From a virus, in IMG/VR virus record IMGVR_UViG_3300013138_000029, positions 1 to 31,310 of that record: DNA of 31,310 nt. One strand, given 5' to 3'. The position numbers and the translations under genes are program-made. Below, in pieces: positions 1 to 31,310 of this stretch. Position 1 is the stretch's first letter. Every line of letters begins with the position of its first letter. The notes beneath the pieces are model-generated. The model saw only the letters and a list, made by a program, of their open reading frames with translations, had not been told where the DNA came from and searched no databases.

Positions 1-94
1 CCTGTTGGACGACGCCGGCCGGTGAGGCCATCCGCATCGAGCCGAGCGATATCTCGCGCTCAGGCTCCACCGTGATAATCTCCATGTCGCTCAT
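1..94 (-). CDS. N-terminus of a phage recombination-type protein, cut by window edge
   Basis: The start ATG is at 94-92, behind GGGAG on the minus strand, and 31 codons are read before the left edge. The peptide starts MSDMEIIT and ends SPAGVVQQ. It has no body here, but the fragment at the right edge (30620-31310) lacks a start and begins ASTVAQELARIID. Merging the two ends on their shared 2 bases (CC on plus) gives one uninterrupted frame of about 260 codons. I therefore read this as the N-terminus of that protein in a circular molecule. The join is inferred. The start and ribosome site are seen directly. It is the last of a run of overlapping or closely spaced early genes descending from 1272. 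Confidence 0.75.
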   Translation of the reverse strand, partial: MSDMEIITVEPEREISLGSMRMASPAGVVQQ

Positions 95-109
95 ATGCTC
101 ATCTCCCTT

Positions 110-205
110 TCAGTCATCGTCTCGACGGCTACCCTCATAGTAGCCGATGCCAACGCCAATCAGCAGCGCGACAACTATCAGGACGAACCATTCAACTCCT
201 AGCAC
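110..205 (-). CDS. 31-aa single-pass membrane peptide
   Basis: A GTG start at 205 lies behind a near-perfect AGGAGG (plus 211-216). The 31-residue product begins MLGVEWFVLIVVALLIG, so one hydrophobic helix covers about residues 5-21, followed by a charged tail ending RRDDD. It is too small for a recognisable family. The strong ribosome site, the clean stop at 110-112 and the tight fit between neighbours support expression. Tiny inner-membrane peptides are common in phage early operons. Function not known; a holin-like or host-inhibitory role would be speculation. Confidence 0.7.
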   Translation of the reverse strand: MLGVEWFVLIVVALLIGVGIGYYEGSRRDDD

Positions 206-214
206 GTCAGCCTC

Positions 215-328
215 CTACGGAATGCACAGTGCCACGGCGCACAGCAGCAGGTACATGGCCGCGATCATGGCCCACAGCGCCAGGACCGCCAGCCCGCACG
301 ACACGGTATTCTCGCTCGGGCGTTTCAT
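215..328 (-). CDS. 37-aa small hydrophobic peptide
   Basis: ATG at 328 lies 1 nt beyond the TAG stop of the upstream Cys-rich gene, consistent with translational coupling, because no good ribosome site is seen. The 37-residue product begins MKRPSENTV; residues about 10-37 are almost entirely hydrophobic (two short stretches around WAMIAAMYLLLC). It probably sits in the inner membrane. No family is recognised. The position between two convincing small genes is the main support. Confidence 0.55.
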   Translation of the reverse strand: MKRPSENTVSCGLAVLALWAMIAAMYLLLCAVALCIP

Positions 329-329
329 G

Positions 330-554
330 CTAGTACGGCATCTCGGCCGGCGCGGCGGCCTTGCGGCACGTCGGGCAGTCCTGCTCAGGCAGGACGCAGC
401 CGCACTCGTCGTCCACAAGCACATCGTCGGTATGCAGCCGGGCATTGCAGTAGCGCCGGCACTTGCACGTGCCGGCGAGGCAGCGACCCAAGCGCTCCGG
501 GTGATACGCCTCGTGGTGGGCATATCGCGGATGGCCGCAGATGCAGGTGTCCAT
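330..554 (-). CDS. 74-aa Cys/His-rich zinc-binding protein
   Basis: ATG at 554 follows GAGAGGAG closely, 2 nt after the stop of the gene above. The 74-residue product starts MDTCICGHPRYAHH and holds several Cys/His pairs: CICGH, then CLAGTCKCRRYC, then CGC and CPTC near the C-terminus. This spacing suggests one or two small zinc-binding knuckles. Similar CxCGH...H...C proteins are scattered in actinophages and related siphoviruses, with no known function. A longer reading of this frame upstream overlaps the ribbon-helix-helix gene and lacks a ribosome site, so I use the internal start. Confidence 0.75.
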   Translation of the reverse strand: MDTCICGHPRYAHHEAYHPERLGRCLAGTCKCRRYCNARLHTDDVLVDDECGCVLPEQDCPTCRKAAAPAEMPY

Positions 555-556
555 GT

Positions 557-766
557 CTACTCCTCTCGATTGCTCTCGCGGATAACGTCGGCATCGCACA
601 CGGGATGCCGGCCAAGGTACTCGGCCAGGGCCAGCCGGACGACGGCCGAGAACGAAAGCGCGTAGGGAAGCGCCCACCGCTCGCCGGCCTCTTTCAGCCA
701 GGCCGGCAACGATACGTTGGCGGTGGTCATTTCTTCTGTGGGGGTAGTAGTTGGGGTCATCTTCAT
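557..766 (-). CDS. Ribbon-helix-helix-like small protein (possible regulator)
   Basis: 69 residues; the ATG at 766 overlaps the stop of the preceding gene as ATGA, with GAGG 7 nt upstream. From about residue 15 the pattern is a short strand (ANVSLPAWL) followed by two helices (AGERWALPYALS, SAVVRLALAEYLG). This resembles the MetJ/Arc ribbon-helix-helix plan of small DNA-binding dimers. The first 12 residues are Thr/Pro rich and may be dispensable; an alternative start is MTTANVS. If it binds DNA, the repeats in the divergent promoter region at 1307-1464 are natural targets. The assignment is by pattern only. Confidence 0.7.
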   Translation of the reverse strand: MKMTPTTTPTEEMTTANVSLPAWLKEAGERWALPYALSFSAVVRLALAEYLGRHPVCDADVIRESNREE

Positions 767-1272
767 CTGAATGCCTCGGCCGGAGGAAATCCGCCGGGGT
801 CAAGCGCGAGGATGCGCGTTTCGCCCCCGACGTACTTCACGACCATCCGGTTACCCGCGAGGGGTATCCGGACGGTCCAGGTATCGCACACTGCCCAGGA
901 GCAGTGTGCGATCTCGCCAACCTCTTCCCAGGGGAGATTGGCGGCCACCCACGCCATGCAGGCGGCTTCCAGCCCATCACGCGCCGCCGCTGCGCGCGCC
1001 TTTGTGGAGTCCAGGACTCCACGGCGCCGGGCCTCAATAGCCCGACAGTCGGCCTCAGTCAGGCCGGCTTCTTCCAGCCCGACAATGTAGCCGCCGCCGA
1101 GTGCGTGCGGCTTCTCGGCGGCATCGTACCGCCGAGCCTGTCGGCCGATGACCGACAGGGGCGCGCGGTCCGGTATATGCCCGGACGCAATCGCCAGTGT
1201 CCTGCGCCCGGACTCGCACCGAAACAGTGTCCAGCGGCCGGAGCCGCCCTGCAGCAAACAATAATTGTCCAT
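763..1272 (-). CDS. Unknown 169-aa early protein, first gene of the minus-strand early operon
   Basis: 169 residues, beginning MDNYCLLQGG. No family recognised. The N-terminal third is basic with possible strands (GRWTLFRCE, RTLAIASG). The middle is Ala-rich and helical around 85-125. The C-terminus is strand-rich again (WTVRIPLAGNRMVVKYVGG). The start codon sits exactly where transcription should begin from the promoter at 1279-1306, and I see no ribosome site, so a leaderless transcript is possible. The stop overlaps the next gene (ATGA), starting the chain of coupled early genes. Confidence 0.75.
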   Translation of the reverse strand: MDNYCLLQGGSGRWTLFRCESGRRTLAIASGHIPDRAPLSVIGRQARRYDAAEKPHALGGGYIVGLEEAGLTEADCRAIEARRRGVLDSTKARAAAARDGLEAACMAWVAANLPWEEVGEIAHCSWAVCDTWTVRIPLAGNRMVVKYVGGETRILALDPGGFPPAEAFR

Positions 1273-1278
1273 ACCTTC

Positions 1279-1306
1279 ATATTACTACGTTGGCAGGATT
1301 TGTCAA
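1279..1306 (-). promoter_or_regulatory. Sigma70-type early promoter, probably leaderless
   Basis: On the minus strand TTGACA (1306-1301) and TAATAT (1284-1279) are 16 bp apart. Transcription would begin near 1272, the first base of the ATG of the downstream gene, so the mRNA may have no leader. The -35 is a perfect consensus. It faces away from the plus-strand promoter at 1474. Confidence 0.7.
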
Positions 1307-1464
1307 TAGGCAATCTGCGGGCATGTTGACGACCGCGCCCAGGATGCCCCTGGAATGAGCGCCAGGGCACCGCCACGGCGCGCGGCTGGCGCGCTCCACT
1401 ACAGATAGCCTAGAACAGAATAGAACGCCAGATTAGAGGTTTGCCTTTTGTGGTAGGCAATATG
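1307..1464. promoter_or_regulatory. Divergent control region with candidate operators
   Basis: The gap between the divergent promoters carries TAGGCAATCTG at 1307-1317, abutting the minus promoter's -35, and TAGGCAATATG at 1454-1464, ten bases before the plus promoter's -35 (10 of 11 identical). The second copy is half of an inverted repeat, TTGCCT-N8-AGGCAA (1441-1460). Such placement fits binding of one regulator at both promoters. The stretch also contains a TAGAAC pair near 1410-1425. No open reading frame of note is seen between 1318 and 1440. Confidence 0.45.
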
Positions 1465-1473
1465 TTATGTATA

Positions 1474-1502
1474 TTGACAAACCGGAGTGTATGGGTTATA
1501 CT
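1474..1502 (+). promoter_or_regulatory. Strong sigma70 promoter of the plus-strand operon
   Basis: TTGACA (1474-1479), a 17-bp spacer and TATACT (1497-1502): almost perfect consensus. The expected start is near 1509, giving a purine-rich leader of about 39 nt with GGAGAC repeats and AAGGAGA ahead of the ATG at 1548. This is the strongest host-type promoter seen in the window. Confidence 0.88.
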
Positions 1503-1547
1503 GGCATCATAGAACAGAGACGGAGACGGAGACAAGGAGACGAGAAA

Positions 1548-1715
1548 ATGGCAATCACACTGAAGATAAAGAAGTTCAACCCCTGGCACAATGAAAAGAT
1601 CGAGGTTGAGATTGAGTTCCGTGATGAAATCGAGATGAACGAGGCGATAGACGAGATGAAGGAGCGAGAACCAGAAATCGAAATCGTGAGCATCATTTAC
1701 GACTGCCGAAACTAG
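1548..1715 (+). CDS. 55-aa acidic protein of the plus-strand operon
   Basis: ATG at 1548 follows AAGGAGA at 1534-1540. Upstream in-frame ATGs lie inside the promoter and cannot be used. The product starts MAITLKIKKFNPWHN and is strongly charged, with a Glu-rich second half (MKEREPEIEIV). The layout suggests strand-helix-strand. It is the first gene after a strong promoter, so it is probably abundant early. No family recognised; a small acidic protein of this sort could be a DNA-mimic or host-takeover factor, but nothing in the sequence proves that. Confidence 0.75.
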   Translation: MAITLKIKKFNPWHNEKIEVEIEFRDEIEMNEAIDEMKEREPEIEIVSIIYDCRN

Positions 1716-1717
1716 CA

Positions 1718-1770
1718 ACCACCATCACCGATGGGCCGCCCGCCTGGGCGGCCCACCACACAAGGAGACG
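1718..1770 (+). repeat. Hairpin plus ribosome-site cassette, copy A
   Basis: 53 bp, differing from copy B (1981-2033) at only two positions. It contains a perfect 9-bp stem, GGGCCGCCC (1733-1741) with GGGCGGCCC (1746-1754), loop GCCT, followed by CACAAGGAGACG, the ribosome site of the next gene. No T-run follows, so it is not a classical terminator. Confidence 0.85.
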
Positions 1771-1773
1771 AAC

Positions 1774-1977
1774 ATGAACACGAAGATGGACAGCAACGGC
1801 AAGAAGATCGGCAAGAACGTGAAGCGCGAGAATGACGGATGGGGCGCGAACGTTTGGAGCGGTGGCGCCCTGAGCACGGTGGTTACGACGGTGCGCCGCT
1901 ACTACTACCAGACGCGGGCGGCGGCCTTGGCCGCCGACATTAGCGACGAGATCGGCAAGTCCGGGCGCATCAAGTAG
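1774..1977 (+). CDS. 67-aa basic protein of the plus-strand operon
   Basis: ATG at 1774 with AAGGAGA just before it, inside repeat cassette A. The product starts MNTKMDSNGKKIGKN and is basic and Gly/Asn rich at its N-terminus, then carries a predicted helix (VVTTVRRYYYQTRAAALAAD). Residue make-up suggests a small nucleic-acid binding or structural peptide, but no family is recognised. A second AUG (MDSNGKK) could be an alternative start; the ribosome-site spacing favours the first. Confidence 0.75.
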   Translation: MNTKMDSNGKKIGKNVKRENDGWGANVWSGGALSTVVTTVRRYYYQTRAAALAADISDEIGKSGRIK

Positions 1978-1980
1978 CCC

Positions 1981-2033
1981 ACCACCATCACCGACGGGCC
2001 GCCCGCATGGGCGGCCCACCACACAAGGAGACG
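1981..2033 (+). repeat. Hairpin plus ribosome-site cassette, copy B
   Basis: Second copy of the 53-bp cassette. The 9-bp stem is kept exactly while the loop is GCAT instead of GCCT, and the base before the stem changes from T to C. It is followed by AAGGAGACGAGAAAATG, the same ribosome site and start context as the first gene of the operon at 1548. Confidence 0.85.
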
Positions 2034-2038
2034 AGAAA

Positions 2039-2242
2039 ATGGCGAAGCGGATAAAGTACGACAGGGGCGACATCAACAGCACACTGAGCGCCGCCAAGAA
2101 GATCGCCCAGACGTACACGGTGTACGTATATGCAACCTGCTTCGGCTTCACTATCGACAAGAACCCGGCCCCATTCGGCCAGAAGTGCCTGAAGGTTACT
2201 GCCAGCAACATCGAAAAGATCGCCTGGAATCAGGGCCGGTAG
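2039..2242 (+). CDS. 67-aa small protein of the plus-strand operon
   Basis: ATG at 2039 behind AAGGAGA of repeat cassette B. The product starts MAKRIKYDRGDINST. The sequence suggests helix (STLSAAKKIAQ), strand (YTVYVYAT), then a loop and a second helix (ASNIEKIAW). No family recognised. The compact alpha-beta make-up and shared control with its neighbours suggest a folded small effector expressed early. Confidence 0.75.
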   Translation: MAKRIKYDRGDINSTLSAAKKIAQTYTVYVYATCFGFTIDKNPAPFGQKCLKVTASNIEKIAWNQGR

Positions 2243-2290
2243 GCCACCCCAGGCCAGCCGGGGGCCAGTACCCGGCAGAAAGAGGATGAC

Positions 2291-2674
2291 ATGGACAGCA
2301 ACGAAAGAATCGCAAAGCTCAAGCTGCTACTCCCATTTGCGCCAGACAGCGAGGATGAGATCGCGGCGGCAGGGGCCGTCATGGGCCGCAAGGGCGGGGC
2401 CACCAAGTCCGACGCCAAGAGCGCCGCCGCCCGCGAGAACGGCCGCAAGGGCGGCAGGCCGCGGAAGTATCACGCCGTGCGAGTGACGTACCCATTCCCG
2501 TATGAGAAGTCTCCGGAGACTGGCCGAACGCGCAAGTTCTCCAGCATCGAAAAGGCGACGGAGTGGGCGCGCTCGATGGACGCGCACATCAGCGCAAACT
2601 GTGGCAACGGTTGGCCGCGCTCGATCTACGTTGATGGCGCCGCGGTACGCGACTGGACATTCATCAACTGGTAG
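2291..2674 (+). CDS. 127-aa protein with GRKGG repeats
   Basis: ATG at 2291 follows AGAGGATG. Residues about 25-60 hold two basic GRKGG motifs (MGRKGGATKSDAKS and ENGRKGGRPRKY), a pattern seen in phage and plasmid DNA-associated proteins. The C-terminal half is strand-rich with aromatic residues (VTYPFPYEKS, STIYVDG-like segment, WTFINW). A role in DNA binding is plausible from the basic motifs, but the domain is unnamed. It is the last gene of the plus operon and is followed by the hairpin at 2694-2727. Confidence 0.78.
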   Translation: MDSNERIAKLKLLLPFAPDSEDEIAAAGAVMGRKGGATKSDAKSAAARENGRKGGRPRKYHAVRVTYPFPYEKSPETGRTRKFSSIEKATEWARSMDAHISANCGNGWPRSIYVDGAAVRDWTFINW

Positions 2675-2693
2675 CACGCCCCGCGAGACTCAA

Positions 2694-2727
2694 CCGGCCC
2701 CGAACCTGCGCGCGCAGTCGGGGCCGG
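2694..2727 (+). terminator. GC-rich hairpin after the plus-strand operon
   Basis: Perfect 10-bp stem CCGGCCCCGA (2694-2703) with TCGGGGCCGG (2718-2727), 14-nt loop, 20 nt after the last stop. The tail has only scattered T's, so it is a weak or factor-assisted terminator, or a 3' stabilising structure. Confidence 0.5.
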
Positions 2728-2798
2728 TGCTGTTCCGGGCATCGCCCGGCGATAGCCCCTGCGGGGGCCATCCACCTCCGCTAAAGCGGATTGACTCC

Positions 2799-2823
2799 AG
2801 TATAGCACAACCGCCCGCCACTA
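2799..2823 (-). promoter_or_regulatory. Candidate minus-strand promoter in the convergent region
   Basis: The minus strand reads TGCTATACT (extended -10, 2807-2799), with a 4-of-6 match to TTGACA about 18 bp upstream. Downstream is no convincing gene, only several GC-rich hairpins down to 2694. It could make a structured RNA opposing the plus operon, or be fortuitous. Confidence 0.3.
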
Positions 2824-2843
2824 GTCACCTAGTCGCGGGCGGT
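2810..2843. repeat. Long imperfect inverted repeat in convergent region
   Basis: ACCGCCCGC (2810-2818) pairs with GCGGGCGGT (2835-2843); inside, ACTAG pairs with CTAGT across loop TCAC, with one mismatched pair between the stems. The whole is a 34-nt near-palindrome between two convergent operons. It may act as a bidirectional terminator or a protein site. Confidence 0.55.
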
Positions 2844-2880
2844 GCCTGTCTGCCGAGGGAGGGCGGCAGGAGAGGCCAGC

Positions 2881-2920
2881 AAAATCCTATACGCTCGTGT
2901 GCTCACGGCACACGAGCGTA
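2881..2920 (-). terminator. Terminator of the late operon
   Basis: A perfect 13-bp stem (2890-2902 with 2908-2920, loop of 5) abuts the stop codon of the last late gene. On the minus strand it is followed by TAGGATTTTG. Position and stem strength suit the end of the late transcript; the T-run is short and 5 nt away. Confidence 0.65.
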
Positions 2921-3187
2921 TCACGTCCGGCGGTAGACCATCGCGGGATGGACGATGCCGGGCAGTGACGCCATGCGCCGAGACATGCGCCCGGCGGCTA
3001 ACTCCTCGGTGACGATGCGCTGAGCCTGCTTGCGCGTGCAGCCCAGCCGCGCGGCCAACTCCTGCAACGAGTACTCGCCAGGCTCGCGCGTGGGATAGAT
3101 GTACTCGCGCTTGAGGCCGTCGAGCCAGGCTGCATCGTCCACCTCGCCGGCGGGGATGTCCTCGGTGTGCAGTTTACGCCTGCTCAT
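2921..3187 (-). CDS. 88-aa winged-helix-type HTH protein at end of late operon
   Basis: The ATG at 3187 overlaps the upstream phosphoesterase gene by 14 nt. Residues about 40-68 (SLQELAARLGCTRKQAQRIV) form a clear helix-turn-helix of the type found in winged-helix regulators, followed by a likely wing or third helix. The N-terminus is charged. It is the last gene before the terminator at 2881-2920. Candidate role: DNA-binding regulator made late, or a component of the phosphoesterase system. Family not identified. Confidence 0.75.
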   Translation of the reverse strand: MSRRKLHTEDIPAGEVDDAAWLDGLKREYIYPTREPGEYSLQELAARLGCTRKQAQRIVTEELAAGRMSRRMASLPGIVHPAMVYRRT

Positions 3188-3953
3188 ACAGTAGTCGCTC
3201 CAGTCTGCGCTCGCCCGGAAACCACAGTAGCGCGCCGATGTCCGGCGTGCCGCTGAAGTGCTTCGCCGCCCAGTGTGTCGGCATCTGCCAGCATCCGCAC
3301 AGCGCCGCAGTCGTCCCGCGTATCGTCACCGGCGGCGGTGACCTGTGGACGTGGTGCCTCACGACAAGCGCGGCCTGCGGCCAGCCGCGCATGAGCGAGC
3401 GTAGGTACTCATCCTGTGCCGCCCGTATCAATGCGTTGTCCTCAAGGTGCGGCCGCTGGCTGACGTGGATGCCGTCGTGCCGCCAATCGAGCCAGGCGCC
3501 GCCGATCTCCATGCGCCAGTGAGGCCGGTACTCAGCGCCGAGCGCGTGGGCGATGCTGTTGTCGTCGTCGCCCTCGCCGCCCTCGCCGCCTGTATGCGCG
3601 TCTGTGCCGTCCACTGAGTAGATCGCGCTGGCCGCGTTTGCAAGCGGCTCCAGTAGTTCCAGCGCCATGCGCCGCGCTTCGCCTGCCGTGCCGGAGGTCT
3701 GCGCCGTGCCGTGATGCATCGGGCCGTCAATGAGATCGCCGCCCAGCATGAGCGCCAGGTCATGCCCCTTCGCCCGCTCTTTCGCGTCCCGCGCCATGCT
3801 CACCCACGACAACAGTAGCGCCTCTTGCGAGACGCTCAAGGTGTATACCCTGTCCTTGCTCTGGAGGTAGAACTCACGCGGGGCAATCGCGGTATCGCCG
3901 CCGGTGTGCAGGTCCCCGACGAACAGGCAGGCTATCGGTTTTGTGCGTGGCAT
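3174..3953 (-). CDS. Calcineurin-like metallophosphoesterase
   Basis: 259 residues. Motifs of the metallophosphoesterase fold appear in order: GDLHTGG near residue 13, GGDLIDG near 71, a possible GTDAH near 115, and later VRHHVHRS with a late GTxAALCGCWQ segment; these supply the Asp/His metal ligands. The family cleaves phosphomono- or diesters of nucleotides, DNA ends or proteins. It sits downstream of tail genes, where a receptor- or envelope-related or late DNA-processing role is possible. The start ATG at 3953 lies 3 nt after the stop of the 52-aa gene. It is not a recognisable endolysin. Confidence 0.82.
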   Translation of the reverse strand: MPRTKPIACLFVGDLHTGGDTAIAPREFYLQSKDRVYTLSVSQEALLLSWVSMARDAKERAKGHDLALMLGGDLIDGPMHHGTAQTSGTAGEARRMALELLEPLANAASAIYSVDGTDAHTGGEGGEGDDDNSIAHALGAEYRPHWRMEIGGAWLDWRHDGIHVSQRPHLEDNALIRAAQDEYLRSLMRGWPQAALVVRHHVHRSPPPVTIRGTTAALCGCWQMPTHWAAKHFSGTPDIGALLWFPGERRLERLLYEQA

Positions 3954-3956
3954 GGG

Positions 3957-4115
3957 TTACGCCTGCGGGTCATGCGCCCGCATTACCTCCACCGCCAGGA
4001 TATGCTCGGACTTAGTGAGCGGCCTGGTGTAAACAACGGCCGCCTTACTTACACTTTGCACAGGCAGCCCCGCGGCCAGTAGCTCGCGCGCCAGTTTCTC
4101 GGCGTTGTATTCCAC
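3957..4115 (-). CDS. 52-aa tail-fibre-associated small protein
   Basis: GTG at 4115 overlaps the upstream stop (TAGTG). The product starts MEYNAEKLARELLAAG and ends EVMRAHDPQA, with the central motif VVYTRPLTKSEHILAVE. Small phage proteins of the form 'LAAGLP..SVS......RPLT..E...A..I..AHDP' frequently follow tail fibre genes. The neighbour at 4115-4417 carries the same RTLT..E...A..IIAAHDP signature, so the two are probably related. Role unknown; it may bind the fibre or aid its assembly. Confidence 0.75.
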   Translation of the reverse strand: MEYNAEKLARELLAAGLPVQSVSKAAVVYTRPLTKSEHILAVEVMRAHDPQA

Positions 4116-4417
4116 TATGCTCTATCCGCGATGGCTGTCTCAATGTCGACAGTTTTTATAATGTCATTGTTGACGAGGATCTTTTCGATAGCGCCCGCCC
4201 GTTTTAGCGCCGCTTCCAGCGCCGCGATGCGCGCATTGAGTACAGTAGCCTCGTCAGGCTCCGGTGTCGGGTCGTGCGCCGCGATGATGGCGGAGGCTTG
4301 CTGCGCCTCCGCAGCCGTCAGCGTGCGGGTCGCCGTGTACGTCCCGTCCGACGCCGCGCTGATGATGGCCGGTATCGCGGCGTGTAGTTCGTTTAGCAAC
4401 TTGGCCGAGTTGTACAT
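4115..4417 (-). CDS. 100-aa fibre-associated small protein with coiled coil
   Basis: ATG at 4417 follows AGGAGGA directly; an upstream in-frame start lacks a ribosome site. The product begins MYNSAKLLNELHAAIP. The middle holds ATRTLTAAEAQQAS..IAAHDP, shared with the 52-aa neighbour, and the C-terminal third is a heptad-like helix (VLNARIAALEAALKRAG). This looks like a small coiled-coil accessory protein of the tail tip or fibre. Function inferred only from position and motif. Confidence 0.8.
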   Translation of the reverse strand: MYNSAKLLNELHAAIPAIISAASDGTYTATRTLTAAEAQQASAIIAAHDPTPEPDEATVLNARIAALEAALKRAGAIEKILVNNDIIKTVDIETAIADRA

Positions 4418-4427
4418 AGTAGTCCTC

Positions 4428-5564
4428 CTATCCCCAAAGCGCCGCACGGTTCACGGTCGTTGGCGAGCTAGTCGCGTCCATTTGGTAGAATGTCGTCACC
4501 CATTTCCCAGCAGTGTCATTGCGATGCAGGAGAGAGCTCCAGTGGTACCCAATGCCGGCGTAGACGTTGCCAGCCATCGGGACCGATTGCGCATAACTCG
4601 ACGCAGTGGCGTCCATACCCGTGGCAACTGCGGTGAGGCTATCGACCGCAACGGCGCTCGAGGCTCCATTGCTGTTTGGGTAGATGAAAGCGGTAGACGA
4701 AAACGCAATCGGTTCCTCCTCAACTCCGGTTACCCAATACAGGTTATAGTTCGCGTGCACTGGCGTGAATGAAGTCGACATCAACGCCACGTTCGCAGTA
4801 TGCGTGGCATACATCGGACGCAGCACACGATTGTAATAATTCCACACCCCACGATTGGTCACGCTATCTGTACACGCCCCGCCAGCCCGGTCAATCAGGA
4901 TGGTGCCCACATAGCGCCACGTCGCATCCCCGTCTTTGACGTACACCGAATCTTGCGTAGTCAGCGCCGTGGCGCGCGTGTTCCACTTGGTCCACACCAC
5001 AAGTGCCAATTTCGGAGTTCCGTCGTAGTAGCAGAACACGTCATAGGGCAGCGCAACGGAAACAAGCGGATTGGTCGTTGTGTGGTTAAGCGCGAGCCAG
5101 TCCACCGTGATATTAGCATTGTGGCTTGTCCCGACAATAGTCGCGTCCTCCGCGCCTGCGCTCGATGATACGCGCACGCGGTCGCCGAGCCGGAACTTCG
5201 TTGTGTCTGTCATGTTCAACGTGATGTTGCCGCCCGCCGCCGGGTCGTTGGTGTACGGCTGAGTTGCCGCCGAAAGTCCCGCTAGATTGATGGATATCTC
5301 ATCCAGTGGATAGCCCGCCCATCCGCTGGCCACCGTGTAGAGCGAGATGGCATTACCGCCGTATGGAGTCAGATACAGCGTAGTGCCGGCAGTCACGTCC
5401 GCTATAGTGACAGGCGTACCCGTCGTGAGAGTCAGGCGGCACTGGACTTTGCCGCCAGCCTCCATCGAGGCGATGGCGATCATGTTGTCCACAACGTCTT
5501 GATTCCATACATCCGCTGTAATGCGCTCTCCTGCAGCTCGTGCCGTCGGTTCAACGTAGGCCAT
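4428..5564 (-). CDS. Tail fibre or receptor-binding-type protein
   Basis: 378 residues. The start MAYVEPTARAAGERI and ITADVWNQDVVDNM match the N-terminal module common to many siphovirus fibre or base-plate proteins ('G..ITA..WN..V.dN'). The rest is strand-rich, with many Thr, Ser, Asn and Gly residues and no helix-rich stretch. The C-terminal 100 residues carry several aromatic residues (WVTGVEEE, GYHWSSLL) typical of a trimeric receptor-binding head. It lies directly after the tail hub gene and before the AHDP proteins. The role in host recognition is inferred from position and composition. Confidence 0.75.
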   Translation of the reverse strand: MAYVEPTARAAGERITADVWNQDVVDNMIAIASMEAGGKVQCRLTLTTGTPVTIADVTAGTTLYLTPYGGNAISLYTVASGWAGYPLDEISINLAGLSAATQPYTNDPAAGGNITLNMTDTTKFRLGDRVRVSSSAGAEDATIVGTSHNANITVDWLALNHTTTNPLVSVALPYDVFCYYDGTPKLALVVWTKWNTRATALTTQDSVYVKDGDATWRYVGTILIDRAGGACTDSVTNRGVWNYYNRVLRPMYATHTANVALMSTSFTPVHANYNLYWVTGVEEEPIAFSSTAFIYPNSNGASSAVAVDSLTAVATGMDATASSYAQSVPMAGNVYAGIGYHWSSLLHRNDTAGKWVTTFYQMDATSSPTTVNRAALWG

Positions 5565-5570
5565 ATATCC

Positions 5571-7091
5571 TCACAATCCGAGGACGGTTACGTCCTCGAG
5601 TTCGCTAAAATGCTCCACGTCCAGCAACCACTCACGCTCCATCGGTGCCAGCAGCCACGACGAGCGGATGTCTCCAGTGCGTACGCCACATGCAAGCCGC
5701 ACGTGATGCAGTCGGTAATCGTCATCTAGCCCGCTCTGGTCATCTGTTACGTGCACTAGGTCGCCTATGGAGGTGCCAAGTACTAGCCCCATATTTGTTG
5801 CGTTGGCGTTGCCGTAGATAACTAAGTCACTGATGGCAGGTCGCGCCGTCCCGTGGACATTCAGCAGGTAAGCGGCGTATTTGTTGGCCGTCTCGATGTC
5901 TTGCAGGTAACTGGCCTGGAACGATAACGCGCGCTCGCCATAGTCGGAGACAGACGCTGAACCGCTGGCACTTGCCGTTGCCGTGGAATATGAGTAATAG
6001 ACAGCCTGCCCGCGTAGCCTTAGGAACGTAACGTAGTACGTCGGACGCCCGGCTCGGTTTCGCGTGTTACTGAGAGTCAACTTGGCGCTGTTTCCGCCAT
6101 AGTCGCCCGTTACAGTCAGCCACTCAGTTCTATCATCTCCCTCATCGTTCTGCATCTCGTAATCCGTGACGGCCTCGCACGGTATTACCGCCGAGCCTGC
6201 GATACGTTGCGCCGGCTGGTCGCTGTCACGGTACGGCGCGATGATATCGATGCTAGTAAGGCACTTGATAGGTATATCCTCTTCTGCTTGCCAGAGCGTG
6301 GCTTCCGTACTGGCGGACGTTGTGCGAGGCGCGATAGTTATCAGGACAGTGTTGTATATGTTGCCAACGTCATGCTGTACAGTCATGCCGCTCGGCTGGG
6401 TCTCAATCTCTGTCAGAGTCGGGCGCCCATACCACCCATCGCGCCCGTCAAAGCGGAGCGCGTATGAGCCAGACGAGCCTCCGGCCATGTAGATGTAGCC
6501 GAGTTCGGACGATGCCACCTTCTGGAATTCGGCCATCAGCGAGGTGGTCTCGTCTCGCACGTAGTCCAGCGCAGTCAGAAACGTCTCCGTGCCCGGCGTG
6601 CTGATGTATGTCGGACTGCCGGATATTCCAGCGAGTACGATGTCCAGTACTTCATCGCCGCGCTTGTTCTCCTGGATGACCATCTGCGCTAGTTTGGCCG
6701 TTGCGGCGGTGTCGATCCAGTCTAGACAGGTAACGCCGGTAGAGCGCATACCGTATGGTCCCGCCTGCGGCGTGATAGTTGAGATGCGGCCCTGCCAAAC
6801 TGTCCACACCGTACCGGCGTAGGTGATACGCAGACGCGCCGGACACCCGAGCGCGAATCCGCTACGGCAGTTTGCCGCGCCTGGTGAGTAGTATCCAGCC
6901 TTGCCGCCGCTGTTGGATGTCGTGTTCAGCAGGTCAAACGATAGCCGCCCGGTGGACGCGACTCTGTCCATTGGGCCGATGCCTGAAATGCCATACTCGC
7001 ATGTCACGTCAGAGTTGACATCGGCGGCAACGTCTGTCCACGTGGAGCCGTTGAGTTGTAGTTCTACGGCAACAGTCGCGGAGACTATCAT
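5571..7091 (-). CDS. Tail hub / minor tail protein
   Basis: 506 residues, with ATG overlapping the tape-measure stop (ATGA). Beta-rich throughout; the first 120 residues resemble distal-tail or hub domains (VAVELQLNGSTWTDV, GRLSFDLLNT, WQGRISTITP), followed by a larger region like the baseplate hub of siphoviruses (LDYVRDETTSLMAEFQK, SELGYIYM). Order after the tape measure is the canonical position of Dit/Tal-like proteins. I cannot separate Dit from Tal; the gene may combine both. No lysozyme or peptidase motif is seen. Confidence 0.78.
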   Translation of the reverse strand: MIVSATVAVELQLNGSTWTDVAADVNSDVTCEYGISGIGPMDRVASTGRLSFDLLNTTSNSGGKAGYYSPGAANCRSGFALGCPARLRITYAGTVWTVWQGRISTITPQAGPYGMRSTGVTCLDWIDTAATAKLAQMVIQENKRGDEVLDIVLAGISGSPTYISTPGTETFLTALDYVRDETTSLMAEFQKVASSELGYIYMAGGSSGSYALRFDGRDGWYGRPTLTEIETQPSGMTVQHDVGNIYNTVLITIAPRTTSASTEATLWQAEEDIPIKCLTSIDIIAPYRDSDQPAQRIAGSAVIPCEAVTDYEMQNDEGDDRTEWLTVTGDYGGNSAKLTLSNTRNRAGRPTYYVTFLRLRGQAVYYSYSTATASASGSASVSDYGERALSFQASYLQDIETANKYAAYLLNVHGTARPAISDLVIYGNANATNMGLVLGTSIGDLVHVTDDQSGLDDDYRLHHVRLACGVRTGDIRSSWLLAPMEREWLLDVEHFSELEDVTVLGL

Positions 7092-8674
7092 GGCTGCCAG
7101 GCTCCAGACTGGATGAGGCCGTCGCGCACGCCTTGAGTCACGGCCTGCGTCAAGCCATGCATCTGCGGGTTACCCAGTATTGGGTTTCCCAAATGCGGCC
7201 CGACGGTGCCGCTTGTGTACACGTCGCGGTGTATCACGGTGACGACTGACGTTTTTGACGGCGGTATCTTGCCGAGTTCCGTGTTGAGCCAGGACACATT
7301 TCCGGCCGCGCCTCCCGCCTGCGATGCCAGGTCGCCCAGAGTGGTAGTGTTGGCCTTCACCGCCTCCTGAAAGCTGGGCGACGTTTGCACGAGCGCGCCT
7401 GTTGCGGTGTTTAGTACCTGTTGCGCGCTGCCGAGTTCCTCCGTGCTGACGGTGGCCGTGTCTATCACGTCTGCGGCCTGTGCCTCGGCCTGCGCTATGT
7501 CGGTGATGAGCTTCGCCGTTTCGCCGCCTTCGAGCGTTGACTCCTTCGGCGCCGCGCCCCCACCGCCGCCGCTCATGGCCGCTTGCATCGCGGCTATCTG
7601 CCGCTTGAGCGCGTCGTAGTATGGCGAGATGCCCCCAGTGGCGCGGCCTGTCTGGAGGAAGCCGCCGCCGCCCGCGCCGGCCATCGCCATGAGTTCCTGC
7701 GTCGCCTTGTCCGCGTCGATTCCCATTGAGGCGGCGAGTAGTCGCTGTTTGTTGAGTTCCATGTAACTGCCGGTCGCCATCGACGCATTGATTCCGACCA
7801 GCTTCAGCCATTCGACCTCACGGCGAAGGGCCATGTCCATAGACGGGCCGATCTTGACAGTGCTACGAACTGTCGTATTGTAATACTCCATCATTTCGGC
7901 GGCGTCGTTCGTCTCCGCAGCGATTGCGGATATATCAACAGCTTGCTTTTTGTGCGTCACGGCTAGTAGATCGCCTAGCTGCTTCCACCGCTGCCCTAGC
8001 GTCAGCCATACCTCAGTAATCCTGACGGAGTCCGTAAGCGCCGGAATGAACTCATTCCCGATTGTGATCGTCACTGCCTGCGTGCTATCCCGCAATTGGT
8101 CTTGCGCCTCCTTGTACCTCAGCGCCGCGTCCACCGTTGACTGATCGAGCACTAGGCCAGCGTCCTTCGCCGCCTGTCCCAAGTCGCGGATACCTTGCGC
8201 GCCCTTCTCCATCAACGGGGCCAGGTCAGCCCCAGAGCGCCCGAAGTTGTCCATCAAAAACTTGGTACGCTCAATGGGGTCTTGGATGGCGTTGTACTGG
8301 TCTGCTAGTCGCCCGATGCCGTCAATGGAAGGATTGACTCCCTTCCGAATTGCCGCCTCCATTGCCGATGTCATCGTCTCGTAAGAGATAAACACATCGT
8401 CAGCGGCCTGGATGAGCATAGATGCTTCCTCGGCAGACGCGCCAATTGAGCGCCCGAGGTCGCGCACCTGGTCAGAGTATTTTACGGCCTCTGTTACCGT
8501 CGCGTCGTAGAATTCCTTTATCGTGCCCATCACCTGACGCGCGGTGCCCGCGGCCATCTCAAAGCCGCTCTTAATGTCTGTCAAGGAAAGCTTGGTTTCC
8601 TTGCTAAATTTGCCTAGCGCAGCCTCGGCGGCGGCGGTACTGGCCTCAACTATGAGTTCAACTACGCTTGACAT
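7088..8674 (-). CDS. Tail tape measure protein
   Basis: 528 residues. Starts MSSVVELIVEASTAAA with GAGG 7 nt upstream, overlapping the frameshifted chaperone gene by 17 nt. Long helical, Ala/Gln/Lys-rich segments (residues 1-250 and 380-470) and a Gly-rich hinge near 345 (MAGAGGGGFLQ) are typical. It is short for a tape measure; the usual 0.15 nm per residue rule suggests a tail of about 80 nm, if all of it spans the tail. The position directly after the chaperone pair is diagnostic. No peptidase domain seen. Confidence 0.9.
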   Translation of the reverse strand: MSSVVELIVEASTAAAEAALGKFSKETKLSLTDIKSGFEMAAGTARQVMGTIKEFYDATVTEAVKYSDQVRDLGRSIGASAEEASMLIQAADDVFISYETMTSAMEAAIRKGVNPSIDGIGRLADQYNAIQDPIERTKFLMDNFGRSGADLAPLMEKGAQGIRDLGQAAKDAGLVLDQSTVDAALRYKEAQDQLRDSTQAVTITIGNEFIPALTDSVRITEVWLTLGQRWKQLGDLLAVTHKKQAVDISAIAAETNDAAEMMEYYNTTVRSTVKIGPSMDMALRREVEWLKLVGINASMATGSYMELNKQRLLAASMGIDADKATQELMAMAGAGGGGFLQTGRATGGISPYYDALKRQIAAMQAAMSGGGGGAAPKESTLEGGETAKLITDIAQAEAQAADVIDTATVSTEELGSAQQVLNTATGALVQTSPSFQEAVKANTTTLGDLASQAGGAAGNVSWLNTELGKIPPSKTSVVTVIHRDVYTSGTVGPHLGNPILGNPQMHGLTQAVTQGVRDGLIQSGAWQP

Positions 8675-9259
8675 TTAGCAACCTCAATGCCTCGGAGGCG
8701 ATGCGGTATTTGCGCGGCTCGGACTGTGAGTACTTGGCCCACGACTTGGCAGCGCGAAGCCCCTTGATGGAGTCGTGCACATTCTCGGCCGCGCTCATCT
8801 GCCGCACCTCGCGCACTGTGAGAGGCCTCCCATAGACTGCCTGCGCTCCGTAGCGCTCTACCAACCACGCCGCCTCTAGGTCGGGCGGCACGTTGCCGCC
8901 GCGCTCGGCGTACCGCGCTACTGCGCGGATGCTTTTGGGTCCGGCGTATCCTCGCCCAGCACGACCCGCGTCACTTCGCCGATGAGCCATGCCACAAATG
9001 CTGCCGAGTCTTTGCGCGGCGTCGCCGGGATGCCGTCGGCACTCGGCGCGCCGCAGCCGGTCAGGCGCCACTCGCTCACGACGGCCATGAGGCCCGGTGC
9101 TATCGCCGCGTCGTAGTCGGCCTGAGTGCCGGCCAGCTCGATAACATCCGCACCCGCCTGTACCGCCCGCTGCCAGGCGAGATACTCCGGCCAGCCCAAA
9201 GGCTCGCGGATGACTACCTCGCCCGGCCAGCGAGCGATTGGACACTGACAGACGCGCAT
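8658..9259 (-). CDS. Tail assembly chaperone, frameshifted long form (gpGT-like)
   Basis: Translation starts at ATG 9259, slips -1 on CCCAAAA at 8939-8933 and continues to the stop at 8658. The result is about 200 residues: 109 from the first frame and 91 from the second. The second-frame part begins SIRAVARYAERGG and is mostly helical (VERYGAQAVYGRPL, AAKSWAKYSQ). In lambda-like phages the G and GT products bind the tape measure and recruit tail tube protein. The second frame has no start or ribosome site of its own near the junction, which supports frameshift expression. Confidence 0.85.
8918..9259 (-). CDS. Tail assembly chaperone, short form (gpG-like)
   Basis: 113 residues, MRVCQCPIARWPGEV to DPKASAQ, ending at the stop just downstream of the slippery site. 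It contains a Trp/Pro-rich start and a helical middle (WPEYLAWQRAVQAG). This is the normal, more abundant product in the family; the ratio with the long form controls tail assembly. The start ATG is 1 nt after the TAG of the tail tube gene. Confidence 0.85.
   Translation of the reverse strand: MRVCQCPIARWPGEVVIREPLGWPEYLAWQRAVQAGADVIELAGTQADYDAAIAPGLMAVVSEWRLTGCGAPSADGIPATPRKDSAAFVAWLIGEVTRVVLGEDTPDPKASAQ
8933..8939 (-). promoter_or_regulatory. -1 programmed frameshift slippery site
   Basis: Minus strand C-CCA-AAA in the zero frame, six codons before the zero-frame stop. After slippage the tRNAs re-pair on CCC-AAA and the next codon AGC enters the second frame. Heptamers of this kind are the standard element in siphovirus tail chaperone genes. 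Confidence 0.85.
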
Positions 9260-9260
9260 A

Positions 9261-9734
9261 CTAGGCCAGCGCGGAAGCAGTGAGCTTCGGCGTGACAAAC
9301 GTCATGCTGACGGCCACCGGGTCTCCGCTGGAGGCGTCACCGCCGGGCCAGTCCAGTTGCACGCAGTAGCCGGGGTCGCCGGTGTAGAGCGCTGTCCCGC
9401 TGCTGCCGCTCGTGCTGTTGCCCAGTGGCGAGTACCGCACTCGGCAAACGGGCGGGTCGGTGTCGGCCAGCGTGCGCAGGCCGGCATACGAGCCGGAGGC
9501 CTCGACGCTCTCCCACAGCGCGTTGACTTCCACCTGGATTGGCGCCCGCGCACCCGCCGCGAGTAGCGGGTAGCGGCTGGCGAACGTATTCGCGCTGCCA
9601 ACCTCAACCTCGCCACCGCTCACCGTGAGACTGTTGGCGATGCCGCTGATGTCAATCCACGAGCCGCCCGCGCTGCCGCTGGCGTACTCGATCTTGGCGT
9701 CCACGAAAGGCGCCGATGAAGTTGTAGCTGCCAT
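9261..9734 (-). CDS. Major tail (tube) protein
   Basis: 157 residues, with AGGAGG 5 nt before ATG 9734. Strand-rich and small-residue-rich (SGGEVEVGSANTF, GSWIDISGIANS), with the immunoglobulin-like look of siphovirus tube proteins. It ends with VSMTFVTPKLTAS, like the inner-barrel strand of tube subunits. The gene precedes the chaperone pair and follows the tail terminator-like gene, exactly the expected place. Named by synteny and composition, not by a motif. Confidence 0.8.
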   Translation of the reverse strand: MAATTSSAPFVDAKIEYASGSAGGSWIDISGIANSLTVSGGEVEVGSANTFASRYPLLAAGARAPIQVEVNALWESVEASGSYAGLRTLADTDPPVCRVRYSPLGNSTSGSSGTALYTGDPGYCVQLDWPGGDASSGDPVAVSMTFVTPKLTASALA

Positions 9735-9742
9735 GTGTCCTC

Positions 9743-10174
9743 CTAGACTACTTCCGTAAGGGCCACAGTCACCTGAAAGCCCCAGAACTGCTTTCCGGTC
9801 GGGTCACTGAGCGCGCCGAACCCGCCGATAGAAACGCCGTTGACGTGGTAGGCGTTGCCGCCCTCCAGCCCCAACAGCGCAGAGATGATGCTGTCCGATG
9901 CGGCCACTAGTGCCGGCATGACGTTGGCGAGCCTGAGCGAGCCGCACTCCGCGTGCAGGTACACATAGCGGACATCCCGCTCTACCTGGTACTTGCGCGG
10001 CCGGAACGTGATGGCCGTACCACTGGCTGACGACAGGAAGGCCGGGTCCGGGAACAGGCACGGCACGCCGGGAGCGAACGTCGCGTCCGGGATGTCGTCC
10101 AGGTCCAGGACGCGGACGCCGGAGATACTCAGCCCGGCGATAGCGGCGGTGATGGTAGGCAGAGAGAGCGCCAC
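9743..10174 (-). CDS. Tail terminator / neck-type protein
   Basis: 143 residues; GTG start overlapping the upstream stop as TAGTG. A helical N-terminus (LPTITAAIAGL) is followed by strands (VRVLDLDDIP, RDVRYVYLHAEC) and a C-terminal strand (FQVTVALTEVV). Tail terminator proteins of siphoviruses have this size and alpha/beta plan and lie between connectors and the tube gene. The identity rests on position. Confidence 0.65.
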   Translation of the reverse strand: MALSLPTITAAIAGLSISGVRVLDLDDIPDATFAPGVPCLFPDPAFLSSASGTAITFRPRKYQVERDVRYVYLHAECGSLRLANVMPALVAASDSIISALLGLEGGNAYHVNGVSIGGFGALSDPTGKQFWGFQVTVALTEVV

Positions 10175-10785
10175 TACTCACCCCCCAGATTGACCTTGCG
10201 GTATCGCTCAAGCACGACGCGCGCCGCGGCGGGGATAGCGCGAGGCGTGACCACCACGCCCGCGCCGGTAACGATGCTGTCGCTTTCGACGCCTTGCCCG
10301 GCCCTGCTAAGGTAGAGCGACTTGGTAATCTCTTCGCACGCGCGCCGGATGTCTGCCGGCGCGCTGCCGCTCACGGTGTAGCCCCAGTCACCATGTACGC
10401 CGATGCAACTGTCGCTGTCGCCGTTGGCGTCGGTATCCCAGACTAGCCCCGTGCTAGCCTTGAACTCGACGGAGTACTTCGGCGTCGAGTTGCGCGGATG
10501 CCACGAGAGTACAGAGCCGGAGTAGCCGACGCCTGCATTGATTACGCAGCCGCTCATCAGGTCGCCATCGAGCCAGAGCGTTTCATCGTCGGGCAGGTCG
10601 TGATACCGCGTTTCCGTTGTGGTAAAGAACTGCCGCCCGGTCTCGTGGTCCACGATGCGGCTGGCCTCTTCCACCAACCGCTCGATGAACGAGTTGTCCG
10701 CGACAGAGCCGGACGTGCCCAGGCCCACAGGCGAGAGCATGTCCTGCACGTTGGCGAGGGTCGTATAGCCGTTGGTGATGGTCAC
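10174..10785 (-). CDS. Head-tail connector (gp6-like)
   Basis: 203 residues from GTG 10785, which lies 6 nt after GAGGTG; an upstream GTG in frame has no ribosome site. The start MTITNGYTTLANVQDML and the following helix (FIERLVEEASRIVDHETGRQF) fit the HK97 gp6/SPP1 gp15 connector family. In that family, helices line the ring and a loop (YSGSVLSWHP region) inserts in the channel. A C-terminal helix (ADIRRACEEITKSLYL) agrees. The role is forming the ring under the portal. Confidence 0.78.
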   Translation of the reverse strand: MTITNGYTTLANVQDMLSPVGLGTSGSVADNSFIERLVEEASRIVDHETGRQFFTTTETRYHDLPDDETLWLDGDLMSGCVINAGVGYSGSVLSWHPRNSTPKYSVEFKASTGLVWDTDANGDSDSCIGVHGDWGYTVSGSAPADIRRACEEITKSLYLSRAGQGVESDSIVTGAGVVVTPRAIPAAARVVLERYRKVNLGGE

Positions 10786-10787
10786 GA

Positions 10788-11342
10788 CTACACCTCGTAC
10801 CACTCCACGCTCAGGCCGATGGCCGCGCTACCACTTGAGTCTACGTTCGTTGCGCGGAGCGCGTAGGAACCGCTGGACTCCAGAATCCACTCTGAGTCAC
10901 GCAGGTCAAGCACGGACCCACGGCCAGCCGGCACAAGATCGTCGGACACGAGGCTGGAACCAGTCACGACCGGATTGAGGTATACGGCCATGCCAGCGGT
11001 AGAGGCCGAGCCGCGATGCATGTTGCTCGATGCAACGGCCGCGCCGTTGTCGGAACAAGCAAACTCGTCCAGTAGTTCGATCTGGAAGTTTCCGGCAGAG
11101 GAAACGCCGAGGCGCACATGAGCATCGGCATCCCCAACGGAAAACGCCAGGCCGGTGCTGCCGGCGGCCTCAATCAGCCCCGCATACACGGAGGCATGAA
11201 ACAGGTTGCCATCATGCACGCGCGCATGCTCCAGTGGAGTCACCACCCCGACTAGGGCGCCGGTGGTAGCGTCATACTCTAGGCAGGCGATGTCGCGCGA
11301 CTCGCCAGTTTCGTCGTCGATGATTCTGTATGTCTCTGTCAT
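10788..11342 (-). CDS. Capsid-associated structural protein with beta-sandwich ending in WYEV
   Basis: 184 residues; GAGGTG 5 nt ahead of ATG 11342. Residues 30-60 give a helix-free segment with HDGNLFHASVY, and the C-terminus has DLRDSEWILESSGSYALR...GLSVEWYEV. Several phage proteins of this size share that ending (R..E..L...T.Y..R......WYE) and lie next to the capsid gene. The most likely role is a capsid decoration or head completion protein. No catalytic residues seen. Confidence 0.7.
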   Translation of the reverse strand: MTETYRIIDDETGESRDIACLEYDATTGALVGVVTPLEHARVHDGNLFHASVYAGLIEAAGSTGLAFSVGDADAHVRLGVSSAGNFQIELLDEFACSDNGAAVASSNMHRGSASTAGMAVYLNPVVTGSSLVSDDLVPAGRGSVLDLRDSEWILESSGSYALRATNVDSSGSAAIGLSVEWYEV

Positions 11343-11353
11343 GTTGTCACCTC

Positions 11354-11388
11354 GGGCCGGTTGGCGCTGAACTGGCGTTACCCGGCCC
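11354..11388 (-). repeat. Intergenic hairpin ahead of the WYEV structural gene
   Basis: Minus strand GGGCCGG (11388-11382) pairs with CCGGCCC (11360-11354). It starts GGGCCGGGTAAC, the same lead as the hairpin at 11841-11862. No T-run is present. Confidence 0.6.
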
Positions 11389-11396
11389 TGCGGTCA

Positions 11397-11819
11397 CTAG
11401 CCAACCGCCACGACGTCGTTATCCTGCGACACGGTGTCGGAGGGATTGCCTTCCGGCCCAAGCACGGCCACAACGGCCAGCGGGAACGCGTCGGTCGCGC
11501 AGATGGCGACGACCTTCTGGTACGGCTTCGTCTTGCTCACGGGCACCGAGAGAATCTGGCAACCAACAGTCGCCTGCGTGAGTTGCACGCTGCCGCTCGT
11601 GATCGCGGCGCTGCCGCTCATGCCAGTCACCGTGTTTTCGTAGACTTGCAGGTCCATCGTCGCGCCGGCTCCGCCAGCGGAGCCGGTGGCGATGTAGTGG
11701 ACGCGGTCCCAGCCAGAGCAGTTGACCTCGGAGCCGGTGAACGTGCCGACGGCGCTGCCGGTCGTGTTTGGAAGGTGAACCTGCTCAACCATCGAGAGTT
11801 CGTAAAATCGTCCGGGCAT
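11397..11819 (-). CDS. Capsid decoration-like protein
   Basis: 140 residues from ATG 11819, which follows AGGAGGC. The product starts MPGRFYELSMVEQVHL and is nearly all beta (DRVHYIATGSAGG, TMDLQVYENTVTG, GCQILSVPV, VVAICATDAF). This matches the common phage beta-sandwich pattern 'D.V.Y...G.....TMDLKV.E....G' in decoration or head fibre proteins encoded directly after the capsid. Expected function: stabilises or coats the capsid. Assigned by position and pattern. Confidence 0.7.
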   Translation of the reverse strand: MPGRFYELSMVEQVHLPNTTGSAVGTFTGSEVNCSGWDRVHYIATGSAGGAGATMDLQVYENTVTGMSGSAAITSGSVQLTQATVGCQILSVPVSKTKPYQKVVAICATDAFPLAVVAVLGPEGNPSDTVSQDNDVVAVG

Positions 11820-11840
11820 GTTTGCCTCCTCGTTGTTCTT

Positions 11841-11862
11841 GGGGCCGGTGTTACCCGGCCCC
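11841..11862 (-). repeat. Intergenic hairpin after the capsid gene
   Basis: GGGGCCGG and CCGGCCCC form an 8-bp stem with a 6-nt loop (GTAACA on the minus strand). It sits just before the ribosome site of the decoration-like gene. It may protect or separate the abundant capsid message; no T-run, so not a terminator. Confidence 0.6.
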
Positions 11863-11886
11863 GGTGTGTCTGTCAGTCCAGCGCGC

Positions 11887-13071
11887 TTACGAGTGCATCT
11901 GGAGATACTGGAACGCCTCGGCCTGCCCGACGTTGCCGCCGAAGCGGACGTACCAGACGAAGCCCACCTGCCCGGAGGCGGCGTACAGCTCGTTGAGCCG
12001 CATGGCGACAATGCTGGGCCGCTCGGCCATCACGTAGAAGTTGAAGTTCGCGCACATCAGCGGCTTCAGCGAGGCAGTCTGCGCGGGCATGGTCGAGTCG
12101 ATCATGACGGGCATTCCCATGAGCTCACCGAACCCGCCAGTGATCATCGGCATGTTGGCTCCAGCGCCGCGCTTGCCCTGCGGAGACTCGAGGAACGCCA
12201 GGGTGTTGCTCACCTGCAGTCCGCGGATGTATGCCTCGGTCGTGTCGGTCGTCACCCACACCGCGCCGTCGCGGTAAGCGCCAGACAACTGATAGAACTG
12301 GGCGATGACCTCGGCCGCCGTGATCGCGGTAGCACTCGCGGCAGTCGTGCCGAGCGTGCCGCCGATAAGCGCGGCCTTCGGCTGCGAGGTGCCGGTGCCG
12401 GTGCTGATGAGGTAGTAGTTCTCCGTCAGGCCAATAGCGCGGCCAGCCGCGCTGTAGATGAACTGCTCCAGGTTGCTGTCGTTGTCGGCGAGGACTTCCC
12501 ACGAAGCCTTCACCAAGCGGCTGAAGCCGTAGACCGTGATCTTCGCGGTGCCCAGGGTAGGCTCGTCCTCGTCGGCCGCGGTGCCTTCGCCCACGATGAC
12601 GAATCTGTTCATGCTCGTCCCTTCGATGGGGACCTCAACCACGTTGCCGGAGGTCTGGAGCACGCGGGCGCCAGCGCGCCGGGCGATGCTCAGCTCGTTC
12701 CGCTTCTCGATGACGGCGTTGTACACCGGGGTCGGCACGGTGTAGCCGCCAACCGCGCCGGACGACTCAGCGTAGGCCGCCTTCATGCCGTCGGCGCCGG
12801 GGTCGATGTCGGTGGGGGCCATGCCCTGAGAGGCCTGCCCGGTGCGGACGTAGTGCGTCCACGCCTTCATGCCGTCGTTGTCGTCGCCGCGCTCGGCGAC
12901 AGAGTGGAACAGGTAGCCGCCCTTGCGCCCGTAGCGGGCCTTGACGATCTCCATAGCCCGCTCTTCGATGCGCTTCTCTTCGTCGGCCTTGCGGTCGGCC
13001 TCAGCCTGCCGCGCGGCGTCGTGCGCCTTGAGCGCGTCTGCGATCTTGAGTTCGATGTCCTTCTCGTCCAT
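11887..13071 (-). CDS. Major capsid protein from an internal in-frame start
   Basis: ATG at 13071 (residue 190 of the fusion) is preceded by GCAGGAG with 6-nt spacing, as good a ribosome site as any in the window. Internal initiation would give a 394-residue capsid subunit with its own scaffold-like N-terminal coil, beginning MDEKDIELKIADAL, in large excess over the fusion. This resembles the nested arrangement of lambda C/Nu3. Translation from here is an inference from the site. Confidence 0.7.
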   Translation of the reverse strand: MDEKDIELKIADALKAHDAARQAEADRKADEEKRIEERAMEIVKARYGRKGGYLFHSVAERGDDNDGMKAWTHYVRTGQASQGMAPTDIDPGADGMKAAYAESSGAVGGYTVPTPVYNAVIEKRNELSIARRAGARVLQTSGNVVEVPIEGTSMNRFVIVGEGTAADEDEPTLGTAKITVYGFSRLVKASWEVLADNDSNLEQFIYSAAGRAIGLTENYYLISTGTGTSQPKAALIGGTLGTTAASATAITAAEVIAQFYQLSGAYRDGAVWVTTDTTEAYIRGLQVSNTLAFLESPQGKRGAGANMPMITGGFGELMGMPVMIDSTMPAQTASLKPLMCANFNFYVMAERPSIVAMRLNELYAASGQVGFVWYVRFGGNVGQAEAFQYLQMHS

Positions 13072-13638
13072 GTTGTTCTCCTGCGGCGTGTCCGCCGCTG
13101 CTGTAGTCGATACGGTTGTTTCAACGTATGGCAACGGGTCGGTCTGCGTCTGTGCCCCGTCCGGGGCCGCCTGTCCAGGCGTTTCAGTCTCAGACTTAAC
13201 CCGCGATACCCCAAGGGTACGCGGCTCACAGGGAATTGGCGTTACCGATGCCTCGGCAACGGTCCACGCCTTGATAACTGAGCCTTCGCGGTCTGCGAGG
13301 TGTCCGATAGTGCCTGTGCTAATGCCGAGCTTGCCTTGCTTCACAAGCTCAAGAACAGCCTCGATGTACTTGTTGCTGCGCTCTATCTGCATCTCGAGCC
13401 AGAGGCCTACATCGTCAATCTTTTCGGATACCACCTTGCCAATCTTGCCGCGCAGGCTGGCGTCTAGGTTGTGCTCAAAGAACACGTCCTTGACTGGCAC
13501 ATAGGCCAAGTTCAGGTTGACGTCCTTTGCGAACGTCTCACCCGCCAGGTCCACGCCTCCGAAGATGACACCGTACCCGGCCAGAACAACATCGGTGTCT
13601 GTCGCGCTCTTGATATGTGCAAGTAGTCGTTCGTCCAT
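11887..13638 (-). CDS. Prohead protease-major capsid fusion protein
   Basis: 583 residues from ATG 13638 (GAGG 5 nt upstream). Residues 1 to about 155 are an S78-type prohead protease, with the usual His in FFEHNLD, followed by GKIGKV and the Ser in LGISTGTIG. A Pro/Thr/Gln-rich linker (about 155-188) joins it to an HK97-fold capsid. That part has a helical scaffold-like stretch (190-235, KAHDAARQAEADRKADEEKR), then VGGYTVPTPVYN, ALIGG, and the C-terminal VWYVRFGGNVGQAEAF. The protease would act in the prohead, cutting off the scaffold segment. The leader upstream holds the promoter-terminator element (13653-13740). Confidence 0.88.
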   Translation of the reverse strand: MDERLLAHIKSATDTDVVLAGYGVIFGGVDLAGETFAKDVNLNLAYVPVKDVFFEHNLDASLRGKIGKVVSEKIDDVGLWLEMQIERSNKYIEAVLELVKQGKLGISTGTIGHLADREGSVIKAWTVAEASVTPIPCEPRTLGVSRVKSETETPGQAAPDGAQTQTDPLPYVETTVSTTAAADTPQENNMDEKDIELKIADALKAHDAARQAEADRKADEEKRIEERAMEIVKARYGRKGGYLFHSVAERGDDNDGMKAWTHYVRTGQASQGMAPTDIDPGADGMKAAYAESSGAVGGYTVPTPVYNAVIEKRNELSIARRAGARVLQTSGNVVEVPIEGTSMNRFVIVGEGTAADEDEPTLGTAKITVYGFSRLVKASWEVLADNDSNLEQFIYSAAGRAIGLTENYYLISTGTGTSQPKAALIGGTLGTTAASATAITAAEVIAQFYQLSGAYRDGAVWVTTDTTEAYIRGLQVSNTLAFLESPQGKRGAGANMPMITGGFGELMGMPVMIDSTMPAQTASLKPLMCANFNFYVMAERPSIVAMRLNELYAASGQVGFVWYVRFGGNVGQAEAFQYLQMHS

Positions 13639-13652
13639 CGTCACCTCGCAAC

Positions 13653-13696
13653 AAAAAAGCCGGGCACCGCAGTCGTCTTGACTTGCGGCCCCGGCT
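13653..13696 (-). terminator. Intrinsic terminator inside the capsid leader (late element 2)
   Basis: On the minus strand AGCCGGG pairs with CCCGGCT, then CCGCA with TGCGG and GTC with GAC (small bulges, loop AAGAC), followed by TTTTTT. It starts 22 nt after the -10 of the promoter at 13719-13740 and ends about 15 nt before the protease-capsid start. Stem and T-run are textbook. Confidence 0.88.
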
Positions 13697-13718
13697 ATAT
13701 GCTCGTCGGCCTAGTCAC

Positions 13719-13740
13719 ATTGTACCACACCGCATAGCGG
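13719..13740 (-). promoter_or_regulatory. Late extended -10 promoter (element 2)
   Basis: CCGCTAT, 9 bp, TACAAT, with TGTGG directly ahead of the -10 (extended -10 TGGTACAAT). The same arrangement with the same spacing is at 19653-19674. There is no -35 match, so an activator or other factor may be needed, with CCGCTAT as a candidate site. Lies right after the stop of the gp10-like gene. Confidence 0.7.
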
Positions 13741-14256
13741 TTATAGCCCTAGTTGCTTTATCAGCCTGTCCACGAACACCTGATAGATGCGCGCCGCCTC
13801 GGATAGTTGCTCGCGCGCCACGTCAACCAGTTTGCGCCAGCCGTAGCCGGCCATCCTGCGGGATTGCTCCTCGCCGTGGACATATGGCGCATAGTCCGCA
13901 GTGTTGCCTATCACCACCTGAAACGGTGACGGCTCTACCGTCCATTTTGTGCCTAGTCGCTGCGATGTGCGTCTGCCCCTGTCGCCATTGGCGCTCACCC
14001 AGCCATAGCCGCGCTCATACCATCCCATAGGCACCATGCGGACGTATGGCGTGCCCTTGCCCTCTAGTGTCATTCGGCCTGGACCGTTCTGGATTCCCTC
14101 AGGCGGGTAGCTCCTTAGCCCAGGTTGCCGTATGATGAGCGAGCCGATCTTCTTCCCGGCGTCGCCCATGCCCTTGCCGATTTGCTCGGCGAAGCGGTCC
14201 AGGTTGTTGATGAGCTTGTCTACCCCGACAAGTTCAACCTGTAGCCCGTCGCTCAT
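13741..14256 (-). CDS. HK97 gp10-like head-tail connector
   Basis: 171 residues from ATG 14256, overlapping the stop of the gpF-like gene (ATGA). Begins MSDGLQVELVGVDKLINN, the hallmark start of gp10-family proteins ('G.D.L...L..L'), then an amphipathic helix (FAEQIGKGMGDAGKK), and ends with YAPYVHGEEQSRRM and helices. The family forms part of the neck, linking connector and tail. Its place among head genes, before the capsid instead of after it, is a little unusual. Confidence 0.75.
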   Translation of the reverse strand: MSDGLQVELVGVDKLINNLDRFAEQIGKGMGDAGKKIGSLIIRQPGLRSYPPEGIQNGPGRMTLEGKGTPYVRMVPMGWYERGYGWVSANGDRGRRTSQRLGTKWTVEPSPFQVVIGNTADYAPYVHGEEQSRRMAGYGWRKLVDVAREQLSEAARIYQVFVDRLIKQLGL

Positions 14257-15083
14257 ACGTCCAACTCCGTCTGACTCCAGCACCTGCAACGGGGATGCGC
14301 CGGAGGACGCGGTATCTCGGCTATCGTGTTTCCGTCCTTGTCTTGAACCGTGAAGTTCTCCTGCAACAGCACGCTCGTGCCATTCAGCGGGCGGCAAATC
14401 TCGCAGACTATCTCATCGTTGTTCGTGAACCAGTACTCGCGCACCGTGAGGTCGGGGTAGTCCTTCTGCAACTCCTCGCCCGCGATGCGCTGCCCCTCCG
14501 CATAGGCGCGGGTTATCTCGGTTATCGCAATCATCTCGGCATGGCTTGTCTCAAGCCCTAGCCGCTCCATCACATCGCCCACCGTTGTGCCCGGCGTCGT
14601 GATGAACTCCTGTAACTGCTTGCGGAGTTCATCACTGACGCCATCCGAGATCGTCTTGCTGAGTTTCGTGTACTCGCTTTGTACCCACTTGGAGGCCTGC
14701 TTGTTGAACGCGGCCGGGTCGATGCTCACGCCCACCGCCGCTTGGAATATACGCCCGCCTCCACTCGCGCCGCGTCCCATGTGCCGCAGTAGTATCGCCC
14801 TCAGCGCGGCCTCCTGCTCATCCCACCACTCATCGCCCATCGGGTCAGGCGTCTCGGCCTTAGCCGCAGGTCGCGGGTACGCCTCTAGCCTCTGCCTGAT
14901 AGCCGCCGCCATGCGCCGGAACAGCCGCGCAACGTCGCGCATGAGCGCACGCTCGGCGCGCATCTTCTCGCGCCGGCCAGGCTCTCGCCGGTCGCGCGCT
15001 TTGAACTCCGCGATGTCGTAGCGCTCTGCAAGCCACTCGGACGCCGCGGCGATTGCCGCCTCTAGCCGCTCACGCGATGCCAT
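14253..15083 (-). CDS. Mu gpF-like head morphogenesis protein
   Basis: 276 residues. The C-terminal 100 residues show the Mu F family signature: EITRAYAEGQR, WFTNNDEIVCEICRPLNG, then PPAHPRCRCWS with a Cys/His pattern. The N-terminal part is helical and basic (RMAAAIRQRLEA). The protein is a minor capsid or head-assembly component in the prohead, encoded after the portal. The start overlaps the 94-aa gene by 14 nt. Confidence 0.85.
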   Translation of the reverse strand: MASRERLEAAIAAASEWLAERYDIAEFKARDRREPGRREKMRAERALMRDVARLFRRMAAAIRQRLEAYPRPAAKAETPDPMGDEWWDEQEAALRAILLRHMGRGASGGGRIFQAAVGVSIDPAAFNKQASKWVQSEYTKLSKTISDGVSDELRKQLQEFITTPGTTVGDVMERLGLETSHAEMIAITEITRAYAEGQRIAGEELQKDYPDLTVREYWFTNNDEIVCEICRPLNGTSVLLQENFTVQDKDGNTIAEIPRPPAHPRCRCWSQTELDV

Positions 15084-15354
15084 GCTCTATGCTCCATCGT
15101 GCCGCGTCAACCTGGCCGCGTGCTACTAACTCGCTCCGACGCGGCTCTACCATCACAAGCCACAACGAGTACATCGCGTGAGGTGACGGGCAGAGTATGT
15201 CCGACGGATGCGGCAGGCCGGCGCGCATCTGCGCCAGCGCTTCGGCGCGCTTGCCTGGCTCCACGCGCGGCACGTTCGGAAAGCGCCCCAAGATGAACGG
15301 CGCGCCAGCGCACAGGAGCAGCCTACCGTGTGCGGTCATGGCGGTCCAGTACAT
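15070..15354 (-). CDS. 94-aa small protein between portal and gpF
   Basis: Up to 94 residues, starting at ATG 15354, or MTAHGRLL at 15339. Neither start has a good ribosome site, so the precise start is uncertain. It contains a hydrophobic N-terminal part (LLLCAGAPFILG), a Pro-rich middle, and CPSPHAMYSLWLVMVEPRR. No family recognised. It overlaps the preceding membrane peptide and the following gpF-like gene, which supports coding by coupling. Confidence 0.6.
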   Translation of the reverse strand: MYWTAMTAHGRLLLCAGAPFILGRFPNVPRVEPGKRAEALAQMRAGLPHPSDILCPSPHAMYSLWLVMVEPRRSELVARGQVDAARWSIEHGIA

Positions 15355-15421
15355 CGGTCACGATGACGGCCGCGATGGACACGGCCAGCAGGACGACGAT
15401 TTGCAACAGGTAGACGGTCAT
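15323..15421 (-). CDS. 32-aa single-pass membrane peptide
   Basis: ATG at 15421; the 32-residue product begins MTVYLLQIVVLLAVSIAAV, one transmembrane helix, with a charged tail ending RHDRTR. The ribosome site is weak. It overlaps the start of the 94-aa gene. Small membrane peptides are also seen at 110-205, 215-328 and in the W-rich family at 22525, 26119 and 27526, but this one does not share the W-rich motif. Confidence 0.55.
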   Translation of the reverse strand: MTVYLLQIVVLLAVSIAAVIVTDVLDRHDRTR

Positions 15422-15448
15422 GCTACAAGCGCATCCCGCGCAATGATG

Positions 15449-15805
15449 CTATGCATGTGTCACCGCCCACCACACGCGCCGCAGCCAGCACTTGACGCGC
15501 GGGAACAGCCACTTGAACCGGGCATCGACGTCCACAGTCGTATCAGCCCAGCCCGGCTGACGTTGCGCCAGGTCGTAGTCCTCGCGCAACGACGCGGCGT
15601 AGCAGATGAGCGCCTCCTCGGCATTGTCGCCGTTGCCATAGACTATAGTCACATCATCCCACGCGATGAACAGGTTGCCGTCGCGCCGGACATACACCTG
15701 GTGCGCCTCGCGCCGCGCCTTCTGGCAGGCTGGGCACATCGGAACGCCATCCGCTACTAGCGGAGCATCCTCTAGACACGTTCGGCACACTCCAGTATCA
15801 GGCAT
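15449..15805 (-). CDS. 118-aa zinc-ribbon protein after the portal
   Basis: ATG 15805 overlaps the portal stop. N-terminal CRTCLEDAPLVADGVPMC..C supplies two Cys pairs (residues 7-26), a zinc ribbon. The C-terminal half is strand-rich then helical, with aromatic residues (WLFPRVKCWLRRVWW) and no second metal site. Such small zinc-ribbon proteins occur among phage head genes, but their function is not established. Confidence 0.7.
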   Translation of the reverse strand: MPDTGVCRTCLEDAPLVADGVPMCPACQKARREAHQVYVRRDGNLFIAWDDVTIVYGNGDNAEEALICYAASLREDYDLAQRQPGWADTTVDVDARFKWLFPRVKCWLRRVWWAVTHA

Positions 15806-17264
15806 TGGTCAGAGCCTCCCGCGCCGCCTTCAGCTCGGCCAGCACGCTCGCCGCCGATGGCTCTGCATCCGCCGGCCAATGGGCGGCGAACACGCGCCGC
15901 ACGTCCGATGCCGTCTTGCAGTCGCGCAGGCCGTTTGCGATGCGCGCCGCATCAGCGCCGGCCGGCGGCACTGGCCAGGCCGCGCCCGCCTTCAGAGCCG
16001 CGATGCAGGCGACACGGTACGCGCGCAACTCGTCCTGGCCCGTCGGCACCGGAGTAGAGTGGATCACCTCCTCAGGCGCGCTCTTCATGGGCGCATCGTC
16101 AGCCGGTGAAACGTCAACAGGCTCCGGCTCGTCTGGCACGTCCTCAGGCTGGAACCCCAACTCGGCCGCGGCAACGTCAGCGCGGATGATGCGCGCGCCT
16201 ACCAGTGACACGAGCCGCGCCACCCTCGCGTCTGTCGACTCCTGCAAGGCGGCCACCTGCGATGTGTCGAAACTGATACGCGCACCGCGCGTCACTAGGT
16301 CGGCGTACTCCGTGACCAACTCAGCGTTGAGGACTTCCGCGTACCACGACCACCTGGGAACGATTGTGTTTTCGTACAACAACCGCTGCGCCATCTGGAC
16401 GGGCGTGAGGTCGCTGGCGTTCGTCGGACTGATTAGCAGTTCCGGCACGCCAAGCGCGGTCGAGATGGTCTGATGGATGGTGTCGCGCACGTCCTTCAGC
16501 GCCAGGTCACTGAGCGGATAGCCGAGCGTCGTGGCCTTGAGGCCGCCCCACATCACGCCCAACTTGTGCGCCTTGTCTGGCCCTCGGAATGTCTTGTTGA
16601 GCCAGGCCGTGATGCGGTTGACCTCTGGCTCCGGCAACTGCTGGTCAGTGCTCAGGATGAACGACGGGAGCGCGTTGTTTTTGAAGAACGCGCTCAAGTA
16701 CTTCTCGCTGTTGAGCTCACTGACGGCCGCGCGTGCCGCCCACTTCGCCAGCGCAAGGCCGGTGAGGTCGCTGGCTGGGTCGTACTGCCCACGGAAGTAC
16801 ACCACGTCGGGCCGGGCCAGCGTGTCCGTCTTGCCGATGCGGAAACCGCTGATGCCGCGGCTATCCATGACGGCTTCGACGTTGCTGGGGTTCAGGTAGC
16901 GCAGTTGCGCCGGGCGCCCGTTGCCCTCGCGCAGGATGAGCCAGTAGCCCGCGCCGTAGAGGCACAGTCCGCTTTCGGTGTAGCGCCAGAGGTCGGACGC
17001 GTTCCACTCGTCGTTTACCTGCTGGAGCAGGTCCAGCAACGGATGCTCGTCGATGCGGTCGCCTTCCCTGTCTGTGAGGATGACCGGCGCAACAGGCACG
17101 GCCTCGGCTCGCACCTGGACCGCGCGCATGAGCCAGGCTGAGGACAGGTACGCAGTTACGGCGCTCTCGTCGCTGTCGTCCTTGAGCGCGTCCCACTGCC
17201 AGCCGGGGATGGTGGTCAGCGCCTTGAGCGCGCCCCGCATGTTGTCCCACTGAAAAAACGGCAT
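15798..17264 (-). CDS. HK97-family portal protein
   Basis: 488 residues from ATG 17264, which is 6 nt after GGAGGTG and 3 nt beyond the terminase stop. Portal signatures in order: QWDALKDDSDESAV, then YESGLCLYGAGYW-like strand, KTDTLARPDVVYFRGQYDP, FFKNNALPSFIL, GVPELL and ARISFD. It forms the dodecameric DNA channel to which TerL docks. The C-terminal 120 residues (DEPEPVDVSPADD and a basic helical tail) are longer than in some relatives. A longer reading of the start lacks a ribosome site. Confidence 0.9.
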   Translation of the reverse strand: MPFFQWDNMRGALKALTTIPGWQWDALKDDSDESAVTAYLSSAWLMRAVQVRAEAVPVAPVILTDREGDRIDEHPLLDLLQQVNDEWNASDLWRYTESGLCLYGAGYWLILREGNGRPAQLRYLNPSNVEAVMDSRGISGFRIGKTDTLARPDVVYFRGQYDPASDLTGLALAKWAARAAVSELNSEKYLSAFFKNNALPSFILSTDQQLPEPEVNRITAWLNKTFRGPDKAHKLGVMWGGLKATTLGYPLSDLALKDVRDTIHQTISTALGVPELLISPTNASDLTPVQMAQRLLYENTIVPRWSWYAEVLNAELVTEYADLVTRGARISFDTSQVAALQESTDARVARLVSLVGARIIRADVAAAELGFQPEDVPDEPEPVDVSPADDAPMKSAPEEVIHSTPVPTGQDELRAYRVACIAALKAGAAWPVPPAGADAARIANGLRDCKTASDVRRVFAAHWPADAEPSAASVLAELKAAREALTNA

Positions 17265-17266
17265 AG

Positions 17267-18460
17267 TCACACCTCCACCGCGCCGACGCCGGAGCCGCGC
17301 GCGGCCCACAAGGACAGGCCAATGGCGACGACGCAATCATCATGCATTCCCTGGGGGGCCGAATAGCGCAGCGTGCCGCCGGGTAGACGCTCGCTCTCGT
17401 AGGCTTGCAGTTCACCCACGGCAACGGCATCCGCTACCATGCTCAGTTCGCCGCGCTCAAACGCGAGGGCGAGGGCGTCTATCATCGCGGCCTTGCTAGT
17501 GTTGGTAGTTGTGAAGCCTGTGATGTTGACGCCCTCGGCCTGCGCCCGCTCAACCTGCGGTCCACCCATGCTGTTCAACTCAGCCAGCACTCGCGCATTC
17601 CCGAATCGCTCGGATAGCGCGCGCAGGCGGGCCAGTTGCAGGTTGTAATCCGTGTTAGTCATGCGGTCCAGCGCGACAACGGCGCGCCGCTCAACGTCCA
17701 TCACGGCGAACACCGTCGCGTCGTTGGTCCGGCCCCAGTCGGCGCCGATGACGTAGTAGCGACCGTCCTCGCCGCGGTCCATCGGTGCCAGCGTCGCGGC
17801 CTCAGCAACTCTGCGGAACACGCCGCCGCCGTCCTCGACGAACTCGGCGAGCCACTCCTGCCGGTAGGTTCTGTCGCTGACGTACTGCCGCGCCAGCTCT
17901 GCCGCGCGGCGGATGCTCGGCAACGGGTTGGCCGACGATGGCGCGGTGAACGAGGCGTAGTGCGTGCCGTCCGCAAGGCCGCGCTGATATTCGCGCCAGA
18001 ACCAGTTCCTACCCTTCGGCGTGCCAATGAGGAACGCGCGCCCGCTCCTGTCTGCCAGCGTTGGCATGAGTACATCGCTCCAGACCTCCTCGTGGTACTG
18101 CGGGGCCTCGTCGCAAATCACAATATCAAACGCCTCGCCGCGCATGCCCACAGAGTTGTCTGCGGTGTAGATGCCGATGCGCCCGGCGCGCGGGATGACT
18201 AGCTCACGCTCTGACTTGCGCGTTACGATGCGCTTGTCCTGCAAGCCGGCGCGCTCCAGGAAGCGCCATAGCGCCCGGCTGTTGCCGTAGGTGGGCGCAA
18301 CCCATGCCACATGAGCGCCTAGCAACGCGGCCTCAAGGCTTAGGCAACCGGCCATCGTTGACTTGCCCCACCTCCGGCCGCTGCACACTATCTTCACTTT
18401 CGCCGGATGGGAGACTATCGCCAGTTGGTCGGGCCTCAGCACGCGGGATAAGGCCGTCAT
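17267..18460 (-). CDS. terL: Terminase large subunit
   Basis: 397 residues from ATG 18460; a TTG twelve bases earlier is an alternative. Walker A CSGRRWGKST near residues 26-35, Walker B FDIVICDEAP near 115, followed by the coupling motif LIGTPKGRN. The nuclease domain shows GADWGRTND (about 240), ELNSMGG (about 290) and HDDCVVAIGL (about 375), the acidic residues of the RNase H-like fold. It packages DNA into proheads through the portal. The first 128 nt overlap the 3' end of the small terminase gene in another frame. Confidence 0.93.
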   Translation of the reverse strand: MTALSRVLRPDQLAIVSHPAKVKIVCSGRRWGKSTMAGCLSLEAALLGAHVAWVAPTYGNSRALWRFLERAGLQDKRIVTRKSERELVIPRAGRIGIYTADNSVGMRGEAFDIVICDEAPQYHEEVWSDVLMPTLADRSGRAFLIGTPKGRNWFWREYQRGLADGTHYASFTAPSSANPLPSIRRAAELARQYVSDRTYRQEWLAEFVEDGGGVFRRVAEAATLAPMDRGEDGRYYVIGADWGRTNDATVFAVMDVERRAVVALDRMTNTDYNLQLARLRALSERFGNARVLAELNSMGGPQVERAQAEGVNITGFTTTNTSKAAMIDALALAFERGELSMVADAVAVGELQAYESERLPGGTLRYSAPQGMHDDCVVAIGLSLWAARGSGVGAVEV

Positions 18461-18860
18461 AGTTGAATGCAATCGCGCCCATCGCGCGGCCGTCCGTGGT
18501 CACATCGACAAGCGCCTTGATAGGTCCGTCTACGCGGTCCATCACATGCCCCAGGAGAGAGCCGCCGCCCGGCTCGTTGTAGAGCGCGACGTAGACGCGC
18601 AATGCGACAAGCGTCTTGAGTGGCACGCCCTTCGGCATGGCGCGCAGTTGTTGCGCCAGTTGCCCGGACGCAAAGACGGACGCTTGCTCGCCGTCCATCT
18701 CTCCGAGCGTGCGAAAGATGTCGCTCCATGAGCCGCCGCGCTTCGGCTTGCCGCCGGGGTTCCCACTGACGCCCTTCTGGAACGGACGGCCAACCGTTCG
18801 CTTGCTGACGCCTGCGCTGTTCTGTGCTTTTACGTCTACCTTCGCAGGCTTGCCTGTCAT
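18333..18860 (-). CDS. Putative small terminase (DUF5681-like)
   Basis: 175 residues. The N-terminus KGVSGNPGGKPKRGG matches the GNPGG motif of DUF5681 proteins, which often precede TerL. The middle (FRTLGEMDGEQASV, LRAMPKGVPLKTLV) is helical. The C-terminus from about residue 130 lies in the 128-nt overlap with terL and is Pro/Ser/Glu rich (PTGDSLPSGESED), so it may be a tail shaped by the other frame. The DNA-recognition role is assumed from its place beside terL. Confidence 0.75.
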   Translation of the reverse strand: MTGKPAKVDVKAQNSAGVSKRTVGRPFQKGVSGNPGGKPKRGGSWSDIFRTLGEMDGEQASVFASGQLAQQLRAMPKGVPLKTLVALRVYVALYNEPGGGSLLGHVMDRVDGPIKALVDVTTDGRAMGAIAFNYDGLIPRAEARPTGDSLPSGESEDSVQRPEVGQVNDGRLPKP

Positions 18861-18873
18861 GCGTCACCGCACC

Positions 18874-19248
18874 TCACTCCACCTGCGCCGGGATGCCCTG
18901 CGAGTTGCCAGGGCGCCACACAGGCTTTCCGCCGAGTTGCTCAATCTGCCGGCACAGCAAACGGATACCGGCGCGCAGGTCCGTCAGCTCGTTCTGTTGC
19001 GCTTCAGCCAACCGGCCTAACTCGTCGATGCGCCGCATCGCGTCCTTCTCGCTCAACTCAAGTGCCGCGATGCGGGCCTGCTGCTGGTCGATGCGCGACT
19101 GCAAGTTCTTGCACAGATACTCCGCGGCCTCGCTGATACTCAAGGCCGCGTCCGCGTTCACCTTGCGCCTGTTCGCCATAAACCCCGCGACGGTGCCTAT
19201 CAGTGACAGAGCCGCGAGGATGACCGCTGCCGTAGCTTCCCAGGACAC
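18874..19248 (-). CDS. Membrane-anchored coiled-coil protein (lysis region)
   Basis: 124 residues from GTG 19248. A transmembrane helix covers about residues 6-25 (AVILAALSLIGTVAGFM), followed by MANRRK and a long heptad-rich coil (residues 45-105, RIDQQQARIAALELSEKD). This N-terminal anchor plus coil resembles spanin-like or lysis-regulator proteins beside holins. No lipobox or second partner is visible, so its class stays open. A weak ribosome site suggests coupling to the preceding gene. Confidence 0.7.
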   Translation of the reverse strand: MSWEATAAVILAALSLIGTVAGFMANRRKVNADAALSISEAAEYLCKNLQSRIDQQQARIAALELSEKDAMRRIDELGRLAEAQQNELTDLRAGIRLLCRQIEQLGGKPVWRPGNSQGIPAQVE

Positions 19249-19257
19249 GGCCGCGGC

Positions 19258-19572
19258 CTAGTACTTGATGTCGTCCGCGATGCTGGCCCGCCAAGCGCTG
19301 ATGCCCTTGAACACCTCGGACACCAACTGCGAGCCGCCGCCCACAACGAAGGCCGTCAGAATGCGGCCGACTTCAGGATTGACGAAGTACTGCGAAAACA
19401 GGTTGAGGTTCGCCAGCCAAGACAAGGCGCCGCCGGCCACCCAGGTGACGTAGATGAGCCACCACATATCCAGGTTGGGGAACTTCTGCTTGACCGGCCG
19501 GACAATGGCCTCGATGATCTGCTGGGATGCGGCGGAAAAGAAAATCGCGGTGCTGATAGGTTCAAGGGGCAT
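19258..19572 (-). CDS. Holin-like membrane protein
   Basis: 104 residues, with GGAGG 6 nt before ATG 19572. Two hydrophobic segments: DMWWLIYVTWVAGGALSWLA and GRILTAFVVGGGSQLVSEVF. Similar small phage proteins with 'KFP.LD.WWLIYV' precede or follow lysis genes and are annotated as holins. It would form pores in the inner membrane at the end of infection. The message is headed by the promoter-terminator element at 19592-19674. Confidence 0.75.
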   Translation of the reverse strand: MPLEPISTAIFFSAASQQIIEAIVRPVKQKFPNLDMWWLIYVTWVAGGALSWLANLNLFSQYFVNPEVGRILTAFVVGGGSQLVSEVFKGISAWRASIADDIKY

Positions 19573-19591
19573 GGTATCCTCCGTGGTAGCG

Positions 19592-19631
19592 AAAAAGCCG
19601 GGCGACTCTGGTACTCAGAATCGGCCCGGCT
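19592..19631 (-). terminator. Intrinsic terminator inside the holin/terminase leader (late element 1)
   Basis: AGCCGGG with CCCGGCT (7 bp), extended by CGA-TCG and TCTG-CAGA with one bulged base, then TTTTT. It starts 21 nt after the -10 of the promoter at 19653-19674. The stem base and tail match the terminator at 13653-13696, while the upper stem sequence differs. Confidence 0.88.
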
Positions 19632-19652
19632 GTGTGCTCGTTGCCTGTGTCC

Positions 19653-19674
19653 ATTGTACCACAGGGGATAGCGG
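19653..19674 (-). promoter_or_regulatory. Late extended -10 promoter (element 1)
   Basis: CCGCTAT, 9 bp, TACAAT with TGTGG before the -10. Identical arrangement and spacing to element 2. Predicted start is near 19646; the leader would run straight into the terminator. Confidence 0.7.
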
Positions 19675-19680
19675 GTTGCC

Positions 19681-19935
19681 TCATTCTACCCTGTCGCCTC
19701 TGTCACGCATAGCCCGGATAATCCGCGCAGCGACATCAGGCGGAACGATGTACCCGCCCGGCTTGAGATTCTCGCGCCTCTCGCGCTCCTTGCATTTCCG
19801 AAACCACCGTTGCCACGATGACTCCCAGACGAGGCGCGGTCGAAAGCCAGTCACCCAAACTAGCCAGTAGCGAATCTGCTGTAGACGCCACTTGAGCCGA
19901 TGCATGTTGGCGCTAGTCCCGCGATTCCTCTGCAC
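19681..19935 (-). CDS. 84-aa basic, Trp-rich protein (last early gene)
   Basis: Up to 84 residues from GTG 19935, or MHRLKW at 19905. Strongly basic and aromatic (WRLQQIRYWLVW, RLVWESSWQRWFRKCKERE), ending in PPDVAARIIRAMRDRG. It overlaps the gene above by 23 nt. Such small basic Trp-rich peptides might bind nucleic acid or membranes, but no family is recognised. It is immediately followed by late element 1, so it closes the early operon. Confidence 0.6.
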   Translation of the reverse strand: MQRNRGTSANMHRLKWRLQQIRYWLVWVTGFRPRLVWESSWQRWFRKCKERERRENLKPGGYIVPPDVAARIIRAMRDRGDRVE

Positions 19936-20563
19936 AGCATAGCGCCTCTAGACAGTTGTCAGCCCACTCATACACGCGCTGGTAGTACCACAGGTCATAC
20001 TCGCCGCGCCTGCGATGCGGAGGCACATCGTAACTGTCAGCGCGGTACTTCGCCGCCACGCGCAGCACGCGGGCCAGGCGCGCCCGGAGCCGCAGCACTT
20101 CCTCGGCCAGTGCGATGAACTTGTGCCACTCGACGTATGCGCCGCCTATCTGCCGCTCATAGTCAGCGCGCACTTCTGCGACCGCCAGTTTGTCGCGCCG
20201 CTTTGCCGCAGTCAATTGACGCTGTAGGTCTAGTATCGTGTCCTGCACGGTATCATCGTGGCGGATTAGGATGGAGCGCGTCATAAACCGGCGCATCATG
20301 CGCCGCCGCGCGCGCAACATGCCGGCGGACGGCTTCGGTTTGTCAGACTCGGTGACTATCGCGAACATCGGATCGCCGTGGAGTGTGATGCCGCCAATGC
20401 GCGGGTTACAGAACGCGTGCTCATCCATCCATTGAGTCCCGATTTGGAAGTCGTGCTCATCGTCCCAAGTGGAAAAAAATGTCTTTGCGTTAGGCCAGTA
20501 CTTCGCAAACAGCCTACGCGCCCCGCAGTGTTTACAGCGTAGCCACAGCCTATCGTTTGCCAT
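19913..20563 (-). CDS. 216-aa protein with N-terminal zinc ribbon and coiled coil
   Basis: ATG 20563 is preceded by GAGGTGATG. Residues 7-15 contain CKHCG, with possible partner Cys/His near 58-63 (DEHAFCNP). The middle is basic (ARRRMMRRFMTRS), then a coil follows (DTILDLQRQLTAAKRRD) and a C-terminal helix pair. No family recognised. The arrangement could suit a nucleic-acid-binding accessory protein of the early region. Confidence 0.75.
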   Translation of the reverse strand: MANDRLWLRCKHCGARRLFAKYWPNAKTFFSTWDDEHDFQIGTQWMDEHAFCNPRIGGITLHGDPMFAIVTESDKPKPSAGMLRARRRMMRRFMTRSILIRHDDTVQDTILDLQRQLTAAKRRDKLAVAEVRADYERQIGGAYVEWHKFIALAEEVLRLRARLARVLRVAAKYRADSYDVPPHRRRGEYDLWYYQRVYEWADNCLEALCCAEESRD

Positions 20564-20567
20564 CTCA

Positions 20568-20924
20568 TCACCTCGGCCTGAACGATACCGCCCATGACAC
20601 GGCCATCGCGCGCTTAGTGCACTCCTCGCAGACGTGCCACTCCTCGGCGTCGTCATCCCACCAGCATGAGCAGTCTATCCGGCTGGCCTCCAGGTACTCG
20701 CGGATAGGCACGTCCGAGTAGCGCCAGTTACCCTCGCGCACAGTCAGCGCGAGAACGGCGTCACACTTTGCACGCAGAGCGCCGAACCAGTAATCGCGCA
20801 TGCTATCGCGCTTCGCCTCGCGGGCGAGGTAGTAGCTCAACTTTTTCTCAACCTCGACGCGCATACGCTCAGAATGTGCAAGCGCGTCGTGTAGCGCCTG
20901 GATAAGTTCTGCATCTGTAGTCAT
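20568..20924 (-). CDS. 118-aa early protein with helical N-terminus and Cys-rich C-terminus
   Basis: ATG 20924 overlaps the stop of the next gene up (ATGA). Starts MTTDAELIQALHDALAHSE, a charged helix to about residue 60, then CSCWWDDDAEEWHVCEEC near 85-102, giving a zinc-binding-like pattern of Cys/His. Its stop is 5 nt before the ATG of the 216-aa gene. Function unknown. Confidence 0.75.
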   Translation of the reverse strand: MTTDAELIQALHDALAHSERMRVEVEKKLSYYLAREAKRDSMRDYWFGALRAKCDAVLALTVREGNWRYSDVPIREYLEASRIDCSCWWDDDAEEWHVCEECTKRAMAVSWAVSFRPR

Positions 20925-21145
20925 CTCACCATCCTGCTAACCGTCATCTCGATATTGCGGATTGCGCCGCCTACCAGGTGTATCGTCACGCAGCCATAGC
21001 CGCCCGCCTGAACCGTCGCCACTGCGGATACCACCTCGCACAGTTGCACCTCAGGTATCCGGTCGCGCAGGGAGTACAGCAGCGCATCCATCGCGCTCGA
21101 ACCGCTTATGCTCGCCGGTAGTGGGGCGGCTTCAGGCGATGGCAT
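20921..21145 (-). CDS. 74-aa small alpha/beta protein
   Basis: ATG 21145 overlaps the glycosyltransferase by 14 nt. Product starts MPSPEAAPLPASIS; a possible better start is MDALLYSLRD, giving a compact helix-strand-strand peptide (VVSAVATVQAGGYGCVTIHL...). The stop overlaps the next gene. No family recognised; the exact start is uncertain as neither candidate has a good ribosome site. Confidence 0.6.
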   Translation of the reverse strand: MPSPEAAPLPASISGSSAMDALLYSLRDRIPEVQLCEVVSAVATVQAGGYGCVTIHLVGGAIRNIEMTVSRMVR

Positions 21146-22205
21146 CCTGGTACAGCTCCAGGTGTTCACGCGCAACCCGCGCCCATGTGTAGTAGTCGCG
21201 CGCCTTGTCCGCAAAGGCTCTGCGCTCTGCCAGGCGCCCATCGGCAAGCGCCGCCAGAACCGCCGCTCCGATGCTGGCCGTGTTATCAGGCTGGCAAGCG
21301 TGCGCGATGGAGCCGAAGTACTCCGGCTCTGCCGCATATGTGCCAGTTACGATAGGCTTGCCCATCGCCGCCGCCTCAAGCGAGGCGATGCCGGGGCACT
21401 CCCACCACGACGGCAGGACGTGGACACGGCAGGCCGCGATAGCCGATAGCGTCATCTCGCGGGACAAGTGGCCGAGGAAGTGCGTCTGCGGCCTCACCCG
21501 CTGGCAGAGCGCGTAATACTCCGGCTGTGCCAGCGAGCCAGCCAGCACAACGGGCACGTCGAAGTCGCGCATCGCCAGCAGCATCCCCGCCTGGTTCTTG
21601 CGCGGCTCCACGCGCCCGGCGCATAGCACGAAGTCGCGTACCTGGTACTTGGAGTGAAACAAGTCAGGCGCCCAAGTTACCGCCGACGCATCGCAGGCCG
21701 TCCGTATGATGCACGTCTGTATGCGCTCCATGTCGTAGTCCCTGTGCAGCCAGTCCGCCTCACACTCGCTCGCGCATACAACATGCGTTGACACGTTGAG
21801 CGCCGCCTGCTGCAAGACCTCGTAAGCGCTCCATGACGTAGGCGGGCGTTGGTAGCCGTCTATCCGCACGTCCTGCGGGTTGCCGCTGTCCATCTGCCCG
21901 GCGATGCCGTCCACAAAAACAGGCGAACAGGCCAGCTCCTGCTGAACGTCAATAAACCACGGCGTGATGATGAGCGGCGCGTCCGTATGCTTTCCGGCGT
22001 GCGAGACCTGGAGCGCCGTGTTTAGCGGCGTCATCATGTCGAACACATGCACCACGTCATAACCTTCCGCCTCCGGTTGTAGCGTCGGCTGAATGTCCAC
22101 ATGGACGCCCAGCGCGCGCAGACCGGCCGCGAGGCCGTCCATGTGCACGGTGTCTCCGCCGTGGACCGTGTACGAGTTCGGGCGGCAGACAAACAGGACC
22201 TTCAT
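21132..22205 (-). CDS. GT4-type glycosyltransferase
   Basis: 357 residues; ATG 22205 overlaps the upstream stop. N-terminal MKVLFVCRPNSYTVHGGD gives the acceptor-side Rossmann start with a Gly-rich loop (HGGD). The donor half has CAGRVEPRKNQAGML (a GT4 hallmark near residue 190) and a late SWWECPGIASLEAAAMGKPIV (E-x7-E-like motif), so GT-B fold. It should transfer a sugar from a nucleotide-sugar donor. Likely acceptors are the host surface (superinfection exclusion, serotype change) or modified phage DNA; the sequence cannot decide. No membrane helix or signal peptide. Confidence 0.88.
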   Translation of the reverse strand: MKVLFVCRPNSYTVHGGDTVHMDGLAAGLRALGVHVDIQPTLQPEAEGYDVVHVFDMMTPLNTALQVSHAGKHTDAPLIITPWFIDVQQELACSPVFVDGIAGQMDSGNPQDVRIDGYQRPPTSWSAYEVLQQAALNVSTHVVCASECEADWLHRDYDMERIQTCIIRTACDASAVTWAPDLFHSKYQVRDFVLCAGRVEPRKNQAGMLLAMRDFDVPVVLAGSLAQPEYYALCQRVRPQTHFLGHLSREMTLSAIAACRVHVLPSWWECPGIASLEAAAMGKPIVTGTYAAEPEYFGSIAHACQPDNTASIGAAVLAALADGRLAERRAFADKARDYYTWARVAREHLELYQDAIA

Positions 22206-22528
22206 GTAGTCCTCCCAACCGGCGGCGGGTAGCGCTCAGGCTTCGGCGTCGGCACTACCGCAACGACTCCGGGCGGCATTGTGTCATCCAGGACAACGGG
22301 TAGCCCCATGCACTCGGCAGGCTTAGTCTCTGCCGGCCTGTCCACGTAGACGATGCGCTCCACTACGCGCTCAGCCGGCAGCGTCACAGGGTACAGCGCG
22401 TCCGGCAGGTGCCCGGCGTTATGCGCCGGCACAAACTGCGCGTAGGGGATGACGGCCAGCGGATGCCCAGCCTCGCCCAGCTGGCGCAACGTGTCCGCGA
22501 GGATGCGGTACAACTCCTCGATGCTCAT
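22202..22528 (-). CDS. 108-aa early protein
   Basis: ATG 22528 overlaps the stop of the W-rich membrane peptide (ATGA). Starts MSIEELYRILADTLRQLG, an amphipathic helix, then AVIPYAQFVPAHN, a VERIVYVDRPAE strand and a Pro-rich C-terminal tail. No family recognised. It lies just before the glycosyltransferase in the operon. Confidence 0.7.
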   Translation of the reverse strand: MSIEELYRILADTLRQLGEAGHPLAVIPYAQFVPAHNAGHLPDALYPVTLPAERVVERIVYVDRPAETKPAECMGLPVVLDDTMPPGVVAVVPTPKPERYPPPVGRTT

Positions 22529-22635
22529 AGCCCTCCCGTGAACTCCAGCCAGAATGCCCACAGCGCCGCTGCCGTCCACGCCAGCCAGAACAGGCCCAGC
22601 ACAACGAGCGCAACAACAAGCAGCACGCTACCCAT
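22525..22635 (-). CDS. 36-aa W-rich membrane peptide (family copy 1)
   Basis: ATG 22635, in the context AAGCATGGG, overlaps the stop of the 71-aa gene. MGSVLLVVALVVLGLF is a transmembrane helix, followed by WLAWTAAALW and a short end EFTGGL. The peptide matches those at 26119-26226 (YWLAWTAAALWGFW) and 27526-27711 (FWLLWTAAALAG). The stop/start junction GGGCTATGA is the same as in copy 2. A repeated small membrane family within one phage is unusual. Confidence 0.75.
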   Translation of the reverse strand: MGSVLLVVALVVLGLFWLAWTAAALWAFWLEFTGGL

Positions 22636-22843
22636 GCTTGAACCGCTTTCGCCGCACCGGCTCGGCCACTACTGGAGGCCACATATGCGCGATGCCGAGC
22701 AGGTCCGCAAGCTCTGCGGAGACTGGCCCGGCCAACCAGCGCCGCGCGCCGTGGTGCCCGTGCCGCGCGTCAACGACGGCCTGGTAGATGACGGCCAGCA
22801 GCAGCATCCGCGCCGCCGCGTAGGTCGGCAAGTAGTCGGTCAC
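22628..22843 (-). CDS. 71-aa early protein, source of a duplicated 3' segment
   Basis: GTG 22843 overlaps the upstream stop (GTGA). MTDYLPTYAAARMLLL starts a helical protein. The last 38 codons (from RRWLAGPV to KRFKHG) lie in a 116-bp segment also found at 27534-27649, 107 of 116 bases identical. Small phage proteins with 'A.RWL' and '...DLL.I' are common near early genes; role unknown. Confidence 0.75.
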   Translation of the reverse strand: MTDYLPTYAAARMLLLAVIYQAVVDARHGHHGARRWLAGPVSAELADLLGIAHMWPPVVAEPVRRKRFKHG

Positions 22844-23247
22844 TCGGCCACCCGCACCAACTCGCCGCCCCGATACTCCAGGGCGCCGCCCGTCCTCACC
22901 ACCAAGAACCGGGTGCCGTCCGCCCAGGCTGCCGCGTCCTCAATCTCGCGCCGAATGAGCGGCAGCCCAACCTTGCACGGCCAGGGGGACGGGTCGAACG
23001 CTAGCCGGTACTGGATATTCGCGCCCGCCGTGAACCGCCCGCCTTGCCGCCGCTTGTACTCCGCCCGTTTCCTTGCGCGCCGCTCCTCCGCCAATTCCTC
23101 CGCGCTCCGTTTTCGCGATTCCGCGCACGCTGGGCACCACTTGACCGCCGAGCTGGTGCCCATGAAGTCGCACAGACAATCCTTACAAACCAACTCACAC
23201 AGCCTTGGCCGCTTGCGTGTTCCCCAACCGATGCACCGCTCCGTCAT
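22840..23247 (-). CDS. 135-aa zinc-ribbon protein
   Basis: ATG 23247 overlaps rusA stop (ATGA). Starts MTERCIGWGTRKRPR; CKDCLCDFMG and CPACAESRKR (residues 21-45) form a Cys4 zinc ribbon. A strongly basic helix follows (EERRARKRAEYKRR) and then strands. The zinc ribbon plus basic helix fits a nucleic-acid-binding protein next to a Holliday-junction resolvase. No named family. Confidence 0.78.
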   Translation of the reverse strand: MTERCIGWGTRKRPRLCELVCKDCLCDFMGTSSAVKWCPACAESRKRSAEELAEERRARKRAEYKRRQGGRFTAGANIQYRLAFDPSPWPCKVGLPLIRREIEDAAAWADGTRFLVVRTGGALEYRGGELVRVAE

Positions 23248-23681
23248 GCGTCCACCTCCAAGACTCGAATGACCACCCCGCTACCCACCGGGTCCGGGTC
23301 GCACCGCCTGACCAGCACCTCCCGCACCCGGCCGTCATCCACGCCGAGCCGCTGGAATATCCCGTCCAGATACGCCTTGCAGCTTGCCAGCACGTTGTCA
23401 ACGTCTCTACGCCTTGCGTCTGGTGGAATGGCGTCAATCTCTACGCGGTAGGGCCCAGGTGGAATATCGCCCGTCCGGTTGACCAGCGCCCAAGCCAACT
23501 CCCGCGCCGCCCGGACACTCGCCGACTTGCGCCGCCAGTGCACCCGACTATTCGGGGACAGGTCACGCCCAGGCCAGGGCAGCGACACGTCAGCGATCAC
23601 ATGGCCCATCGTGGACGCGGCCTTGCCGCGCAAGGCGTCCACGATGGCCGTTTGATTCGCGTCAACCTTCGCGGCTCTCAT
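23244..23681 (-). CDS. rusA: RusA-like Holliday junction resolvase
   Basis: 145 residues. RusA features: PWPGRDLSPNSRVHWRR near residue 35, then RRRDVDNVLASCKAYLDGIF and LGVDDGRV, carrying the conserved Asp residues (DVDN, LD, DD) that bind metal. It should cut Holliday junctions during phage recombination or packaging. The first 24 residues (MRAAKVDANQTAIVDALRG) are not typical of RusA and resemble the start of phage VRR-NUC nucleases; MGHVIADV could be the ancestral start. Confidence 0.9.
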   Translation of the reverse strand: MRAAKVDANQTAIVDALRGKAASTMGHVIADVSLPWPGRDLSPNSRVHWRRKSASVRAARELAWALVNRTGDIPPGPYRVEIDAIPPDARRRDVDNVLASCKAYLDGIFQRLGVDDGRVREVLVRRCDPDPVGSGVVIRVLEVDA

Positions 23682-23907
23682 AGTTGTGATTCTGCTGAAA
23701 CACCCCTTCTAAGTGCTCCTCAACGGCGCAGCCGCAGCCGCGGCACTCGCCGCGCTGCAAATCCTCCGCGCGCACGATGCGCCCGCAGTACTCACAGACC
23801 ACATCGATGCTTTGCCACGTCCAGCGGTTGGCGTCGTACAGGAGAATCCTGCCGTTCCCATCTGTGGGAGTCATATAGATCGCACCGTCAACTTTAGCGG
23901 CTCTCAT
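23662..23907 (-). CDS. 81-aa zinc-ribbon protein with duplicated N-terminus
   Basis: ATG 23907 (GGATGA just upstream); another ATG at 23919 is possible. Begins MRAAKVD, the same seven residues and nearly the same codons as the next gene (rusA). CEYCGR (about 42-47) and CRGCGC (58-63) form a zinc ribbon, in a strand-rich context (GRILLYDANRWTWQ). Function unknown. Confidence 0.7.
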   Translation of the reverse strand: MRAAKVDGAIYMTPTDGNGRILLYDANRWTWQSIDVVCEYCGRIVRAEDLQRGECRGCGCAVEEHLEGVFQQNHNYESREG

Positions 23908-23922
23908 GGCGTCATCCATGCG

Positions 23923-24150
23923 CTACTCATGGCGCGCCTCTCCAATCTCCAGGAACAGCCTGAGCGTATAGCGGCTCTTGTGAAACACGGTGAACGCGCC
24001 AACCTCATCCATCAGCAACAGGTTTCCGTCTGCGTCAATCGCCCAGAACGCCGACTTGCTATCGAGCGAATACAGCGGTTCCGCCAGCGCAACCGCTTTA
24101 GCGTCTAACCGCATGTCCGTCTTCGTCGAAATCACATCAAAGCGTAGCAT
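23923..24150 (-). CDS. 75-aa early protein
   Basis: ATG 24150 overlaps the preceding gene by 14 nt. Starts MLRFDVISTKTDM; pattern helix (RLDAKAVALAEP), then strands (AFWAIDADGNLLLMDEVG, TVFHKSRYTLRLFLE). Not recognised. Small, folded-looking alpha/beta protein within a coupled operon. Confidence 0.7.
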   Translation of the reverse strand: MLRFDVISTKTDMRLDAKAVALAEPLYSLDSKSAFWAIDADGNLLLMDEVGAFTVFHKSRYTLRLFLEIGEARHE

Positions 24151-24676
24151 CTCTCTCCTCGCCTTCCGGCGCCGCCTCGGCCGGCACGATGACGTACCGC
24201 TCGCCGAGCGCGGCCAACTCAGCGCAGGCCCAGCGCATGACGCGCAGCAGAAGCGCGGCCCTGTTCAGCTCTCTGTCAAGCGGAATCTGGTCGCAACAGT
24301 CGCCCATGATGCACGACTCGTTATGCGCTGCCCGTGCATACTCCGCCACCCGCCGCGCCGCCTGCCGCTGCTGCTGGTAGCGCCGCTCTATAGACATGCA
24401 GCGCTCAACATCTTTATCTCTCGCTTGCTCGCGTAAGTGGGCCAGCTCGCGAAACACTTCTGCGCGATGTTCCTCATGCGCCAACAGGCGCGCGGCCTCA
24501 TTGACTCGCATACGCCACAGTCGGCGCTGAGATAAGGCCGCGCGCAACACGCGCCGCTGCTGCTGGTAGCGCGCCTCCAGGTCGTCATAGTCGCACGCCA
24601 ATACCGCGTTGTCGTTCACGATGTCTCGCCAGCGCCGTGCGTGCTGCTCATCCAGCCGGTCCGATGGCGTGCTCAT
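24137..24676 (-). CDS. 179-aa coiled-coil early protein with repeated RYQQQR motif
   Basis: ATG 24676 overlaps the stop of the gene above (ATGA). Mostly helical and charged; two copies of RYQQQR (about residues 36 and 99) are encoded by near-identical DNA near 24360 and 24556. A short Cys patch (CIMGDCCDQ) sits at about 123-130. No family recognised. The repeated coil suggests an internal duplication. Confidence 0.75.
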   Translation of the reverse strand: MSTPSDRLDEQHARRWRDIVNDNAVLACDYDDLEARYQQQRRVLRAALSQRRLWRMRVNEAARLLAHEEHRAEVFRELAHLREQARDKDVERCMSIERRYQQQRQAARRVAEYARAAHNESCIMGDCCDQIPLDRELNRAALLLRVMRWACAELAALGERYVIVPAEAAPEGEERDATL

Positions 24677-24888
24677 GGCCGCACCTCTCCGAACTTTGCA
24701 ACCACACTCTGAAGCACACGTATCACGTCAGGCACCTGTGATATATCCATGCCGACTGCGCTACAGTTGCGCGACAGGACTATGTACCCATCGGCCCACG
24801 CCTCAACCAAGACTCGCACGGCTTCCGAGCGGCCGTCAGGTTGAGGAACGAAAACCGAAAACTCAGGTACGTTGTTGCCTTTGCTCAT
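24673..24888 (-). CDS. 71-aa small early protein
   Basis: ATG 24888 overlaps the next stop (ATGA). MSKGNNVPEFSVFVPQ begins, with strands (VLVEAWADGYIVLSR) then a helix (VIRVLQSVVAKFG). Not recognised. The alternating helix and strand suggest a real folded protein. Confidence 0.72.
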   Translation of the reverse strand: MSKGNNVPEFSVFVPQPDGRSEAVRVLVEAWADGYIVLSRNCSAVGMDISQVPDVIRVLQSVVAKFGEVRP

Positions 24889-25088
24889 GCCTTCGCCTCC
24901 ATGCCCAGGATAGCGCGAAGCTCCGATAAAATGCTGTTGCGCTCTTCGATGCTCACCAGCAGCATCGCCTCCGCCATGCCCGCAAAGCGCCAATATGCAT
25001 CGCGTCTGACATCCTCTGGCGCGTCGGCATTGTTGGCACGCCACCGCTTCGCCAGCATCACCGCCATACTCTCCCTTGCGTCTTCCAT
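24885..25088 (-). CDS. 67-aa helical early protein
   Basis: ATG 25088 follows GGGAGG by 6-7 nt; stop overlaps the next start. Starts MEDARESMAVMLAKRW and is helix throughout (MAEAMLLVSIEER, ILSELRAILG). Unknown. The 57-nt space above it holds four 9-bp repeats (25104-25139). Confidence 0.72.
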   Translation of the reverse strand: MEDARESMAVMLAKRWRANNADAPEDVRRDAYWRFAGMAEAMLLVSIEERNSILSELRAILGMEAKA

Positions 25089-25103
25089 GCCCTGCCTCCC
25101 GTT

Positions 25104-25139
25104 GTTCTGATTGTTCACAAAGTTCCCAAAGTTCACATA
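25104..25139 (-). repeat. Four 9-bp tandem GTTC repeats
   Basis: On plus: GTTCTGATT, GTTCACAAA, GTTCCCAAA, GTTCACATA, end to end. They fill most of the gap between the lipoprotein-like gene and the 67-aa gene. The period is a multiple of three, so they could equally extend a reading frame upstream of 25088. A protein-binding role is possible. Confidence 0.5.
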
Positions 25140-25144
25140 CACGC

Positions 25145-26122
25145 TCAATCTTCGCCGTCCGCATCGGTGGGGGAGGGGTGAAGGACCTCCGCCAGTACCG
25201 CCGCCACGTTCCGATGCTCCCCACGCAGGAACGTACCGCCGCCATTTCCACGCCGAGGCATGGCGTACCCCTTCTCTCGCAGCCACGCCACCGCCGCCAC
25301 CCACTCGCCCGCGCTCCACCCCAACGACCGCGCCGAGGGGATGGTCACACTCTCGGCCGGGCACGCTTGCAGAAGCCGCACAACACGCCCACGCACAGGG
25401 TCATCCAGCACCAGGTCACGCCGCTCCCCAATGACGGTGTAAGGCACGCTCCGCACGACCGCCAACTCACCGCCCCGCCGTTCCTCGCCCGGCAGCACTT
25501 GCCAGTCACCGGCCCGGCAGATTGCTACGCCCATCGCGGTTTGCATGATGCGCTCCCGGTCTGCCCGCGCCCGCACCAGTTCGATCTCAGCGTCTCGCCG
25601 GTCGCGCTCGGTCTGGATTCGCATCTGCGCCCAGCTCGACAGGCTGACCACGCCCGCCAGCAGCACCGCCAGCAGCGAGATCACCAACCCCCACAGGCTC
25701 GCCGTCTTCGCCAGTTCCGTCCGCGCCACGTCCCCCGCCTGCTGGGTCGCCCGCAGAGCAATCCGCCCCGCCGTCTCGGTCTCCGAGCGCCGGGCAATCC
25801 CGGCCGCGCTCGTCTGCTGGAACTCCACCGCCTGGCGAGTCACCGTCGCCACGCTCTCAGTCACTGCCCGGCGCCAGGCCTGCTCCGTCGCCGTCACGTC
25901 CAGCGCGTAGGCGCCCGCCTCCACCGTGGCCGCTCCCGCCGTGCCCCGCGCGTCCTCTGTCGCTTGCGCCACATGGACGCCCACCGCCTCCGCCGTCACC
26001 CGCCCCGCCTCCGCCGTCGCCTGCCAGCCCACCAGCCCCGGCGTCACCACCGGCGCCACCGTCACAGGTTGCGCCACGCAGCCGCACAGAAGCACGGATA
26101 CGACGACGAACGCGCGCTTCAT
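25145..26122 (-). CDS. Lipoprotein-like membrane protein with coil and winged-helix-type C-terminus
   Basis: 325 residues; ATG 26122 overlaps the W-rich peptide stop. MKRAFVVVSVLLCGC looks like a signal peptide with an imperfect lipobox (LCGC). An Ala/Thr/Glu-rich helical region (about 30-130; many ATAE and VTAEAV units) leads to a transmembrane helix (about 143-163, SLWGLVISLLAVLLAG), then a charged helix and a C-terminal domain with possible wHTH (SAGEWVAAVAWLREKG). Such Ala/Thr coils are common in Chloroflexota surface proteins. Role may be envelope-associated (exclusion, signalling); unproven. Confidence 0.75.
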   Translation of the reverse strand: MKRAFVVVSVLLCGCVAQPVTVAPVVTPGLVGWQATAEAGRVTAEAVGVHVAQATEDARGTAGAATVEAGAYALDVTATEQAWRRAVTESVATVTRQAVEFQQTSAAGIARRSETETAGRIALRATQQAGDVARTELAKTASLWGLVISLLAVLLAGVVSLSSWAQMRIQTERDRRDAEIELVRARADRERIMQTAMGVAICRAGDWQVLPGEERRGGELAVVRSVPYTVIGERRDLVLDDPVRGRVVRLLQACPAESVTIPSARSLGWSAGEWVAAVAWLREKGYAMPRRGNGGGTFLRGEHRNVAAVLAEVLHPSPTDADGED

Positions 26123-26226
26123 AGCCCCGCCACGAACTCGCACCAGAAGCCCCACAGCGCCGCGGCCGTCCACGCCAGCCAGTACAGCACCAGCAGCACG
26201 AGCGCCACGACTGCGAGGCTAGGCAT
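26119..26226 (-). CDS. 35-aa W-rich membrane peptide (family copy 2)
   Basis: ATG 26226 overlaps the methyltransferase stop. MPSLAVVALVLLVLYW is a membrane helix; WLAWTAAALWGFW and EFVAGL follow, matching copy 1. The end GGGCTATGA joins directly to the next gene's ATG, as in copy 1. Confidence 0.75.
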   Translation of the reverse strand: MPSLAVVALVLLVLYWLAWTAAALWGFWCEFVAGL

Positions 26227-27538
26227 ACGTCACTATCCTGCGCCCTATCCACTCCGCCACCGGCACCGTCACGGCGTTTCCCAACATGCGGTAACGCGCC
26301 GAGTCGCTCTCCGGCTCCGTCCATCCATCAGGGAAGCCCTGGAGACGTTCGCACTCAACAGGCGTTAGTCGGCGGATGCCTACCATCATCTGCCCAAGTG
26401 TGTTCAGCGGTTGCGAGATCGCGGACGGCTTCGAGCGGTGAAGTTTGCTCGTCATCTGCGCCGCGTCCCAACAAAGCTCAGGCACCATCGGCGTACTGCG
26501 TCCAGTGCCGTCCTCGCTGGCGTCGGCTTCGGCGCGGAGGGTGTGAGCCACCACGGGCGCCGCGTCGCCCTTGCCAGTTCCGCCGCTCTGCGCCTTGAGC
26601 GGCGGCGCTACCACGTCCGGCGCCCCGCGCCCGTTGCGAAGGTAGCGAGTCTCGAAAACCAAAGGCTCGCTGTCTCCACCTTGACTACTGGCGCGCAGCG
26701 GAGGACATTCCTCGCTTATGCTGTCAACGTTTCCAGTTTTGTTGTCGCGTGTAAAAAACCTAGATTGAAATACCATCGGCACGTTGCCGCCGCCTGTGCC
26801 AATGTGAGTCGATAGCGTTGACGCTGACGGATTCCAAGCCTCAGGTACAAACGCCTCGCTCTCCATGTCTATCCTGTAGCCGTGCGCGTTAAGCGATGCG
26901 GCCACCACTCCGGCAGTTCCTTTCCGCGCTTCGCCGCCCGCCGCTCGATTCCCGCTATCGCCGTCTCGCTCAAAGAGTACTTGAGCAGCCACTCCAGAAA
27001 TGCCTCCTCCGTCCTGAATGTCGCCACCACCCACGGATCGCCCCACTTCAGCAAGGCTTCCGACAATGAACACTCTGCGGCGTCGTTGGGCCACTCCGAA
27101 ATATCGACTGTCAAGCACGCGCCAGGAATACCGATACCCGCTGTTTGCCAACCCGCGAAGGATGGCGGCAAAGTCCCGTCCTCCGGCAGACGATAGAAGG
27201 CCGGGGACATTCTCGATGACAACAAATCGCGGATGACTTGCGTCAATGATGCGACGAAACTCGTACCAGAGGCCGCTCCGTTCTCCAGCCAGGCCCGCCC
27301 GCTTTCCGGCCACTGAGACGTCTTGGCAGGGGAAGCCTCCGCAAATAACGTCTGCTGTAATCCGCTCAACGTCTCTGACATCCCTCCGCCTTTCCACGTC
27401 CGGCCAATGACGCGCCAGGACGTTGTTACAGTGCTTGTCTATCTCAACCTGCATCACGCAGCGCATACCGGCGCGCTCGAGGCCGAGGTCAAACCCGCCG
27501 ATGCCGCTGAACAGGCTTGCGAACGTCATGTTACCCAT
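26219..27538 (-). CDS. C5-cytosine DNA methyltransferase
   Basis: 439 residues. Motifs in order: I FASLFSGIGGFDLGLE (about 6), IV GGFPCQDVSVAG (about 66, catalytic Cys), VI VIENVPG, VIII QRRRRVFIVG (about 145), late IX/X RRLTPVECERLQGFPDGW and GNAVTVPVAEWIGRRI. It transfers a methyl group from SAM to C5 of cytosine in DNA. The target-recognition region (about 165-355) has several repeating segments of the form 'tL....G.G....PmVF', typical of phage enzymes. No restriction partner is nearby, so protection of phage DNA is likely. Confidence 0.94.
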   Translation of the reverse strand: MGNMTFASLFSGIGGFDLGLERAGMRCVMQVEIDKHCNNVLARHWPDVERRRDVRDVERITADVICGGFPCQDVSVAGKRAGLAGERSGLWYEFRRIIDASHPRFVVIENVPGLLSSAGGRDFAAILRGLANSGYRYSWRVLDSRYFGVAQRRRRVFIVGSLAEVGRSVGGGDIQDGGGISGVAAQVLFERDGDSGNRAAGGEARKGTAGVVAASLNAHGYRIDMESEAFVPEAWNPSASTLSTHIGTGGGNVPMVFQSRFFTRDNKTGNVDSISEECPPLRASSQGGDSEPLVFETRYLRNGRGAPDVVAPPLKAQSGGTGKGDAAPVVAHTLRAEADASEDGTGRSTPMVPELCWDAAQMTSKLHRSKPSAISQPLNTLGQMMVGIRRLTPVECERLQGFPDGWTEPESDSARYRMLGNAVTVPVAEWIGRRIVTYA

Positions 27539-27711
27539 GCTTGAACCTCTTGCGCCTCACCGGCTCGGCCACGACAGGCGGCCACATGTGCGCGATGCCC
27601 AGCAGGTCCGCAAGCTCTGCGGAGACTGGCCCGGCCAGCCAGCGCCGCGGCGGTCCACAGCAGCCAGAACAGCGACAGCACCGCCAGGACCGCAATCAGC
27701 AAGGCAGTCAT
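27526..27711 (-). CDS. W-rich membrane peptide (copy 3), chimeric with a duplicated segment
   Basis: ATG 27711 overlaps the helicase-loader stop (ATGA). The product begins MTALLIAVLAVLSLFW and has WLLWTAAALAG, the W-rich family block, then departs at the junction near 27649 into 37 basic residues. Those 37 residues are read from a 116-bp repeat of the 71-aa gene (22628-22843) in another frame. It is likely a recombinant: the repeat's own frame holds the original 38 codons without a start. It overlaps the methyltransferase start by 13 nt. Confidence 0.65.
   Translation of the reverse strand: MTALLIAVLAVLSLFWLLWTAAALAGRASLRRACGPAGHRAHVAACRGRAGEAQEVQAWVT
27534..27649 (-). repeat. 116-bp duplicate of the 3' end of the 71-aa gene
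   Basis: 107 of 116 positions match 22631-22746. All nine differences are synonymous in the frame that encodes RRWLAGPV to KRFKHG, and that frame ends in TAA at 27531-27533. No start codon lies upstream in this frame except an improbable TTG. Confidence 0.8.
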
Positions 27712-28535
27712 TGTGACCTGAAATCTCCCGCCATCAGATGCAACTCGCCCGGCTGAAACTGCGCCAGCCGCGAAGCGAACCAATTGCTGTACTCGCGCGG
27801 CCCAAAGTTGGCCGCGAACAGAGTCACGCACTCACCGGCGCGCTGATAGCGCGCATCCAGCACCCGCGCGTCCGCCTCTTTCGCCCATTCGGTCTGCCGG
27901 GCGCGCTGGAACTCGTCAATCGCCAAGAGCGGCAAGCCACGTAGGTATTCCACTCGCGCGTCGTACTCCCCGTCTGAACTCTGGTCCTTCTGGTCAGCCG
28001 AGTAGCCGCCGCGCAGATATTCCAGCAGGTCCGCATGGGTCATGTACACCGCCTGTACGCCAAGCGAGATCGACTCCGCAACAGCCGTCTTCAGCATCCG
28101 GCTCTTGCCCTGCCCAGGCCCGCCCCACAAATACAGCCAGCCCTGCCGGTTTACCATCCTGCCCTTGACACCAGCCACCGCGTTTTGCACGTCGTTGTGC
28201 ACCATCCGCATCCCCGTCCACCGCAACCGCAGCTCATCCGCCGTCAGGCCGCACCGCTCTGAGTACCGCGCCACAAGCGCCAGGTTTGCGCCGCCCTTCG
28301 CGCAGTCGCACAGGCCGACCTTGCCCATCAGCGGGTGGCCCAGCGGCCAGTCAGAGCGGACGTATCCGAAGCCATGACACACCGGGCAGTCGGGCCGTCC
28401 AGGCAGCCCCGGCTGCCATCGCGATCCGGGCGGCAACATCTCCCGCCAGTTCTCCACGAACCGCCGCGCCGGAACCGCCTCCGCCGCCGCTTTGTACCGC
28501 GCCACCATCTCGCTAAGAGTCATCATCTCACTCAT
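27708..28535 (-). CDS. DnaC/IstB-like helicase loader
   Basis: 275 residues. A Cys motif CPVCHGFGYV and CDCAKGG near 50-78 precedes the AAA+ part: Walker A GGPGQGKSRM (about 138) and Walker B LPLLAIDEFQ (about 201). A C-terminal arginine region and LAQFQPGELH follow. It should load the host replicative helicase at the phage origin. Start ATG overlaps the initiator stop. The family is 230-300 residues, so full length. Confidence 0.9.
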   Translation of the reverse strand: MSEMMTLSEMVARYKAAAEAVPARRFVENWREMLPPGSRWQPGLPGRPDCPVCHGFGYVRSDWPLGHPLMGKVGLCDCAKGGANLALVARYSERCGLTADELRLRWTGMRMVHNDVQNAVAGVKGRMVNRQGWLYLWGGPGQGKSRMLKTAVAESISLGVQAVYMTHADLLEYLRGGYSADQKDQSSDGEYDARVEYLRGLPLLAIDEFQRARQTEWAKEADARVLDARYQRAGECVTLFAANFGPREYSNWFASRLAQFQPGELHLMAGDFRSQ

Positions 28536-29443
28536 CGCAACATCTCCGCCTTGAGTTTGGCAATCTCCGCCTGTTGCTCTGGCGTCACTTCCGCCGCGGG
28601 CGCTGCCACCACCGCCGGGCGCCGCTTGCGCGCTATGTCCGTGTACACCGCCGCGATGCTCTGCGGCCCACGGATGGTCAGCCGGTCACGCTCCATGCGC
28701 CGCACAGCCTCGCCCATCAAGGCCGCGGCGTCAGTTGGGTTTCCCGCGATGCTCAGAAATTCACGAATTGGGTTCCACCACAAAACTGCGGCCCCCTTAG
28801 CCTGTCGCTCAGTGTTCTCCGTGGGAGACTGGATACCAGTAAGCCGGATGAACTCAATCTCCAAAGTCTTCCGGTCAATGTCGCACTGGCGTTTTGGCGT
28901 CTCTCCCGCACCGTCAGGTGCGGAAAGAGTCTTATCCTTATCCTTATCCTTATCCTTATCCTTAACTATCCCCCTTCTAGCTGGTCTATTAGCGCCCCTA
29001 CTAGACCCCCTACTAGACCCCCTACTAGACCCCCTACTAGGGTCTTCCTTTCTCTCCCAATTCTTGCTTGACACAATTCCCTGCCGAGTCTGGTAATGCC
29101 AGCGGTCCTCCCAGCCATCCGGGGATGGGTAATCACTCTTAGAAACCCATAGAGGATTTTGATATCTCCACCAATTGACGATCTGGATATATCTGTACCC
29201 GTTCACCTCGTAGGACTTCACGCATCCAACCGCCTCTAGTGCTGCCAGGTCAGTGTCAACATCCTCGGTAGTAATGTCGTCGTAGGGGAACACCATAGAG
29301 CGCAGGTAGGCGGACATTCCAATCATCCGCCCCTGGTCGTCGGCAATCGCAATCAGCCCAACCCATAGGTTGCGCTGCCGATGTGTCAACTTCGCCATGC
29401 TCTGCGAGGTCAACATCTTGCTGTGTATCATCCTCTGGCTCAT
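28532..29443 (-). CDS. DnaD-like replication initiation protein
   Basis: 303 residues from ATG 29443 behind AGGAG. The N-terminus (HSKMLTSQSMAKL, IAIADDQGRMIG, LRSMVFPYDDI) matches the winged-helix start of phage replication proteins, with strands (RYIQIVNWWRYQ) to about residue 100. A low-complexity stretch (four GSSR-type units, then KDKDKDKDKDK) is encoded by tandem DNA repeats. The C-terminal helical domain is of DnaB-loader-interacting type. The upstream hairpin at 29457-29502 lies just before the ribosome site. Likely binds the origin, possibly in its own gene. Confidence 0.85.
   Translation of the reverse strand: MSQRMIHSKMLTSQSMAKLTHRQRNLWVGLIAIADDQGRMIGMSAYLRSMVFPYDDITTEDVDTDLAALEAVGCVKSYEVNGYRYIQIVNWWRYQNPLWVSKSDYPSPDGWEDRWHYQTRQGIVSSKNWERKEDPSRGSSRGSSRGSSRGANRPARRGIVKDKDKDKDKDKTLSAPDGAGETPKRQCDIDRKTLEIEFIRLTGIQSPTENTERQAKGAAVLWWNPIREFLSIAGNPTDAAALMGEAVRRMERDRLTIRGPQSIAAVYTDIARKRRPAVVAAPAAEVTPEQQAEIAKLKAEMLR
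28931..28966. repeat. Hexamer CTTATC tandem repeat, AT-richer block
   Basis: Five perfect CTTATC units and a sixth partial copy inside the initiator gene, encoding the alternating Lys-Asp run. The block is richer in A/T than its surroundings. Confidence 0.9.
28995..29040. repeat. 12-bp tandem repeat (iteron-like)
   Basis: CCCCTACTAGAC three times perfectly, plus a fourth CCCCTACTAG. Each unit carries CTAG. About 30 bp from the CTTATC block, inside the initiator gene, encoding the Ser-Arg-Gly run. A degenerate CTATTAG lies just upstream. Confidence 0.9.
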
Positions 29444-29456
29444 CCTCTCTCCTCTC

Positions 29457-29502
29457 GGTGGGCGGGGTCGGCCGGGTAGCGACACCCTGTTTCCCGCCCA
29501 CC
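29457..29502 (-). repeat. Hairpin ahead of the initiator ribosome site
   Basis: GGTGGGCGGG and CCCGCCCACC form a perfect 10-bp stem, with an inner GGGT-ACCC stem. A second, weaker hairpin (29514-29538) lies upstream. The structure ends about 13 nt before the start ATG, beside the ribosome site GAGAGGAG. Confidence 0.6.
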
Positions 29503-29544
29503 GTTCTCCAGGAGGCGCGGCGTATCCGGCGCCGCGTCAGGCCA

Positions 29545-29922
29545 TCACGCAAACAGCCCCGTCTGCGTGCCGCCCTCGCCAAACGCTCGCTCGGCGCTGC
29601 GTCGCATCCGCGCAGCCGTCTCAGCGATGTCCGAGACGCGCGCCGTGAACTCAGCCAGGAACGCATCACACTCCGCCTTGTCCGCGGCCAGGTAGTACCC
29701 GCCGTCAGCGCCAGCCATTCCACAAACCAGGTGTCCCTGTCGCCGCAGATCGCGGATGGAAAGACGCACCTGACGGTCCGTCGCAGTGGTGTGCCGGTTC
29801 ACCATCGCCACCAGCCCCTCACGCGAGATGCTGTTCTTCGCTCCGCGGTGGAACTGGAGCACTTGCAGCACAATCCGGTCCAGGTCGCTGGGCATCGTGG
29901 CAACTTCTTCGGCGTAGTCCAT
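29545..29922 (-). CDS. Internal in-frame start producing the C-terminal winged-helix protein
   Basis: ATG 29922 lies 3 nt after GGAGGAG, the best ribosome site in this locus. The 125-residue product starts MDYAEEVATMPSDLD. Phages often encode this domain alone. The full frame suggests two formerly separate genes fused without an intervening stop. Confidence 0.65.
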   Translation of the reverse strand: MDYAEEVATMPSDLDRIVLQVLQFHRGAKNSISREGLVAMVNRHTTATDRQVRLSIRDLRRQGHLVCGMAGADGGYYLAADKAECDAFLAEFTARVSDIAETAARMRRSAERAFGEGGTQTGLFA

Positions 29923-30162
29923 AGCTCCTCCGTTGTTGACGTAAACGACACGCCCGTAGTGGCCGCAGGTCGGGCACGGTCTGGGCGGCAAGCCCAGCGC
30001 CACGAGGACGCTGTTGGGGGCCTCGCGCTTGCCCTTCGCAATCCTGAACAGCAAGCCCGGGTCTTTCACTCCAAGTTTCCGGGCCAATTTGCGCCAAGAG
30101 CCAATTTCACTGTGAAGGCTCTCCAGGGTTGTTTTGGCGTTCCTACGGGTCTTTTGTGGCAT
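29545..30162 (-). CDS. Two-domain HTH protein, N-terminal half with zinc knuckle
   Basis: Read from ATG 30162, 205 residues (starts MPQKTRRNAKT). Residues 10-55 form an HTH-like domain (WRKLARKLGVKDPGLLFRIA), then PRPCPTCGHYGRVV, one Cys pair. The second half from about residue 81 (MDYAEEV...) is another domain: SISREGLVAMVN...DRQVRLSIRDLRRQGHL, a winged helix, then GADGGYYLA and a helical C-terminus typical of small phage winged-helix proteins. An in-frame ATG at 29922 follows GGAGGAG, so a 125-residue protein may be made too. Probably a regulator or DNA-metabolism protein. Confidence 0.8.
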   Translation of the reverse strand: MPQKTRRNAKTTLESLHSEIGSWRKLARKLGVKDPGLLFRIAKGKREAPNSVLVALGLPPRPCPTCGHYGRVVYVNNGGAMDYAEEVATMPSDLDRIVLQVLQFHRGAKNSISREGLVAMVNRHTTATDRQVRLSIRDLRRQGHLVCGMAGADGGYYLAADKAECDAFLAEFTARVSDIAETAARMRRSAERAFGEGGTQTGLFA

Positions 30163-30184
30163 TTGCTCTACTGTCCGCCTCAAA

Positions 30185-30317
30185 CCCCCCTGTTGTCACG
30201 CGCAACGGGGCATCCTAGATCGCGTTCACTGGCTCCCTTTCGGCCCGGCGAGGAAGACCATGCCGGGAAGACCTCGCCGGGCCAGGAGAAAGGAGCCGGG
30301 GCGCATCCGACGCCCCG
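30185..30317 (-). ncRNA. Structured intergenic RNA candidate
   Basis: Between a 69-aa gene and the HTH gene. A 12-bp perfect stem (30242-30253 with 30272-30283) is nested within an outer stem (30231-30241 with 30288-30297), one bulge. A second hairpin CGGGGCG-CGCCCCG is at 30297-30317, and a third (CCCC-t-GTTG with CAAC-GGGG) lies at 30186-30210. No T-run. It could be a leader element, a stable RNA or a protein-binding structure; no known family seen. Confidence 0.4.
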
Positions 30318-30331
30318 AATGGGAGAGGGGG

Positions 30332-30541
30332 TTATGACACCCCACTCTCCGCCTTGTGGTGCTTCGTGCCCAACTCGAGCGGGACGCACACGCAGCTGTG
30401 AAAGTGGTAGACCACCTTCGGCGTCTGCCCGGTCCGCGCCTCGTGCTCTTTCACGCAATCTTCGACGCTGCCGAGGTAGAGCCGGTATCGCTCCGCCTCA
30501 ATGTCATGCACCGTCTGAGCCTCAATCACCTTGAGCGCCAT
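30332..30541 (-). CDS. 69-aa small protein
   Basis: ATG 30541 lies 1 nt after the stop above. MALKVIEAQTVHDIEAE starts a helical protein with EHEARTGQTPKVVYHFHSC and a CVC end. Not recognised. His/Cys residues near the end might bind metal. Confidence 0.65.
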   Translation of the reverse strand: MALKVIEAQTVHDIEAERYRLYLGSVEDCVKEHEARTGQTPKVVYHFHSCVCVPLELGTKHHKAESGVS

Positions 30542-30542
30542 G

Positions 30543-30623
30543 TCACACGTCCATCTCATCCGTGCTCAGTTCCGCGTCCGCGGCCGGCAAGTCGTCGGGC
30601 ACTTTGATGGGCGTGACTTTCAT
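30543..30623 (-). CDS. 26-aa acidic peptide
   Basis: ATG 30623 overlaps the stop of the annealing-like gene (ATGA) behind GGAGGCGG. The 26-residue product MKVTPIKVPDDLP...DEMDV is acidic. Too short to classify, but ribosome site and coupling suggest it is made. Confidence 0.5.
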   Translation of the reverse strand: MKVTPIKVPDDLPAADAELSTDEMDV

Positions 30624-31310
30624 CGCGCCGCCTCCGCCGCCTTGCGCGCGGCGCGGGCCATCACGGCCTCGATGACGCTCTGATAGTTGGCTGGCGTCAC
30701 CTCGCCGAACCCGCACTTGGCGACAGCGTTCATGACGTGGAAGTCGTTTGGCTCGCCGTTGCCTTGCGAGTAGGCCGGGTACTGCTGGCAGAGCCGCTTG
30801 CGGAAGTCTGCCCACTCGTGAGCCTCAGCGCCACCCAGGCGCATCACCGCAGGCTTGACTTTCGGCTCGGCAGGCGCGGCCGGCTCAGGCTCGGACTTGT
30901 GGCCGGCGGTAGGCCGCTCGTCCTCTTCTGGCATCTCCTCGGCTGGCGTCACCTCGTACCCGGCCAGGCTGACGATCCAGCTCAGGCACAGGCGGAACGC
31001 CTTGCTGGTTGCCCGCGTGACGGCCATACTCCGCCTGGCGTAGCGCGGTCGCTTGCCCCATGTGGGCTCGTCCATCCCGCAGATAGCCGAGGCGCGCCCG
31101 ATAACCGCTCCGTCGCTGGCCCGGACAAGCTCAACCGTCGCCGTGTACTCGCCTTCGGCCTCGGTGACGCTCACCTCGCGGGGAACGATGCCGAGCATGG
31201 CGCCGCAGGTGGACCACCCCTCAACCCTGACATACTTGCGCCCCTGGATGGCCGTGTACAGCTTGCGGCTGTCGATGATGCGGGCCAGTTCTTGGGCCAC
31301 CGTGCTGGCC
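30620..31310 (-). CDS. Phage early protein, possibly single-strand-annealing type (5' end at other edge)
   Basis: Continues the gene starting at 94. Body motifs: KLYTAIQGRKYVRVEGW, then GAMLGIVPREV, a variable VRASDGAVIGRASAICG, YARRSMAVTRATSKAFRL and WIVSLAGYEVTPAEEMP, followed by a Pro/Glu-rich linker and a small C-terminal helical domain (HEWADFRKRLCQQYP). The 'YA.RSMA.TRA..KA.R' block occurs in a phage family often near replication genes, and reminds me of the helical part of annealing proteins (Erf/Rad52-like), a resemblance only. Left edge and right edge together would make about 260 residues. Confidence 0.75.
   Translation of the reverse strand, partial: ASTVAQELARIIDSRKLYTAIQGRKYVRVEGWSTCGAMLGIVPREVSVTEAEGEYTATVELVRASDGAVIGRASAICGMDEPTWGKRPRYARRSMAVTRATSKAFRLCLSWIVSLAGYEVTPAEEMPEEDERPTAGHKSEPEPAAPAEPKVKPAVMRLGGAEAHEWADFRKRLCQQYPAYSQGNGEPNDFHVMNAVAKCGFGEVTPANYQSVIEAVMARAARKAAEAAR

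Follow-up and report, generated by a model that had tools for sequence, protein, structure and literature searches.

How phages control their late genes is poorly known beyond a few models. The virus record analysed here (the window, 31,310 bases) carries its packaging, head and tail genes all on the minus strand, and two late genes on that strand are preceded by a predicted promoter with a T-tailed hairpin between it and the start codon. How would a gene be expressed when its transcript meets a putative stop before the coding sequence begins? Is passage past the hairpin regulated or constant? Or does the hairpin serve some other purpose? The two genes are as follows.

11887..13638, minus strand: protease-capsid fusion gene, with ATG at 13638; GTG at 13644 is likewise in frame
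19258..19572, minus strand: holin-like membrane protein gene, first gene of the packaging region, with ATG at 19572

The protease-capsid gene matches PF05065 in Pfam (E 1.4e-37) and, in a PHROG search, both phrog_10 (major head protein) and phrog_80 (head maturation protease); an exact-peptide search found no close relatives of its protein. The packaging region runs holin-like gene, unknown ORF, terminase small-subunit candidate, terminase and portal. The holin-like protein has no match in Pfam or PHROG, so the label ‘holin’ rests on position and hydrophobicity; it is 33-35% to ORFs of L056-L058 (our labels for compared sequences), which there lie upstream of a terminase small-subunit homologue. 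The element before this gene (copy 1) sits at the border of early and late genes, which share a strand there. The window also holds repeats of other kinds. A 54-nt direct repeat (1718-1771 and 1981-2034, 96% identical), with a GC-rich palindrome inside (GGGCCGCCCGCCTGGGCGGCCC), lies just 5' of small plus-strand ORFs near the window end opposite the early genes; a 123-nt direct repeat (22624-22746 and 27527-27649) is 91% identical, and a shorter related repeat of part of its neighbourhood occupies 26119-26216.

Both copies have the same order: extended -10 promoter, leader, T-tailed hairpin, start codon. Their parts are these.

13653-13740, minus strand: copy 2, whole, preceding the protease-capsid gene
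13734..13740, minus strand: copy 2 CCGCTAT block, at about -28 to -22, identical to copy 1 at 7/7 positions
13719..13729, minus strand: copy 2 extended -10 promoter, TGTGGTACAAT
13697..13712, minus strand: copy 2 predicted +1 (A at 13712) and 16-nt leader, AGGCCGACGAGCATAT, with AGGC and ACGAGCA common to copy 1
13653..13696, minus strand: copy 2 predicted intrinsic-terminator hairpin and T6, stem base AGCCGGG/CCCGGCT
19592-19674, minus strand: copy 1, whole, preceding the holin-like gene
19668..19674, minus strand: copy 1 CCGCTAT block
19653..19663, minus strand: copy 1 extended -10 promoter, TGTGGTACAAT
19632..19646, minus strand: copy 1 predicted +1 (A at 19646) and 15-nt leader, AGGCAACGAGCACAC
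19592..19631, minus strand: copy 1 predicted intrinsic-terminator hairpin and T5

A first-pass annotation had described twin minus-strand elements here, and every part of both is present, with some corrections. It had the leader at 22 nt; the AGGC..ACGAGCA bases are there, but only 15-16 nt precede the hairpin. Its CCGCTAT and TACAAT promoter parts are found as well, and the TG of the TGTGG that it noted is an extended -10 motif. The position of CCGCTAT, however, marks it as a spacer block and not a -35 box; the best -35 match in either copy is 2-3/6, which gives no usable hexamer. A stock promoter and terminator scan of the window reported neither copy because its rules require that hexamer. 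The predicted start in both copies is an A followed by GGC. The hairpin of copy 2 (13658-13696, with T6 at 13653-13658) has 16 bp and a folding energy of -27.4 kcal/mol, and that of copy 1 (19596-19631) has 15 bp and -26.1 kcal/mol. From the T-run to the start codon there are 19-23 nt, too few for a usual promoter, so the order promoter, terminator, gene with no promoter between holds as first described, and expression of the gene would need read-through.

Could such an arrangement arise by chance? Both hairpins are much more stable than their shuffled versions (z -3.6 and -5.3). Only three T-run hairpins of -12 kcal/mol or below were found on the minus strand of the window, namely the two copies and a third that lies across the portal gene start. 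When the window was dinucleotide-shuffled 30 times, no T-run hairpin of -20 kcal/mol or below had an extended -10 within 45 nt upstream. Comparison of the two copies is also informative. CCGCTAT (7/7), TGTGGTACAATG (12/12) and AGGC (4/4) are identical, as are ACGAGCA and AGCCGGG past a 1-nt indel, and these alternate with intervening blocks that match at 1/4 (the spacer next to CCGCTAT) and 0/5 positions; the 5' flank matches at 16/47. Because stretches without a single difference are interrupted by others whose identity is at or near the chance level, the copies are old and constrained and not the product of a recent duplication, as the first-pass annotation had argued, and selection on the blocks is the simplest account. 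The kept blocks include the spacer block and transcribed bases, which lie outside the ordinary parts of a promoter.

Controlled read-through of the late operons is the most likely reading of these elements. In its specific form, to which we give slightly less than an even chance, each element would be a late promoter with a promoter-proximal terminator whose read-through is regulated by a factor acting from the promoter. From the anatomy, the block conservation and the recurrence of the plan, which are observed directly, we infer that the promoter fires, that the hairpin terminates, that read-through is controlled, as opposed to constant and partial, and that the factor acts from the promoter. 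By default, polymerase would make an RNA of about 55-60 nt and stop at the hairpin; late in infection the factor would let it pass the terminator. Copy 1 would gate the holin-packaging operon and also stop transcripts entering from the early genes, and copy 2 would provide the protease-capsid-tail block with a gate and a promoter of its own. With the layout returning before the same genes in many distant relatives, this suggests that these phages make their shell and lysis proteins only once polymerase is let past the stop. The likeliest mode would be an antiterminator, from phage or host, that loads at the promoter as lambda Q and Pseudomonas AlpA do. It would recognise CCGCTAT, which lies between the -35 position and the -10, the start of the transcript (AGGC-N1-2-ACGAGCA), or both. 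Such loading fits the conservation of the spacer block and of the first bases transcribed.

How close are the known systems? In lambda, pR' and tR' precede the holin gene, a position like that of copy 1. The likeness extends to a late promoter, a short terminated RNA and a terminator before a holin gene at the early/late border, and a factor-binding block would be expected between -35 and -10, where the two promoters here carry CCGCTAT as a candidate. In contrast to lambda, the terminator begins at about +17 (that of lambda lies further downstream), a second element stands before the capsid gene, and neither a Q homologue nor a pause element was recognised. AlpA of Pseudomonas aeruginosa has been shown experimentally to let polymerase pass terminators 26 and 54 nt past the start sites, and its promoters (alpB and PA0807) have a common element between -35 and -10 (PMC7969949). 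Here too, two promoters with a common block in that region have a close intrinsic terminator before the first gene, as judged by sequence and folding, but the AlpA promoters have -35 and -10 boxes and the motif GGGACGN5GGTA, and no AlpA relative was recognised in the window. The leader of T7 gene 10 is similar in that promoter, 5' hairpin, U-rich stretch and ribosome site precede a major capsid gene; its hairpin is short, is no terminator and is read by the phage polymerase. We would place the elements near the Q and AlpA promoters without filing them as members of that kind. Literature searches found AlpA (PMC7969949) and, among the papers covered, no report of this plan before capsid genes.

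Which protein might be the factor? The HTH proteins and small unknowns of the early operon had been put forward, and none could be singled out. Searches for antiterminator families in Pfam, PHROGs and NCBIfam gave no match, such proteins sharing little sequence, and comparison of the early genes with those of L415, L021 and L018 revealed no recognisable antiterminator. A 74-aa protein encoded just upstream of copy 1 has a predicted structure of low confidence (pLDDT 60).

Is the plan found elsewhere? Phages were gathered through terminase and capsid homology, the element itself not being the criterion, and genomes by searching Chloroflexota, the phylum to which Thermosporothrix hazakensis (L003) belongs, with capsid and terminase. 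About a dozen diverged lineages, some from Chloroflexota, repeat the order of promoter, leader, T-tailed hairpin and start codon ahead of a late or head gene, with leader sequences that are unrelated from one lineage to another.

L021: before the holin gene (PF09682)
L415 (terminase 58% identical): before a holin-like gene
L419: before the terminase small subunit, a gene identified from sequence and position only
L075, L076, L416: before scaffold genes
L020/L044/L045, L021, L023, L168, L250/L251/L304, L252, L346, L347: before protease or protease-capsid genes

L021 thus has the plan at both the holin and the protease/capsid sites, as the window does. L304 was found by pattern search and is left out as an independent case; L244 begins within a leader of plan type. 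Among the listed cases, leaders are 15-88 nt and stems 11-23 bp, the T-run lies mostly 17-40 nt from the start codon and is at the stem base or one base past it in 17 of 18 hairpins, and most promoters have an extended -10. By an automatic rule applied to 1,557 gene calls, head-gene homologues have the plan upstream in 12 of 184 cases and other genes in 12 of 1,244 (odds ratio 7.2, Fisher p 1e-5), which we take as support and not proof because shared ancestry is ignored and some plan-bearing genes were themselves queries for the head-gene set. The L021 holin is one of the 12 other genes. The rule did not pick up copy 1, since the simple gene caller had preferred a longer, overlapping frame there.

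A lack of conservation in relatives would have refuted the first-pass reading; conservation is seen for the plan, with its enrichment before head genes, but not for the exact sequence, and many relatives go without the plan. The plan is absent at the capsid gene of L022/L028/L050/L060, from most prophage-like loci L387-L410, and from a large group among L174 to L240, which has a leaderless TGTGGGATACT-N6-ATG start instead. This motif is conserved at the protease start (e.g. L174:960-980) and looks like an extended -10 promoter yielding a leaderless mRNA. Exact and loose element patterns had no match in viral contigs of the viral collections, and the 15 matches in genome collections fall below the roughly 38 estimated by chance. 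A further 63 looser matches were coding or ordinary promoters; L116, one of the 63, is an unrelated phage with a similar promoter and no T-run. The CCGCTAT-type common block was not found outside this phage. This, the relatives that go without the plan, the hairpin of L018 with no T-run (below) and the failure to recognise an antiterminator gene all count against regulated read-through from the promoter. Judged from these comparisons, the element sequence is private to this phage and the plan is not.

Several other features were seen in the relatives. In L250:7722-7860, L251:8700-8853 and L304:3650-3820, head genes follow a structured leader of about 120 nt. It has a T-tailed terminator, an outer stem GCUUG/CAAGC and an inner stem in which the two sides change together; that of L251 has no match in Rfam, and the leader is a candidate new regulatory RNA class. 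Another structured leader of about 130 nt, about 92% identical among L020:3966-4113, L044:3993-4142 and L045:12607-12750, lies between an extended -10 promoter and a terminator-like hairpin, with the head protease gene downstream. L029:5160-5324, L045, L047 and L063 have, in a single intergenic region upstream of terminase, two extended -10 promoters (TGGTATAAT and TGGTACAAT) that point towards one another with strong hairpins between them. L418:3900-4000 and L425:2640-2720 have a T-tailed hairpin between terminase and portal, its T-run nearly touching the next ATG.

Might the RNA itself, and not a promoter-loaded factor, open the gate? The leader (GGC..CG.GC) could act as an antiterminator by pairing with the 5' arm of the terminator hairpin (GC-CG-GCC), a pairing that a ligand or protein would stabilise, much as in the RAT of BglG/LicT, where a leader hairpin overlaps that arm, and the longer structured leaders of relatives could work alike. 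We consider this unlikely, although the leader bases kept in both copies are those able to pair with the arm, the extra C in the leader of copy 2 pairs with an extra G in its arm, and the L250/L251/L304 leader has pairing changes on both sides of stems. The pairing exceeds that of shuffled leaders only weakly (p 0.04 and 0.20 for the two copies, combined 0.048), over ten lineages it is not significant (p 0.13), and the terminator is some 17-20 kcal/mol more stable. Rfam gave no match at the elements even at E up to 5, no RAT consensus was seen and no BglG-type protein was found among the proteins scanned. An attenuator peptide was considered and rejected: copy 1 opens ATGGACACAGGC whereas copy 2 reads ATG TGA, so the frame is not common, and L251 has lost the start of a short frame seen in the leader of L250.

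Nor do we find it probable that the elements are unregulated 5' leaders, with a hairpin that mainly shields the mRNA and holds read-through into the most expressed late genes at a constant, partial level, somewhat in the manner of the 5' hairpin of T7 gene 10. A hairpin 17-49 nt 5' of the start codon in all listed cases would suit such a role, as would L018 (the closest viral terminase, 60%), which carries TACAATGGATACAGGC, close to TACAATGGACACAGGC of copy 1, and keeps a promoter and a long hairpin before a head gene with no T-run; the terminator part is thus dispensable in at least one relative. A stabiliser, however, would not need the T-run that nearly all listed hairpins have, and the kept spacer and leader blocks would be left unexplained. 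It is very unlikely that the short RNAs are the product, as two related small RNAs of about 55-60 nt acting in trans: each has a defined promoter and terminator and they have the 5' sequence AGGC-N-ACGAGCA in common, but the position before late-operon and head genes across lineages with unrelated leaders points to a role in cis. Equally hard to credit is an insulator whose hairpin only stops upstream transcripts, the promoter match being weak or idle, which would suit copy 1, between early and late genes on one strand, but clashes with the short gap past the hairpin, with no room for a usual promoter, and with the promoter being the best kept part.

What is new is that the arrangement is doubled before the capsid operon and that the plan returns in many uncultured phages with unrelated leaders. 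More tentatively, a wide undescribed group of phages, probably of Chloroflexota, may keep late and head operons under promoter-terminator gates, with gate and leader replaced between lineages while the plan is kept; the short leaders here and the new structured leader RNAs of L250/L251/L304 and L020/L044/L045 would all belong to it. If so, capsid production would be subject to a widespread form of attenuation with antiterminators of its own. If the gates are regulated, they would offer a ready reporter in the search for new antiterminators or RNA-sensing switches among phages of a phylum from which few viruses have been cultured. They would also mean that capsid synthesis, beyond the late operon as a whole, can be under read-through control.
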